From assembly GCA_030621515.1 (NCBI GenBank), contig JAUXHN010000005.1, positions 1 to 53,167 of the forward strand: 53,167 nt of DNA, read 5' to 3'. This stretch comes from Deltaproteobacteria bacterium. GTDB taxonomy: Bacteria; Myxococcota_A; Polyangia; JAAYKL01. Made by a program: the position numbers and the translations under genes. Below, in pieces: positions 1 through 53,167 of this stretch; position 1 is the first letter of the stretch; every line of letters begins with the position of its first letter. The notes below the pieces were generated by a model. That model did no database searches and was not told the origin of the DNA. It saw nothing but the letters and a program-made list of their open reading frames with translations.

Positions 1-118
1 GAGCCCAAAATTCATCTGTCTCTCATCTCATCTTACGATATAATGCAGTCAGGAGGGGCAACTTTGTCGCCCATGATCTATTATGTCAATTATGACACAT
101 CATTATGCGGCCTATGTG
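1..118. repeat. Dispersed ~118 bp repeat, left copy
   Basis: This stretch matches 1699-1818 over its whole length with scattered substitutions. Both copies carry a GC-rich hairpin (roughly 55-74 here) and an inverted repeat TGTCA-N4-TGACA (84-97) whose four central bases differ while the arms are kept. The repeat sits downstream of the truncated lipoprotein on the minus strand and supplies that gene's aberrant C-terminal codons and stop. The match marks the edge of a duplicated module. No protein is encoded in it. The left end may continue outside the window. Confidence 0.75.
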
Positions 119-536
119 CGTGGTTCCCGGCACCATTAGAGCTACCTATTAACAGGTCCTCACCCACCGAGGTGAGGGCGCTCAGGCCGTCAATGTCTGT
201 GAGGGCGTTGCTATAAAAGATGTCCAAGGTTCCGCCTACTGATGTGAGACCGCTTAATCCGTCCAAGTCAGTACAATAATAGCAGCTGATATACAGGCTT
301 CCAGAGATCGATGTGCATTCCGCGATGGCTGCAACATCCGATTGTTCGAGGATCTCATAGTCGCCGATATACTCCCCTAGATCGCACTCGACCGGGCCGG
401 TATCGGTATCAGTATCCGTGTCGGTGTCCGTGTCCGAATCGACATCGGTGTACCCGGCATCGGTACTCGCCGAGACGTTCGAGCACCCGCCGCAAACCAG
501 CACGGTCGCTAGCATCGCCAAAAGCAAGTACTTCAT
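90..536 (-). CDS. LRR-type lipoprotein with Asp-Thr linker, 3'-truncated paralogue
   Basis: Predicted outer-membrane lipoprotein of about 148 residues. The start at 536 is chosen because GGGGGA lies just upstream and MKYLLLAMLATVLVCGGC is a signal peptide with lipobox Cys18. An Asp-Thr/Asp-Ser linker follows (about residues 33-47), then a Cys-containing segment and only two leucine-rich units of the type LDGLSGLTSVGG. The neighbour at 601-1518 has the same design with about six units and a Cys-rich C-terminal cap. Here the repeats stop abruptly and the last ~15 residues read into the flanking ~118 bp repeat, so the cap is lost. A translated but damaged copy, or a pseudogene, are both possible. 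No function is assignable beyond surface display of an LRR or receptor-L-like fold. Confidence 0.7.
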   Translation of the reverse strand: MKYLLLAMLATVLVCGGCSNVSASTDAGYTDVDSDTDTDTDTDTDTGPVECDLGEYIGDYEILEQSDVAAIAECTSISGSLYISCYYCTDLDGLSGLTSVGGTLDIFYSNALTDIDGLSALTSVGEDLLIGSSNGAGNHAHRPHNDVS

Positions 537-600
537 GTTCTCCCCCTTGCGTGAATACCTGACCGTACTATGTCCACCGGTGGCGCTCAAGGGGCGGGGG

Positions 601-1518
601 TCACGGACAGCTCGCAGGAACCGGCGTGCATGTGTCGTCGAGGTTGTCCCAGGCGCTTATTGATGGCCAGTTTGTGAATTGTTCTATCAAGTCGCAAATC
701 TCACAACCGGCAAGTTGTGGGTTTTCAAAGATCCACACATCATCCTCAACCAATGTGAGACCGCTCAGCCCATCCAGGCTGGTGAGGGTGTCGTTGTAAA
801 CGATGTGCAAGTCCCCACCCAGCGAGCCGGTGATCCCGCTCAGGCCATCCAGGTTTGTGAGGGCGTCGTTGTCGTCAACAAGCAAGTTCTCGCCCACCGA
901 TGTGAGACCGCTCAGACCGTTCAGGCTGGTGAGGGCGTCGTTGGATTCGATCAACAAGTACCCATCCACCGAAGTCAGCGCGCTAAGGCCATCCAGGTTG
1001 GTCAGTGCGTCGTTGTAGGTGATATACAAGTCCCCACCCACTGCGCCGGTGATCCCGCTCAGGCCGTCTAAGTTAGTGAGGGCGTCGTTGGAGTCGATCC
1101 ACAAGTACTCACCCACCGAGGTGATGCCGCTCAGTCCGTCCAAGTTGGTGAGGGCGGTGTTGCTGCGGATGAGCAGCCACCCGCCCACCGAGGTCAGGCA
1201 AATCAACTCGCTCAAGTCGGTGCACGAAACGCAGCCATGGATATTCAGGTCTCCAGAGATAGAAGTGTATCCCGCGAGGGCTGCAACATCCGATTGTGTG
1301 TTGATAGTGAAATAGCCGGTGTACTCCCCCTGAGTGCAGTCGGGGCTGGTGTCCGTGTCGGTAGCGGAATCTGAGTCGGTGTCCGTGTCGGTGTCTGTAT
1401 CAGAGTCGGTATCGGTATCGGTGTCCGTGCCGGTTCCACTGTCTCCGATGGATGAAACATGCGAGCACCCGCCACAAACCAGCACGGTCGCAAGCAACAT
1501 CAACAGCAAGTACTTCAT
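601..1518 (-). CDS. LRR-type lipoprotein with Asp-Thr linker (intact paralogue)
   Basis: Predicted surface lipoprotein of 305 aa. It has a signal peptide with lipobox VCGGC (Cys18), then a low-complexity linker of D-T and D-S dipeptides (about residues 28-58). A Cys-flanked cap follows, then about six units of ~24 residues built on the pattern ND-ALTNLDGLSGITSVGG-LWI, the curved or solenoid repeat seen in receptor-L and LRR surface proteins. The C-terminus carries paired cysteines (CEIC and the terminal SCP), suggesting a disulfide-closed cap. A purine-rich SD (GGGGGA) precedes the ATG. The gene is flanked by a truncated copy (90-536) and a third remnant (1584-1679), so the locus expanded by tandem duplication. 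Ligand and role are unknown. Residue +2 after the lipid Cys is Ser, compatible with outer-membrane sorting. Confidence 0.85.
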   Translation of the reverse strand: MKYLLLMLLATVLVCGGCSHVSSIGDSGTGTDTDTDTDSDTDTDTDTDSDSATDTDTSPDCTQGEYTGYFTINTQSDVAALAGYTSISGDLNIHGCVSCTDLSELICLTSVGGWLLIRSNTALTNLDGLSGITSVGEYLWIDSNDALTNLDGLSGITGAVGGDLYITYNDALTNLDGLSALTSVDGYLLIESNDALTSLNGLSGLTSVGENLLVDDNDALTNLDGLSGITGSLGGDLHIVYNDTLTSLDGLSGLTLVEDDVWIFENPQLAGCEICDLIEQFTNWPSISAWDNLDDTCTPVPASCP

Positions 1519-1583
1519 GTTCTCCCCCTTCGCTGTGGATGCCTGATCTTACATCGTCCACCGGTGGCGCTCAAGGGATGGGG

Positions 1584-1679
1584 CTACGGACAGTTCGCCG
1601 GAACTGGCGTGCACGAGTCATCGAGGTTGTTGTGGACCTCTATCGTGGTGGGTCCGGTAGTGATCTGGTCCAGCTCTCT
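1584..1679 (-). pseudogene. C-terminal remnant of a third LRR lipoprotein copy
   Basis: On the minus strand, 1679 to 1584 encodes about 31 residues ending NNLDDSCTPVPANCP and TAG. This aligns with the last residues of the intact neighbour, DNLDDTCTPVPASCP. An in-frame TAA at 1680-1682 lies directly upstream, so no start or LRR region remains. The nucleotide match extends past the stop into 1519-1583 and resembles 537-600 between the other two copies. This is therefore a duplicated gene end, not chance similarity. It is too short to be called by ordinary gene finders. Confidence 0.8.
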
Positions 1680-1698
1680 TTAGCTGGCCGAGCTGCCT

Positions 1699-1818
1699 GA
1701 GCCGAAAATTCGACTGTCTCTCACCTCATCTTACGATATAATACCTTCAGGAGGGGCAACTTTGTCGCCCATGTTCTATTATGTCAACTGTGACACATCT
1801 TAATGCGGCCTATGTGCC
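1699..1818. repeat. Dispersed ~118 bp repeat, right copy
   Basis: Second copy of the element at 1-118. It retains the hairpin region (1751-1770) and the inverted repeat TGTCA-N4-TGACA (1782-1795). Its right end has an extra short direct repeat, CCTATGTGC, three times between about 1808 and 1840, seen only once in the left copy. The two copies enclose the whole LRR lipoprotein cluster in direct orientation. The rest of 1687-1880 holds no gene that I can support. Confidence 0.75.
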
Positions 1819-1880
1819 CTATGTGCTTGTGCCCTATGTGCAGCAGCCCCAGACCGATTAAAGCCGGTCGCCATCATCTT

Positions 1881-1916
1881 CCCCTTCCCCTCGCAGGGGA
1901 AGGCCGGGATGGGGTC
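1881..1916. repeat. REP-like palindromic repeat downstream of thiI
   Basis: A perfect 9-bp stem CCTTCCCCT/AGGGGAAGG (1883-1891 and 1895-1903, loop CGC) is followed by GGCCGGGATGGGGT. The same element in the opposite orientation lies at 20813-20850. Here it overlaps the thiI stop codon, so it forms the 3' end of that transcript and may act as a terminator or mRNA-stabilising hairpin, although there is no T-tract. Confidence 0.65.
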
Positions 1917-3075
1917 AGATCTTCAGCAGTTCGGCGGTTTCGAAAGCTTTTTCAAGAAGTGGTTGCAGGTCTATCCCGGCTTCCATGGCGGTCGCCTTTG
2001 GGATGTGACCCTTCGTTTCGGGGTGCTTGGGCACAAAGAGAGAGCAGCAATCATCGTGGGGCAGGATGGAGATCTCGTACGTGCCGATCTTCCTGGCCAG
2101 CTCGATGGTCTCGGCCTTGTCAAAGCCGATGAGCGGCCGGAGGATGGGCATGGTCGCTACATCCTGGACGACGCCGAGGTTCGTGAGGGTCTGGCTCGCA
2201 ACCTGACCGAGGCTCTCGCCCGTGGCCAGCGCGGTGATTCTCTCACGTCCGGCGATTTTTTCGGCTAATCGTATCATGGCCCGCCGGTAGAGCAGGACCA
2301 GGTATGCCGCGTCCGCCCTGTCACGCAGCAACTCCTGTATCTCGGTGAACGATACCACGTAGAGCCGAAACCCTTTTTGCCTTCGCGCCAGGATGCGCGC
2401 CAGATCGATCACCTTGTTTTTCGCGCCGTCGCCGGTGTAGGGGAACGCGTGAAAATAGACACCGACGAGCTCGAGTCCCCGCTTCTGCAAGAGATGGCCT
2501 GCCACCGGGGAATCTATTCCCCCGGATAGAAGCAGGGCGGCGCGACCCGATGTTCCCACGGGGAGCCCACCCGGCCCCGGGCGCTGCTCCGTCCACAGAA
2601 AGGTCCATGAGATGCCCACTTCCACGCCTATTCTCAAGGTCGGTCGCTCGAGGTCCACGCCCAGGCCGGTCGCCTGTGCAACGGCGGCGCCCACGATCCG
2701 TCCGATCTCGGTGGAGTTGTGATCGAAGTTCTTGTCGGAACGCCTCGCCGCGATGCGAAACGTGTCTCCGGCGCGCGCGGGATAGTCTTTCCCCATCTTG
2801 AGAGCGTTCGCGGTGATCGCCTCCATACTCTTTTCGCAAAACACGGCAGCGGACATGGACGAAATGCCAAACACCCATCGCAGGCGACCGAGAAGATCTT
2901 CGTCCGCCGCGCCGAGCACGAATACCCTTCCATGAACGGGCTTCACCTGAACATCGTCGCGACCGTCGAGCGCCCTTCGAACGTTTCTCTCCAGCGCCTG
3001 CTCGAAGATGTGGCGGTTCTTTCCCTTGAGAAAGAGCTCCCCCACGCGCAACACCACGCCGTGCCCTATGAACAT
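1915..3075 (-). CDS. thiI: tRNA 4-thiouridine synthetase ThiI (no rhodanese domain)
   Basis: ThiI adenylates U8 of tRNA and inserts sulfur to give 4-thiouridine; in some bacteria it also feeds thiamine synthesis. The 386-aa product has an N-terminal ferredoxin-like/THUMP region (about 1-165) and a PP-loop ATPase with SGGIDSP near residue 184. Near residues 341-347 it has DDCCSLF, a Cys-containing segment before the end. It stops there: the C-terminal rhodanese domain of E. coli ThiI (482 aa) is missing, as in Bacillus ThiI, which takes sulfur directly from a dedicated desulfurase. The start at 3075 is set by GGGGAGG upstream; the frame stays open further upstream only because it is GC-rich. 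It overlaps the cysteine desulfurase gene by 10 nt, implying translational coupling of donor and acceptor. Confidence 0.92.
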   Translation of the reverse strand: MFIGHGVVLRVGELFLKGKNRHIFEQALERNVRRALDGRDDVQVKPVHGRVFVLGAADEDLLGRLRWVFGISSMSAAVFCEKSMEAITANALKMGKDYPARAGDTFRIAARRSDKNFDHNSTEIGRIVGAAVAQATGLGVDLERPTLRIGVEVGISWTFLWTEQRPGPGGLPVGTSGRAALLLSGGIDSPVAGHLLQKRGLELVGVYFHAFPYTGDGAKNKVIDLARILARRQKGFRLYVVSFTEIQELLRDRADAAYLVLLYRRAMIRLAEKIAGRERITALATGESLGQVASQTLTNLGVVQDVATMPILRPLIGFDKAETIELARKIGTYEISILPHDDCCSLFVPKHPETKGHIPKATAMEAGIDLQPLLEKAFETAELLKI

Positions 3076-4229
3076 CGCGTCCTCCCCTCGCGAACGGCGA
3101 CCACGGAGTCGACCATCGCCGCGGCTGCCGCATCGATTTGCGCGCCCGAAGTGTCCGGGCCGAGGCTGAAACGAACCACGCCCTCGCGCGACCGGAGACC
3201 TGCGTCCGTCAGGCAGCGGGGCGGCCGGGTTTTTTTGGAATGGCAAGCCGAGCCGGACGAGGCCAGCACGCCGCGCATCTCCAGAGAGTGCAGCAACACC
3301 TGCGAGCGAACGCCATCCACGGCCAGCACCACCATTCCCGGCGCGCGCGCCTGCCGGTCCCCCAGAAGTCTCACCCCGTCTACCTCCCCCACAACCCGGC
3401 GAATCAGCTCCTGTGCCTGACTTGCCATTTGCTCGACAATTTTCTGCCTGCGCTCCACCGTCAGCGCAGCTGCGACTCCGAACCCCACGATCCCCGGGAG
3501 GTTGAGGGTCCCCGGTCTCAAACCCTCCTGCTGATCCCCGCCGCACATGAGTTGCCTCGGCACAACGTCGGGGCGAAGCAGCAACGCCCCCACACCCTGT
3601 GGGCCGTGGATCTTGTGCGCGGATATCGACACCATGTCGACAGCAGCGGAGTAATCGAGAATGTCCAGTTGCGCCGCCGCCTGCACCGCGTCAACATGAA
3701 CGCGGCATCGGGGGGCTGCTCTCTTGACTAGCCGGGCAACCTGCTCCACGGGCTGAACGGTTCCCATTTCGCTTGCAACATGAACCAGGGAAACCAGTGC
3801 GGTCCTCTCGTCGGCGGCGGCCGCGAAGTCGTCCGGATCGACCACCCCACTGGACCCCGCCGATAATTCCACAACACGTCCACCCCGCTGCCCGACGAGC
3901 TTGCATGCGTCCTGCGCCGCTGCGTGCTCCACAGTGCTGGTGATGACCGTGTCCCGTTTCCCCCTGGGCACGGTCCCGAGCACGGCTGTCGTGATCGATT
4001 CGGAACCGCCGGAAGTGAACACGACCATCCACTCCCGGGATCCCGCGAGATCCCTGACGTGATCCGCAGCCTGCGCGATCTGCCGCGCGGCGTCGAGACC
4101 TCTCTTGTGAAGGGACGATGCGTTACCGAAACCGGAATCCAGCGCATTCGCGACAGCCTCGCGAACCTGTGGCCACGGTCTAGTAGTTGCAGCGTTGTCC
4201 AGATAGATTTCTTCGGTGGCCGGACCCAC
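3066..4229 (-). CDS. NifS/IscS-type cysteine desulfurase, likely sulfur donor to ThiI
   Basis: Class V PLP enzyme that releases sulfur from cysteine as a protein persulfide. About 387 aa from the GTG at 4229. Landmarks are LDNAATT near residue 10, EHAA around 101 (His stacking on PLP), the PLP lysine in SAHKIHGPQG (about Lys206) and the persulfide cysteine in SSGSACHS (about Cys329). The start is uncertain: the frame is open through rpmA, but GTG 4229 lies 14 nt after the rpmA stop and close to the conserved LDNAATT, so a longer product is unlikely. No clear SD is visible. Its overlap with a rhodanese-less thiI parallels the NifZ-ThiI pair of Bacillus and suggests a dedicated tRNA-thiolation role. 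It is not in an isc or suf cluster. Confidence 0.88.
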   Translation of the reverse strand: MGPATEEIYLDNAATTRPWPQVREAVANALDSGFGNASSLHKRGLDAARQIAQAADHVRDLAGSREWMVVFTSGGSESITTAVLGTVPRGKRDTVITSTVEHAAAQDACKLVGQRGGRVVELSAGSSGVVDPDDFAAAADERTALVSLVHVASEMGTVQPVEQVARLVKRAAPRCRVHVDAVQAAAQLDILDYSAAVDMVSISAHKIHGPQGVGALLLRPDVVPRQLMCGGDQQEGLRPGTLNLPGIVGFGVAAALTVERRQKIVEQMASQAQELIRRVVGEVDGVRLLGDRQARAPGMVVLAVDGVRSQVLLHSLEMRGVLASSGSACHSKKTRPPRCLTDAGLRSREGVVRFSLGPDTSGAQIDAAAAAMVDSVVAVREGRTRCS

Positions 4230-4242
4230 TTGGGTGCCGAAC

Positions 4243-4503
4243 TTAATTGACGTCTGCGGGAACAACTTCCACGTATTGGCGATTCTGACGTTCGACAAAA
4301 GAAACCAGGCCTTCGTCGATCGCGAACAGTGTGTAGTCGCGTCCCACGCCGACACCCTTGCCGGGATGAAAAGTGGTCCCGCGCTGCCGAACGAGGATGT
4401 TGCCGGGGATGACCTTCTGCCCGGCGAATTTCTTGATTCCCAGCCGCTTGCCGGCGGTATCGCGGCCGTTCCTGGTCGATCCCTGTCCTTTTTTATGTGC
4501 CAT
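4243..4503 (-). CDS. rpmA: 50S ribosomal protein L27
   Basis: 86-aa L27, which sits at the peptidyl-transferase centre of the large subunit. The protein begins [16 protein letters not shown], the family hallmark, with [17 protein letters not shown] further on. TAAGGAGAG precedes the ATG. The N-terminus starts directly at the mature-type sequence, with no Firmicutes-like cleaved extension. It follows rplU, separated by a strong inverted repeat (4523-4545), and is followed after 13 nt by the cysteine desulfurase gene. Confidence 0.96.
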
Positions 4504-4522
4504 CGAACTCTCCTTAGATGCC

Positions 4523-4545
4523 GCGGAACAATAATATTGTTCCGC
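4523..4545 (-). promoter_or_regulatory. Perfect inverted repeat between rplU and rpmA
   Basis: An 11-bp perfect stem (arm GCGGAACAATA) around a single central base lies 8 nt after the rplU stop and about 20 nt before the rpmA start. In RNA it would be a stable hairpin with an AU-rich tip. There is no T-tract after it. Partial attenuation, mRNA protection or a processing site between the two ribosomal genes are the likely roles. Confidence 0.6.
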
Positions 4546-4552
4546 AGTGCTC

Positions 4553-4864
4553 CTAGGCCTTGATCTTCGTGACGCACAGTTGCGTGAAGGGTTGCCGGTG
4601 TCCCTGCTTGCGACGGTATTTCTTGCGCTTCTTGAACTTGAACACAATGATCTTTTTATGGCGGGACTGTGCGAGAATCTCCACCTCCACCCTGGCCTTG
4701 ACGATGATTGGTTTGCCGATCTTCGACTTTTTCCCATCACCGAGCATCAGTACTCGATCAAAGACTATCTTGTCACCTACCGAGCCCGCGAGTTTTTCCA
4801 CACGAAACTCGTCGCCTTCGCTGACCCGATATTGCTTTCCACCTGTTGCGATGACCGCATACAT
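4553..4864 (-). CDS. rplU: 50S ribosomal protein L21
   Basis: 103-aa L21, a 23S rRNA-binding protein of the large subunit. [14 protein letters not shown] at the N-terminus and the basic C-terminal half with [23 protein letters not shown] and T-LKI-like ending are diagnostic. TAAGGAAG provides a good SD for the ATG. It is first in the rplU-rpmA-desulfurase-thiI run, and a sigma70-like promoter is visible just upstream (4940-4967). Confidence 0.96.
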
Positions 4865-4939
4865 GTTGGCACTTCCTTAAAACGGCGCTTAAATCGGCGC
4901 TATGAGCCCGGACAAATATCCCGGGGAAACAGGAGCGGT

Positions 4940-4967
4940 ATTTTACTCGTAAACGGTCGTCAATCAA
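4940..4967 (-). promoter_or_regulatory. Sigma70-like promoter for rplU operon
   Basis: On the minus strand, TTGATT (4962-4967) and TAAAAT (4940-4945) are separated by 16 bp. Transcription would start near 4933, giving a leader of about 70 nt before rplU. The -35 box overlaps the nadK stop codon, so the ribosomal operon can be driven independently of nadK. Confidence 0.6.
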
Positions 4968-5863
4968 GGATTTTTTTGCGATCTATGACCCAGGAGGTTG
5001 ATTGGCCGCAAACCGCCGGAAAACGTAACGATATCGCCGAAATCGACAGGTATGGCCACGTGGGGCCCGTCGATGTACAGCCGGGCCGCCGAGGTTTTCG
5101 ACCTGATGGAAAGGGTTTCCTGCTTGCGTACGAACCCGCGAACAAGGGTAGCGCGACCGAGATCGAGCGCGCCGCCGGAAGGCCCCGGCTCGCGAACCAC
5201 GAACTGCAATCTGCGGGATCCCGCGCGCATGGGTTTCCCCCCGGCGGCCCGTATTGCGGCCGTGGATCCCGTAGCGGTGGAGATCCATACTCCGGAGGAC
5301 ATCTGCTCCTCGTGCAGATCGCCGTGCGCCAGTAGATACCTGGTCGTGGATGCCGGACAGTCGTGGGAGAACAGCACGTCGTTGAGCACGCGGTTGTTCA
5401 CCACCTCACCGTTTACCCTGACCTCCATTCGGAACAGACGGGTTGAAACGAGGCTTCCGTCAAGCGCCTTTTCGAGGAGATCGCTGAAATCGGTCGCCTC
5501 TCCGGCTGTGAAATAGCCCACCGACGTGTGGGGCGACGAGTTGATCGCCAGCACCGGTGTGTCGCCGATGGAGTGAGACGCGTGAAGCACGGTGCCGTCG
5601 CCGCCCACGGTGACGACCAGGTCGAACTGATCCGGATCGATACCCATGAGATCATATCTCCAGGTGAACTTCAGATCGCGATCGCTCAGAGCGCGACGGA
5701 TGGACGCCATGGTTTTCTCGTGGTCTTCGTGAGCGGCGATGAAGTTGGTCACGAGGGGATCCCGCCGGTTCATCATGACCCTGAACGGCTCGAACGCGCC
5801 CATGGACACCGTTTCCGTGTAGGTGGAACGCCTGTGAATGACCAGAATTCGCGGCGGGCTCAT
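4964..5863 (-). CDS. nadK: NAD kinase
   Basis: Phosphorylates NAD to NADP in the cytosol. The 299-aa product has the GGDGT catalytic motif (about residues 87-91), followed by the INSSPHTSVGYFT segment. NDVLFSH stands in for the usual NEV motif, and GVWISTATGSTA is the glycine-rich substrate-binding stretch; these are the standard landmarks of the PpnK/NADK fold. The N-terminal ~75 residues differ from E. coli NadK but match the longer deltaproteobacterial type in outline (inference). ATG 5863 is the only reasonable start. It is divergent from rqcH with 87 bp between, so the two probably share a promoter region. Confidence 0.88.
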   Translation of the reverse strand: MSPPRILVIHRRSTYTETVSMGAFEPFRVMMNRRDPLVTNFIAAHEDHEKTMASIRRALSDRDLKFTWRYDLMGIDPDQFDLVVTVGGDGTVLHASHSIGDTPVLAINSSPHTSVGYFTAGEATDFSDLLEKALDGSLVSTRLFRMEVRVNGEVVNNRVLNDVLFSHDCPASTTRYLLAHGDLHEEQMSSGVWISTATGSTAAIRAAGGKPMRAGSRRLQFVVREPGPSGGALDLGRATLVRGFVRKQETLSIRSKTSAARLYIDGPHVAIPVDFGDIVTFSGGLRPINLLGHRSQKNP

Positions 5864-5950
5864 CGTCTGATTTTATCCGTGTCCCACACTCTCCACAAGG
5901 AATGAAAATAGTGTATTGTCTCGCCGGGCAGGAAAGACGGGTGATGAAGG

Positions 5951-7369
5951 ATGAGCCTTACTGCGGGTGAAATCGGCCTGGTGGCGACGAGATGGCAAGA
6001 CGACCTCGTGGGTGGCATCCTTCGAAGCGCCCTTTCCCCCGCCGAGCCCGACCGGATAGTTCTCGAGGTGCGAACACCGGGATGCAACCACTACCTGCAG
6101 ATCGTCACTGACCGGTTCTCGTCGCGGATCGGCCGGATCGCGCAAAAGCCGCGCTCTGCGCCGCGACCCCACCCTTTCGTGATGTTGCTGAGGGGTCACG
6201 CGACCGGCGCGGTGATCGGGGCCGTGCGACAGGTAAACGATGACAGGGTGGTAGCGATCGATTTCCACGGGAGAGGAACTCTCATCTGCGAGCTCACCTC
6301 GCGACACGGGAACCTGTTCTGGATCGATCCCGGTGGGCTTATTACGGGATCCTTCTACCCGAACCGATCGCACAAGCGCGCGCTCGTGCCCGGGAAGTCA
6401 TACGTGGAGCCGCTGCGACGGGCGAATACGGCTGCGAGACCCTCCAGATTCGAGGACGACGAGGACATTGAGCGCCGGATCGAGGATTACTACCTGGATC
6501 GGGAATCCGATGCCGCTCTGGAAAAGAAGAGACGTGTGATCACCCGCATGGCCCGGATCGCAAGGCGGCGTCTGAAACGACTCTTGAGCAATCTGGAAGA
6601 GGACAGGGCGCGAGCGCGTGAAGCAGATGTCCTGCGAAACCGGGCATTTCTCATACAGGCCAATCTCGGCCGCGTGCAGCGGGGTGACGCACAGATCGAA
6701 GTCATCGACTTCGAGGGCAACAAGGTGGTGGTGCCCCTGGATCCCTCCATCGATGCAGTCTCCAACATGGAGCGCCTGTTCAAGCGGTCGAAACGGCTGG
6801 GTCGCGCCACCCCCCGAATCCGGGAAAGGCACGAGGAGGCAACCGAGTGGCTCGCGCGGATCGACCTGCTGGTCGAGCGGATTTCGGTAGCAACGGAAGA
6901 TCTCCTCGATGAAATGCAGAAGGAGTTGGAAAAACGCTTCCCGGATCTGGCTGCGCGAGAGGCGTTGAAGAGCGGTGTTACTCCGAAGCACCTGCCGTAC
7001 AGGACGGTGAATATCGCCGCGGGGAAGATCGCTCGCGTGGGCCGGAGCGCGGCCGATAACGATGCCCTGACGTTGAAGCATGCCGCACCGAACGACTTGT
7101 GGCTTCACGTTCGCGGACGCGTGGGCAGCCACGTGGTTGTTCCCATGGGCAGGGGCGAGGATCCAACATCCGACGTGCTGGTGGACGCGGCGCATCTGGC
7201 GGTCCATTTCTCACAAGCGAAAGGCGAGGACGACGTGGAGGTGACGTACACCCGTCGCAAGTACGTCCGCAAACCGAGAGGCGTCGCCCCCGGCGCGGTG
7301 ATCGTTACCAGGGAGAAGACGCTGATGCTCAGGTTGGACGAGGCGCGGCTGAAGCGCCTTCTTCAGTAG
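5951..7369 (+). CDS. rqcH: NFACT family ribosome-quality-control factor RqcH
   Basis: RqcH binds obstructed 50S-peptidyl-tRNA complexes and recruits tRNA-Ala to append an alanine tail that marks the chain for proteolysis. The 472-aa product has an NFACT-N domain including NDDRVVAIDFHG (the conserved Asp-Arg pair) and ELTSRHGNLFWID. A charged coiled-coil middle (about residues 170-345) follows. The C-terminal NFACT-R domain contains DLWLHVRGRVGSHVVV and DVEVTYTRRKYVRKPRGVAPG. It is shorter than the ~570-aa Bacillus protein, mostly in the HhH/coiled-coil middle. The start at 5951 has GAAGG four bases upstream. Its stop overlaps the convergent dnaB by 7 nt. No RqcP (YlmH) partner is present in the window. 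Confidence 0.9.
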   Translation: MSLTAGEIGLVATRWQDDLVGGILRSALSPAEPDRIVLEVRTPGCNHYLQIVTDRFSSRIGRIAQKPRSAPRPHPFVMLLRGHATGAVIGAVRQVNDDRVVAIDFHGRGTLICELTSRHGNLFWIDPGGLITGSFYPNRSHKRALVPGKSYVEPLRRANTAARPSRFEDDEDIERRIEDYYLDRESDAALEKKRRVITRMARIARRRLKRLLSNLEEDRARAREADVLRNRAFLIQANLGRVQRGDAQIEVIDFEGNKVVVPLDPSIDAVSNMERLFKRSKRLGRATPRIRERHEEATEWLARIDLLVERISVATEDLLDEMQKELEKRFPDLAAREALKSGVTPKHLPYRTVNIAAGKIARVGRSAADNDALTLKHAAPNDLWLHVRGRVGSHVVVPMGRGEDPTSDVLVDAAHLAVHFSQAKGEDDVEVTYTRRKYVRKPRGVAPGAVIVTREKTLMLRLDEARLKRLLQ

Positions 7370-8802
7370 TTGCCGGGTTTTCCCGTCCCCGACGAACCCT
7401 CGTCGGCGAACTCGGGAGGGGCATCCCCGTGGGCCAGGTTGTCGAAGCGTGTATAGATTTTGTTGAAACGAAGCTTCACCAGTCCCGTGGGTCCGGAGCG
7501 TTGCTTTCCGACTATGATCTCCGCGACACCGGGCTCATCCGTAGTATCTTTATTGTATACCTCGTCGCGATACACAAACATGATGAGGTCGGCATCCTGC
7601 TCGATGGCTCCAGATTCCCGCAGGTCGAACATCATGGGGCGTTTATCGGGCCGCCCCTCCACACCGCGATTCAACTGAGACAGGGCGATGACGGGAACGT
7701 TGACCTCCTTGGCAAGGTTTTTCAAGGTACGGGATATCTCCGAGATCTCCTGCTCCCGGTTATCCTTTCTTTTCCCACCCGACTGCATGAGTTGAAGATA
7801 GTCCACTATTATGAGCCCGAGCCCCTTTTCGGCCATCAGGCGCCGGGACTTCGCGCGGATCTCGATCGGGCTCATTGGAGAGGTGTCGTCCAGGAAAATG
7901 GGCACGTTGTGCAGGACGCTCGCCGCTTCCATGAGCTTTCTCCAGTCCTCAGGCTTGAGGTTGCTCGGCGCGCGCATCCTGGATGCGTCCACCCGGCCCT
8001 CCGAGGAAAGGATCCGCCGAACCAGCTGCTCCTTGGTCATCTCAAGGGAAAAAACAATCGTCGGTTTTCCCGTTTCTTTCGCGCCGTTGAATGCCATGTT
8101 CAAGGCCAGGGCGGTCTTGCCCATGGCCGGGCGTCCAGCCACGATGATCAGATCGGAAGGCTGGAACCCGGCTGTCATTTTGTCCAGCTCGCGAAAACCG
8201 CTGGGCATGCCCGTCACGTCTCCCTTGCGTCCGGACGCTTTCTCCATGTCCTCGAAGGTTGTGTTGAGCACCTGGGATATGTGGGAGTAGCCCTCTCCGA
8301 TCCGGAACTGGGACGCGTTGAAGATAGCCTTCTCCGCCGCGTCGATATAATCGTCGGCTTCCTCGTGATCTCCGAAGCCGTCGGCCACGACTTGCTGGGC
8401 CGCGTATATCATGCGCCTCACCGCCGCCTTGGATTTGACGATGCGCGCGTAGTGCTCGACATTGGCGACAGTGGCCACGCTGGTTGTCAGGTCGTTCAGG
8501 GCCATCGGCCCGCCGATCTTCTCGAGATCGCCTGCCTTCAGCAATTCGTTGCCGAGGGTCACGTGGTCCACCGGGAGACCCTTGAGGGAAAGATCCTGGA
8601 TGGCCCCGTAAATCCTTGAGTGAACCTCGACGTAGAAATCTTCTTTTTTGACGATTTCCTGCACCAGGTTGAGCGCCTGGTTGTTGAGCAGAATACAGCC
8701 GATCACCGCCGATTCGGCCTCCTTGCTGTATGGAGGTACCCGCCCGCCCGGCTGGGACTGAATACCGGATCCTTCCTTGCTCGCGCTCGAGGGCTTGTTC
8801 AT
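7363..8802 (-). CDS. dnaB: Replicative DNA helicase DnaB
   Basis: Hexameric 5'-3' helicase that unwinds the replication fork. The 479-aa product shows the N-terminal DnaB domain (PPYSKEAESAVIGCILL) and a linker. The RecA-like core has Walker A GRPAMGKTA (about residues 223-231), SLEMTKEQLVRR, Walker B LIIVDYLQLM, and the C-terminal DLRESGAIEQDADLIMFVYRDE plus KQRSGPTG (arginine-finger region). There is no intein. AAGGGGGG supplies the SD. It closes the rpsF-rpsR-rplI-dnaB operon, an arrangement widespread in bacteria, and lies 33 nt after rplI. Confidence 0.96.
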   Translation of the reverse strand: MNKPSSASKEGSGIQSQPGGRVPPYSKEAESAVIGCILLNNQALNLVQEIVKKEDFYVEVHSRIYGAIQDLSLKGLPVDHVTLGNELLKAGDLEKIGGPMALNDLTTSVATVANVEHYARIVKSKAAVRRMIYAAQQVVADGFGDHEEADDYIDAAEKAIFNASQFRIGEGYSHISQVLNTTFEDMEKASGRKGDVTGMPSGFRELDKMTAGFQPSDLIIVAGRPAMGKTALALNMAFNGAKETGKPTIVFSLEMTKEQLVRRILSSEGRVDASRMRAPSNLKPEDWRKLMEAASVLHNVPIFLDDTSPMSPIEIRAKSRRLMAEKGLGLIIVDYLQLMQSGGKRKDNREQEISEISRTLKNLAKEVNVPVIALSQLNRGVEGRPDKRPMMFDLRESGAIEQDADLIMFVYRDEVYNKDTTDEPGVAEIIVGKQRSGPTGLVKLRFNKIYTRFDNLAHGDAPPEFADEGSSGTGKPGNY

Positions 8803-8835
8803 GCGGCCCCCCTTTTCCAGAGTACCAGCGGGCGT

Positions 8836-9279
8836 TTATTCCTTGACGACCCAGACCTTGAGATCAGCGTTTACTCCGCCACGCAACTTGGCAGTGACCG
8901 TGTATACACCCAGGGACTTGATCGGCTCCTCAATCACAATGCGGCGTCGATCCAGGGTAACGCCTTCCTCGGCCAGCGCGGAAGCAATATCCTTGGTGGT
9001 GACCGATCCGAAGAGTTTTTCGTTGTCGCCCGCAGCCTTGGTGACCGTGACGCTGACATCCTGGAGCTTCGCCTTGACCTCTTCCACCCGCGCCTTCTCT
9101 GCATCGATCTGCTTCTGGACCTCTCGGAGTGTGTGCTCGCTCAACTTGATGTTACGAGATGTAGCCTGGGCGGCCAGACCCTGTGGAATCAAGTAGTTGC
9201 GTGCGTATCCCGGTTTGACGTTCACAACGGTCCCGGAGTCGCCGAGATGGGGTACGTCTTCGCGTAGTATGACCTTCAT
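8836..9279 (-). CDS. rplI: 50S ribosomal protein L9
   Basis: 147-aa L9, which binds domain V of 23S rRNA and spans two globular domains joined by a long helix. The N-terminal domain reads MKVILREDVPHLGDSGTVVNVKPGYARNYLIP in two conserved blocks. The connecting helix is rich in Lys/Glu (about 45-75). The C-terminal domain carries LFGSVTTKDIA and IKSLGVYTV. AGGAGG precedes the ATG. It sits 9 nt after rpsR. Confidence 0.96.
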   Translation of the reverse strand: MKVILREDVPHLGDSGTVVNVKPGYARNYLIPQGLAAQATSRNIKLSEHTLREVQKQIDAEKARVEEVKAKLQDVSVTVTKAAGDNEKLFGSVTTKDIASALAEEGVTLDRRRIVIEEPIKSLGVYTVTAKLRGGVNADLKVWVVKE

Positions 9280-9288
9280 GGCGCCCTC

Positions 9289-9570
9289 CTATTTCGGTGC
9301 CGTAAAGGGCATCAGAGCGATATTGCGCGCCCGTTTGATGGCAAGGCAAACCTGGCGTTGGTGCTTTGCGCACGTTCCGGAAATCCGGCGCGGTACAATC
9401 TTCCCTCGCTCGGTCATGAAGTAACGAATTGCCTGCGCGTCCTTGTAATCGATCTTGAGTGTGCTGTCTGCGCAGAACTTGCATACGCGGCGTCGCCGGA
9501 AGCCTCCTCCGCCGCCACGACGCCGGGGTTCCCCTTTGCCTTTTTTGTCATCATCGTATTGCTCGGACAT
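9289..9570 (-). CDS. rpsR: 30S ribosomal protein S18 (zinc-binding form)
   Basis: 93-aa S18, the partner of S6 on the platform of the small subunit. A Gly/Arg-rich N-terminus is followed by RRRVCKFC, then [31 protein letters not shown]. The C-x2-C and C-x2-H pairs form an intact zinc ribbon, so this is the C+ rather than the zinc-free paralogue. AGGAGG lies before the ATG. It overlaps nothing and is 9 nt from both neighbours, as expected for a tightly packed operon. Confidence 0.95.
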
Positions 9571-9579
9571 ATGGTCCTC

Positions 9580-10089
9580 CTACTTGGAATCCTCATCGGC
9601 GGAGTCTTGCTCGGCCGGCTTGTCGTCATCTTTTTCCTCGGTCTTTTCGACTTTCGGGTCGGGCTCCTTCTCGGGGGCCTTTTCCTCGGTCTTGGCAACG
9701 GGGGGGTCGGGCTCCTCGTGCCTGGGCACGAACGAGATCTCCTCTTCGATCACAGGCCTCGCCTCCGGATCCACGTCCTCATCAACCTTGACCGTGAGGT
9801 ACTTGATCACAGTGTCGAGCATGCGAAGGTTTCGCTCGAGCTCGTGCACCATGTTCTGGTAGCCCAGGTAGCGCAGGTAGATGTAGATCCCCTTGGGGTT
9901 CTTTTTGACAGGGTAGGCCAGGCGGCGATTACCCCAGTTCTCTGCGCGAAGAAGCTTGCCCTCGAGTCGAGAGATCACTTCCCGGCACCGGTCGGCCACC
10001 TTGTCGATCACAGCGGCGCCCGACTCCGGGTGCAGAATGAAGATGGTTTCGTACTCGCGTGCCCTGTGTTTGGGCAGAACGTTGCTCAT
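9580..10089 (-). CDS. rpsF: 30S ribosomal protein S6 with long acidic tail
   Basis: 169-aa S6. The ferredoxin-like core runs to about residue 108: REYETIFILHPE, ENWGNRRLAYPVKKNPKGIYIYLRY and LERNLRMLDTVIKYLTVKV. A tail of ~60 residues follows, rich in Glu, Asp, Lys and Pro and ending ADEDSK. E. coli S6 also has an acidic tail that is glutamylated, but it is much shorter. AAGGAGG precedes the ATG. It is the first gene of the operon; the leader holds a hairpin that may bind S6:S18 for autoregulation. Confidence 0.94.
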   Translation of the reverse strand: MSNVLPKHRAREYETIFILHPESGAAVIDKVADRCREVISRLEGKLLRAENWGNRRLAYPVKKNPKGIYIYLRYLGYQNMVHELERNLRMLDTVIKYLTVKVDEDVDPEARPVIEEEISFVPRHEEPDPPVAKTEEKAPEKEPDPKVEKTEEKDDDKPAEQDSADEDSK

Positions 10090-10109
10090 GATGCCTCCTT
10101 ACGGGTCCA

Positions 10110-10132
10110 GCCCCGGATCTCAAGTCCGGAGC
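10110..10132 (-). promoter_or_regulatory. Hairpin in rpsF leader, candidate S6:S18 autoregulatory element
   Basis: In the minus-strand transcript an 8-bp stem (GCTCCGGA with TCCGGGGC, one G-U) and a 7-nt loop lie just before the SD. They are followed by GGACCCGTAAGGAGG. A CCG-containing structured element near the SD is typical of the S6:S18-binding leaders reported upstream of rpsF. The match is by eye only, so autoregulation is an inference. Confidence 0.4.
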
Positions 10133-10179
10133 AAGGAGTAACTCGCCGGCGAAAATACCCCGCATCGGCGAAGAGAGCC

Positions 10180-10208
10180 TTCGTATCTGAAGGGCGTGTC
10201 GGCGTCAA
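10180..10208 (-). promoter_or_regulatory. Candidate promoter for rpsF-rpsR-rplI-dnaB
   Basis: TTGACG (10203-10208) and TACGAA (10180-10185) on the minus strand are 17 bp apart. The -35 box is good and the -10 weak. The start would be near 10173, giving a leader of about 85 nt that includes the hairpin at 10110-10132. Confidence 0.4.
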
Positions 10209-10277
10209 GCTATTCGTGATGACAGCTATTCACGGTGCAGCGTTAACGTTATTGCAGTACAATGTTCAGGGGAGGAA

Positions 10278-10706
10278 ATGAAAATGTGCAGGACACTGAT
10301 TGTTTCGTTGTTGGCGTTTGCCCTGGGGGCATTCACTTTCGGTTGCGGCAGTGATGACAGCCGTGGATCGGGAGATTCCGATTCGGACAGCGACAGCGAT
10401 GGTGACAGCGATACCGATGCCGACACGGATTCTGATTCTGATTCAGACACAGACACGGACACGGACACCGACACCGATACGGACACGGACACGGATTCAG
10501 ACACAGACACAGATACCGACACCGATACGAACACCGATACGGACACAGACACGGGTACCGGTACTGATACCGGCACCGGGTCGGATCCTTGCCCTCCGAC
10601 TGCCCCGACACCGGGAGATCCGTGCTCGCCTCTCGGATTGAGCTGCTCCTACATGCCCCTGACGGTCTGCGTGTGTGAGGCCTCCGGCTGGATTTGCGCC
10701 TACTAG
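10278..10706 (+). CDS. Lipoprotein with very long Asp-Thr/Asp-Ser linker and short Cys-rich end
   Basis: 142-aa predicted surface lipoprotein. The signal peptide ends FGCGS (lipobox Cys about residue 23). Almost 70 residues of D-S, D-T and a few G-T dipeptides follow, the longest such linker in the window. The end is a small domain, DPCPPTAPTPGDPCSPLG through VCVCEASGWICAY, with six cysteines. GGGGAGGAA supports the ATG at 10278. The terminal domain is too small to identify and may be disulfide-bonded. The gene converges on DUF2752 with a 4-nt overlap of stop codons. The DNA of the linker uses mixed GAC/GAT and ACA/ACC/ACG codons, so the repeat is kept at protein level rather than as a perfect DNA repeat. 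Confidence 0.8.
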   Translation: MKMCRTLIVSLLAFALGAFTFGCGSDDSRGSGDSDSDSDSDGDSDTDADTDSDSDSDTDTDTDTDTDTDTDTDSDTDTDTDTDTNTDTDTDTGTGTDTGTGSDPCPPTAPTPGDPCSPLGLSCSYMPLTVCVCEASGWICAY

Positions 10707-11104
10707 ACGCAGAGCATCGCGGCTAACAGTACCAGTCCGGATCCCGTTACGATGATCTCCTCCAAGACGAGAAACCTCGGCTTGATCACTCTCATCAGGC
10801 GGTAGACAGGCTGGCTGACGGCCAACGGCATGAGGCCGAGAGCCAACGGGTTGACGGCGACGCTCCTTCCGATATCTCCGGCGAACAGGGCCGCCGCCGC
10901 GGTGGTGGTTCCGCAAAGGGCGCACGGCTCACCGGTCAACCCGGTGTAGGGACACGCGGTCAGGAAGACTATGATGTCGCCGAACCATCCGGTCGCCACC
11001 CCGTTGTGAAGGAGGAAACCGAGAAGGGCCGTGATCCACGCGCTAATGACGACCACCAGCAACGCGAGATGAACTCCCCTCGGGTTCAGGCGTGGAGCGG
11101 TCAC
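10703..11104 (-). CDS. DUF2752 membrane protein
   Basis: 133-aa inner-membrane protein with three or four hydrophobic segments. The signature CPYTGLTGEPCALCGTTTA (conserved Cys, Gly and Thr) identifies the DUF2752 family, whose function is unknown. The GTG start at 11104 overlaps the upstream stop as GTGA, so translation is coupled to the preceding small membrane protein. The frame is open for another 126 codons upstream, but that stretch is a shadow of the preceding gene. Confidence 0.8.
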   Translation of the reverse strand: MTAPRLNPRGVHLALLVVVISAWITALLGFLLHNGVATGWFGDIIVFLTACPYTGLTGEPCALCGTTTAAAALFAGDIGRSVAVNPLALGLMPLAVSQPVYRLMRVIKPRFLVLEEIIVTGSGLVLLAAMLCV

Positions 11105-11541
11105 GGCTGGGGTTGAGGCTGGACCGGCTCCATGGGCTCCATGGGCTCCATGGGCTCCATCGGTTCCATGGGCTGCATCGGCTGCCCGGGCTGGTTCGAC
11201 GGGAATCCACCCGGTTGCATCGGTGGAAAACCGAACGGCGGCGCTTGCTGTCCGGGAACCTGCTGTCCGGGAACCTGCTGCCAGGAACCTTGCGGATCGT
11301 ACATCTCTCCCTGTGAAATCATCAGCACCCACCAGATAATGATCGCAATTATCGCCAGCGGATTGAGGATGACCCCGGCGATGGCCGTGCCCTTCGGTCT
11401 GCCCGACCTGGCCTTGATCACCAGATCGACTATTCCCAGAATGAGCCCGATGACCGCCGGGACCAGAGCCCACGTTCCGCAAAAAGGAAAGGCCCCTATA
11501 GCCAGGGCGATGATTCCTATCACGAGTGAAGCTATACCCAT
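11101..11541 (-). CDS. Small membrane protein (DUF4190-like) with Met-Glu-Pro repeat tail
   Basis: 146-aa protein with two hydrophobic segments: ASLVIGIIALAIGAFPFCG and, after GLILGIVDLVI, a third around AIAGVILNPLAIIAIIIWWVL. This resembles small DUF4190-type membrane proteins. The cytoplasmic or periplasmic tail is Gln/Pro/Gly-rich and ends in five MEP tripeptides, encoded by a 9-bp tandem repeat (about 11128-11165). AGGAGAGA lies eight bases before ATG 11541. Its stop overlaps the DUF2752 start by 4 nt. Such pairs occur in deltaproteobacteria, but no role is established. Confidence 0.75.
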   Translation of the reverse strand: MGIASLVIGIIALAIGAFPFCGTWALVPAVIGLILGIVDLVIKARSGRPKGTAIAGVILNPLAIIAIIIWWVLMISQGEMYDPQGSWQQVPGQQVPGQQAPPFGFPPMQPGGFPSNQPGQPMQPMEPMEPMEPMEPMEPVQPQPQP

Positions 11542-11609
11542 GCGCTCTCTCTCCTGTTTACCGTTTAACTCGTGGTCGATGATAGAACAATTCGGGTCGC
11601 GCGCAAGAA

Positions 11610-12449
11610 CTACGCGTACTCGAACAAACCCTTCGCGATGGCCTTGTCCCCCGATCCCTCCACGGTGACCGTCACTGCGGCGGTGCCAGGCTCGCCGAGC
11701 TTCCACCCCTCCACGATGAGGGTATCGCCGGGCATCACGACCTTCGCAAACCTCACCTCGAAGGACTTGAAGCGCGCGGGATCGTCACCCGCCAGCTCCT
11801 TCAGCGCCACCCGACCCGCGATGCCGTAGAAGCACAATCCGTGCAGGATGGGCCTGTCGAAGCCCGCTGCGGTCGCGACCTCCGGATCCGAGTGAATGGG
11901 GTTGATGTCGCCGTTGAGCCTGTACAGGAGGGCCTGATTCTCCGTGGTGGGCACGCGCACCGCGAAGTCCGGGTTTGCCCCAGCGGGTGGCCTGACGTTG
12001 AGCAATTTCGGCGGACGCTCTCCCCCGAATCCCCCCTCACCCCGCAGGAGGAGTTGCCATGACGTCCGTGCGGTCGGCTCCCCATCCACCGCCGTCTCGG
12101 TCTCTATGACAATCATCGCGCCGATCTTCATGTCCCAGATTCCGCGTATCTTCGCTGTTGTGCTCAGAGTCCCGCTCGCGGGAAACGGCTTTACCAGCTC
12201 GGTTCGCTGTGCGCTGTGAAGAAGGGTCACCATGTTGCCGCGCGTGGCCTTCAGCAGTTCGAATACCGGCTCGAACGCCGGAACGATTCCGTATGTGGGG
12301 AGCACCCTGTGGGGCGGATTCTCCAGCAGGTAGGCCAGGTCGTCGGTGCCCGCGCCAAGACCGATGGCGTAGAGGGCGGTGTCGCGCCAGTTGTACTGCC
12401 CGGTCAGTGGGCCGAGTTCGCGACCCACAGTCGAGAGGTCGATTGTCAT
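11610..12449 (-). CDS. MaoC-like (R)-specific enoyl-CoA hydratase, double hot-dog
   Basis: Hydrates trans-2-enoyl-CoA to (R)-3-hydroxyacyl-CoA. At 279 aa it is the size of two hot-dog domains, like the hydratase-2 part of peroxisomal multifunctional enzyme 2. The C-terminal half has the hydratase-2 motif NGDINPIHSDPEVATAAGF followed by RPILHG, containing the catalytic Asp and His. The N-terminal half (about 1-140) is the degenerate hot-dog that binds the acyl tail. Of two ATGs six bases apart, the second (12449) has GAGGG at proper spacing. It follows the lipoprotein gene by 10 nt. No other beta-oxidation gene is nearby, so the pathway is not clear. Confidence 0.88.
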   Translation of the reverse strand: MTIDLSTVGRELGPLTGQYNWRDTALYAIGLGAGTDDLAYLLENPPHRVLPTYGIVPAFEPVFELLKATRGNMVTLLHSAQRTELVKPFPASGTLSTTAKIRGIWDMKIGAMIVIETETAVDGEPTARTSWQLLLRGEGGFGGERPPKLLNVRPPAGANPDFAVRVPTTENQALLYRLNGDINPIHSDPEVATAAGFDRPILHGLCFYGIAGRVALKELAGDDPARFKSFEVRFAKVVMPGDTLIVEGWKLGEPGTAAVTVTVEGSGDKAIAKGLFEYA

Positions 12450-12459
12450 TTGCATTCCC

Positions 12460-13038
12460 TCACTTTTCACCCGTCGCCAGGCGTTGTTCATCGAAATCGG
12501 CGGCGTTTCGCCGTACCTGATCGAGGTTGTCCCCAAGGCGGATCTTCTCCTTGATCAGCTCGTCACGGTAGGTCGCCAGACCCCATTCGCCGTCCGCACG
12601 GGCCATCTGGAAACTGCCGCCGCGGGTGGTCTTGACCGTCGCCGTGGTTTCGGTCATGGCACTGATTTCCGTCACGGCTCCGAGTCCCCGGGCAAGCTCT
12701 CGCAAACAATCGCGCCGAGAACAGAAGACGGAAAACATCTCGTGGGGATCCTTCGATCCGGCCGCCTTGGCCCAGGTTCCGTAGACTGCGACGGGATCTC
12801 GGCGGTTTGCGGGGTACGAACGGTCAACGATTTCGCCGATGGCCTTCAGGGTTCGATGGATCGAGGAAAGGGACCAGCGGCTGTCGCGGTCGAGCTCATC
12901 GAAAAGACATCCGGTATCCGCCGAGTCTACGCAGGGGGCCAACCTGGCAAACGCTCCCGCCGGGTCATTTCGCGACGGTGGTGGCGATTGGCAACCGGTT
13001 GCGGCGGCGAGCAGCGTGACGGCGACGATGGTTCTCAT
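12460..13038 (-). CDS. Predicted lipoprotein, unknown function
   Basis: 192-aa secreted lipoprotein. Starting at ATG 13038 gives MRTIVAVTLLAAATGC, a clean signal peptide with lipobox Cys16; the longer frame from 13074 would bury it. The mature part has two Cys pairs and a C-terminal region (about 130-180) reading TETTATVKTTRGGSFQMARADGEWGLATYRDEL, a pattern like small NTF2/DUF4878-type folds that end in a GEWK-like strand. That resemblance is weak and I do not name a family. It begins a minus-strand run with the MaoC hydratase and is divergent from the 701-aa membrane protein. Confidence 0.75.
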   Translation of the reverse strand: MRTIVAVTLLAAATGCQSPPPSRNDPAGAFARLAPCVDSADTGCLFDELDRDSRWSLSSIHRTLKAIGEIVDRSYPANRRDPVAVYGTWAKAAGSKDPHEMFSVFCSRRDCLRELARGLGAVTEISAMTETTATVKTTRGGSFQMARADGEWGLATYRDELIKEKIRLGDNLDQVRRNAADFDEQRLATGEK

Positions 13039-13066
13039 GGTGTGCCAATAACATGGGGCAAGCGCG

Positions 13067-13157
13067 TTGGACAAGCATATGAAGAAGATGATATATCGAC
13101 GCGACGGACGAAGATAAACCGGCTCGATCCGGCCCCCTTCAAGGAGATATATCGACG
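13067..13157 (+). promoter_or_regulatory. Candidate promoter and 12-bp direct repeat before the 701-aa gene
   Basis: TTGGAC (13067-13072) is followed after 17-18 bp by GATATA/ATATAT, a possible promoter. The -10 region lies in a 12-mer, GATATATCGACG (13090-13101), repeated exactly at 13146-13157. The second copy sits between the SD AAGGAG (13141-13146) and the ATG at 13159, stretching the SD spacing to 12 nt. Two identical sites, one at the promoter and one at the translation start, could be operators. Confidence 0.4.
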
Positions 13158-13158
13158 A

Positions 13159-15264
13159 ATGAGCGGTTCCGACAAAGACAGCGGGTCGCCCTCAGTCGAA
13201 CAGGCGGCCGGCCCTGCGCACGAGGAAGAAGTGGACAAAGAGCTTCTGGCCCTAGCCCCTCCTCCCCCTAGCATTCGCCAGGCCATTTTCGTGGGGATCG
13301 TCCTGGCATTGACCCTCGTAATGCTAGTCTGGTTCTCCCCGGAGCTCAGGTATTTCCTTCGGTCTTTCGAAGGGCCCACCCATCTGGGCGAAGCCCCGGA
13401 TATCGATACCGGCGCGCTCAGTTCGCACACCTACGTCTCGATCAACGGCCTGCCCATGATCAACGAAACCCTCGTGTTCAACGAGGGCGTCAAGTGGTTC
13501 GCTCAGAGCGATACCGAGCGCAAGATGTTCTCCCTGTCCGGGCAGCCCGACATCTTCGTGCAATGGGCCATGCCCGACGAGCACAAGGCATACCGCGACC
13601 CGGAATTCGACCCGGTAAGCCCCCCCCTGCCGGCGTTCTTCGAGGGGCACCTGATCAGACGCGGAGAGCTCGGCCCCAATTTCGACAAGGTGTGGATCTT
13701 CTTCGATTGTCTGAACGTGCATACCGTCTCGCGTTGCAAGTACTGCCTCGGCAGGACCTCCATGGATTCGTGCAGAGAGGCGTTCACCTGTCTCGAGCGA
13801 AACACGTCCGAGCAATGCGGGGAGCTCCTCGAGCGCTCCGCCGACGGACTGGCCTCCGAGATCGGAGATCTGGAGAACAAGGTGAGCAGTGGGGAAAGCC
13901 CACAGGAGAATCGCAAGATGATCGCTCATCTTGCGGATCTGAAGATATCGCTCAGGGAGCAGGGCGTCGCCGTCAAGGTGGTTCGTCTCGAGGAGATGTC
14001 CGCCCGGGCCGACCGGTTGCTGAGGATGGTCGGTGATGGACAACGCGAGAGGCGGGATCTCGAGTCCATCAGGACCGAGGCGCTCGGCATGCAGTTTGAG
14101 GATTTGACAACCAGAGCGATCAGGCCAGCGTCTGTGGTCGACTCCTTCAAGGGCGACGACCGGGCGCAGCTGGATCTGGCCCTGGAACGTTACAGGAAGC
14201 TGGTGGAAGCGGAACCGGCCAAGATCGAGGATCTGAAAGCCATTCAAGCCGTCATCGAGATCGGCAACGGGCTCGAGAGGCTCAAGGAGAGGTTGGCCTG
14301 GCTCGATGAGAGAATCGTCAAGCTCTCACCCGCTCACATGGGATCCTTGAAAAAGTTGAAGCTCGATTCGGAAAAATCGACCGGTACGGAGATCCTGGCC
14401 GCGGTGGAGATGCTCGAGCAGGCTCTTTCCAGATCACCTGATCCCGGCGAGGAGACCGTCGCCGACGCAGGTCCGGCGGACAACAGGCCCGGGGCGGACA
14501 TCGACGAGATCGATGAACCGGATGCGAAGCGAACGGTCCTGGCGCTGCGGGCCGTCGCGAGCAGAGCGGATTCTCTTCAGGACAGGGTTGCTTTCGTGGA
14601 GCCGGGCCAGATTCCCGATTTCGATAAGTGGGCCACCAAATCCAACACGGTTCTTCATCTGTGCAGGAGTACGTCGCGGGACGGTTGCAAGATCCCCAGG
14701 GGGCTCCGGACCGACGAGATAATCGGGGCCCTCGACCGGCTGGAGAAGATGCTCGAGGGAGTGGTGCCAAAGGACGGGGAGGTACCCGCCCTGTCGAGCA
14801 AGCTCGATCAGGGAATAGACGATCTCGACGAAATAAGAAAAGGCATCCGGGAGCTCGAAGCCCGCTCCGGCATGGTCGAGCTGGAAATAATTGAGCCTCT
14901 CGACGTGCTTCGAAAGTCCATTGAATCTCTCGCTGACAAGCCCGACGGCGCGCCGGAGGTCACTCGTGAGCTGGAGCGCGTGAGGCGAATGATGATGGAG
15001 AGGGGCTTCTACTCCACGCAGCTCAAGGGGATGCCAGAGGAGCTCGCAGCGATCGAGAAGACGCTGGACTCTCGGATAATATCGAAACTGGACGAGCGAC
15101 TAGATGCCCTGGCGGCGACCATCGACAGAAGCGATTGGATACTGGTGGACGGCGAAGTACCCATCGACAACATCTGGGTGCTGTTCGTCTACCTGTTGCT
15201 GATTGTCATGATAGTGGTCAACGTCAGAAAGCTATGGCGATTCTGGCTCGCCTGGAGAGCCTGA
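13159..15264 (+). CDS. Large membrane-anchored coiled-coil protein, unrecognised
   Basis: 701-aa protein of unknown family. The N-terminal ~40 residues are acidic and Pro-rich. A transmembrane helix follows at about 42-59 (AIFVGIVLALTLVMLVWFS), then a globular segment with a Cys cluster (CLNV, CKYC, MDSC, FTC, EQC at about 190-230). About 400 residues are then dominated by Glu/Leu/Arg/Lys heptad-like helices. A second hydrophobic helix lies at the extreme C-terminus (VLFVYLLLIVMIVV, then RKLWRFWLAWRA). Topology would place the coiled-coil part in the periplasm between two membrane anchors. The start is after AAGGAG with a 12-nt spacer; the frame is open upstream, but that part is antisense to the lipoprotein gene. 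It overlaps the following polytopic membrane gene by 31 nt, so the two probably form a complex. Confidence 0.75.
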   Translation: MSGSDKDSGSPSVEQAAGPAHEEEVDKELLALAPPPPSIRQAIFVGIVLALTLVMLVWFSPELRYFLRSFEGPTHLGEAPDIDTGALSSHTYVSINGLPMINETLVFNEGVKWFAQSDTERKMFSLSGQPDIFVQWAMPDEHKAYRDPEFDPVSPPLPAFFEGHLIRRGELGPNFDKVWIFFDCLNVHTVSRCKYCLGRTSMDSCREAFTCLERNTSEQCGELLERSADGLASEIGDLENKVSSGESPQENRKMIAHLADLKISLREQGVAVKVVRLEEMSARADRLLRMVGDGQRERRDLESIRTEALGMQFEDLTTRAIRPASVVDSFKGDDRAQLDLALERYRKLVEAEPAKIEDLKAIQAVIEIGNGLERLKERLAWLDERIVKLSPAHMGSLKKLKLDSEKSTGTEILAAVEMLEQALSRSPDPGEETVADAGPADNRPGADIDEIDEPDAKRTVLALRAVASRADSLQDRVAFVEPGQIPDFDKWATKSNTVLHLCRSTSRDGCKIPRGLRTDEIIGALDRLEKMLEGVVPKDGEVPALSSKLDQGIDDLDEIRKGIRELEARSGMVELEIIEPLDVLRKSIESLADKPDGAPEVTRELERVRRMMMERGFYSTQLKGMPEELAAIEKTLDSRIISKLDERLDALAATIDRSDWILVDGEVPIDNIWVLFVYLLLIVMIVVNVRKLWRFWLAWRA

Positions 15265-16334
15265 TCTCCGTGGCGCCCGATTCTACAGAAACCAACTCCG
15301 CACCAACTCTCGAGCTCACCGTGGCCGGATGGTTCACCCTGTTCGCCGCCACCTGGGAGCTCCTATTCAATCGTCTGTTCGCCTACCTCGGTTTCTACTC
15401 GGGGGTGGGGGCCGATGGGCCCCTGGCCTGGCTGGCCACCTCCGGCTACCTGGCCATGACCGTCGCCGGGATGATGGCCCTGGTGCTCGCGGTGCCCGCG
15501 GGAGCTCGTCTGGTGACAACCCGCCGGTTGCCCGGGGTGTGGTGGCGCGCTGTGCTGTTTCTGATCTCTCCGACTTATCTGCTGGTCATCTTCTGGGCGA
15601 TCTTCAGCGATGGCCTGTCGCCGTGGCTCATCCTCGCCGGTTACCTGACGAGCATTCTCTCCGCGTTCTTCCTGTCCGTGCTCTCCGTCACGCGCAAGAT
15701 CGGCCCGGGTCGGAGACGAACCATGCTCGCCCTGGGACTCATGGTTGCGCTCCAGGCGTTCGCCTGGACGGTCCTCGATTTTCTGGAAGTGGATCGGTTC
15801 GGCGACTGGGGAGCCATCGCCATCCGCGCATACCTGGTCTCCGAGCTGTTGATGGTCGCCATCCCCATCATCGGGTTTTTCGTATTTTTCCTGGATAGTC
15901 CGCGCAAGCTCGGCGCCTTCATCAGGAGACCCCATCTCGCAGCGCTTTTCGGAGCCCTGGTTGCCACGGGTGTGGGCCTGGGTGTCGTGTTGTACACCGA
16001 CGATGGCGGGAGCTTCATGTCGCAGGTGGCGTACCTGTCCATGGGCATCACCATGTCGGTTCCCGGCGGACCGGCGGTCTATCTGATTTCCCTGTTCTTC
16101 GGCTCTCTTCTCGTCGGATGTCTCCTGTTCTCTTTTGGGCGGTGGAAGACCGACGGAAGATCGCAGAGGCTCGGTCTCGGCCTGGCGTTCATCTGGATCG
16201 CCGGGTTGCAGCCGTATCGCGTGTACCAGTTCGCGCTGATGTTGCTGGGTTTTGTGCTGATCACCCTGAGCATGGCGGAGCTGTCGCAGGTCGGGGACAA
16301 GGACAGGGACAGCGTGGAAGATCTGCATTTTTAA
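15234..16334 (+). CDS. Polytopic membrane protein, unrecognised partner of the 701-aa protein
   Basis: 366-aa protein with about ten hydrophobic segments, for example FTLFAATWELLFNRLFAYLGF, SGYLAMTVAGMMALVLAV, AVLFLISPTYLLVIFWAIF, TMLALGLMVALQAFAWTVLDFL and ALMLLGFVLITLSMA. I recognise no transporter signature or catalytic motif. ATG 15234 lies within the end of the upstream gene (31-nt overlap), preceded by AGAAAG. Later starts are possible, but the first hydrophobic segment begins soon after. The final residues, GDKDRDSVEDLHF, are a short charged tail. Tight overlap with the coiled-coil protein suggests a two-component envelope assembly. Confidence 0.75.
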   Translation: MAILARLESLISVAPDSTETNSAPTLELTVAGWFTLFAATWELLFNRLFAYLGFYSGVGADGPLAWLATSGYLAMTVAGMMALVLAVPAGARLVTTRRLPGVWWRAVLFLISPTYLLVIFWAIFSDGLSPWLILAGYLTSILSAFFLSVLSVTRKIGPGRRRTMLALGLMVALQAFAWTVLDFLEVDRFGDWGAIAIRAYLVSELLMVAIPIIGFFVFFLDSPRKLGAFIRRPHLAALFGALVATGVGLGVVLYTDDGGSFMSQVAYLSMGITMSVPGGPAVYLISLFFGSLLVGCLLFSFGRWKTDGRSQRLGLGLAFIWIAGLQPYRVYQFALMLLGFVLITLSMAELSQVGDKDRDSVEDLHF

Positions 16335-16404
16335 AACCAGGCGCGGCGAACCGATGGTATGATAATCTCAACAGATGAAGATGGCTACGATTACGGAGGT
16401 GACC

Positions 16405-17691
16405 ATGGTCAATCTCACAAGTCTTTGCATTATGTTCGTCGTATTATTTGCAGGATCGCTCGGTGGATGCGAGGGGGCCGCCCAGCGGGAGGCCTCAACC
16501 GATAGCGACACCGACTCGGACACTGATTCGGACAGTGACTCGGACAGTGACACAGACAGTGACACAGATTCCGACACGGACAGCGACACCGACACCGACA
16601 CGGGCATTGTGGATCTATCGTACATCTGGATTGCCAATACGGACGATGGGACCCTGTCCAAGGTCGACACGCAAACTGCGGTGGAGGTGGCGCGCTATCG
16701 AACGTGCCCGCTAAGCTTCTGTGATCCGTCGCGCACATCGGTCAATCTGCACGGGGACGCGGTCGTCACCAACCGCCAGTCGTTTCCGTCCTCGGTGACC
16801 AAGTTCGCCGCTGCTCAAGATGATTGCATCGACAATAACGGCAACAGTGTGATCGACACCTCCACCGGACCCGGCAACATTCTGGCCTGGGGCGAGGACG
16901 AGTGCATGATCTGGCACTCCGAGCTCCCGACGACGGGATTCGTCAGCGAGCACGGGGCCCGGGCTACCGCCTGGGACGGCCAGACGGACCCGGACACCGG
17001 CGAAGGGGGGCATGTATGGGTGGGAACTTGCAGCTTAGAGATGATGGGCCAACAAACGATCTTCAAGCTCGACGGTGATACCGGCGACATCGTGGATTCG
17101 GTGGCCGTCTCTTCGATGTGTGCATACGGCGGCGTCGTGGACGGCAACGGCGGGTTCTGGATTCTGAGTGGTTACGGCATGGTCGAAGAGTTGTTGCGCG
17201 TGGACATGGCTACGCTCACCGCAAACTCTCGCATTCTGCAGTGTGGCTATGGCATCACCGTGGACTCTTCCGGCCGCATCTGGGCCGGCGGTATGGGCAT
17301 GATGATGGGCAGCTGCATCTCGCGCTACGATCCGGCCACCGATACCGAACTGACCGTGGACGTCCCCGGCGCCGAGTTCCTGCGCGGGATTGCCGTGGGG
17401 GTGGAGCTGAGCGCGGGCTACGTCTGGGCTGCGGACACCAGCGGGAGGCTGTACAAGATCGCCGAAGATTCGATGATCGTCGAGAACACCTACAACGTTG
17501 GCGCCTACAACATGATTGGCGTGGCCGTGGATTTCGAGGGCTATATCTGGACCGTCTCGCAGGAGGGCAACGCAACGTACAAGTTCGACCCGTCATCGGA
17601 AACACAAGTCGCGGTCCCCATCGGCCAGGGGCCGTACACCTACAGCGACATGACCGGAGTACAACTCAGCAGCGTGATCATTATCGAGTAG
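16405..17691 (+). CDS. Lipoprotein with Asp-Ser/Asp-Thr linker and beta-propeller domain
   Basis: 428-aa predicted surface lipoprotein. The signal peptide ends GSLGGC (lipobox), then about 36 residues of D-S-D-T repeats. The large C-terminal domain has propeller-blade motifs such as YIWIANTDDGTLSKVDTQT, VWVGT, GFWILSG, RIWAGG, YVWAADTSGRLYKI and YIWTVSQ, typical of NHL/SMP-30/Vgb-like six-bladed folds. The start at 16405 is preferred over ATG 16375 because GGAGG lies five bases upstream. DDCIDNNGNSVIDT is a short Asp/Asn Ca-binding-like loop. No catalytic residues are evident; it may bind a surface ligand or another protein. Confidence 0.82.
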   Translation: MVNLTSLCIMFVVLFAGSLGGCEGAAQREASTDSDTDSDTDSDSDSDSDTDSDTDSDTDSDTDTDTGIVDLSYIWIANTDDGTLSKVDTQTAVEVARYRTCPLSFCDPSRTSVNLHGDAVVTNRQSFPSSVTKFAAAQDDCIDNNGNSVIDTSTGPGNILAWGEDECMIWHSELPTTGFVSEHGARATAWDGQTDPDTGEGGHVWVGTCSLEMMGQQTIFKLDGDTGDIVDSVAVSSMCAYGGVVDGNGGFWILSGYGMVEELLRVDMATLTANSRILQCGYGITVDSSGRIWAGGMGMMMGSCISRYDPATDTELTVDVPGAEFLRGIAVGVELSAGYVWAADTSGRLYKIAEDSMIVENTYNVGAYNMIGVAVDFEGYIWTVSQEGNATYKFDPSSETQVAVPIGQGPYTYSDMTGVQLSSVIIIE

Positions 17692-17701
17692 AGGCGGGTT
17701 C

Positions 17702-18469
17702 CTAGAATCCGTACTCGACACCCACGTTGAACATGATGTTCATCGATCGAATCTGTATCTCGTCAGCGCCCGGGAAGTCGGGACGGTCGTCCTGAATTTC
17801 TTCGTTATCCACATCGTTGATCATATGCATCATCCACGTAACACCCGGCACGATGTAGATCGGTCCGACAGGGATGGCGTACCCGAGGAAAACCCTCGGT
17901 CCCACGTTGAACCGGCGTACCCAGTCCCAGTCGTCGTCGTCGTCGTCATTCCATGTATGGATTCGCGCGTCGTACCCATCTTCCCATTTACTCTTACCCC
18001 CCAGCGCGATCCACATCCCGATGCCGAGAGAAGCCTGGAACCCCTTGATGTTGATCTTGAACGCGATCGGAATCTCCAGGTAGGTAACTTTTTCCCAACT
18101 TGTTACTTCCATGTCAAAACCGGGAATATTGATGTCGATTTCCGCCTTGCCGCCCTTGCCGATGAGCCCTATTCCCGCCTCTATCGCCATCATCGGTGTA
18201 ATGTAGAAGTCGATGAACACGTTGAATGACAAGGAGAGCTTCGGTCTGGTGTCCAGGTAGTCTTGCGTGCCGTCCCCATGATCGCGCGCAGCCAGAAGAT
18301 CCTCATAGTCCCCCGCGAGCAGGGCCATTCCCATGCCGAATGTCGCGCCAACGACGAATTTATTGTCAGTGCCGATCGTGTTGGTCCCGACAGCCACGCC
18401 CTCCGCAAATGCGTTGGTTCCCCCAAGAGCGGAAACAAGAACAATCATTGCCATAACTGCTTTTTTCAT
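17702..18469 (-). CDS. Outer-membrane beta-barrel protein
   Basis: 255-aa secreted protein. MKKAVMAMIVLVSALGGTNAFA is a type I signal peptide, and the ATG at 18469 follows GGGAGGAATT. The mature protein alternates polar and hydrophobic residues in strand-length segments (LSLSFNVFIDFYITPMMAIEAGIGLIG; VTYLEIPIAFKINI; FNVGPRVFLGYAIPVGPIYIVPGV) and ends in an aromatic residue (EYGF), all features of small OmpA/OmpW/PorT-like barrels. One loop contains six consecutive Asp residues. A good promoter lies upstream (18495-18523). It converges with the propeller lipoprotein with a 10-bp gap. Confidence 0.8.
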   Translation of the reverse strand: MKKAVMAMIVLVSALGGTNAFAEGVAVGTNTIGTDNKFVVGATFGMGMALLAGDYEDLLAARDHGDGTQDYLDTRPKLSLSFNVFIDFYITPMMAIEAGIGLIGKGGKAEIDINIPGFDMEVTSWEKVTYLEIPIAFKINIKGFQASLGIGMWIALGGKSKWEDGYDARIHTWNDDDDDDWDWVRRFNVGPRVFLGYAIPVGPIYIVPGVTWMMHMINDVDNEEIQDDRPDFPGADEIQIRSMNIMFNVGVEYGF

Positions 18470-18494
18470 AATTCCTCCCAATAAGTTGAAGAAA

Positions 18495-18523
18495 ATTCTA
18501 TCCGCTAGTTTTGGAAGCGTCAA
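18495..18523 (-). promoter_or_regulatory. Strong sigma70-like promoter for the barrel gene
   Basis: TTGACG (18518-18523) and TAGAAT (18495-18500) on the minus strand are exactly 17 bp apart. The predicted start is near 18488, leaving a leader of about 20 nt with the SD GGGAGGA. Confidence 0.7.
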
Positions 18524-18775
18524 TTGTCGTTGAGGTATTGAGCCGCATCAACGATTTTTGCATGACAACCAGGTTGGCGGGTAACCGCAAACTCAGTTGT
18601 CGCGGTGCATCTCATAATGTGTCTGGCACCCTTATGACCGGGCTGTTTTTGATGGCTGAAATGCCAATGAATTCAAATGATTGGCGATAATGCCTCAATG
18701 TGGTCGGCTATTTGCATTTTAGCAGAATGGCACGGGTAAGACATCCATGCGGTCGCTGGCAAGGAGGAGAATGTC
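18524..18775. other. Intergenic region without a gene
   Basis: AT-richer than its surroundings. It separates the barrel gene (minus) and the VWA lipoprotein (plus). A possible -10 element GATAAT lies at 18686-18691 without a convincing -35. AAGGAGGAG at 18761-18769 is the SD of the next gene. I see no RNA gene or repeat. Confidence 0.6.
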
Positions 18776-20803
18776 ATGAAAAAGTTATTTCTCGTAATAA
18801 TGGTTCTGGTCGTCGGTTACGCGATGATGCACATGGGCTGCATGGATCGAGAGCCCGCGCCGGTCTGCCCGGTTCCCACCGAGCTCAACGAGACCGACGT
18901 GATGATCGGTGGTTTCGAGGGAGTGGACATGTTGGTCGTTGTGGATAACTCCGGCTCCATGGCGGAGGAGCAGGAGATCCTGGCCACTGCGTTCTTCCCC
19001 CTGGTCAATTCGCTGATCAATCCGCTCCCGGGCTGGCAGTGGCCCAGTGTGGACGATGTTCGCATCGCCATCGTCACCTCGGACATGGGACTGTCCTGGG
19101 GTGGAAATCCCTACGAGGAGGGCGACGGATGGCCGGGAACACCCCCGGGTTCCGCGTCGGGCGACAACGGTGTGTTTCAGACATACGTCAGCGGCTCGAC
19201 CATCGACATCGAGCACGACGTGATCCCGTGCGACAGCTCCAATGCCCAGTGTCCCACCGGCTGGACTTGCAGCGTAACCGAGACAGGTGAGATCGGCACC
19301 TGCCGGGCCCCCGGCGGAGACGGCACCGGCCAGGTTTGTCCGGACATGAGCTCCACCTGGTCCGAGATCCTGCCGGGATCCCCCAACGCGGACATGGCGT
19401 TCGAGGTGGCGTGCCTGGCGGATCAGGGGACCAACGGCTGCGGTTTCGAGCAGCAGCTTCAGTCCGCCGCGGCGGCGCTGAGCCGACCCGACCAGGAGGT
19501 CTTCGTTCGAGATGACCGCCTGCTGACCATCCTGGTAGTCAGTGACGAGGGCGACTGCTCCATGGAGGACGGCCCGGCCATGTTCGCAACCGATGAGATT
19601 CAGGATGAGAGCGGTGTATCCGAGAAGAACATCGCTTGCGGGGAAAATCCGGATTACTTGTACGACATCGATTATTATTACACCACGTACACTGGTTTCA
19701 AGACCTCTCCCAACAGCGTGATCTTCGCGGCCATCGTCGGCGTGCCCGAGAAGGATGCCTGTCAGGGCACAGGCGACACCCTGGGCGATTGTCTCGATCA
19801 TCCGGACATGGAACTCAACCCAATAATCAAGCCGAGTCCGACCGGCGTCGACACCTGGTACTACGAGGACGCGTGCACCCGTGGCACCGTGACCCAGGCC
19901 AAGCCGGGGCGGCGCTACGTCAAGCTGGCCAACGAAGAGTTTGGGAAAATGAGTTTCGTCTACTCCATTTGCAACGCTGACTGGGGCCCCGCCATGGAGG
20001 AGATAGCGCGTCTCATTGCGTCCAATCTGGCCGGAACCTGCTACGAGAAACCACTCGATTGGGATCCCTCCACCAGGCAGGCCAAGTGCGACGTGGTGGT
20101 CGAGTTCATCAACCCGAAGGGTGAAGATTGCCCCGATGAGTTCGACGACGACGAGCCGGTCATTGTCGAAGAAGAGGAAGATGACGAGGTCGAGCGCACC
20201 TTTGTATACTGCCGCATGCCCAAGCTCACGGCGCCCAAGGACTGCGGCGATGAGAACTTCGACTGGGACAACCTGGGCGGCAAGTTCGGCTGGTACTACT
20301 GTGAGAATCTCGGCGTCGAGAACTTCAAGGACGCATGCGAGGACGGCGAAGACAACGACGGCGACGGTGATGTGGACTGTGATGATGATGATTGCGGGAC
20401 CTGCCAGTGCTGCGGCGGCTCGGACGCGTGCACCGGCCTTTGCAAGTACATGGTCCAGCTTACCGCGTCCGCCGAGGAAGCAGCCAAGCAGCTCTCCATC
20501 TCCGTGCAGTGTCTGCAGCAGTTCTCATTCGAGGATGAGAACTGCCAGGAGGACTCCGTCAAGGCGTGCGAGGACGATCTGGACAACGACGGAAACGGCA
20601 TCTGGGACTGCGAAAGCGTGACTATCGACGAGGACCCGGACAACCCGCACTCTGCGGATCCCAACTGTTGCCCAATGATCAGGGAAGGGGAAGACACGAC
20701 CTGCAAGGAGATCAAAACCGATTTCTGCGACGGCGACGATCCCACAAAGATCGATGCGTGTGTGGCACACGCCAGCCTGCTTGGCTGCAATCTGCCGGAG
20801 TAG
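18776..20803 (+). CDS. Lipoprotein with von Willebrand A-like domain and Asp-rich Ca-binding repeats
   Basis: 675-aa predicted surface protein. The signal peptide ends MHMGC (Cys22, a relaxed lipobox). A VWA-type domain starts at about residue 50: VDMLVVVDNSGSM supplies the MIDAS D-x-S-x-S, and later strands (RLLTILVVSDEGDCS) fit the fold. The domain contains long Cys-rich insertions (CPTGWTCSVTE). After an acidic stretch (about 455-475) come Cys-framed calcium loops, ACEDGEDNDGDGDVDCDDDDC and ACEDDLDNDGNGIWDC, the pattern common in secreted myxobacterial proteins. AAGGAGGAG precedes the ATG. MIDAS domains bind a metal and a protein ligand, so adhesion or surface scaffolding is likely. The C-terminus has no obvious anchor. 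Confidence 0.82.
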   Translation: MKKLFLVIMVLVVGYAMMHMGCMDREPAPVCPVPTELNETDVMIGGFEGVDMLVVVDNSGSMAEEQEILATAFFPLVNSLINPLPGWQWPSVDDVRIAIVTSDMGLSWGGNPYEEGDGWPGTPPGSASGDNGVFQTYVSGSTIDIEHDVIPCDSSNAQCPTGWTCSVTETGEIGTCRAPGGDGTGQVCPDMSSTWSEILPGSPNADMAFEVACLADQGTNGCGFEQQLQSAAAALSRPDQEVFVRDDRLLTILVVSDEGDCSMEDGPAMFATDEIQDESGVSEKNIACGENPDYLYDIDYYYTTYTGFKTSPNSVIFAAIVGVPEKDACQGTGDTLGDCLDHPDMELNPIIKPSPTGVDTWYYEDACTRGTVTQAKPGRRYVKLANEEFGKMSFVYSICNADWGPAMEEIARLIASNLAGTCYEKPLDWDPSTRQAKCDVVVEFINPKGEDCPDEFDDDEPVIVEEEEDDEVERTFVYCRMPKLTAPKDCGDENFDWDNLGGKFGWYYCENLGVENFKDACEDGEDNDGDGDVDCDDDDCGTCQCCGGSDACTGLCKYMVQLTASAEEAAKQLSISVQCLQQFSFEDENCQEDSVKACEDDLDNDGNGIWDCESVTIDEDPDNPHSADPNCCPMIREGEDTTCKEIKTDFCDGDDPTKIDACVAHASLLGCNLPE

Positions 20804-20812
20804 CTCACGTTT

Positions 20813-20850
20813 ACCCCATCCCGGCCGGCCTTCCCCTGCGAGGGGAAGGG
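20813..20850. repeat. REP-like palindromic repeat, second copy
   Basis: ACCCCATCCCGGCC precedes a perfect 9-bp stem CCTTCCCCT/AGGGGAAGG (20829-20837 and 20841-20849, loop GCG). It is the inverse-oriented counterpart of 1881-1916, with four extra bases (GGCC) between the two parts. It starts 10 nt after the VWA gene stop, so in both places the element follows a stop codon with the same polarity relative to the gene. Confidence 0.7.
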
Positions 20851-20913
20851 CCCTGCTCCGCTTTCCAGCGAGCTACAGCAGGGTGGCACGATGATGGCGG
20901 CCGTCTTTAACTC

Positions 20914-21936
20914 ATGAATGATGTTTGTGTCGTCGGAGCCGGTCCGGCGGGAATCTCCTGTGCTCGGGAGCTTCGCAGGCACGGTTGTGTGGTGGTTCTG
21001 CTCGATCGAAGCTCACAGCCGGGGGACAAGGCCTGCGGAGGAGGGCTCACGGAGTATGCCTGGGAGCTCGCCGGGATCGATCCGGGCCGTGTTCCCGATC
21101 ACGCCCGTGCGTTCCACCGTCTCGTTGTCGGCGACAAATCCGTCGAGACCGACGGGCCGTTCGTGGTGGTGCTGGATCGAAAAAAATGGCAGGCCGCTCG
21201 GATCGACGAGCTCAGAGAGATCGGTTGTGACGTGAGGCTGGAAGAACGGTTCATGGGATTTTCCCGGGGCGAAGTCAGAACTGATGGAGGATCCTTCGGG
21301 TGCGACGTTCTGATCGGCGCCGACGGCGCAGCGTCACGGGTTCGCAGGCTCCTCGGTGTCCAGCGGGGGCTCGTGGTGAGGGCCTGGCAGGTCACGGTTC
21401 CCTCCGGGCACCGGGCCTGCGAGACGATCGAAAGAGAAGCTGTGACCGTCCGTTTCGATCATCGACTTTTCGGTTCCGGGTACGCGTGGATCTTTCCAAC
21501 AGTTGACGGTGTTCGGCTGGGCTGCGGGGCATCGAACGCTTCTTTGAGCGCCGGAGATCTCAAGGCATCGTTCTTCTCGTGGCTTGACGAACTTGGTGTG
21601 AACCCCAAAGACGGCAGGGTCCGGTGCGGCACCATCGGGTGCGGATACGCCGGTCACCGTTTCAGGAATGTCTTTTTGGCCGGCGACGCCGCCGGGTTGG
21701 CCTCACCGGTCACCGGGGAGGGAATAGCGAGCGCGCTGATATCCGGCCGCGAGGTTGCGCGGGAAATTATAGATCCTTCCTGTCGCTCGAAGGAGATCCC
21801 CCGGCTCGCCGCACGTCACAGGCGAACTCACGACATCCTCTCGATTCCGTGGATCGGAAGATCCCTTTATCGCCTCGCGCCTTCGATCCTGAAAATTCCG
21901 TTCATCAGGACCGAAGCGATGGGGAGATATGGGTAG
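20914..21936 (+). CDS. FAD-dependent oxidoreductase, geranylgeranyl-reductase family
   Basis: 340-aa flavoprotein. N-terminal VVGAGPAGISCARELRRHG (about 6-24) is the Rossmann dinucleotide site, GDKACGGGLTEYAW is typical of the geranylgeranyl reductase branch, DVLIGADGAASRVRR is the second nucleotide motif, and NVFLAGDAAGLASPVTGEGI binds the FAD ribityl chain. Such enzymes reduce isoprenoid double bonds or hydroxylate aromatic substrates; which applies here cannot be read from sequence. The C-terminus ends in a hydrophobic/basic segment (WIGRSLYRLAPSILKIPFI) that may touch the membrane. ATG 20914 lacks a good SD. It converges with the MFS gene. Confidence 0.85.
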   Translation: MNDVCVVGAGPAGISCARELRRHGCVVVLLDRSSQPGDKACGGGLTEYAWELAGIDPGRVPDHARAFHRLVVGDKSVETDGPFVVVLDRKKWQAARIDELREIGCDVRLEERFMGFSRGEVRTDGGSFGCDVLIGADGAASRVRRLLGVQRGLVVRAWQVTVPSGHRACETIEREAVTVRFDHRLFGSGYAWIFPTVDGVRLGCGASNASLSAGDLKASFFSWLDELGVNPKDGRVRCGTIGCGYAGHRFRNVFLAGDAAGLASPVTGEGIASALISGREVAREIIDPSCRSKEIPRLAARHRRTHDILSIPWIGRSLYRLAPSILKIPFIRTEAMGRYG

Positions 21937-21951
21937 GTATGGGTTGGTTTC

Positions 21952-23190
21952 TCACCCATGAATGATGGGTTCGCCCACGACGGGTTCTCTTTTCGTGCGC
22001 GGCGGGCTGGCCTTCCACAACCAGACGGCGATGATCGCCGAGACGATGGCAAACCCCATCTGGGCAGCGAAGGGTGTTTGCAGGTCGGTCATTCTTGCGA
22101 TCTGGGGGCCGAGCATGGCGCCGATAATGCCCCCGATCACGCCGGCTGCGCCGACGATCCCGTTGACCATTCCGCGCCGTGACTGGACGGTGAGATCGCC
22201 CACCGCCGCGTAGAGTCCGTTTGAAAAAGCGGCCGCGCCTATTCCTCCGAGGCCGAAACAGATCCAGATGAGGATGGGGTCTCTGGACATTAGCAGAGCC
22301 GCGCCCTCGGCGGCGGACAGAAGGGCGCCCATGGCCATCACCGGAGCGCGTCCGGCGAGATCGCTCAACCGGCCTGTGGCCGGGCCGATGACGAACCCGC
22401 AGATGCCTGCGGCAAAGAAGGCGATGCCAACGAAGCGAAGCCCACCCCGGATCGACGCTACCCCCAGAACGGGAAAGAGGGTCATGATCACACTCAGGCC
22501 CGCCCAGAAAGTGAGGCTGCAGGCGGCGAGCTTCATCACGCGGGGATCCGAAAAGAGCCCGGCCATCCCCGCCCCCGGACCGACCGGTTCCGTCTTTTTG
22601 GGATCACCGGTTCGGGCGATCGGGCGAAGGGCTGCGGCGAGGATCACGAGGGACAGGACCGAGAGGATCGCGGCAGCCCAGAAGGGTGTCTCCATCTGGT
22701 AGGCCTGCGCGGTGAAAGCCCCCACCACCGGGCCGGCCACGAACCCGAGGTTGCTCGATGCGGACAGCACTCCCTGGCCCGCCCCCTGAACATCGTCGGC
22801 GCAGATGTCGCTGACCATTGAGCGTGCCGCCACGCTGAAGAAACCGGAGGAGAGGCCCTGGAGTACCCTGAACGCGATGAGCCAGCCTGCGGTTGACGAG
22901 ACGGCGAAGCCGCTGCAGGTAACGGCGTATCCCACGAGCGCGAGAAGAAGGACCGGGCGCCTGCCCAGCCGATCCGTGGCGACGCCGGCGGGAATTTGAG
23001 CGACCAGGCGTCCGGCAAAGAAGCCGGCCACCAGCAGGCCAAGTTGAGAATGGGACGCCCCGAGGCGATCTCCATAGACGGGGATCAGCGGGACAATCAT
23101 TCCGAGGCCGGTGGAGAGGAAGGCCGAAACGGTGGACAGGATCCACACCCTGTGCGGGATTCCCCGGGGGAAAAATCTGATGAGCGTCAC
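21952..23190 (-). CDS. Major facilitator superfamily transporter, efflux type
   Basis: 412-aa inner-membrane protein with twelve predicted helices. The MFS motif A appears as GVATDRLGRRPVLL between helices 2 and 3, with a weaker second copy (GRLSDLAGRAPVM) in the second half. The N-terminal half carries GPVVGAF, the motif C of drug:H+ antiporters, which suggests export of a small compound. The GTG start at 23190 overlaps the lpxC stop as GTGA, so it is translationally coupled to lpxC. Linkage of an efflux-type MFS to lipid A synthesis is unusual. The substrate is unknown. Confidence 0.85.
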   Translation of the reverse strand: MTLIRFFPRGIPHRVWILSTVSAFLSTGLGMIVPLIPVYGDRLGASHSQLGLLVAGFFAGRLVAQIPAGVATDRLGRRPVLLLALVGYAVTCSGFAVSSTAGWLIAFRVLQGLSSGFFSVAARSMVSDICADDVQGAGQGVLSASSNLGFVAGPVVGAFTAQAYQMETPFWAAAILSVLSLVILAAALRPIARTGDPKKTEPVGPGAGMAGLFSDPRVMKLAACSLTFWAGLSVIMTLFPVLGVASIRGGLRFVGIAFFAAGICGFVIGPATGRLSDLAGRAPVMAMGALLSAAEGAALLMSRDPILIWICFGLGGIGAAAFSNGLYAAVGDLTVQSRRGMVNGIVGAAGVIGGIIGAMLGPQIARMTDLQTPFAAQMGFAIVSAIIAVWLWKASPPRTKREPVVGEPIIHG

Positions 23191-23993
23191 GACGCTGTTC
23201 TCGTGGCAGCACGGCGCACGATCTCGTGCATGATCCGGTGACCCGGGCGGACGATTTCGAGTCGCGCCAGGGGCAGGCCTCCCAGAAGGGCAAGATCCCC
23301 GATCACGTCCAGCATCTTGTGACGCACCGGCTCGTTGTCGAAGCGAAAACCTCCGGGATTGAGGGGGCCGGATTCCCCGATTATCAGCGCGTTTTCGAGG
23401 CTACCCCCGCGCCCCAACCCGGAGGCGAGGATCCGCTCCACCTCGCTTTCCATGGCAAACGTGCGCGCCGGCGCGAGGATCTCCACGAAGTCGTCGACCA
23501 TGGGCGCGAAGGTCATCTGCCGGGATCCTATGTCGATCCCGTCGTACTGAAGATATATGTTCACGGACGGTTCTTGCGAGGGCGTAATGCGCGCCACGGA
23601 GTCACCGTGCGCGACCTCCGCTTCGGTGTCGATCTTCACGAAGCGCGGCGATGGACGTGCTCCGGCGTTTGCGAGTGCGTTCACCCATGGTAGCGCGCTC
23701 CCGTCCAGGATTGGTATCTCCGGACCTTCCACGTCGATCCTGGCGTCATTCACCCCGTACCAGAGAAGGGCCGCCAGGAGATGCTCCACCATGCCCACCT
23801 TCGATGCTCCGCAAGTCAGATTGGTGGCTCGGATCGAGTGAGGATCTATCGAGTTCGCCACGGCTGGAATATCGCCGTTTGTGGTGACGAAGACGATTCC
23901 ATCTCCCGAAGTTGCCGGCGCGATCGATGCCCGGCACGGGTCGCCCGTGTGAACGCCGACTCCCTCGATGGAAAACGGGAGGAAAGTGGACAT
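23187..23993 (-). CDS. lpxC: UDP-3-O-acyl-N-acetylglucosamine deacetylase
   Basis: Zinc amidase for the committed step of lipid A synthesis. Visible residues are VEHLLAALLWYGV (Glu and first zinc His), PILDGSALPWV, ARTFAMESEVE (catalytic Thr region), FDNEPVRHKMLDVIGDLALLGG (second zinc His and Asp) and the late GHR with the general-acid His. At 268 aa it is shorter than E. coli LpxC (305), lacking mainly the C-terminal tail that controls FtsH turnover there. ATG 23993 lies 5 nt after the sppA stop. It is separate from the usual lpxD-fabZ-lpxA or ftsZ contexts. Its presence shows that the organism makes a lipid A-containing outer membrane. Confidence 0.94.
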   Translation of the reverse strand: MSTFLPFSIEGVGVHTGDPCRASIAPATSGDGIVFVTTNGDIPAVANSIDPHSIRATNLTCGASKVGMVEHLLAALLWYGVNDARIDVEGPEIPILDGSALPWVNALANAGARPSPRFVKIDTEAEVAHGDSVARITPSQEPSVNIYLQYDGIDIGSRQMTFAPMVDDFVEILAPARTFAMESEVERILASGLGRGGSLENALIIGESGPLNPGGFRFDNEPVRHKMLDVIGDLALLGGLPLARLEIVRPGHRIMHEIVRRAATRTAS

Positions 23994-23998
23994 GGGGC

Positions 23999-25759
23999 CT
24001 ATCGGACCTCGAAGAAGACCGGGGAAAAGGTCAGCACCTTTTGCCCTCGCAGCAAGGATGCCAGCACGAGGGCGTTCCTTCCGGCTGGAAAACGGCGGGT
24101 CGTTGATAAAAAGACGTTTTGCTGATCGGTGATCTGCTCGCTCAAGATCTCCATGAAGCTCTTGGGCTTGGGGTGCATTTCAACGGGTGCAGAGGGGAAG
24201 CCGGAAAGTTTCCGCGCTCGCTCCACCGCGTCGTGGAAGGTGCCCATCTTGTCGATGAGCCCCGTCGAGAGGGCCTGGGATCCTGTCCAGACCCTCCCCT
24301 GTGCTGCGGCGAGCACGACCGAGCGATCGAGCTTGCGCCCGGTGACCACGCGATCGATGAAGATGTCGTATGTGTTTTTCATCAACCTGGCCACCGCCGA
24401 ACGCTCCTCCTGCGTGAACGGGCGAAACGGGCTGGCCATTGTGGCCCGCTGCCCCCTGGAGAGCGTCTGGGTATGTACGCCGAGCTTCTCCATGGCGCCG
24501 GCCAGCACCAACTTGCCCCCGACGACTCCGATTGAACCGGTCAGGGTAGATCCGGAAGCGTAGATTTCCGTGGCAGCGCTGGCGATGTAGTAACCGCCGG
24601 AGGCGGCCACGTCCCCCATGGAAGCTACGACGGGTTTCTTTTCGGACAGTGACCGCACGGCTTCCCAGATGTTGTCCGAGGCGAGGGCGCTTCCTCCGGG
24701 GCTGTCGATGCGGAGGACAACGGCTTTGATTGAATCATCTCGGGTCGCCTCGCTCAAGGCAGTCACCAGGTCCATGTCGCTGATGACATCCATGCTTCCC
24801 AGGAGATCGTCCACGCTCGATCCGCCGACGATGGGGCCGATGGCGGGTATGACGGCGATCCGGGGGTGGGTCGGCTCAAGATCCGCGCCACCGGTTTGCC
24901 CTCCGAGAAGGCCTACCAGGTCGGTGAAGGACAGGGGCTTGGGGGGCTCCTTGCCGTACTCGTCCTGCACGCCGCCGGGGTATTTCTCTCTCATGGCCGC
25001 GAGCAGAGCGCCGATGGTGGTCACCTCGTCAGCGAGACCGATCTTTACCGACTTTGAGGCGGTATACGGGCCACCATCGATGAGATCGTTCACGGTTTGC
25101 CTGTCCAGCTTCCTTCCCGAAACAATCCCGGCGACGAAATTTTCGTGCAGCTCGCCCAGCAGGCTCTCCATGGCCTCCCTGGATTCGGGCGACATGTCGT
25201 TGCGAGTAAGCGAGTCCGCAGCGTCCTTGTACTTTCCCTCGTGGAGAATGTCAGCGGTCACGCCCATGGAGTCGAGCAGGTCTTTGAGGAAGATTGCTTC
25301 GAGGGAGAGCCCGATGAGATCGATCCCTCCTGCGGGTGCAATGGCGATCTTCGAGCAACTTCTCGACGCCATCCAGTATGTCAGGTTGTCCACCTGCTCC
25401 AGGTGGCACGTGATGGGTTTGCCGGACTCCCTGAATCTGGAGATCGCATCTCCGATCTCACCGGCGCGCGCCCAACCGATCTGCGGCGCCAGGAAATGGA
25501 CAATGACCTCCTGCACCTGAACGTCTTTCGAGGCTCGGTTCAGGAGATCCTCCAGCCTGTACTGGCTCATGGCCGTGGAGGTCAGAAAGCTGACCGGGTT
25601 GGGAAAGCTGGGGATCTCTCCGTCGATCTGGAGAAGGACCGCCACGGGACCGGCGGCTCCCTGGGCGGTCGAGGGCTCATCGCCGCCGAGATCGCAACCG
25701 GTGATGGCAGCGAAAAGAACAACGGCCGGTAATAGTTTCCGCAGGAACAGTCTGGGCAT
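23999..25759 (-). CDS. sppA: Signal peptide peptidase SppA, lipoprotein form
   Basis: 586-aa tandem S49 protease that clears cleaved signal peptides. MPRLFLRKLLPAVVLFAAITGC is a lipoprotein signal (Cys22), replacing the N-terminal helix of E. coli SppA. The residue after Cys is Asp, the Lol-avoidance signal that would hold it in the inner membrane. The N-terminal half carries the catalytic lysine in EGKYKDAAD (about Lys178). The C-terminal half has IDSPGGSALAS and the nucleophile in GDVAASGGYYIAS (about Ser387). GTLTGSIGV-like SGSTLTGSIGVVGG is also present. GGAGG is upstream. It lies 15 nt after the zinc-ribbon/TPR gene and just ahead of lpxC, forming one run. Confidence 0.92.
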   Translation of the reverse strand: MPRLFLRKLLPAVVLFAAITGCDLGGDEPSTAQGAAGPVAVLLQIDGEIPSFPNPVSFLTSTAMSQYRLEDLLNRASKDVQVQEVIVHFLAPQIGWARAGEIGDAISRFRESGKPITCHLEQVDNLTYWMASRSCSKIAIAPAGGIDLIGLSLEAIFLKDLLDSMGVTADILHEGKYKDAADSLTRNDMSPESREAMESLLGELHENFVAGIVSGRKLDRQTVNDLIDGGPYTASKSVKIGLADEVTTIGALLAAMREKYPGGVQDEYGKEPPKPLSFTDLVGLLGGQTGGADLEPTHPRIAVIPAIGPIVGGSSVDDLLGSMDVISDMDLVTALSEATRDDSIKAVVLRIDSPGGSALASDNIWEAVRSLSEKKPVVASMGDVAASGGYYIASAATEIYASGSTLTGSIGVVGGKLVLAGAMEKLGVHTQTLSRGQRATMASPFRPFTQEERSAVARLMKNTYDIFIDRVVTGRKLDRSVVLAAAQGRVWTGSQALSTGLIDKMGTFHDAVERARKLSGFPSAPVEMHPKPKSFMEILSEQITDQQNVFLSTTRRFPAGRNALVLASLLRGQKVLTFSPVFFEVR

Positions 25760-25774
25760 TTTGAGATCCTCCGA

Positions 25775-28216
25775 TTAATACGGCTGTGTGGGCGCCTTAT
25801 CCGAAGCTGGTGGTGCGCTCTCCCCGGACGCTGGTTGCGTCGGCGCTGCCGGGGGTTTGGTATCGGCTTCGGGGGAGTATGGATTCGGGGACGACGGCGG
25901 TTGAGCCTCCGGGGGTGCGGCGGGCTCCGCCGGCTTGTCGGCTGGTGGAGAATCGCCGGTGCTTGCAGCGGATCCCAGCGCCTGCTCGATCTGCTCGATG
26001 TTTCGCTTTGCCATGGTGGCATGGCGACCCGACGGGTTCATTGAGAGGTATTTCTTGTACCAGGTGAGCGCCTGATCTTTTTGCCCCTGGGCCTTGTAGG
26101 TTTCGGCCAGGCCGATGATGGCCGGTCCATAGGAGGCGTTGACCTTGAGCGCTCGCCTGAAATGCGCGATGGCCTGTCCCCTGGCCCCGCGGTCCAGGTA
26201 GCAGTAGGCCAGGCCGGAGAGCGCCTCGATATTGCCGGGGGAGCGCGCGAGGACCGCCTCGAAGAGATTGGAAGCGCCACCGGTATTGCCGTTTTGTTGT
26301 AGCTTCGAAGCTCGCATCAGCAACGATTCGGTGCTGCCGCCGGTGCCGACGCCCGCTCCCTTTGACGCGCCGGGAAGGACCGGCTGGGTCGCAGCGATCT
26401 TGGTGTCGCCATCTTCTGCGGGAACTTCGTCGCCATCCGTATCGACGCCCTCTTCCGAGTCCTGCGCCGGCTCCTCTCCGGATGTGTCTCCTTTGCGCAG
26501 CAATATCGGCAGGCCGCTGTCGATCCTGGCCTGAAGCTCGCGAGCGCGCTCGTGATCCGAGTTCAGTTCAAGGAGCCTGTCCAGGCGTTCCGTCGCTTCC
26601 GGGTTTCTCCCTGTAGATGCCAGAACCCTGGCCTCACGGTAGAGCGCGCAGAGCATGGGTTCGTCGGCGGTCACGGGCGCGAGTATTCCGAGAACTTTTG
26701 AAGGATCCGCCTTCTCGTCAATGGCGATCATCGCCGCGAAGTAGTTGGCTTCCACGGCGGTCTGCGCGGAACGGCCTTTTTTCAGTTGCTTTTTGGCATT
26801 TTCCAGATCGCCGGAAAGCCGGTACAGATCCGTCGATGCCAGTTGGGCCTCGGCCAACTCCGGGTCCGCCTTGAGCGCCTGATCGGACCAGCGTCTGGCC
26901 GCTGACAGCCTGGTTTCGAATTCCATGTGCAGGCGTTCGGCTTCCTTGAAATCGGGTTGGGCTCCTTCGGTTTTCGCGGCCAGTGCCGTGGCGTCCACGT
27001 TGGCATCGATCTCCCGATCCAGGTAATACTGCGCCCAGATAGTGTACATCTGGGCCAGGGCGGCCAGTGTGAGCGCGTCGTTCTCCTTGAGGGCGAGAAC
27101 CTGATAGTACTCACGGTCCGCCTGTGTGAACGCCTGCTCCGTATCGAGCAGGAAGCTCTCTCGCCCTTTCAGGTAAAAAGTTTTGTGTCGGTCATCATCG
27201 GCCGTGCTGATCATGCCGCCGAGCAGATCGTCCACCAGCGGACGCTGATACATGAACATGTAAAAGGCTCCTCCCGCCAGGGCCAGGATCATCGCGAGAG
27301 CGATCCACCGTCCGACCTTTCGTCTCGGGCCCGGGCGTGCCTCCTTGAACTCGTCCTCGATAGCTGCGGGTATGTGAGAATCCTTCCGCGCCCATGCGGG
27401 CCCTTCAGTAGTAACGGCCTGGCCAGCCTCCCACTGCGCATTTTCCGAAGAAGCGGGAACCTGCGAGAGGTCCGGTTCATGATGGTCGGGCCCTTTTGGC
27501 GCAACCGCGGGCGCCATGGAATGTGTCAGTTGTTGCGTATCGACCGTCGACGGAACCTGCGCCGCAACCGGAACCTGTATCGCCCGATGTGTAGGCTCCG
27601 TCGCGGAGACGCGGGCCGACGGCGACGGCGATTGGATGAGCGTCGCGGCGTTGGATATATCCGTCTGTGCCGCAGACGGCGTGTAGCTGACCACATCCTG
27701 AACCACAGGGCGGGCCATGGGGGGAGCAACAGAGGGGGACGCTGCGAATGGCACCGTGGCCGGCTTGGCGAATTCGGCGGTCGACGTGCGGGATTCGATC
27801 GCCTGGTGCCGTATGGTCGCCTGGTGTGCCTGGGCATCCGGCGTGTTCGGATATCCCGCCGCGACCGGGCGCGTACCCGGCCGGGCTGCCCTTGACGTCT
27901 GGGCCGCGTCGAAGAACGATTTCATCTCCGCTATATCGCCGAGGCGTTTCCATTCGCCGTTTCCCTTGCGCACACGGTCGTTGGGACTGATCTTGCCGTC
28001 CGCGATCCAGTCCTGAAGGATAGCGATGCGATCGAACGGAAAGGTCGAGCCGTCCACCTGTCGAAGGTTCCATGTTTCCTTGCCTCCGGCGGCCGAGGGG
28101 GGGAAGGCCTTGAAAACATGGCCGCAGGTCGTGCACCGCACCGAGGTACCCGACGGGCTCACCAGAGTCTCGTCCAGCGAATACTCCGTTTTACATTTCT
28201 CGCATTGAACGTCCAT
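25775..28216 (-). CDS. MJ0042-type zinc-ribbon protein with TM helix and TPR domain
   Basis: 813-aa protein. The N-terminus is an MJ0042/zinc_ribbon motif (C5-x2-C8, C28-x2-C31: VQCEKCKTEYSLD and VRCTTCGHVFKAF). A GYF-like domain follows (about 48-105: WNLRQVDGSTFPFDRIAILQDWI, GNGEWKRL), a Pro/Ala-rich disordered linker to about 295, one TM helix (about 304-323), and a TPR superhelix of several units to about 745. The last ~50 residues are Pro-rich. This order is typical of deltaproteobacterial regulators with a cytoplasmic zinc ribbon and periplasmic TPRs. It is the first gene of the run with sppA and lpxC. Partners are unknown; the TPR part presumably docks envelope proteins. Confidence 0.85.
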   Translation of the reverse strand: MDVQCEKCKTEYSLDETLVSPSGTSVRCTTCGHVFKAFPPSAAGGKETWNLRQVDGSTFPFDRIAILQDWIADGKISPNDRVRKGNGEWKRLGDIAEMKSFFDAAQTSRAARPGTRPVAAGYPNTPDAQAHQATIRHQAIESRTSTAEFAKPATVPFAASPSVAPPMARPVVQDVVSYTPSAAQTDISNAATLIQSPSPSARVSATEPTHRAIQVPVAAQVPSTVDTQQLTHSMAPAVAPKGPDHHEPDLSQVPASSENAQWEAGQAVTTEGPAWARKDSHIPAAIEDEFKEARPGPRRKVGRWIALAMILALAGGAFYMFMYQRPLVDDLLGGMISTADDDRHKTFYLKGRESFLLDTEQAFTQADREYYQVLALKENDALTLAALAQMYTIWAQYYLDREIDANVDATALAAKTEGAQPDFKEAERLHMEFETRLSAARRWSDQALKADPELAEAQLASTDLYRLSGDLENAKKQLKKGRSAQTAVEANYFAAMIAIDEKADPSKVLGILAPVTADEPMLCALYREARVLASTGRNPEATERLDRLLELNSDHERARELQARIDSGLPILLRKGDTSGEEPAQDSEEGVDTDGDEVPAEDGDTKIAATQPVLPGASKGAGVGTGGSTESLLMRASKLQQNGNTGGASNLFEAVLARSPGNIEALSGLAYCYLDRGARGQAIAHFRRALKVNASYGPAIIGLAETYKAQGQKDQALTWYKKYLSMNPSGRHATMAKRNIEQIEQALGSAASTGDSPPADKPAEPAAPPEAQPPSSPNPYSPEADTKPPAAPTQPASGESAPPASDKAPTQPY

Positions 28217-28267
28217 GGTCGTTGATTATACAGGCACTTCTACAAAAGAACAGATACACTCACTTCC

Positions 28268-29083
28268 ATGCGAATGTATCCGTCAAGGGCGATGATTGTG
28301 CAGTCCTGGGAGAAGTACGGCCTCATCGTGGTGGGCAATATAGTTTTCTTTGCGCTGCTTTATTTCATCTCGTACCGGCCCAATAACGATGAGAACCGGG
28401 CTGCGGAGTTCCTGAGCATGGCCCAGGAGCAGGAGGCCATAGGCCGAGCCGAAGCGGCGATGGTGCTGTTCGACAAGGTCATCGCCACCTACCCGGATAC
28501 CCGCGCGGCTGGCACGGCGAAGGGACGCCTGTCCGGGGTCAAGAAGCTGTTGGCCTCGCCTCCCAGAGTGGAACCCGAAATGGTACAGCCCAGGCTCGAT
28601 CTTCAGACCATGCTGGACCGAAGGCCGACCGTCTATCTTGCGACGTTTCTGGCAAAACACTACAACGACGATCCGACACAGACTTCCAAGATCCACGAGG
28701 CCATAGAAAATTACCTGTGGGTGGCGGCCAACCACGAGGGCATAGATTTTCGCCGGCTGCAAAAAGAGAAGGAGTTCTCCAGTGATTTCTTTCAGCGGGA
28801 GTTCTTCTCCATTCGGCCCCGGTGTACGATGACGCCCGATTGGCTGTACGACGACTTCCTGGTCAAGAACAGCAACTTTTTCGCCTGGCACAACGTGAAC
28901 ATCAAGCTAGTCGTGTCGCAGGGAGGTAGCGAGGAGAGTCACGAGATCCGGGTGCCTTTCCTCGGGCCCGGGGAGTCCGTCGACATGCTCGAGTTCTGGG
29001 TGAGCAGCGGGGAAGGGGTTATCACCTGCAAGGGCGAACTGACCGCGCAGGAAGGCGCCACCACCTGGAGCCAGCAGATCTGA
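28268..29083 (+). CDS. Membrane-anchored protein with possible beta-sandwich domain
   Basis: 271-aa protein, family not recognised. One N-terminal TM helix (YGLIVVGNIVFFALLYFIS, about 17-35) is followed by a helical, TPR-like unit (FLSMAQEQEAIGRAEAAMVLFDKVIATYPDTRAAGTA). A linker and a C-terminal region follow (NSNFFAWHNVNIKLVVSQGGS, then VPFLGPGESVDMLEFWVS and GVITCKGEL) that reads like an FxLYD or LEA-type beta-sandwich; this is tentative. The start is uncertain: ATG 28268 has no SD, and ATG 28292, nine codons in, has AAGGG very close. It is divergent from the zinc-ribbon/TPR gene with 51 bp between, so the two may be co-regulated. Confidence 0.7.
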   Translation: MRMYPSRAMIVQSWEKYGLIVVGNIVFFALLYFISYRPNNDENRAAEFLSMAQEQEAIGRAEAAMVLFDKVIATYPDTRAAGTAKGRLSGVKKLLASPPRVEPEMVQPRLDLQTMLDRRPTVYLATFLAKHYNDDPTQTSKIHEAIENYLWVAANHEGIDFRRLQKEKEFSSDFFQREFFSIRPRCTMTPDWLYDDFLVKNSNFFAWHNVNIKLVVSQGGSEESHEIRVPFLGPGESVDMLEFWVSSGEGVITCKGELTAQEGATTWSQQI

Positions 29084-29098
29084 GGTTTTGCCTCTGTG

Positions 29099-30214
29099 TC
29101 AGGGGACAAGGGCGCTGATGGTGTACCTCTTCCAGTCGACCCCGCCGCGAATGTCGTGAGACACGGCCCAGAGGGTGAACAAGCCGCCCTCCTTCGGTGG
29201 TATCCAGGTGACCTCGAAGGGGTCGTCGGCTTCTCCATCGTTGCCCGAGCGGTCGGCGTCGAAGTTTCCCCCGTCCGTGAACCATGAGATGTAAGTCCGT
29301 TCGTCCTCGGTTTTCCACACATCGAATTCTTTTTTCAGATAGGTCTGAAAACTGTCCGGGGTGAGGTAGGCACGGATCTCGACTCCGTCGCGGCAGCCGT
29401 TCTCGCCGTCACAGATAAAGACGGGAGGCTCGCCGGGTTCGGTCCAGGGAGTGTTGACGGTCCATTGGTCGTCGATTTTCAGGGAGAGACTGTCGATCTG
29501 AGGTACGGAGTTCTTGTGGTTAGAGAAGGAAATCCTGAAGGTTTTCGTGGAGATGATGGCCTCCGCGTCTTCACCCTGGCACAGGGCTTCGATGTCGTTC
29601 ATCTCCTCGAACGAGCCGAGGGTTCCTTCCATGGTTGAAAAGGCGGCGGTGATGATGCTCATCAGCTCCTGGCTGGTGATCTCCTCGGCGTTAAACTGTT
29701 CCCAGGCGGTATTTATACTACCGATAGCCGAGGTGACCTGGGGATCGATCTCACCACCGGCGCACGCGAGAATAAACATGGTGACGGTCTTCTTGCACGC
29801 CGGGTCTTCTCTCCAATTTTCGTCAGCTTCGTCGGAGCACTTGTCTTTCGGCAAATCATCCAGGTAGCCCGGAGGAACCGCAATGTTCGATCCGTAACTT
29901 GCTATTCCGTTCGTCACCTCGGTGACGGCCGGGTACCATACGAGATCCATCGGGGAGCTCGTCATGGAGTTGGGGGTGATGAGTCCCTCCATGGGGAACC
30001 ACATGACCGTCACGCCCAACTCCTGTGGATCGGCGAAAAGGGCTCGTAACTGTGTGGACTCACCGGGGGCGAGCTCCGGCGGATCCGACTGGATCCCGAG
30101 TACCCGGAACTTGCTTACCTGGCTTATGGCCTCCATGTCGTCGATGCAGCCGGTCAGAGCCGCAAAAACCGCGCAGGGCGCAAGGAGCAAAACGATGATG
30201 AGCGTAAATCTCAT
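29099..30214 (-). CDS. Predicted lipoprotein, unknown function
   Basis: 371-aa secreted lipoprotein. ATG 30214 gives MRFTLIIVLLLAPCAVFAALTGC with lipobox LTGC; the frame is open 12 codons further up. The mature N-terminus (RVLGIQSDPPELAPGESTQLRALFADP) looks like an Ig-like beta-sandwich. A second such region at the C-terminus (YISWFTDGGNFDADRSGND, TWIPPKEGGLFTLWAVSHD) resembles PKD/cadherin-like domains used as surface spacers. Four cysteines lie in the middle. Similar 'lipoprotein with PPE-APG' proteins are common in Myxococcota. No partner is evident; it lies downstream of the DUF882 peptidase gene by 48 nt and may be co-transcribed. Confidence 0.75.
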   Translation of the reverse strand: MRFTLIIVLLLAPCAVFAALTGCIDDMEAISQVSKFRVLGIQSDPPELAPGESTQLRALFADPQELGVTVMWFPMEGLITPNSMTSSPMDLVWYPAVTEVTNGIASYGSNIAVPPGYLDDLPKDKCSDEADENWREDPACKKTVTMFILACAGGEIDPQVTSAIGSINTAWEQFNAEEITSQELMSIITAAFSTMEGTLGSFEEMNDIEALCQGEDAEAIISTKTFRISFSNHKNSVPQIDSLSLKIDDQWTVNTPWTEPGEPPVFICDGENGCRDGVEIRAYLTPDSFQTYLKKEFDVWKTEDERTYISWFTDGGNFDADRSGNDGEADDPFEVTWIPPKEGGLFTLWAVSHDIRGGVDWKRYTISALVP

Positions 30215-30262
30215 GGCGCAATCATAGCACGGCGCAAGACGTCGAACCACGCGATCTCCGGA

Positions 30263-31210
30263 CTATTTTTTCGGCTCCTGGGGTTCGTTGTCGAGGCCGG
30301 CATCCGTTGACGGTTCCTCGCCTTCCTCGGGTATCTCGTCCCTGGGCAGAGCACCGAGCAGCTTGCCTTTCTTGTTCCTTCTGAGTTTGGGTTCGTCGTG
30401 CTTCGGCCTCCACCTGGCGTCGAACTGGAACGCGCTCTTGCGCATTATCTGTCGCAGACAACCCGGTTGCCCCGGGCCGGAGCGGTCGGCCCAGAAGTAG
30501 GATCGCTTGTCGCGTACGTCCAGATGTATGAAGCCGGAGGTGGGATAGTAGCCGACGCCCACGTGTCCGAACCGCCTGGCCACCTTCGCAACCGCCGGCA
30601 ACTTGATTCCCGGAAGCATGATGTCCACGGCGGTTCCGTCCGTGTGGTGGCTTTCGGCCCCACTTGTCCTGCTCTCCCGATAGCCGGATATGACGTTGAT
30701 CTGGCGGGCCTTGAATCTGTCGACCAGCTTGTAGAGAAGCTTGATCAGCCTGGGGTGAATGGGGTGTGTTGCGTGTGTGTTTTTGTCGCGCATCAGGTGC
30801 TCGATCTGAGCGACAGCCTCCGGATCGAGAGATCCGTCCGGTTTGAATGGGAAAACCCGGATACGCTCCCCGAGATTGACCGAGTAAATGGTCAGATCGC
30901 GGTAGCCGGCCCTCCATCGAGGTTTGGGGATCCTGGGCACCTTCCGCCAGTTTCGTACCATTTTTTTGTACTGAGGCGAGGATCTGGCGCGGCATCGATA
31001 CTTGCGTCGTCTCTTTTTTTTGCTCTTTTTTTTGCTCTTTTTTTTCACCTCCGGCGCGGATAATGCCTCCTCGGCGGCCTCTTTCGCAGGCGTGGCCGAG
31101 TCATCCGCTGCCTGGGAGCTAGCAGGTTTGACATCGTCGGTGTCTTGTAGGCCGGGAGAACCGGGGCCTGCGGAGATCAATATGAGTATCAGGGTTCCAA
31201 ACATAATCAT
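30263..31210 (-). CDS. M15/DUF882 (YcbK-like) peptidoglycan peptidase
   Basis: 315-aa periplasmic protein. A short signal sequence is followed by a Lys-rich stretch KKKSKKKSKKKRRRK (about 58-72) encoded by three A8 runs. The catalytic domain has SGYRESRTSGAESHHTDGTAVDI, matching the H-x6-D zinc pattern of DUF882/YcbK, and GFIHLDV supplies the third ligand. YcbK (MepK) cleaves 3-3 peptidoglycan crosslinks in E. coli; this is inferred for the present protein. The C-terminus is acidic and basic mixed, ending PQEPKK. The start ATGATTATG at 31210 has GGAG seven bases upstream. A perfect inverted repeat lies immediately before the SD (31221-31247). Confidence 0.85.
   Translation of the reverse strand: MIMFGTLILILISAGPGSPGLQDTDDVKPASSQAADDSATPAKEAAEEALSAPEVKKKSKKKSKKKRRRKYRCRARSSPQYKKMVRNWRKVPRIPKPRWRAGYRDLTIYSVNLGERIRVFPFKPDGSLDPEAVAQIEHLMRDKNTHATHPIHPRLIKLLYKLVDRFKARQINVISGYRESRTSGAESHHTDGTAVDIMLPGIKLPAVAKVARRFGHVGVGYYPTSGFIHLDVRDKRSYFWADRSGPGQPGCLRQIMRKSAFQFDARWRPKHDEPKLRRNKKGKLLGALPRDEIPEEGEEPSTDAGLDNEPQEPKK
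31014..31045. repeat. Three A8/T8 homopolymer runs inside the DUF882 gene
   Basis: Runs of eight T (31014-31021, 31026-31033, 31038-31045) are separated by GCTC, a 12-bp unit repeated three times. In the coding strand these give AAAAAAAAGAGC units encoding KKKS. Such tracts are prone to slippage by one base, and each also contains the A-AAA-AAG frameshift heptamer. Confidence 0.8.
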
Positions 31211-31220
31211 TTACATACTC

Positions 31221-31247
31221 CGTTTTCTGAGACTTGTTCAGAAAACG
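31221..31247. promoter_or_regulatory. Perfect 10-bp inverted repeat in the divergent region
   Basis: CGTTTTCTGA (31221-31230) and its exact complement (31238-31247) enclose a 7-nt loop. It is 11 nt from the DUF882 start and about 84 nt upstream of the PgpH-like gene. As DNA it could be an operator for either gene; as RNA it would form a hairpin abutting the SD of DUF882. A possible TTGACT -35 for the plus-strand gene lies at 31262-31267. Confidence 0.6.
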
Positions 31248-31330
31248 ATGTGTTCATTTCATTGACTTCCACTTGCGTTTTTCCATGGCAGCGGAGATGA
31301 TCCCGTCTTCGAGGCATTCATCCAGACACC

Positions 31331-33361
31331 ATGGACGACCGGACACTGCGAATATTGATGAGGAACCTGAGAACCAGAGCCTATACATCTGTCTTTTCCG
31401 GAACGGTGCTTGCCCTCGTTTTCGCCGCCCTGTGGGTCTGCACCCAGTCCGTGGAGCTGTGGGTTCCATCCTCGGAGGTGAAAGACGGCGTCGAGGCCCC
31501 CGTCACGGTGAGGCTGCCCGGTAATTACTTTCGCATTACAATGTTGCGCAACGAGGTTCACTATCTCGCCACCGCATCCTCCACCTGCCCGAACGTCTTT
31601 CCACGGGGGACCAAGTTTTCAGCGGGGACCGAGTGCTCCAAGGTTCTGCATGCTTTCGAGGCGGCGCGACGTCCCATCAGGCCCACGCGACTGCTCGGGT
31701 CCTTTGCGCTGTTTTTGGTCGTCGGACTGCTTCTGAGCGCCTACATGCGCAGGGCGGTGATGGGCCGTGCCCGGTGGTTCAGGTGCCAGGTTGCCGTCTT
31801 CGTGATTCTCACCGTCATGGCGATGGGATCGAAGGTCATTCTCCTGTTCACGGGTCTACCGGCCCAGATCCTTCCGGTGGCCATGGTGCCGCTGTTGGCG
31901 ACCTATTTTCTCGGCAGGCGCCTGTCGTTCTGCGTGGCCTTCGCGGCGGCCATAGTCGCCTCGTCGTTGGTGAACTTCGATGTGGGCCTCTTCCTCATCT
32001 ACCTGATGACAGGCGTGGCCTCGGTTGTGGTGCTCGGCTCGCGTCGAAGAACCCGCGTACTCGTCAAGGCGGGCGCCATGGCCGCATGGGTTGCGGTCGT
32101 ATCCACGCTGGTCATCACCCTGGTATTTTCGGGAACGCTCGATATTTACGACGACATGACGGAGCATGTGGATCCCAGGTACTCCATCTGGCTGGCCGCC
32201 CTGTTCTCCGGTATAGGATCGGGACTGGCGGCCATGCTATTCGCTCCCATAATCGGTCTGATGGTGGATGAGGTCTCCCGGGGAAGGCTCCTGGATTTGC
32301 AAGACCTGGATCATCCGTTGCTGACAAGGTTGAGGGAAAACGCTCCGAGCACATGGGAGCACAGCCGGGCCATGGCCAACCTGGCAGAGGCGGCAACCCA
32401 TGCCATCGGCGGGAACGCTCTCCTGATCCGGGTCGGCGCCTATTACCACGACGTCGGAAAGAGCCTCCGTCCGGAATATTTCATCGAGAACCAGGGTGGT
32501 GGCGAGAACCCTCACGACAAGCTGAGCCCACACGACTCGGCCCGGGCGATCTTTCAGCACGTGGTGGAGGGCACCAACATGTTGAGGGATGAAGTGGTGC
32601 CCGAGGATGTCATTGAATTTGCCTACAGCCATCATGGCACAGGCCTTCTGGAGTTCTTCTGGCACAAGAACCTGGCGGACGGAAACTCACAGAATCTGAC
32701 CGAGGATGACTTCAGCTACCATGGGCACCGGCCGACCACACGGGAAACGGGCATCCTGATGGTTGTCGACGCAATCGAGGCGGCTGCCCGAACGGTGGAT
32801 CACCCGGAGAAATCAGCTTTCGAGAGTCTCGTGCAGAGGATAGTGTTCTCGAAGCTCGCCCAGGGGCAACTGGACGAAACCTCGCTGACTGTGGCGGACC
32901 TCCGCATCGTTTCCAACAACATTGTGGACACGCTGGTCGGCATGTACCACGCGCGAATCAAGTATCCCTGGCAGACAGAGAGCACCGGGCTGACGGCGAA
33001 TTCGACTCCACAGGAAGGATCGCCCGTGGTGGTGGACGGCGTGGATACCGGAATGCAGGATACGGGTACCGGTGGAAGTTCCCAGCACCCAGTGATCGAT
33101 CCGCTTTCACAGACCGGCAACGGAACGCCCGTTCCAACCGAGCCCACACCGGAGCCGGTTCGAGAGCCCTCACCGGAGCCGGTTCGAGAGCCCACACCGG
33201 AGCCGGTTCGAGAGCCCACACCGGAGCCCCCCATTCCGGAACCGGTTCGAGAGCCCTCACCGGAGCCGAGCCAGACCACTTTCACGGGACCGGCGCCAAC
33301 GGCACAACGGAACACCGAGCCCGGGGTTCCCTCCCCAAAACCGGACGAGAAAAAAAATTAG
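31331..33361 (+). CDS. 7TM-HD phosphohydrolase, PgpH-like (c-di-AMP phosphodiesterase family)
   Basis: 676-aa membrane enzyme. After TM1 (about 22-40) there is a short outer segment (about 42-118) with two cysteines, then about seven TM helices (122-315). The cytoplasmic HD domain has APSTWEHSRAMANLAEAA (His344), AYYHDVGK (His373-Asp374), SPHDSA and YSHHGTG, the expected metal ligands. Listeria PgpH hydrolyses c-di-AMP with this domain. The outer 7TMR-HDED sensor is about 75 residues rather than over 200 in that protein. The C-terminus (about 560-676) is a Pro/Glu-rich tail with the repeat PEPVREP. ATG 31331 has no good SD. Function by family; the substrate is not proven here. Confidence 0.85.
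   Translation: MDDRTLRILMRNLRTRAYTSVFSGTVLALVFAALWVCTQSVELWVPSSEVKDGVEAPVTVRLPGNYFRITMLRNEVHYLATASSTCPNVFPRGTKFSAGTECSKVLHAFEAARRPIRPTRLLGSFALFLVVGLLLSAYMRRAVMGRARWFRCQVAVFVILTVMAMGSKVILLFTGLPAQILPVAMVPLLATYFLGRRLSFCVAFAAAIVASSLVNFDVGLFLIYLMTGVASVVVLGSRRRTRVLVKAGAMAAWVAVVSTLVITLVFSGTLDIYDDMTEHVDPRYSIWLAALFSGIGSGLAAMLFAPIIGLMVDEVSRGRLLDLQDLDHPLLTRLRENAPSTWEHSRAMANLAEAATHAIGGNALLIRVGAYYHDVGKSLRPEYFIENQGGGENPHDKLSPHDSARAIFQHVVEGTNMLRDEVVPEDVIEFAYSHHGTGLLEFFWHKNLADGNSQNLTEDDFSYHGHRPTTRETGILMVVDAIEAAARTVDHPEKSAFESLVQRIVFSKLAQGQLDETSLTVADLRIVSNNIVDTLVGMYHARIKYPWQTESTGLTANSTPQEGSPVVVDGVDTGMQDTGTGGSSQHPVIDPLSQTGNGTPVPTEPTPEPVREPSPEPVREPTPEPVREPTPEPPIPEPVREPSPEPSQTTFTGPAPTAQRNTEPGVPSPKPDEKKN
33146..33272 (+). 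repeat. 24-bp tandem repeats encoding the PEPVREP tail
   Basis: Three near-identical 24-bp units (33146-33169, 33170-33193, 33194-33217) differ only at the first position. A diverged unit and a partial unit follow. Each encodes eight residues, T/S-PEPVREP. Unit length is a multiple of three, so copy-number changes stay in frame. Confidence 0.85.
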
Positions 33362-33409
33362 AGCGCGGGGCAGAACTGCCAAATCGTAGAATTCAACTAT
33401 TATTTTTCT

Positions 33410-34438
33410 TCACCAGTCAAAGTATTCCAGGGTGCCGGTGTGATCGTCATCTGGAAAAAGCCGACGCTGGTTTGAACCATCAGGATCCATCAAGATCAAC
33501 CGATGGTATCCGCCGATCACATGATTGTCGCTGTTTGTGATCCAATCTATCGTGCCGAATAGTATCTGGCTCGCATCGGCGGAGAAAAGAGTGACTCCCC
33601 AACCCGCATCACTGCTACTTGTCAGCCTCTCCACGTTTCCACTCAGATCGACACGGTGAACATTCCAGGGAGTGAGCTCCTCCCAGTCCTGCGCGAAATT
33701 GGCGGTGTCGGACCAGATTCTGCCACCTTCGAACCGCGTAAAAAGAATCTGGTCGCTGTTTAAACTCCAGCTTGGATCGTGATCGGACTGCCAGCCGCTT
33801 GTGGTAGTCAATCTTTGCGGGCCAGACCCATCACTGCTCATGATGTAGATTTCCTCCCGACCGGCTTGCTGTGTATTTCGTGTCGATTTGAAGACGATCA
33901 TTGTGCCATCCGGGGACCACTCGGGGTCATTGTCTTCCCATGTGGAATCCGTGAGCTGCACCAGCGCACTTCCGTCATTACCCATCACATAGATGTCTGC
34001 TGCGCTAGAAGGATTTCCCTGAGCGTCCCTGAAGGATCCGAACACGATCATGGCGCCATCCGGCGACCAATCGGGGTGGGCGTCTATTACATTATTATCG
34101 GTAAGTTGGGTTTCTTCCCCTGTGGTCAGATCGAGGGTGTATATCTCCCAGGTCAACTGATTGCCTTCATCGCCCCCGTTGAAAGCCACGCTGCTGCCGT
34201 CGAAGGAGATGGCCGGATTGTTTTCATGGCGGTCGTTGTCGGTCAGCCTGGTAAATAACCCGTTCTTTTCCAGCAGGTACAATTCACCTTCTGGCGAGTC
34301 CGCCCTGGACATGAAAACGATTTTTTCATTGGGCTGCTCTTTCCAGAGCGAATACGGATCTTCTTCCGCGACAGGTTCATTGACGCCGCAAGAGACTCCC
34401 AGGATGGCAAGCGCCAACACCGCCCGCAAGGGTGACAT
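33410..34438 (-). CDS. TolB-like beta-propeller lipoprotein
   Basis: 342-aa protein starting at ATG 34438, with a signal peptide ending LGVSCG (lipobox). Five to six PD40/WD40-like blades follow, of the type AHPDWSPDGAMIVFGSFRD, NDPEWSPDGTMIVFKSTRN, HDPSWSLNSDQILFTRF, as in the C-terminal propeller of TolB. The N-terminal TolB domain that contacts Tol-Pal is absent, so this is a free propeller rather than TolB itself. The ATG overlaps the stop of the response regulator (TAATG) and has no SD of its own, so it depends on coupled translation. Role unknown; likely an envelope ligand binder. Confidence 0.82.
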   Translation of the reverse strand: MSPLRAVLALAILGVSCGVNEPVAEEDPYSLWKEQPNEKIVFMSRADSPEGELYLLEKNGLFTRLTDNDRHENNPAISFDGSSVAFNGGDEGNQLTWEIYTLDLTTGEETQLTDNNVIDAHPDWSPDGAMIVFGSFRDAQGNPSSAADIYVMGNDGSALVQLTDSTWEDNDPEWSPDGTMIVFKSTRNTQQAGREEIYIMSSDGSGPQRLTTTSGWQSDHDPSWSLNSDQILFTRFEGGRIWSDTANFAQDWEELTPWNVHRVDLSGNVERLTSSSDAGWGVTLFSADASQILFGTIDWITNSDNHVIGGYHRLILMDPDGSNQRRLFPDDDHTGTLEYFDW

Positions 34439-34863
34439 TATGAAGGAGAATCGGAATCCGCTCGCACGAGGGACAGGACGGTCTGGGCGAGTTTGTCCAT
34501 GTCGAAGGGTTTCTCTATGAAGGCGCACCCGTGCGCCGCGAGGGAATCCAACAGTTTCTCGTGGGGTCTGACGCCTGAAGACAGGATGATCCGCGCGTCC
34601 GGATCTTCGGATATGATCGACTCGAAGGTCGCCTCGCCGCTCATTCCTCTCATTCTCATGTCGAGCATCACCACATCGATCTCTTCGGGCTTCTCCCGAT
34701 AGATCCTCAGGGCTTCCTCACAGGAACTCACGGGGATCACTTTTCCGCCGAGCTCCTCGATCATCATCACGAGAATCTGTAGCAGGCGATCCTCGTCGTC
34801 AGCCAGCAGAATCGTGAGACCATCGAGCAGAAAGTTCTCGGTGGACTCTGAATTGTGGTCCAT
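34438..34863 (-). CDS. Single-domain response regulator
   Basis: 141-aa receiver-only protein. LTILLADDEDRLLQI gives the acidic pair (Asp22, Asp23). VVMLDMRMRGMSG holds the phospho-acceptor (about Asp68), RIILSSG the conserved Ser/Thr, and FIEKPFDMDKL the Lys (about 118). There is no output domain. No histidine kinase is in the window, so the partner is unlinked. ATG 34863 is preferred to the upstream in-frame start, which is antisense to hrcA. A consensus TTGACA 30 nt upstream implies a very short or absent leader. It is coupled to the downstream TolB-like gene. Confidence 0.85.
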   Translation of the reverse strand: MDHNSESTENFLLDGLTILLADDEDRLLQILVMMIEELGGKVIPVSSCEEALRIYREKPEEIDVVMLDMRMRGMSGEATFESIISEDPDARIILSSGVRPHEKLLDSLAAHGCAFIEKPFDMDKLAQTVLSLVRADSDSPS

Positions 34864-34868
34864 ACTTT

Positions 34869-34898
34869 TGGTTATGAGTCTTTCGATGCCGGTGTCAA
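34869..34898 (-). promoter_or_regulatory. Candidate promoter of the response regulator (leaderless)
   Basis: TTGACA (34893-34898) is a consensus -35. After 18 bp comes TAACCA, a weak -10. Transcription would begin at or next to the ATG at 34863, matching the absence of an SD there. It lies between the divergent starts of this gene and hrcA. Confidence 0.35.
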
Positions 34899-34926
34899 GG
34901 ATGGCGTTGCGCAAACCGAGGTAAAA

Positions 34927-35985
34927 ATGAGCAGGAACCTGATAATCGGCGAGCCCCTCGATGAGCGTCAGAAGCAAGTTCTTTTTGCGACCATCGCAAA
35001 GTATGTGGAGACCGGGCGACCCGTGAGCTCCAGGGTGCTGTCCACCGGCTTACTCAGGAAGCTTTCGCCGGCGTCGATCCGACGAACACTGCAAGATCTC
35101 ACCCTGTCCGGGTTACTGCTTCAGCCTCATGTCTCGGCTGGGCGAACACCTACTGACAGCGCATTTCGCATGTTCGTGGACGCCCTGCGGGAGCCGGGCT
35201 TCTCCGTGAACACCGATGATCGCGACGCGCTGTACGGCAGCATCAAGGACTTGATTCCCTCGGAAACCGGATCCTGGAGAGATATGGTCAGGCTCCTGTC
35301 CGACCTCTCTACCCAGGCCGCGCTGGTCATCACCCCTGCGGTCTCCGATTCCATCCTCAGGCAACTCAGGTTTATTCCCATAGAGGGGAGCCGGTTGCTG
35401 GCCGTTGTGGTGACCCGCGAGGGGTTCGTGCACAATGCGTATCTGAGATGTGACAAGCCGATAGAACGGGATGAGCTGGAACGAATCCATAACTACCTGG
35501 AGGAGGTGACCGTCGGGCATACCCTGAACGAGGTTCGCCACGTGCTGAGGGATGAGATGCTGGACGCCAAGAAGAGATGCGACGCCCTGCGACACAGGGC
35601 GGCAACCCTGGGTTCCGCAGCGCTGGAATCCAGTCGCAGCAGCGATTCACAGCTGCTGGTCGAGGGACGAAGCAAGTTGATCGAGCAGCCGGAGCTGGAG
35701 GGTCGTCTGCGGGAACTGATGTCCAGGTTGGAGGAAAAAGCGCGCATCCTGACTCTCCTCGATCAGGCGGCCGAGTCGGACAGGGGTCCCCTTGTGATCA
35801 TCGGTAGCGAAGGGGGGGAGGAGTTCACCGGATGCGCCCTCATCGCGGCTCCTTTCGGGAAGGGCGGCTTCCTTGGAAATATCGGAATCGTCGGCTCGAC
35901 CAGGATGAATTATTCGGCCATCATCCCGCTGGTCACGCTCTCCGCGCAGCTCCTGTCCGATTCTCTGAAAAGAGAAGAAGAATAA
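34927..35985 (+). CDS. hrcA: Heat-inducible transcription repressor HrcA
   Basis: HrcA represses groE/dnaK operons by binding the CIRCE element and is folded by GroEL. The 352-aa product begins with a winged helix (LDERQKQVLFATIAKYVETGRPVSSRVLS, LSPASIRRTLQDLTLSGLLLQPHVSAGRTPTD). The dimer/GAF-like region includes LLAVVVTREGFVHNAYL, and the end shows IIGSEGGEEFTGCALIAAPF, GNIGIVGSTRMNYSAIIPLV, all typical. ATG 34927 follows GAGG by six to seven bases. No CIRCE inverted repeat is visible nearby, and no grpE or dnaK follows, so the gene is not autoregulated by CIRCE here and is separated from its usual operon. Confidence 0.93.
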   Translation: MSRNLIIGEPLDERQKQVLFATIAKYVETGRPVSSRVLSTGLLRKLSPASIRRTLQDLTLSGLLLQPHVSAGRTPTDSAFRMFVDALREPGFSVNTDDRDALYGSIKDLIPSETGSWRDMVRLLSDLSTQAALVITPAVSDSILRQLRFIPIEGSRLLAVVVTREGFVHNAYLRCDKPIERDELERIHNYLEEVTVGHTLNEVRHVLRDEMLDAKKRCDALRHRAATLGSAALESSRSSDSQLLVEGRSKLIEQPELEGRLRELMSRLEEKARILTLLDQAAESDRGPLVIIGSEGGEEFTGCALIAAPFGKGGFLGNIGIVGSTRMNYSAIIPLVTLSAQLLSDSLKREEE

Positions 35986-35990
35986 AAAAA

Positions 35991-37208
35991 CTATTCCGTT
36001 GCGCGGCGGATGGCGCCAAGCATGACCATATTGGTTCCTATCATCAGGCCGTGCTCCAGGTACGGTTCGCGATTGATCGTTTTTTGCAGAATATAGGCGG
36101 ACTTTCCGATGTGAGCGAAGCCGTGGTACGCGACAACGGCCTTGTTGTCCTCTACCGGGACTATTTGCCAGCGCCATTTCGCGCCCTTTAGATCTCCTTC
36201 CAGGCCTTCCAGCAAGACCCCCTGGTCGATGGAGGTCATCCGGTTGCGGGAGGTGATGCCGAAGACGGAGAATCCCAGTGTCCAGGAGAAGTCGATCTCC
36301 GTGTCCGTCGCGTCGTGAACCACCACCTCGGAGATGGCCTTGATCATCTTCTGGTAGTTTTTCGGAGTGCTGATCGCATCCAGGATCTTCTGGGCGGGCG
36401 CATTTACAACGTCAATGACGGTGGCCTGCCTCAACCTGCCGCCCGATCGAGAGTCGGTGATGATCACCTGACCTCTGACAAGCAGAGGCGCGAGCCGCTT
36501 GAGATCCGAGGAAGACACGATGCGCATGGTTCCGCCCGCCTTGCCCCGGGTTCGGTGTTTGGCAAGCTTTTTCCCCCTGGCCATTTTCTCCGCCAGAGAC
36601 TTCATTCCCTTGATAAGCATCGCGCCGATGGCCACATTCATGGCCTCCCGCATGGCCGGGTTGCCGCCCACGAGGAAGCAGATCAGCCATTCGGAGCTCT
36701 CCACGTCCAGAATTCCCGACAAAACGACAATCGTGTGGTCCTTGCCGTCCTCGTAGAAGTTGAAGGTGAAGCTGCCCGATCCGATGTTGCTCTTGGTGAA
36801 GGCCACGTCTGCACGCCGTGGCGGAAAGAGGGCGATGGTGTTTATCCCGGTGAAGCTGAAGAGCTTGTGGCGCGAGGCCCAGGACCATGCCTTTGCGTTT
36901 TCGTGCTCCTGGATGATGTTGTTTTCCTTGAGCAATGTGGACAGGTAGTAATAGTTTTTGGGATCCTCGATCGTTTTGAAGGCTATTTCCCTGGGAGCCT
37001 TCACCCGTATGGCCAGCGTCATCGACGTGGGGTTGCCCTTCGCGTCCGTTTCCGACAGACCCACCAGGCCGTGTCGCCGGAGCATGGGCTTTATGGCATT
37101 GAGCTCCTTCTCTGAAAATCCTCCGGGGGCCTTCGCGGCGAAGACGGGTTGATGCAACGCGGTTATGCACACGAAAACCAGGAGTGACAGGTATCTATTG
37201 AACCCCAT
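35991..37208 (-). CDS. Secreted protein with two START/SRPBCC-like domains
   Basis: 405-aa protein with signal peptide MGFNRYLSLLVFVCITALHQPVFA. Two alike segments follow: VKAPREIAFKTIEDPKNYYYLSTLLKENNII near residue 63 and VNAPAQKILDAISTPKNYQKMIKAISEVVV near residue 265. This motif opens coenzyme-Q-binding/polyketide cyclase (SRPBCC, START-like) domains. Each is followed by the alternating-strand pattern expected for the helix-grip fold. The pair suggests a tandem hydrophobic-ligand carrier in the periplasm. AGAGGAGAA precedes the ATG at 37208. The nearest minus-strand gene, a small lipoprotein, lies 55 nt upstream. Ligand unknown. Confidence 0.75.
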   Translation of the reverse strand: MGFNRYLSLLVFVCITALHQPVFAAKAPGGFSEKELNAIKPMLRRHGLVGLSETDAKGNPTSMTLAIRVKAPREIAFKTIEDPKNYYYLSTLLKENNIIQEHENAKAWSWASRHKLFSFTGINTIALFPPRRADVAFTKSNIGSGSFTFNFYEDGKDHTIVVLSGILDVESSEWLICFLVGGNPAMREAMNVAIGAMLIKGMKSLAEKMARGKKLAKHRTRGKAGGTMRIVSSSDLKRLAPLLVRGQVIITDSRSGGRLRQATVIDVVNAPAQKILDAISTPKNYQKMIKAISEVVVHDATDTEIDFSWTLGFSVFGITSRNRMTSIDQGVLLEGLEGDLKGAKWRWQIVPVEDNKAVVAYHGFAHIGKSAYILQKTINREPYLEHGLMIGTNMVMLGAIRRATE

Positions 37209-37263
37209 GGATTCTCCTCTCTGGGGTATTGGACGTTGCACCGTGTGTCCGAATTCAGCCCTA

Positions 37264-37716
37264 TCAGGGGCAACAACTCTTTGCGCCCGCCGCGCAACAC
37301 CTTTCGAGGTCCCTGCGCCCGTCCTCTTCGTTGCCCTGCGCGATGAGCGCCCGACCCCGCAGCTCCAGCACTTCCATGTCTCCGGGGTTGGTCAGCACCA
37401 GCACGTCGGCGATGGCCACGGCGTCCTGCGCGCGGTTTTGTGAAAGGGCCTTTCTCGCCGCATCGAGCAGGTCGTTGCGTCCGGTTGCTCCCGGCTCCAG
37501 AATTCCGTCAGGGGCATTGCCCACTCCACCGGCGGGGGGAAGGGCGGCCAACCCCGAGAGCAGCTCTTCGGATGGCCCCTCGTGCAAGTCCGTTTTTTCG
37601 ATTTTCTCGTCCGGTTGACTGTTTGAGATTGTCTCGGCGACAGGCGAGGATCCGTTGCAACCTAGACAAAGGCAAATGAGAAGTAACCCCATCCCGGCCA
37701 TATATTTAGTTTTCAT
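37264..37716 (-). CDS. Small lipoprotein with TPR-like C-terminus
   Basis: 150-aa predicted lipoprotein. MKTKYMAGMGLLLICLCLGC is the signal with lipobox Cys20. A polar linker (to about 75) leads to a helical segment, ARKALSQNRAQDAVAIADVLVLTNPGDMEVLELRGRALIAQGNEEDGRRDLE, that fits one and a half TPR units. It ends with four cysteines (RCCAAGAKSCCP), an odd feature that may form disulfides or bind metal. It starts 2 nt after the barrel gene stop on the same strand, so they are co-transcribed. Confidence 0.75.
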   Translation of the reverse strand: MKTKYMAGMGLLLICLCLGCNGSSPVAETISNSQPDEKIEKTDLHEGPSEELLSGLAALPPAGGVGNAPDGILEPGATGRNDLLDAARKALSQNRAQDAVAIADVLVLTNPGDMEVLELRGRALIAQGNEEDGRRDLERCCAAGAKSCCP

Positions 37717-37718
37717 GT

Positions 37719-38261
37719 CTAGTAGAACTTCATGCCGATGGTGAAGCCGATGGCCACCACGTCCTCGATGTTGTCCAGAAGGAAGTAGTCCCCTTCCACG
37801 GCAATATCGATGGCCCAGTTTGAGTTGACGAAGAACTCGTAGCCCACGCCGAGGGACGCATCCAGACCAAGGGTCAGGTCCTTGCCCATGACGTCCTCCT
37901 CGGGGAACATGAAGGCGAGCCCCCCGGCGAGCCGCATGAAGATGGCGTCGCTCAGGAAGAAATTGAACTCGGGTCCGGGCACCAGGTACCAGTTGGAATT
38001 CCCGTCGACGAGCTGGAACCTGACATCCAGGTCCAGGGCGAAGGTGACCCGCTTGTTGGGGGCGCCCCCGATCTGGACATCCAGCAGCATGTCGCCGCCC
38101 ACCTTGTCATTTTGAATTGCGGCGCCGCCGCCGATCCCGATCCCCGCGAACATCCCCCGTCGATCCTGGTAGCCGTCCAGGGCAGACGCATCGGCTGCGA
38201 CGAAGAGCGAGAATGCCGCGACCGCAAATGCAACGCACTTTACGATAAGTATTTTTTTCAT
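37719..38261 (-). CDS. Small outer-membrane beta-barrel protein
   Basis: 180-aa protein with a cleavable signal (MKKILIVKCVAFAVAAFSLFVAADASA). Eight or so amphipathic strands follow: MFAGIGIGGGAAI, MLLDVQIGGA, VTFALDLDVRFQLV, WYLVPGPEFNFFLS, IFMRLAGGLAFMF, LTLGLDASLGVGYEFFV, WAIDIAVEGDYFLL, VAIGFTIGMKFY. The terminal Tyr is a BAM signal. The size fits an eight-stranded OmpA/OmpX-like barrel. ATG 38261 has GGAGGAAC upstream. The left 37-bp direct repeat lies 22 bp upstream. Confidence 0.8.
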   Translation of the reverse strand: MKKILIVKCVAFAVAAFSLFVAADASALDGYQDRRGMFAGIGIGGGAAIQNDKVGGDMLLDVQIGGAPNKRVTFALDLDVRFQLVDGNSNWYLVPGPEFNFFLSDAIFMRLAGGLAFMFPEEDVMGKDLTLGLDASLGVGYEFFVNSNWAIDIAVEGDYFLLDNIEDVVAIGFTIGMKFY

Positions 38262-38283
38262 GATTGTTCCTCCGTAGTCATCT

Positions 38284-38320
38284 TAACGCATGGACGCGAC
38301 CGATACGACGGAAAATCCGC
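38284..38320. repeat. 37-bp direct repeat, left copy
   Basis: Exactly identical over 37 bp to 40638-40674, where the sequence is the 3' end of the COG3014-like gene. Here it could encode the same last residues (GFSVVSVASMR) followed by TAA, but a stop lies nine codons upstream in frame, so it is only a fragment of a gene end. The two copies bound a segment of about 2.3 kb. Confidence 0.9.
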
Positions 38321-38334
38321 ACCGGTTGCGGATT
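38314..38334 (-). terminator. Probable terminator after the FGE-like gene
   Basis: A perfect 8-bp stem (AATCCGCA/TGCGGATT, 5-nt loop) lies 33 nt past the FGE-like stop codon on the minus strand and runs into TTTTCC. The downstream arm is formed by the end of the left 37-bp repeat, so the hairpin straddles the repeat boundary and does not exist at the right copy. Confidence 0.5.
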
Positions 38335-38367
38335 ACGATTTAGTGGTTTGAAGGGCGCGAAGACCGC

Positions 38368-39480
38368 TCACTTCCCGGCATCGACTCCCGCGTCGGGTTG
38401 AGGTGGGGGATTCAGGGTTCGAACCAGACGGAAACCGCTATTAAGGAGTCTGGTATCGAAGTCACGACCGTGATGGTCAGCGGCACGACAATAGCAGGCT
38501 TCGGCGAAACCCCCACCCCCTTTGATTGAACGCCGATCATCTTGTTCATTAGGCGCGCCAATGGGATCGATGAGTGGACCTTCAATACCTGCATTTTCCG
38601 ACATACTAAAACCTGTGTATACGTAATCGATCCATTCCCGGACATTGCCGAGCATATCATATAGACCCCAACCGTTGGCTTGCTTGCCGCATACCGGGTG
38701 CAATGCGTCGCCGGAGTTATTGCAATACCAAGCGATGGGCTCGGCAACCGGATCTTCCTGACAGCCATTGCTGTCCGTGGTCACATCGCCGTTGTAGGTA
38801 GATGTGGTGGTACCGGCCCGAGCCGCATACTCCCACTCGGCGCTCGTAGGCAATCTATATCCCGGGCATTCGTACCAATTGGCATATAGGTGCGGATCGC
38901 CTGTGCAGATGTATGTGTCAATAAAATTGGCGGCGCTGCAAACCTCCCATTCTATGGGGCACCCACTTCCAATGGTGCCCTGGCAATCCGTGAGGTCATA
39001 GCAAGAATCCAGGCCTTCGGCGACAGACAGCGTATTGGCGTAAGCGGCTGCCTCCAGCCAGTTTATAAATACGACAGGCTTTTGAGGCCCCAGGTCTCGT
39101 GACGGATTCAGAAAACCCGCTGCCTCCCATTCGGACTGGGTGACTTCGCTTTGGGCCATGAGAAACGTTCTTGTAAGCGTCACTTGCACCTGATTTTCAG
39201 AATTTGCGCCTCGACAGGGCTCGGTAATCGGGGACCCGAGAATGAAACAACCCGGCTCAATCTCGCACCATCCGCCAGTACAGTTCACAACCGCCTGGGG
39301 TTGTGTGCAGTCGGTGTCCGTATCTGTGTCCGTGTCGGTATCGTTGTCGGTGTCAGTGTCGGTGTCTGTATCGGTGTCGGTATCTGTATCAGACCCCGAA
39401 TCCGGGCTACTCCCGCTGTTGTTCGAACAACTGGGGCAGACCATGAGGATGGAGAGTACAAAAAGAAGTGTTAATCGCAT
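38368..39480 (-). CDS. Lipoprotein with Asp-Thr linker and formylglycine-generating-enzyme-like domain
   Basis: 370-aa predicted surface lipoprotein. ATG 39480 gives MRLTLLFVLSILMVCPSC (lipobox Cys18), then about 28 residues of D-T repeats. The rest is an FGE/SUMF1-like fold: GCFILGSPITEPCRG, FLMAQSEVTQSEWEAAG, PVVFINWLEAAAYANTLS, YRLPTSAEWEYAARAGTT, WGLYDMLGNVREWIDYVY, SIKGGGGF and NSGFRLVRTL. True FGE uses two Cys to oxidise sulfatase Cys; here Cys residues are many, but the active pair cannot be assigned by eye. Most bacterial paralogues bind ligands or modify other targets. No sulfatase is present. It lies in the direct-repeat-bounded segment. Confidence 0.85.
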   Translation of the reverse strand: MRLTLLFVLSILMVCPSCSNNSGSSPDSGSDTDTDTDTDTDTDTDNDTDTDTDTDTDCTQPQAVVNCTGGWCEIEPGCFILGSPITEPCRGANSENQVQVTLTRTFLMAQSEVTQSEWEAAGFLNPSRDLGPQKPVVFINWLEAAAYANTLSVAEGLDSCYDLTDCQGTIGSGCPIEWEVCSAANFIDTYICTGDPHLYANWYECPGYRLPTSAEWEYAARAGTTTSTYNGDVTTDSNGCQEDPVAEPIAWYCNNSGDALHPVCGKQANGWGLYDMLGNVREWIDYVYTGFSMSENAGIEGPLIDPIGAPNEQDDRRSIKGGGGFAEACYCRAADHHGRDFDTRLLNSGFRLVRTLNPPPQPDAGVDAGK

Positions 39481-39552
39481 TGATTGCCCCGCGCCTGTGC
39501 TTTCACCGATAATACCACACGGTCCTTCCCGGCGTTTTGAAATTCGTTCCCA

Positions 39553-39762
39553 GGGGGTACGGAAGGCGTCTGAAAATCCCCCAGGCATGCCGGAGACGGT
39601 CCGGGAAGCGGTCGGGGAATCTTCAGGAGTCCGAGGGAGGGTCCGGAAAGCGGTCGGGGAATCTCCAGGCGCCCGAGGGAGGGTCCGGAAAGCGGTCGGG
39701 GATTCCCCGGGTGGTAGAGGGAGGGTCCGGAAGGCGCTTGGGGATTCCCCAAACGAGCAACG
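39553..39762. repeat. Five tandem 42-bp repeats (minisatellite)
   Basis: Five units of exactly 42 bp: 39553-39594, 39595-39636, 39637-39678, 39679-39720, 39721-39762. The core GGTCCGGAAAGCGGTCGGGGA is conserved and the second half varies. Units 4 and 5 centre on palindromes, CGGGGATTCCCCG (39697-39709) and TTGGGGATTCCCCAA (39738-39752), with paired changes on both arms. The array fills most of the 318 bp between the FGE-like gene and the 247-aa gene. It is open in several frames because 42 is a multiple of three, but none of those frames has a credible start and SD. Confidence 0.9.
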
Positions 39763-39798
39763 GCGCGGGTTTCCGGTGTTTTAATTGCGGGGGACGAA

Positions 39799-40542
39799 CT
39801 ATTCCGAACCGAAGCCCAAAGAAGCCGTGTCTTGGGCCACTTCGGCGGTCTGACCTGCCCGGCGCGCGGACGGCCTGACTCTTTTCGCAAGCTCTTTCTC
39901 GCCTGCTATCCGGAGCAGGACGCTCGTCAGGTTGGCGGCGCTGGAAAAGGCGCTGTCGTACTCATCGATTGCCTTGTGCTTGGCCATCAGGGTGGCCTCC
40001 GCCTGGCGCTGTTCCTCGGCTATCTTTGCGACCGATTCATCGAGGTCGTCCAGCAGCGCGACTATCGGCTTGCGCCACAGGTTGGGATCGAACTTGTATC
40101 CAGGGATCCTGGGCTCCGGCGGCTTTATCTCGATCAGATTGGCGGACACGGTCTTGCCGAGCCTGTGCAGCACGACCGGATCGTCCGGCGTAGGCCCATC
40201 GAACCCAAGCCGGGCGACATACTCCGGCCCGCAGATGGTATCGAGCTGGTCCCTGCCGGTGACGAGGCAGTCGTGCAGCTCATCGGTTTTAGTGTCCCTC
40301 TGTTTGCGAGCGGCCGGATCGTCGCGCAGTTCGTTTTCGTGCTCGTCGTCCTTGATGACCATGATATCGGCTTTTGCGGACAGATCTGCGGCTACCCTCT
40401 CCAACACCAACTTCACCGCCGGGATTACTTCCTCTCCATATTTCTTTCCCATTTCCTCGGCGATCGTCCCCGTGTGAGTTTCAACGGCGGCCGTTACCTT
40501 CCCTGAGGATTTCTGTCTCTGAACAGTTGATTTTGATGCCAT
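39799..40542 (-). CDS. Hypothetical protein, 247 aa, soluble and helical
   Basis: I do not recognise this protein. It has no signal peptide or TM segment. The sequence is mostly charged helices: residues 30-95 (EEMGKKYGEEVIPAVKLVL, VAADLSAKADI) and 155-235 (LLDDLDESVAKIAEEQRQAEATL, ELAKRVRPSARRAGQTAEVA). A Pro-rich hinge lies between (PPEPRIPGYKFDPNLWRKPI). CGGAGGGGAAAA precedes ATG 40542, a strong SD, so it is probably expressed. It lies inside the segment bounded by the 37-bp repeats, next to the 42-bp array and upstream of the FGE-like lipoprotein, yet unlike its neighbours it is cytoplasmic. Confidence 0.7.
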   Translation of the reverse strand: MASKSTVQRQKSSGKVTAAVETHTGTIAEEMGKKYGEEVIPAVKLVLERVAADLSAKADIMVIKDDEHENELRDDPAARKQRDTKTDELHDCLVTGRDQLDTICGPEYVARLGFDGPTPDDPVVLHRLGKTVSANLIEIKPPEPRIPGYKFDPNLWRKPIVALLDDLDESVAKIAEEQRQAEATLMAKHKAIDEYDSAFSSAANLTSVLLRIAGEKELAKRVRPSARRAGQTAEVAQDTASLGFGSE

Positions 40543-40636
40543 TTTTCCCCTCCGTTTTCCGGCTGTTTGTATCAGTTGTAAATGTGGCGAATCGTTTAAC
40601 GCTATCGAACAAGGCTGTCAATCGACATCCTTATTA

Positions 40637-42046
40637 CTAACGCATGGACGCGACCGATACGACGGAAAATCCGCCGGGGGGTACGTTGACCGTCTTGTCG
40701 ACCTGTTTCGAACCGGCCTGGCCGGAGAAGGCTACGGATACCTTGTGCTTTCCGGCCCGGACTTCCTTCCTGGACACCAGGATCATCGATGGGAGCGTCA
40801 CCCAGGACCGGGTGTCGGGAGTGTCTGCGGCGGTCATGGCGCCCTCGACGGCAAACTGGGCAAGCAGGGCCAGTCCGCTTGCGGCGCCACCCGCTTTTGC
40901 CCCCTGGTTGGCCGCCTCACCGACCACCGCGCGGGTGATCATCCGGGTGATGGCTGCCACCATGAGGGTTCCCTTGATTCGATCCCAGGCGTCGATCACC
41001 AGTTCTGTGACGTTCTCGCCCAGCTCCGCCGCGACGGGTTCGCCATCCACCGTCACCCGGGCACGCTTGAATCTCGGGCGGGTCTTCTTCATCACCGGGA
41101 ACATGACCCACTTGAGAAGCCCCTTGGCGGACAGCTCGTTCGCCCTGCTCGAGTTGCCGGAGCTCAAACCCGGGCCGTACATCACGTGAGCGGCGATCAC
41201 CAGCGCCGCGCCTATCGGGATTCTCCGGGCCTGCTTGTGGGGCGCAAGGCCCACGGATGTCACCACCAGGATCGTGCCCGTCTTATTGGAAGTCTTCTCG
41301 CAAAGGGGTCCCTGAGATCCTTCCTCCACAACTTCCAGCAGCTTCTCGATCCGGTCCGTCCGGTAGGTGTCGCATGCCGCGAGCCGCCGTATCGGGGCGA
41401 TGAGGGATGGATGGTCACCCGCCTCGAGCGCGCTGTCGTAATGGCCGAGAGCTTGCTCTCTTCGGCCGGACATCTCGAAGGTGAAGCCCGCCAGGTATTC
41501 GCCAAGGCCGAGTCCGGCCTCGTCGGGAGAGACCTGGTCCTTCAGATAATCCTGCATGATCGTGAACCGGCGCGCCTCGACGCGGGCGCTCTCCAGATCG
41601 CCGATGGAGAGATAGTTGAGCATATTGAGCGTGTTGAGCAGGAGCTTCTCGTGAGGGGGCGCCTTGTACACGGTGGAGTCGTCGGAGAAGAGCCACTTGC
41701 CGATGTTTCCGGCGGTGTCGTTCTTGATGTCCAGCATCTCCAGGTGCTTGTCGGAGATTCGCAAATCGAGGGTCGACGACTTGTAGCGACCGAGCCCCTG
41801 CTTGATGGTGCCGCGCTCCAGAACCAGGAGGGCGTTCTCGCCATCCAGCTCGATGGGGTAGTGGTCGGATTCCTCCACCTCCAGGGCCTTGTTCGCCATG
41901 TGAAGAGCGCGAAGCTCGTTTCCGGCCAGCAGGGAGGAGCGGATCTCCTTGACGTCACCCTCGTATCCCGCGCAGGCGCCGGAGGCGAGTGCAATCAAGA
42001 CCGCAGCTGAGCTGCAGATTATGCCCGGGCGAATCCTCAACGACAT
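40637..42046 (-). CDS. COG3014-like TPR lipoprotein
   Basis: 469-aa predicted outer-membrane lipoprotein. The signal ends ALASGACAG (lipobox GAC). The N-terminal half is TPR-like (RSSLLAGNELRALHMANKALE, LLLNTLNMLNYLSIGDLESARVEARRF, EMSGRREQALGHYDSALEAG). It then has ILVVTSVGLAPHKQARRIPIG and a C-terminal region ending with beta-strands (LPSMILVSRKEVRAGKHKVSVAF). This arrangement matches the COG3014 proteins found beside LpoB/CsgG-like lipoproteins. It starts 2 nt after the LpoB-like gene and is surely co-transcribed. The last 37 bp form the right copy of the direct repeat. Confidence 0.8.
   Translation of the reverse strand: MSLRIRPGIICSSAAVLIALASGACAGYEGDVKEIRSSLLAGNELRALHMANKALEVEESDHYPIELDGENALLVLERGTIKQGLGRYKSSTLDLRISDKHLEMLDIKNDTAGNIGKWLFSDDSTVYKAPPHEKLLLNTLNMLNYLSIGDLESARVEARRFTIMQDYLKDQVSPDEAGLGLGEYLAGFTFEMSGRREQALGHYDSALEAGDHPSLIAPIRRLAACDTYRTDRIEKLLEVVEEGSQGPLCEKTSNKTGTILVVTSVGLAPHKQARRIPIGAALVIAAHVMYGPGLSSGNSSRANELSAKGLLKWVMFPVMKKTRPRFKRARVTVDGEPVAAELGENVTELVIDAWDRIKGTLMVAAITRMITRAVVGEAANQGAKAGGAASGLALLAQFAVEGAMTAADTPDTRSWVTLPSMILVSRKEVRAGKHKVSVAFSGQAGSKQVDKTVNVPPGGFSVVSVASMR
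40638..40674. repeat. 37-bp direct repeat, right copy (gene 3' end)
   Basis: Identical to 38284-38320. It covers the final eleven codons and most of the stop codon of the COG3014-like gene. Position at the 3' end of an intact gene with a detached second copy is the pattern left by site-specific insertion or by duplication followed by loss. The 94 bp between it and the 247-aa gene holds no gene. Confidence 0.9.
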
Positions 42047-42047
42047 G

Positions 42048-42644
42048 TTATTTTACGAGGCCTTTTGTGAGGTTTGCCTCATTTTGCCATCGCACGACTC
42101 CCGTTTCGACCTCGACCACCTTCATGAACAGGAAGTATTGGACGCGTCGCTCCCCTTCAGCGCGCTCGGCGGCGTCGTGCACCTTTCCCGTGAGGAAGAA
42201 CTTCGCTCCGAGCTGTCGCCCCACCTGCGTCGCGTGGGATTCGTTGAAGGCCGCGCCCTGTTGCGTCTTGACCTCCTCGATGAGCAGCAACTGGCGCTCG
42301 TGATCCACTATGGTCGCGACGCCGCCGTTGATGAGCTTGGTCTCCATCTTCGAGAGCAGGGCGTCGAGTTGATCGCGCACGTGCTCGCTCGTCTCGTTGG
42401 CGATGGGGAAAATGGACACGACCGGGGGCTCCGGTTCGGCCTTCCACTTGGCGACGATCGCCGATTCCATGAGGGACTTGATGTTCTGGTCGAAGAGCTT
42501 TTCCAGATCTCTCTTGTCGAGCCCGGTGCTCATGGCGTAGTCGTCGAGCCCCTCCACCTCGTCACCGCGCACGAAAGTGGGGCCGCAGCCGATGGTTCCC
42601 GCCGCGATGATGGCGATTGTTACGAGTGCAATGAGTGCTTTCAT
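42048..42644 (-). CDS. lpoB: LpoB-like penicillin-binding-protein activator lipoprotein
   Basis: 198-aa lipoprotein (MKALIALVTIAIIAAGTIGC; Cys20). The mature part starts with a short polar stretch, then the LpoB fold: VVSIFPIANETSEHVRDQLDALLSKMETKLINGGVATIV, QLLLIEEVKTQQGAAF, ATQVGRQLGAKFFLTGKVHD, YFLFMKVVEVETGVVRWQNE. E. coli LpoB spans the periplasm to activate PBP1B. Here the unstructured linker is short, as in non-enteric relatives. It is followed directly by a COG3014-like gene, a conserved neighbour. No class A PBP is in the window. The gene symbol is by family similarity. Confidence 0.85.
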   Translation of the reverse strand: MKALIALVTIAIIAAGTIGCGPTFVRGDEVEGLDDYAMSTGLDKRDLEKLFDQNIKSLMESAIVAKWKAEPEPPVVSIFPIANETSEHVRDQLDALLSKMETKLINGGVATIVDHERQLLLIEEVKTQQGAAFNESHATQVGRQLGAKFFLTGKVHDAAERAEGERRVQYFLFMKVVEVETGVVRWQNEANLTKGLVK

Positions 42645-42924
42645 GGTTTACGTCCCTTTCTTAAATTAACGGTTCCGATGGTATCACAGAATGAAGATTT
42701 CAAGTTGCTACCTTATTGTTGTTTGTAGGTTCGGTTATCGACATGGTGCCGATCCCACATGCCGTCGCACTGGCCTCCTTGCAGGCGAACGAGTTTCGAG
42801 GAAAGAAAAGAAGGAAGTGTGGTATTGTTGGCCAAAGCAAGACGAAAACGGTGAAGAGGAAGCCCAGCGTAAAACCCCGGCCTTTTCCAGCCCTAAAGCC
42901 GGAAGAGAGCGAAAGGAATCGACC
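42645..42924. other. Intergenic stretch between lpoB and the DUF4185-like gene
   Basis: The plus frame of the next gene is open from 42691, but the residues it would encode (for example KKEVWYCWPKQDENGEEEA) look non-natural and there is no SD at 42691. I therefore treat it as non-coding leader. It holds no clear promoter by eye and no repeat. Confidence 0.5.
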
Positions 42925-45264
42925 ATATCACACGAAGCAAAACGTTCCATTCTTGGCGAAGCTGCCGTCGCGCGCACAGTGGCGTTGTTGGTTCTGACGG
43001 TGGGCATTGTTTCGCCGTCCGTCGCCTCTGCTCTCGACCCGCCCGACCCCCTGAACGTCCTCTTCGCCGCCAACGGGTACTATACTCAGGAGGACGAAAT
43101 CGAGGACCATTTCATCGACCTCGGTTACACGGTGACGGTCATAAAGGATTACCAGTTAAAGGGTACAACGAACCTCGCACCGTACGACCTCATCGTTCTC
43201 ACCGAGTTCGCATCGTGCGTGCCCACGTCAGGGATCAACAATATCAAGGCGTCGGATAAGCCGTTGCTGATCGTCGAGTACTGGGACTTCTGGTACTCGT
43301 ACAGGTTCGGGCTGACCGCAACCGAGGATTGCGGCTACGTGGGCACGGACACAATCACCGCAGTGGAAGAAAGCTACAACGAACTCACGAGCCGGGTCGG
43401 CGGCGAGGCGCTCGTGTACCAGCCGTACTACACGGTATACGGCATCCACATATCGGACGTGGAGCCCGGCATAACTCCATTGTACTGGAGTTCGGAGTAT
43501 TTCAATGAGGTGGCGGTGCTCATCGACCCGGTGAACAAAATCGCCGCTACCGGTGTGTACGATACGCGGAAATACACGAACGACGCGTGGAAGATGTTCG
43601 ATACGCTCGTAGAGTTAATCGCGCCCGTTGATACCGGACGCGAAACGATAAATGACGTGGCCGAAGCTTACGCGTGGTCCGGTATCATGGAATTACTGTC
43701 CCTTGTCGAACAGGACTTGGAGCGCGATCCAAATTCCTGGACCTTCGAGGAAGCGGAAGAAGAGGCATGGCTGATCACCGTCGAGTGGAGGTTGGAGGAG
43801 TTATGGGGTCACTTGACGAAGAAACTCGCCCTTCTTTTTCAATACGAACCCCAATGGCCTCAGCCAATATACGACCATCCTACACGAACAGGCTTTCCTG
43901 ACGAATACTGGTTCCTCGGGCAGGCCTACCCTGGTCCTCCCTACTCGGTTCCTCATTACGCTGAATATCACGATGGCACCGACCTCGGCATGAGCGTTGA
44001 GATTGATGGAAAGACCATTTACTTCATGGGCGACACCACGGGGGAAAAGCAATCGCCGACCGAGTGTCCGGCAACGGCTTATTGCAACGATATGATGGCG
44101 ATTTCGTGGGACAGCAACCCTGATGACGGGGTCAACGTGCTCATTACCAGGCCGGCGGGGGAGAGTGGCGTGTTCCTGCCGCAGATGGTGCCGGGTGTGC
44201 ATAAGGATATCGCGCCGAAGCTCACCGGCTATTGGGGCGACACCACCGTGGAAGATTACATCGAGCCCGAATACACCGTGCCCACGGGTGTGGTTGTGGC
44301 AAATCCGGTGTTCAGTTTTCTAATCGAGACTCCAAACCCATTGACTTTCACGATGGAAATGGTGGTGTTGTGGTACTCCACTGCTATTCACCCGGGTGGA
44401 GGTGGAGGTACGATATCATTCGACAGCGACGATCCCAAGAAGCGACCTACTTCATGGAACGGCTGTTCGTTTGACGGTTACAGATTCCACAAGTGCCGTA
44501 GCCACAATTATTCCCCGTACCATTCGCCCCCGTTCTCGATAGATGAAACAGTAGTTGCCAACGAACCCGCTCGCTTCATCCAGGTCGCGGCGATCGAGAT
44601 CACTGCGGCGGATTTCGAGTCCGTGTGCGATGGCATCGACGACAGCGCGTTTTGTTATTTCTACGACTCCACTGCACCGGAGGCCGAGAAGGGCGGTCTT
44701 CTGCTCTACGGTTCCGGTCGACCATACCGGAAGAGCGGGTTGTTTCTGGCGTACATGAGAAATAAGTATTTCGGCCATGTAGACCCCATGTCCGGCAAAG
44801 CGTTCGTCCGTTACTGGAACGGTTCGGGGTGGTCTCCGTACGAAAATGACGCGGTATCGCTGACCCACGATGCCTCGAACCCGCCTCAGTGCGATGACGA
44901 TATGACACCAAACGATTGCTTGCCTTCTCAAGGAGAACTACTCAATCTCTTCGGCGAGCTGTCCGCCAAGTTGATCCGCTCCGGCAGCGAGGAGAGTGTT
45001 ATCGTTCTGCTTTCAAATCATTTGTTTTACAGCGCTAATGATAACAACGTCCGCGCCCGCACGGCTCGTTTGTCGACACCCTGGATCGTTTCAGTTCCAT
45101 CGGAACCTGTCCCGGGAACAAAGGGTTACGGCCCGTACATCATCGACGAGTACATCGAGCACGACGGCTATACGGGGGACATCGGTCTGTACCACACCAT
45201 TTCCGTGTGGCGCTACGGGCCCTACGGTGTGTACACAGGTTACGAGGAGGTTGCATGGCCGTAA
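42925..45264 (+). CDS. Large secreted protein with DUF4185-like propeller, start uncertain
   Basis: About 779 aa if begun at 42925. The conserved part opens with a signal-like helix (TVALLVLTVGIVSPSVASA). A Rossmann-like segment follows (DPLNVLFAANGYY, ADKPLLIVEYWDFWYS-type strands, about 40-140), then a charged helical part. The last ~400 residues contain DGTDLGMSVEIDGKTIYFMGDTTGE, MMAISWDSNPDDGVNVL and GLFLAYMRNKYFGHV, typical of the DUF4185 family of glycoside-hydrolase-like propellers. AAAGGA lies before an ATA codon at 42925, not ATG. GTG 42979 would cut into the signal n-region; ATG 42691 lacks an SD. It overlaps the next gene by 10 nt. Confidence 0.7.
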   Translation: MSHEAKRSILGEAAVARTVALLVLTVGIVSPSVASALDPPDPLNVLFAANGYYTQEDEIEDHFIDLGYTVTVIKDYQLKGTTNLAPYDLIVLTEFASCVPTSGINNIKASDKPLLIVEYWDFWYSYRFGLTATEDCGYVGTDTITAVEESYNELTSRVGGEALVYQPYYTVYGIHISDVEPGITPLYWSSEYFNEVAVLIDPVNKIAATGVYDTRKYTNDAWKMFDTLVELIAPVDTGRETINDVAEAYAWSGIMELLSLVEQDLERDPNSWTFEEAEEEAWLITVEWRLEELWGHLTKKLALLFQYEPQWPQPIYDHPTRTGFPDEYWFLGQAYPGPPYSVPHYAEYHDGTDLGMSVEIDGKTIYFMGDTTGEKQSPTECPATAYCNDMMAISWDSNPDDGVNVLITRPAGESGVFLPQMVPGVHKDIAPKLTGYWGDTTVEDYIEPEYTVPTGVVVANPVFSFLIETPNPLTFTMEMVVLWYSTAIHPGGGGGTISFDSDDPKKRPTSWNGCSFDGYRFHKCRSHNYSPYHSPPFSIDETVVANEPARFIQVAAIEITAADFESVCDGIDDSAFCYFYDSTAPEAEKGGLLLYGSGRPYRKSGLFLAYMRNKYFGHVDPMSGKAFVRYWNGSGWSPYENDAVSLTHDASNPPQCDDDMTPNDCLPSQGELLNLFGELSAKLIRSGSEESVIVLLSNHLFYSANDNNVRARTARLSTPWIVSVPSEPVPGTKGYGPYIIDEYIEHDGYTGDIGLYHTISVWRYGPYGVYTGYEEVAWP

Positions 45265-46331
45265 ATAGAGTGGCCGTTTTGGGGCCGATGCTCGTGCTCT
45301 GCACTACCGTGGCCATTTGCGGCTGTTGGCTGGGAGGCGGTCAGAGCGGTACACCGGATGGAGGAGAGGTCGATTCCGATTCGGATAGCGATACCGATAC
45401 CGACGCCGACACCGACACGGATACCGACACGGACACAGACACCGACACCGAATTTACCTGCGAGGGCGTTCTCCACTTTCCGGACCCCAACTTCGAGCTC
45501 TCCGTGTGCTTGAGCCTGGGTATATTCGACAGCGCCACTGACACGTGCACGCAAGACATCCTAGCCGAGGACGTCGCTGAAATGACGTACTTCTCTTCCC
45601 TAGCATCGTCAGAAGGAGGCATGGTGCCGGAACACTACATAACCGATCTTACCGGATTGGAGTGCATGACGAATCTAACTACGCTGGTCATTTCTAAGAA
45701 CTACTCCCCCTTCGATCTCTCCCCACTGGCCGGCGCCGGCTCGTTGGAAGTCCTGTACGCAAGTTGGAACCAGATAGACGACCTGTCGCCACTGACCGGA
45801 CTTACCCAGCTTAACTGGCTGGAACTTCAGCACAACGAAATCTCTGACGTCTCACCGCTTTCCGGCATGAATCAACTCATCGGACTCGGGTTGAGTAACA
45901 ACTTGATCTCCGATGTATCATCGCTTTCCGGACTGTCTCAGCTCACAGTACTGATACTGGCAAACAACGAAATAATCGATGTATCGCCGTTGTCCTCCCT
46001 CGATAATTTGGACAGCCTATCCCTCATTTACAATGATATCTCGGACATCGACCCGCTAGCTTCCCTCACGGTCCTGTACAGCCTCGGTATCACTTCGAAC
46101 GATGTATCGGACATCGACGCCGTGGCTTCGATGACCGGTCTTACTATCCTCTCTTTTCAGATAAACAACATTACCGACCTTACTCCGCTGGTGAACAACG
46201 CATCTTTCGCCGACGGTTGCTCGGCTCACTTAGACTACAACCCCATCGACTGCGACGACCAGGCCGCGAACATTGCGACGTTGAAAGACAGAGGCGTACA
46301 TCTGGTCTGCGACTGTAGCGCGTGCGATTAG
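45255..46331 (+). CDS. LRR (internalin-like) lipoprotein with Asp-Thr linker
   Basis: 358-aa predicted surface lipoprotein. MAVNRVAVLGPMLVLCTTVAICGC is the signal (lipobox ICGC), then about 28 residues of D-S/D-T. A cap with cysteines (FTCEGVLHFPDPNFELSVCLS) leads to about eight 22-residue leucine-rich units such as ISDVSPLSGMNQLIGLGLSNN, the SDS22/internalin type, distinct from the LDGLSG repeats of the cluster at 90-1518. The end is a Cys-rich cap (CDDQAANI, LVCDCSACD). GAGGAGG precedes ATG 45255, which overlaps the preceding DUF4185-like gene by 10 nt, so they form a transcriptional pair. Codon use here looks less GC-biased than in the ribosomal genes. Confidence 0.88.
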   Translation: MAVNRVAVLGPMLVLCTTVAICGCWLGGGQSGTPDGGEVDSDSDSDTDTDADTDTDTDTDTDTDTEFTCEGVLHFPDPNFELSVCLSLGIFDSATDTCTQDILAEDVAEMTYFSSLASSEGGMVPEHYITDLTGLECMTNLTTLVISKNYSPFDLSPLAGAGSLEVLYASWNQIDDLSPLTGLTQLNWLELQHNEISDVSPLSGMNQLIGLGLSNNLISDVSSLSGLSQLTVLILANNEIIDVSPLSSLDNLDSLSLIYNDISDIDPLASLTVLYSLGITSNDVSDIDAVASMTGLTILSFQINNITDLTPLVNNASFADGCSAHLDYNPIDCDDQAANIATLKDRGVHLVCDCSACD

Positions 46332-46444
46332 TAAGAGGTCACATGGCCTAAAAGAATGAATTCAGTCCCCCTCGTTCCGCGTGGTGTTCACCAATCAACC
46401 TTATTGTTGTTCACAAGGCGGTCTATGGGCTACTCTACGCGGCA

Positions 46445-47062
46445 ATGATGACTGAAAAGGAATCCTCAAACGACAGGAATACGGAAGCGCGGATCGACGG
46501 GCACCTTGCCAGCAGGTTGAGCTGGGCGCCGATCCGGGTGGTGGCGATCATCACGGGGTTTGCGCTCGTTCGCGGGGTGCTGGCGTTGATCGGGCGCTTC
46601 TTGTTGATGCTCAGGCGACGCGTCACGGTAACGGTGAGCGGCGGTTCACTGATTCTCGACGTCAAGTGGTCCATCATGGGGAAGGTGTTTCGTGAGACCA
46701 GGACCGTCTCGCCCATCGGGTCCCTCGAGGCGGCCAGGTTCGAAAATCGCAAACGCTACGTTCATCTCCTCATCGGCTTCGGCTGCCTTGCTGTCGGCGT
46801 GTGGGTGGGCGTCCAGTATCTCGTGGACGGACTGAGGTCCGGATATCCGTTGCTGGCGCTCGTCGGCGCGGGGATCGTTGCGGCCGGGGTGATCGTGGAT
46901 CTGGCGCTATACCTGTGGGTGCCCGAGGGCGACGGAAGAAACCGCGTGGTGCTGGTCATGGGGCCATGGCGCATACGTGTCTGTGGAGTTGTCCGCGAGG
47001 ATGGCGAGCGTTTCGTCGAGTTCGCGCGCGAAGGCTGGAGGAACTCTTCTTCCCATAAATAA
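46445..47062 (+). CDS. Predicted inner-membrane protein, unknown family
   Basis: 205-aa protein. Hydrophobic segments: APIRVVAIITGFALVRGVLALIG, HLLIGFGCLAVGVWVGVQYLV and YPLLALVGAGIVAAGVIVDLALYLWV, with a basic loop (MLRRRVTVTVSGGSLILDVKW) between. The C-terminal ~50 residues (RNRVVLVMGPWRIRVCGVVREDGERFVEFAREGW) are cytoplasmic and strand-rich. No motif known to me is present. The stop overlaps the ATG of the ArsA-like ATPase (TAATG), so the two are coupled and probably work together. The SD is weak. Transcription presumably starts in 46332-46444, a gap in which I saw nothing else. Confidence 0.75.
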   Translation: MMTEKESSNDRNTEARIDGHLASRLSWAPIRVVAIITGFALVRGVLALIGRFLLMLRRRVTVTVSGGSLILDVKWSIMGKVFRETRTVSPIGSLEAARFENRKRYVHLLIGFGCLAVGVWVGVQYLVDGLRSGYPLLALVGAGIVAAGVIVDLALYLWVPEGDGRNRVVLVMGPWRIRVCGVVREDGERFVEFAREGWRNSSSHK

Positions 47063-47988
47063 TGGTGGATCTTTTCGACAAGCGGTTCGTCGTCGTCGCC
47101 GGCAAGGGCGGCGTGGGAAGGACCACGGTGTCGATGATACTGGGTGTGTGCGCGGCAAAGCTGGGCAAGCGTACTCTGGTCTGTCTCACCAACGCGCCTC
47201 TTCGCTACTCGGAACTCCTCGGAGGGGTGACCCTGCAGGGAGGTATTCACAAGGCGAATGAGAACCTCCATGTGGTCAATCTCAATCCGGTCTCGGCCCG
47301 CGAGGAGTACGGCCTCATGGTCCTTCCGAGCAGGACCCTTCACCGGATCGTTTTCGGCAGCAGGCTGGTCAACGCGTTCTTCGACGCAGTGCCCGGGCTG
47401 GCCGAGTGGTCCATGTTCGGCAAGGCGACATACCACGCTCTAAACGAAACGGACGGCGAACCCGAATACGACATGGTTGTTTTCGATTCCCCCGCCACGG
47501 GTCACGGCCTGGATATTCTGGCGCTCCCCGGGGCGATAGTCGCCTCGGTGCCCGCCGGGAGAATGCGGGAGGAGGCGGCGCAACGAGTGGAGATCATGAG
47601 AGACCGTTCGCGGTTCGAGGTGATCCCGGTGACCATTCCCGAGGAGATGCCGGTCAGCGAGGTGCTCGAGCTGCTGGAGGCGCTGGACGAGCGCGGTTTC
47701 CCGGTGGAGCGCGTGGTAATAAATATGATCTCCGCCTCGGAAGTCCCGGGGGAGTTGAAGGATCTTGTGGGTGACGTGGAGTCCTGCGAGCCCATTCCCG
47801 ACTGGCTCCTTCCGTCCGCAGTGGAGGTGGGGGCCCGCGCGGAGCATGATGAGAGCATGAGGCGCCTGAAGTCTCTTGTTACCGTGCCGTTGATTGGGTT
47901 GCCGATGATCTCACGGAGCGGCCTCGACGAGGGATCGTTGCTGAGGCTGGCTCGGGAGTTTTACGCGAAGCTGAAGGCTAACGTTTAA
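47062..47988 (+). CDS. ArsA/Get3-like P-loop ATPase
   Basis: 308-aa SIMIBI-class NTPase. FVVVAGKGGVGRTTVSM (about 9-25) is a deviant Walker A in which the usual second Lys is Arg (GKGGVGRTT). The switch motif FDSPATGHGLDILALPG (about 155-170) is the ArsA/Get3 signature. ArsA-type ATPases drive anion export or deliver membrane proteins; bacterial relatives often come as tandem pairs, but here there is only one. It lacks a second half, a Cys metal site and any arsenic gene nearby. The ATG overlaps the upstream membrane gene, which suggests a membrane partner. The end overlaps the convergent lipoprotein gene by 11 bp. Confidence 0.85.
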   Translation: MVDLFDKRFVVVAGKGGVGRTTVSMILGVCAAKLGKRTLVCLTNAPLRYSELLGGVTLQGGIHKANENLHVVNLNPVSAREEYGLMVLPSRTLHRIVFGSRLVNAFFDAVPGLAEWSMFGKATYHALNETDGEPEYDMVVFDSPATGHGLDILALPGAIVASVPAGRMREEAAQRVEIMRDRSRFEVIPVTIPEEMPVSEVLELLEALDERGFPVERVVINMISASEVPGELKDLVGDVESCEPIPDWLLPSAVEVGARAEHDESMRRLKSLVTVPLIGLPMISRSGLDEGSLLRLAREFYAKLKANV

Positions 47989-48577
47989 GTTCGGACGCGG
48001 ACCGGGTAGTGACGAAGAGCCTGACCGGCCACTGGCGATAGTAGGTTCCGTCGAGCAACACGCCGCCCATGTCGTCGTAGTCGCATACGATTTCCTCGTC
48101 GTCGTTTTCCCTGCAGCGCACCTTGCCGTAGACGCGCATCAGGGAGCCCGGTTGCACCTTGTCCAGGTTGGCCTCAATGTCCTCGGGACGAAGATCCAGG
48201 AGCGCGGAGAATGAGCCCGAGCTTCTGAAGTGAACAGTCACCCGGCACGATCGAATGGAATCGGAGCTGCACAGGTGGCGCGGCTGGTGCTTCCTGTGTG
48301 CCATCCGCACTTCGTACTTGCCGTCGTCCTTCCGGGTTACCTTCTGCACGACGCCGAACCACCCGATGAGCTTGTCCTCGTAATCATCAGGGTCGGTGTT
48401 GACGGCATCGTAGGTGAAGGCCTTGGATTGCTCCCAGAGATCCTTCTCGTCGCCGAGGGGCACATATTTCTTGGCGAATCCGTACTGGCCCGCGCCACAT
48501 CCCATCGCGAGAAGGGCTGCGGCAATCAGCACCAGCGTCGCCCCTGTTTTCTTTTTCTCTTTCATCTTAATGACCAT
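47978..48577 (-). CDS. Predicted lipoprotein, unknown function
   Basis: 199-aa lipoprotein. From ATG 48577 the N-terminus is MVIKMKEKKKTGATLVLIAAALLAMGC, lipobox Cys27. This start is preferred over the one at 48565 because GAGGA lies upstream and the ATG overlaps the previous stop (TAATG). The mature part, DDYEDKLIGWFGVVQKVTRKDDGKYEVRMAHRKHQP and VQPGSLMRVYGKVRC, is strand-rich and resembles OB-fold-like or Slp-type barrels; that is a guess. Cys pairs could form disulfides. It is coupled to the coiled-coil gene upstream. Confidence 0.75.
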   Translation of the reverse strand: MVIKMKEKKKTGATLVLIAAALLAMGCGAGQYGFAKKYVPLGDEKDLWEQSKAFTYDAVNTDPDDYEDKLIGWFGVVQKVTRKDDGKYEVRMAHRKHQPRHLCSSDSIRSCRVTVHFRSSGSFSALLDLRPEDIEANLDKVQPGSLMRVYGKVRCRENDDEEIVCDYDDMGGVLLDGTYYRQWPVRLFVTTRSASELKR

Positions 48578-48888
48578 TATTCCTCGAATCGCTCTCTCAG
48601 GGATCCGATTTCGGCGAGTTGTTCCTGGTATTGCTGAACGATTACTGTTTTCTCTTCGATGGCCTGGTGAAACGAGGAGATCTCTCCCTGGATCCTCACA
48701 ATTTCGTTGGTCACCTCGTCCTGCCTTTGCGTTGCGGCTTCGAGCAGCCTCGGGATGCTGATCCCAATGCTCTCCAGGGTTTGTCGCACAACACCGACGA
48801 CCATCTTCTGGCTGGATCTGTCGGATGGGATCTGTCGCAACAGCATAAGCGCCTGATCGACACCGTAGTTAACTGGTCCCTGATTCAT
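48577..48888 (-). CDS. Small coiled-coil protein
   Basis: 103-aa cytoplasmic protein without signal or TM. The first half (GPVNYGVDQALMLLRQIPSDRSSQKMVVGVVRQTLESIGISIPRLLEAA) looks like a four-helix bundle. The second (NEIVRIQGEISSFHQAIEEKTVIVQQYQEQLAEIGSLRERFEE) is a continuous coiled coil. No family is recognised. AAGGAG lies six to seven bases before ATG 48888, so the longer frame is excluded. It has its own promoter (48928-48956) and is translationally coupled to the lipoprotein downstream. Confidence 0.75.
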   Translation of the reverse strand: MNQGPVNYGVDQALMLLRQIPSDRSSQKMVVGVVRQTLESIGISIPRLLEAATQRQDEVTNEIVRIQGEISSFHQAIEEKTVIVQQYQEQLAEIGSLRERFEE

Positions 48889-48927
48889 TTGAATCTCCTT
48901 GGGAAAATGTGTTCGTGAAACATGGAA

Positions 48928-48956
48928 ACTGTATCTTTCATTCCCCGATCGGTCAA
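48928..48956 (-). promoter_or_regulatory. Sigma70-like promoter for the coiled-coil/lipoprotein pair
   Basis: TTGACC (48951-48956) and TACAGT (48928-48933) on the minus strand have the ideal 17-bp spacing. The start would be near 48921, about 33 nt before ATG 48888. Confidence 0.6.
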
Positions 48957-49003
48957 CGTTCATCAGCGTCAGATACCGGTTTCGCAAGTACAAAAACGTT
49001 TGC

Positions 49004-49032
49004 TTGACCCTTATATGACCTTTTGGTAGTAG
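49004..49032 (+). promoter_or_regulatory. Candidate promoter for yajC-secD-secF-recJ
   Basis: TTGACC (49004-49009) is followed after 17 bp by TAGTAG (49027-49032). The -35 is good and the -10 poor. The leader to the GTG at 49092 would be about 50 nt. It is back to back with the minus-strand promoter at 48928-48956. Confidence 0.4.
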
Positions 49033-49091
49033 TGGTCCGCCTTTTACAGGGGTATTTGGGCACGTGTACGTGCGATTATAAGGAGTTACAA

Positions 49092-49520
49092 GTGATAAAC
49101 GCCATTTTTACATCGACTTTCGCGTTGGCCCAACCGGCGGGCGCGGGGGCTTCGGGTGGCGAGGGAGCATCCGCTGCGGGTGTTGAAGGCGCATCCGAGA
49201 CCGGGGCGCCAAGCGGAGGGGCTCCGAGCCCGTGCGGAAGCATGAGTTCCCCGACCTCGATCATAATGATGGTGGTCATGTTCGCGGTGTTCTATTTCCT
49301 TCTTATCAGGCCCCAGCAGAAGAAGGCGAAGGACCACCAGAAGATGTTGAGCGCGATCCAGAAGGGCGCCGAGGTCGTAACCAATGGCGGGATCATCGGC
49401 CGGGTGACGGGTATTTCGGACAAGACATTGACCATAGAGATTTCCGAGAAGGTACGTGTGCGAGTGCTCAGGTCGCAGGTGTCCGGACTGTACGGCGCAG
49501 ATAATGTGGAGAAGAAGTAG
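49092..49520 (+). CDS. yajC: Sec translocon accessory protein YajC
   Basis: 142-aa inner-membrane protein that associates with SecDF. The start is GTG 49092, preceded by AAGGAG at six bases; the frame is open upstream without an SD. The N-terminal ~50 residues are Ala/Gly/Ser-rich (AQPAGAGASGGEGASAAG), an extension not seen in the ~110-aa E. coli protein. The core follows: TSIIMMVVMFAVFYFLLIRPQQKKAKDHQKML, then VVTNGGIIGRVTGISDKTLTIEIS. Its stop overlaps the secD GTG (TAGTG). Confidence 0.93.
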   Translation: MINAIFTSTFALAQPAGAGASGGEGASAAGVEGASETGAPSGGAPSPCGSMSSPTSIIMMVVMFAVFYFLLIRPQQKKAKDHQKMLSAIQKGAEVVTNGGIIGRVTGISDKTLTIEISEKVRVRVLRSQVSGLYGADNVEKK

Positions 49521-51349
49521 TGGAACGCAAATGGATCTGGCGAGTCGTTATTACTTCGTTTCTGATTATTCTGGCTCTTGCGGCATCCGTGACCACTGTC
49601 GTGGACAAGCCGTCCGGCAAGGACAAGGATCCCCTTCCCGAGTTTCTTCGAAATTGGTTCCCGGGTATCAACCTCGGCCTCGATCTTCAGGGCGGTCTGA
49701 GACTCATCTATGAGGTGGAAGTCGGGGCGGCGGTCGAGGACAAGCGCGATCATCTGGCCGACGCCATCGTCGATAATCTGGCCGAGAAGGGCGAGATCAC
49801 GGGAGTGAAGGTCAAGCGCGGCAGGGAAAACAATTTCAAGTTCGACCTGATATTCGCTTCCGAGGCCGATCGCTCCTCGCAGGACGCAAAAGATATTCTC
49901 AAGGACTTCAGGCGTTCCGTCGTCGTCGAGATGGAGGAGGGCGCCACCTCCCACATGACCCTCCTGGAGGGTCTGGTCGATGAGACCAGGCAGATGGCGG
50001 TCAAGCAGGCCATCGAGACCATCGGCAACCGGATCGACGAGCTCGGCCTGGTCAACACGAGCGTCGTTCCCCGCGGGATCGACATCATTGTGGAGATTCC
50101 CGGTATCGATGAGAAACAGGTGGCTCGCATCAAGAGGATTATCAGCCAGACCGCCCGTCTGGAGTTCAAGATCGTGGACGAGATCGGCTCCAAAGAGTTC
50201 TTCGCCGGTGACAAGATGGCGGAGAAGCTCAAGGTCGAGAAGGAGAAGGGCGGGCCGGTCAAGATCAAGCAGGAGAGGGTATCGGCGGGTGACGACGGCC
50301 AGGTAATCTCTTATTACCTGGAGGCGAAAAACGATCCCAAGGGCAAGAGCGGTCGGCAGATCCTCAAGGCCTTTCTCAGGGGCGTCGAGGTTCCGGACAA
50401 CCGTTCCATAGCTTACGAGGAAGAGCGCGTGCGCGACGGCGCGGGCAACCCAACCGCCGACGTATCGTGGAGAACCTACTTTCTGGAGCGGACCGCCGGG
50501 ATCACCGGTGAGTACGTGGACAGCGCGGCGGTATACAACGACGACAATACGGGTCAGCCGTACGTCTCCCTCTCCTTCAGCCAGGCCGGCGGAAAGATGT
50601 TCGGCGACCTGACCGAGGCCAACGTCAAGCGGCGCATGGCAATCCAGCTCGACGACAAGATACAATCCGCTCCCACCATTCAGGAGAAGATTCCAGGCGG
50701 ACAGGCCAGGATCACTCTGGGCGGGTTCGAGTCTTATCAGAAGCTGTACCAGGACGCCCAGGATCTGGTCGTGGTGCTTCGCGCCGGCGCCCTTCCCGCG
50801 CCGGTCAAGCCGGTGACCGAGACCACCATCGGTCCGGCCCTGGGACATGATTCCATCGAGATGGGTACGATGGCGTTCATGATCGCGGGAATCGTCATCC
50901 TTTTGTTCATGCTCATGTACTACAGGGGAGCCGGGATCGCGGCGGATCTGGCCCTCATCTCCAACGGGATATTCATCGCCGGTATCCTCGGAGGAGTGGG
51001 CGCCACTCTTACCCTGCCGGGTATCGCGGGGATCATTCTTACTATCGGAATGGCGGTGGACGCGAACGTCATCATTTACGAGCGCATTCGCGAAGAGCTG
51101 CGCGCGGGCAAGTCACCGCGTGCGGCGGTGGATGCCGGATACAAGAGAGCATTCTGGACCATCTTCGACGCGCAGATAACCACGTTCATCGCCGGCGTCG
51201 TGATGTTGCAATACGGCACCGGCGCCATCAAGGGCTTTGCCGTTACCTTGTTGATCGGCATTGTGGCCAGCATGTTCTCGGCCATTTTCATCAGCCGGAT
51301 TGTGTTGGATTTCATGACCCGTCGCAGGACGGAGAACCTGAGTATCTGA
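49520..51349 (+). CDS. secD: Protein translocase subunit SecD
   Basis: Uses the proton gradient to pull exported proteins through the Sec channel. The 609-aa product has TM1 at about 8-26, LGLDLQGGLRLIYEV (the conserved D1/D5 motif), and a long periplasmic region with GNRIDELGLVNTSVVPRG and IIVEIPGI. LEFKIVDE begins the P1 base, GGQARITLGGF lies late in the loop, and the six-helix RND domain carries GMAVDANVIIYERIREELR (proton relay Asp). GTG 49520 overlaps the yajC stop. The periplasmic domain has its own insertion (about 245-310), but nothing is missing. Confidence 0.96.
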   Translation: MERKWIWRVVITSFLIILALAASVTTVVDKPSGKDKDPLPEFLRNWFPGINLGLDLQGGLRLIYEVEVGAAVEDKRDHLADAIVDNLAEKGEITGVKVKRGRENNFKFDLIFASEADRSSQDAKDILKDFRRSVVVEMEEGATSHMTLLEGLVDETRQMAVKQAIETIGNRIDELGLVNTSVVPRGIDIIVEIPGIDEKQVARIKRIISQTARLEFKIVDEIGSKEFFAGDKMAEKLKVEKEKGGPVKIKQERVSAGDDGQVISYYLEAKNDPKGKSGRQILKAFLRGVEVPDNRSIAYEEERVRDGAGNPTADVSWRTYFLERTAGITGEYVDSAAVYNDDNTGQPYVSLSFSQAGGKMFGDLTEANVKRRMAIQLDDKIQSAPTIQEKIPGGQARITLGGFESYQKLYQDAQDLVVVLRAGALPAPVKPVTETTIGPALGHDSIEMGTMAFMIAGIVILLFMLMYYRGAGIAADLALISNGIFIAGILGGVGATLTLPGIAGIILTIGMAVDANVIIYERIREELRAGKSPRAAVDAGYKRAFWTIFDAQITTFIAGVVMLQYGTGAIKGFAVTLLIGIVASMFSAIFISRIVLDFMTRRRTENLSI

Positions 51350-51353
51350 GCCC

Positions 51354-52586
51354 ATGCAGTTTTTCAAGAAGACAACAGAGTTCGATTTCATGACCCGACG
51401 GAAGTTCTTCCTGGCGCTGTCCGGGATAGCCGTCCTGCTGTGTCTCGTCGCCATTTTCGGGGTTGGTCCGAAGTTCGGAATCGACTTCATGGGCGGAACC
51501 GAGATCCAGGTGAATTTCAAGGAAAAGGTAGAGTCGGCCCAGATTCGAAACACGCTCACGAAGCTCGGTTTTATCGGAAGCGACGTTCAGACGTTCGGGG
51601 CGCACGAGTCCGAGTACCTGATAAGGCTTCAGGCCATCTCCGCCATCTCCGATGAGCAGGCCAAGGAGTTCGAGTCGAAGGTATCGAATGCCCTGAAGGG
51701 CAACAAGATCAGTCGCTTCGAAGTGTCTCCGGGGGGGGACAAGCTCACAGTGCGCATCGCAAAGGAGATCGAGATCACCACGCTGGAATCGGTGGTGAAG
51801 GATGCGGGATTCATCCTGGCAGAGAAAATCGAGGAACCGGTCGCGGCGCAAAAGGTCGAGGACGGTAAACTCGACGAATCGGCGGATGAAGAAGAAGGGG
51901 GGACCGCCAAGTACTGTGAGAGCGTGACCTGCACCTGGCCGCATCAGGATATGCGTATCTACGAGGTTAATCTCAAGGGCGTGACGGATAGGGTCATGGA
52001 CGGGCTCCGGGCGGAGCCGTTCGGCGCGGGGGCCGTCAAGATGAGGTCCGAGTGGGTTGGCCCCAAGGTGGGTGATCAGTTGAGGGTGGCGGGCGTCTCG
52101 TCCCTGGGGTTCGCCCTTCTGTTCATCATGCTCTACATCGCGGTTCGTTTCGACTTGAGATTCGCGCCCGGCGCGGTGGTGGCATTGATCCACGATGTCA
52201 TCATCACCCTGGGTATTTTTACAGTGCTCAGAATCGACGTGACCCTGGCGACGGTGGCGGCCCTGCTGACCGTTGTGGGTTACTCGCTCAATGATACCAT
52301 CGTCGTGTTCGACCGTATCAGGGAGAACCTGGGCAAGGTCCGGGAGCGGAAGATGGAGCATGTGATCAACCTCTCCATCAATCAAACCCTGAGCCGCACG
52401 ATACTGACATCCATGACGACCCTTCTGGTGGTCACGGTGTTGCTGACCGTCGGCTGGAATACCACCATCAGGGATTTCGCCGTGGCGCTCCTCATCGGGG
52501 TCCTCATCGGCACTTACTCCTCCATCTTTGTCGCCTCGCCGGTCGTGGCGTGGCTCGATACGCGTTTTAGCAAGAAAAAGGCGTAG
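51354..52586 (+). CDS. secF: Protein translocase subunit SecF, with enlarged periplasmic region
   Basis: 410-aa partner of SecD; typical SecF is nearer 310-330. TM1 is at about 18-38, then GIDFMGGTEIQV, the SecF motif. The periplasmic part then runs to about residue 250 and includes an unusually long acidic insert (about 160-190: AAQKVEDGKLDESADEEEGG) and a Cys pair (CESVTC). The five remaining TM helices include GYSLNDTIVVFDRIRENLG. An eight-G run (51731-51738) lies in the insert's front half. The start is ATG 51354, 4 nt after the secD stop. Confidence 0.95.
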   Translation: MQFFKKTTEFDFMTRRKFFLALSGIAVLLCLVAIFGVGPKFGIDFMGGTEIQVNFKEKVESAQIRNTLTKLGFIGSDVQTFGAHESEYLIRLQAISAISDEQAKEFESKVSNALKGNKISRFEVSPGGDKLTVRIAKEIEITTLESVVKDAGFILAEKIEEPVAAQKVEDGKLDESADEEEGGTAKYCESVTCTWPHQDMRIYEVNLKGVTDRVMDGLRAEPFGAGAVKMRSEWVGPKVGDQLRVAGVSSLGFALLFIMLYIAVRFDLRFAPGAVVALIHDVIITLGIFTVLRIDVTLATVAALLTVVGYSLNDTIVVFDRIRENLGKVRERKMEHVINLSINQTLSRTILTSMTTLLVVTVLLTVGWNTTIRDFAVALLIGVLIGTYSSIFVASPVVAWLDTRFSKKKA

Positions 52587-52588
52587 CA

Positions 52589-53167
52589 GTGTTTCCCCAG
52601 GCGACATGGAGAGTCGCCGAGCCCGACGCCCAGGCGGTGGATAATCTCGTCGACCAGTTGGGGGTCAACCGGATCCTGGCCACATGTCTGGTGAACAGGG
52701 GGCTGTGCGAGATCGATGCGGCGCGTGAGCACCTGGAGCCCAGGCTTGCACGACTCCTCCTTCCGGGAAAGATGGCCGGCCTCTCTGCAGCCGCAGAACG
52801 CACCGTGGAGGCCATAAGGCAAAAAGAGCGGGTAGGCGTATTCGGCGACTATGACGTGGACGGAGTGGCCAGCGCCGCGATTGTGGTGAACTTTTTACGG
52901 GAGTTGTCGGTGGAGACCGAGACCATCATCGCCGACAGGTTCACCGGGGGATACGGCCTGGGGCCGGATGTGGTCGAGCGCCTGGTGGGATCCGGGTGCG
53001 GCCTCATCATCGTTGTCGATTGCGGGACCAGCGACCACGAGGCAATGGAGCGGGCGGCCCAGCTGGGAGTCGATGTGATCATCATAGATCACCATCGAGT
53101 GGGGGGCCCCCATCCCAGGGCGGCGGCGTTCGTCAATCCGCAGCGCGCTGATTGTGAATTTCAGGAC
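52589..53167 (+). CDS. recJ: Single-stranded-DNA exonuclease RecJ, N-terminal part
   Basis: The frame from GTG 52589 stays open to the window end (193 codons), so the gene is cut by the edge. RecJ is a 5'-3' ssDNA exonuclease in recombination and repair. VFGDYDVDGVASAAI is motif I (DYDVDG) of the DHH phosphoesterases, LIIVVDCGTSDHEA is motif II, and VIIIDHHRVGG is the DHH motif itself. The N-terminal TWRVAEPDAQAVDNL and LVNRGLCEIDAAREHLEP match the RecJ-type head. It follows the secF stop by 2 nt. The DHHA1 and OB parts lie outside the window. Confidence 0.93.
   Translation, partial: MFPQATWRVAEPDAQAVDNLVDQLGVNRILATCLVNRGLCEIDAAREHLEPRLARLLLPGKMAGLSAAAERTVEAIRQKERVGVFGDYDVDGVASAAIVVNFLRELSVETETIIADRFTGGYGLGPDVVERLVGSGCGLIIVVDCGTSDHEAMERAAQLGVDVIIIDHHRVGGPHPRAAAFVNPQRADCEFQD

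What the first reader, a model, noticed from the sequence alone, without database searches (positions are those of the whole stretch)
38284..40674. 37-bp perfect direct repeats bound a ~2.35 kb cassette at a gene 3' end
The last 37 bp of the COG3014-like gene recur exactly 2.35 kb away, just upstream of the barrel gene, as a promoterless gene-end fragment. Between the copies lie an FGE-like lipoprotein, a 42-bp minisatellite and an unknown 247-aa gene. Integration at the 3' end of a gene with regeneration of that end is a known pattern for site-specific elements, but no integrase is present. A non-autonomous mobile cassette, or a recombination scar, are both possible.
Basis: partly seen in the sequence, partly recalled or inferred. 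Interest (0 to 1): 0.65.

Follow-up and report, generated by a model that had tools for sequence, protein, structure and literature searches.

The report
Old insertion scar around swapped genes
The two identical 37-letter sequences are the scar of an old gene insertion that three related bacteria share; the genes between them were swapped later, and one of them belongs to an undescribed protein family whose copies often sit directly in front of a DNA array repeating every 41-43 bases.

Summary
Bases 38284-38320 and 40638-40674 are identical over 37 bases, the only two copies in the genome. Outside the genus the COG3014 and barrel genes lie 64-84 bp apart with no second copy, so an insertion is supported. 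The repeats do not bound a present-day 2.35-kb mobile cassette. Two congeners carry the same pair (36/37) around a 1.2-kb insert with one FGE gene and no 247-aa gene, so the scar predates the present cargo. The cargo is a mosaic: the 247-aa gene, minisatellite and FGE 5' end resemble a unit elsewhere in a congener; the FGE body comes from another paralogue clade (92% against 52-58% for the resident gene); the last ~85 nt of FGE are resident. Other copies of these genes lack comparable flanking repeats, and no recombinase is present. A by-product is more interesting: the 247-aa family is multicopy across the phylum and matches nothing in any library searched. In 31 of 81 copies it is followed directly by an array of period 41-45 bp (mostly 41-43) whose unit sequences differ between arrays, against 6 of 355 other ORF ends. 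Function unknown; a cis protein-array module is a hypothesis.

The parts
38284..38320 (-). left copy of the 37-bp repeat: displaced 3' end of COG3014 (11 codons, TAA), 22 bp before the barrel start
   Evidence: invariant in three congeners
40638..40674 (-). right copy of the 37-bp repeat: functional 3' end of COG3014
   Evidence: 36/37 identical to the left copy in both congeners
38312..38335 (-). hairpin plus T-run after the FGE stop, 3' arm inside the left repeat copy (possible terminator)
   Evidence: stem kept in congeners through a C-to-T (G-U) change; not listed by the terminator scan
38368..39588 (-). FGE-domain, lipoprotein-like gene (start perhaps at 39480), chimeric: 5' end as in G001:C458, body as in G001:C99, last ~85 nt resident
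   Evidence: (PF03781 5.5e-34)
39310..39390 (-). Asp-Thr linker (6-bp microsatellite) at which the FGE affinity switches from C458-like to C99-like
39582..39751 (-). 42-bp tandem array directly downstream of the 247-aa gene
   Evidence: in the genus it matches only beside 247-aa genes apart from one 38-bp match
39799..40542 (-). 247-aa all-helical protein, multicopy family A1, unknown function
40637..42046 (-). COG3014-like gene (469 aa), insertion target
37719..38261 (-). outer-membrane barrel-like gene, next to COG3014 in relatives
38421..40637 (-). segment not orthologous to the congeners' insert at this locus (replaced cargo)

Best explanation
The 37-bp repeats are a scar. In the common ancestor of this genus an FGE-type gene was inserted between the COG3014-like gene and the barrel gene, in a way that duplicated 34-37 bp of the COG3014 3' end. 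One copy still ends the gene; the other was displaced to the far side and now borders the barrel gene's ribosome-binding site. Later, in the lineage of the window only, the insert's content was replaced by recombination with paralogous loci. A unit of 247-aa gene, 42-bp array and FGE 5' end now follows the COG3014 stop. The FGE body was exchanged at the Asp-Thr linker and at the conserved 3' tail. Shown: repeat, shared scar, mosaic, uninterrupted junction in relatives. Inferred: order of events, homologous exchange as the mechanism for the body, and the unknown mechanism (extinct integrase or break repair) that made the original duplication.
For: Both copies are present at the same place in G001 and G002 (36/37), around a 1.2-kb insert with only an FGE gene. 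Seven other genomes of the family have a COG3014-barrel gap of 64-84 bp, and an eighth a ~30-bp gap to the next start codon at a contig end, with no second copy. Window similarity switches from resident to C458-like at 40638-40632, to C99-like near 39380, and back to resident at about 38420-38440. FGE body identity is 92% to G001:C99 but 52-58% to the congeners' resident genes, while the 22-residue tail is 91-100% identical in all. Units at the C458 and C99 loci are absent from the collinear loci of G000 and G002, so these genes change place within the genus.
Against: Only three genomes of the genus are held, all drafts. The right breakpoint coincides within 6 bp with the inner edge of the repeat, as a site-specific exchange would also give; it also coincides with the end of the coding sequence, where homology is expected to stop. 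No sequence shared by the two loci was seen at that junction, so homologous exchange is plausible only for the FGE part. An intact pre-insertion site was not seen inside the genus.
Confidence: 0.75

Rival explanations
1. Non-autonomous site-specific element: the repeats are attachment sites of an integrase supplied in trans, and the 2.35-kb segment still excises and integrates as a unit.
For: Position and anatomy fit: gene 3' end restored by one copy, original end displaced by the other, outgroups uninterrupted. The right edge of the replaced segment lies at the repeat.
Against: No recombinase in the insert. The repeats hold a different insert in both congeners. The left edge of the new segment is inside FGE, not at the repeat. 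Other copies of either gene have no comparable repeats. Only two copies of the site in the genome.
Confidence: 0.12
2. The repeat arose without an incoming element: local tandem duplication or slippage, or filler DNA at a staggered break, placed the FGE gene between the two copies. This differs from the best explanation only in how the original duplication was made.
For: No integrase in any of the three genomes' inserts; a single occurrence; the insert is a copy of a family also present at other places.
Against: The duplicated block ends at the stop codon, the classical edge of an integrase attachment site at a gene end (established knowledge).
Confidence: 0.3
3. Assembly artefact: a metagenome assembler joined paralogous FGE and 247-aa units at this place.
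For: The genome is a 346-contig draft and both gene families are repeated in the genus.
Against: The scar itself recurs in two separately assembled MAGs whose contig names carry k127 and k141, longer than the repeat. The best relatives of the cargo are only about 79-92% identical and lie in another genome; no second near-identical copy was found in the window's own genome.
Confidence: 0.06

Closest known systems
Integrative elements at the 3' end of protein-coding genes with regeneration of that end
   Same: direct repeat of the gene end on both sides, functional copy at the gene, displaced copy at the far side, uninterrupted site in relatives
   Different: no integrase, only cargo genes, cargo differs between species while the repeats stay, no second site in the genome
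Gene conversion / modular recombination between paralogous surface-protein genes
   Same: conserved 5' and 3' parts with exchanged body; breakpoints at an Asp-Thr microsatellite linker and a conserved 3' tail
   Different: no dedicated machinery or silent-cassette array found; seen from three species, not within one population
Diversity-generating retroelements (FGE/C-type-lectin-fold targets)
   Same: the variable protein carries an FGE-sulfatase domain; residues just before the conserved tail vary
   Different: the reverse transcriptases found look like group II intron maturases; variation covers the whole body, not only a short 3' stretch
REP/BIME repeats with RAYT transposases
   Same: short repeated units in intergenic arrays linked to a multicopy gene
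   Different: unit sequence differs from array to array; the protein is predicted all-helical with no consistent Pfam match and no transposase domain

Membership tests
Integrase-type integrative element at a gene 3' end | flanking direct repeat made of the gene's 3' end, one copy restoring the gene | tested here: met
Integrase-type integrative element at a gene 3' end | uninterrupted site in relatives | tested here: met
   (other genera of the family; none inside the genus)
Integrase-type integrative element at a gene 3' end | integrase or other recombinase gene in the element | tested here: not met
   only an FGE protein and the 247-aa protein (no match); congeners' insert has FGE only
Integrase-type integrative element at a gene 3' end | the same ends delimit the element wherever it occurs | tested here: not met
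Integrase-type integrative element at a gene 3' end | excised circle | not testable with these tools
   no reads
IS/transposon | terminal inverted repeats and transposase | tested here: not met
   one search shows no inverted pair at the ends; no transposase domain among the cargo
Diversity-generating retroelement | DGR-type reverse transcriptase in the genome | tested here: not met
   none in G000; those of G001 and G002 lie in ORFs that read like group II intron maturases; draft genomes; assignment by inspection
Diversity-generating retroelement | template/variable repeat pair with A-directed changes | not tested
   no candidate template was sought
Modular recombination between paralogues | body and flanks of one gene have different nearest relatives | tested here: met
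REP/RAYT | Y1 transposase beside the repeats | tested here: not met

The most novel reading that the evidence does not exclude
The 247-aa gene and the array behind it are one undescribed genetic module: a family of long-helix proteins, multicopy in many genomes of the phylum, in which each copy maintains or binds its own downstream array. The unit length is fixed at about four DNA turns (41-43 bp) while the unit sequence is free to differ from array to array. The cargo of this locus is one such module that moved in.
Probability: 0.3. Interest if true: 0.75.

Novelty: new variant of a known kind. Interest (0 to 1): 0.45.

Why it matters
The repeat shows how a gene-end scar can outlive its cargo: the same 37-bp pair now frames different genes in sister species, so flanking repeats alone do not define a mobile unit. 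The cargo exposes two things worth following: FGE-type genes that exchange their bodies between loci at a linker microsatellite and a conserved tail, and a protein family with no match in any library searched whose copies carry, directly downstream, arrays that share a period but not a sequence. A fixed period with free sequence suggests a constraint on spacing and would be an unusual mark for a protein-DNA system.

Tried and rejected
DGR origin of the FGE variation: the only reverse transcriptases found read like group II intron maturases. Mobile cassette with the repeat as its mark: no comparable flanking repeat at other FGE and 247-aa copies (L124 shows shorter exact repeats about 4.2 kb apart that span a wider segment and were not pursued). 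Exceptional conservation of the repeat: rejected; 5-10% of 37-bp windows in the flanking regions are equally invariant among the three genomes. Arrays as coding sequence: unlikely, periods of 41 and 43 occur and some units hold stops. Arrays as RNA hairpins: folding z-scores are similar on both strands (-2.2 and -2.1), G-T mismatches are not in excess of A-C (64 v 91) and palindrome enrichment is small (0.63 v 0.575). Known RNA families: none convincing. Defence families: none. Plasmid or phage origin of the 247-aa gene: no match in those collections. Fold: confident all-helical model (pLDDT 89) but no PDB or viral match at E<=0.001. Paper searches found nothing on such arrays.

Full report
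What is there. The 37-bp direct repeat is exact, at the stated coordinates, and cannot be chance. It has no third copy in the 346-contig genome. All genes in question are on the minus strand. In the direction of transcription the order is: LpoB-like gene, COG3014-like gene ending in the right copy, 247-aa gene, 42-bp array, FGE-domain gene, hairpin, left copy, barrel gene, TPR-like protein. The left copy is not part of a gene. Its first bases form the 3' arm of a hairpin with a T-run behind the FGE stop, and the stem is kept in the congeners through a C-to-T change that leaves a G-U pair. It may serve as a terminator, though the simple scan did not list it.

Relatives. The two species of the same genus held, G001 and G002 (MAGs CSMAG_220 and CSMAG_306), have COG3014 proteins 97% and 95% identical. 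Both have both repeat copies, the right one with a single difference. But there the repeats bound about 1.2 kb with one FGE gene; the 247-aa gene and the array are not at this place. In seven other genomes of the family (G004, G005, G007, G009, G010, G012, G013) COG3014 and barrel are 64-84 bp apart and nothing is inserted; in G011 the sequence after COG3014 runs into a start codon about 30 bp on, at a contig end; G006 has an unrelated 2.1-kb insert without a repeat of the gene end. The insertion with its duplication therefore most likely dates to the ancestor of the genus.

The cargo is a mosaic. In 80-bp steps the window matches the resident locus down to the COG3014 stop, then G001:C458 (247-aa gene, array, FGE 5' region), then from the Asp-Thr linker to about 38421 the FGE genes of G001:C99, C29, C260 and C497, then the resident locus again. 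On protein level the FGE body is 79-92% identical to that second group but 52-58% to the resident FGE of G001 and G002 and to C458; the tail of 22 residues is 91-100% identical in all. The exchange points are a microsatellite and a conserved tail, the places where homologous recombination between paralogues is expected; this mechanism is inferred. At the right junction no shared sequence was seen, so how the 247-aa unit entered is open.

These genes move. The collinear loci of G000 and G002 lack the units found at C458 and C99 in G001. No comparable direct repeat flanks seven other FGE copies examined outside this locus or 16 other 247-aa copies. So the 37-bp repeat is a feature of this one place, not of the cargo.

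The 247-aa family. It is multicopy: five matches in this genome, ten in G002, some of them fragments. It is present in 40 of 290 genomes of the class and 28 of 284 of the phylum sample. Contig lengths of two of these genomes (14,782,125 and 10,327,335 bases) fit, from memory, Sorangium cellulosum So0157-2 and Sandaracinus amylolyticus, so the class is probably Polyangia of the Myxococcota; no tool confirmed this. The predicted structure is all-helical (pLDDT 89) without fold match at E<=0.001. Pfam, NCBIfam, PHROGs and PADLOC give nothing consistent.

Arrays. In the first 300 bp behind the stop codon, 31 of 81 copies show strong autocorrelation (z>5), in every case at 41-45 bp or its double. 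The same test gives 0 of 85 inside the genes (any lag), 3 of 72 upstream, and 6 of 355 behind other long ORFs not near the family; the window examples among these six are hexamer microsatellites of Asp-Thr linkers. Fisher p is 9e-20; related copies are not independent, so this p value is too small. In copies from outside the class the effect is weaker, 5 of 39, and three of those 39 have a 61-bp period instead. Unit sequences differ between arrays beyond a weak AACGC-like motif. Some units contain a perfect palindrome, but overall the enrichment is small. A period near four helical turns points to double-stranded DNA rather than RNA or protein; this is inference. The most likely role, offered with low confidence, is that the protein binds its own array in cis.

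Judgement. The repeat itself is an ordinary scar with an instructive history.

Noticed in passing
window 39582-39751 and 39799-40542; L062, L063, L066, L072, L073, L075, L161-L220: 247-aa protein family with downstream arrays of period 41-45 bp (mostly 41-43) and unit sequences that differ between arrays, in 31 of 81 copies tested.
   Followed up: partly
L275, L279, L292 (other classes of the phylum): Three family members outside the class have a 61-bp instead of a 42-bp period behind the gene.
   Followed up: no
L064 (G006), between COG3014 and barrel: An unrelated 2.1-kb insert with other genes at the same junction, without repeat of the gene end: the spot seems permissive for insertions.
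   Followed up: partly
window 1348-1434, 10374-10554, 16507-16603, 45371-45451: Further 6-bp (GACACC-type) microsatellites like the Asp-Thr linker of the FGE gene; the genus has very many such linkers, possible recombination points.
   Followed up: no
window 755-1194: 72-bp tandem repeats (leucine-rich-repeat-like period) in the first kilobases of the window.
   Followed up: no
L062:4877-5653 and L241:4884-7373: At the C458 locus the first ~90 bp (signal peptide) of a barrel-like gene in G001 match the start of a TonB-receptor-like gene in G000: a breakpoint at a signal peptide, similar to the FGE exchanges.
   Followed up: no
L124 (G002:C161) around the FGE gene: Several exact repeats of 19-27 bp about 4.2 kb apart surround an FGE-type gene and its neighbours; probably a larger duplication.
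   Followed up: no
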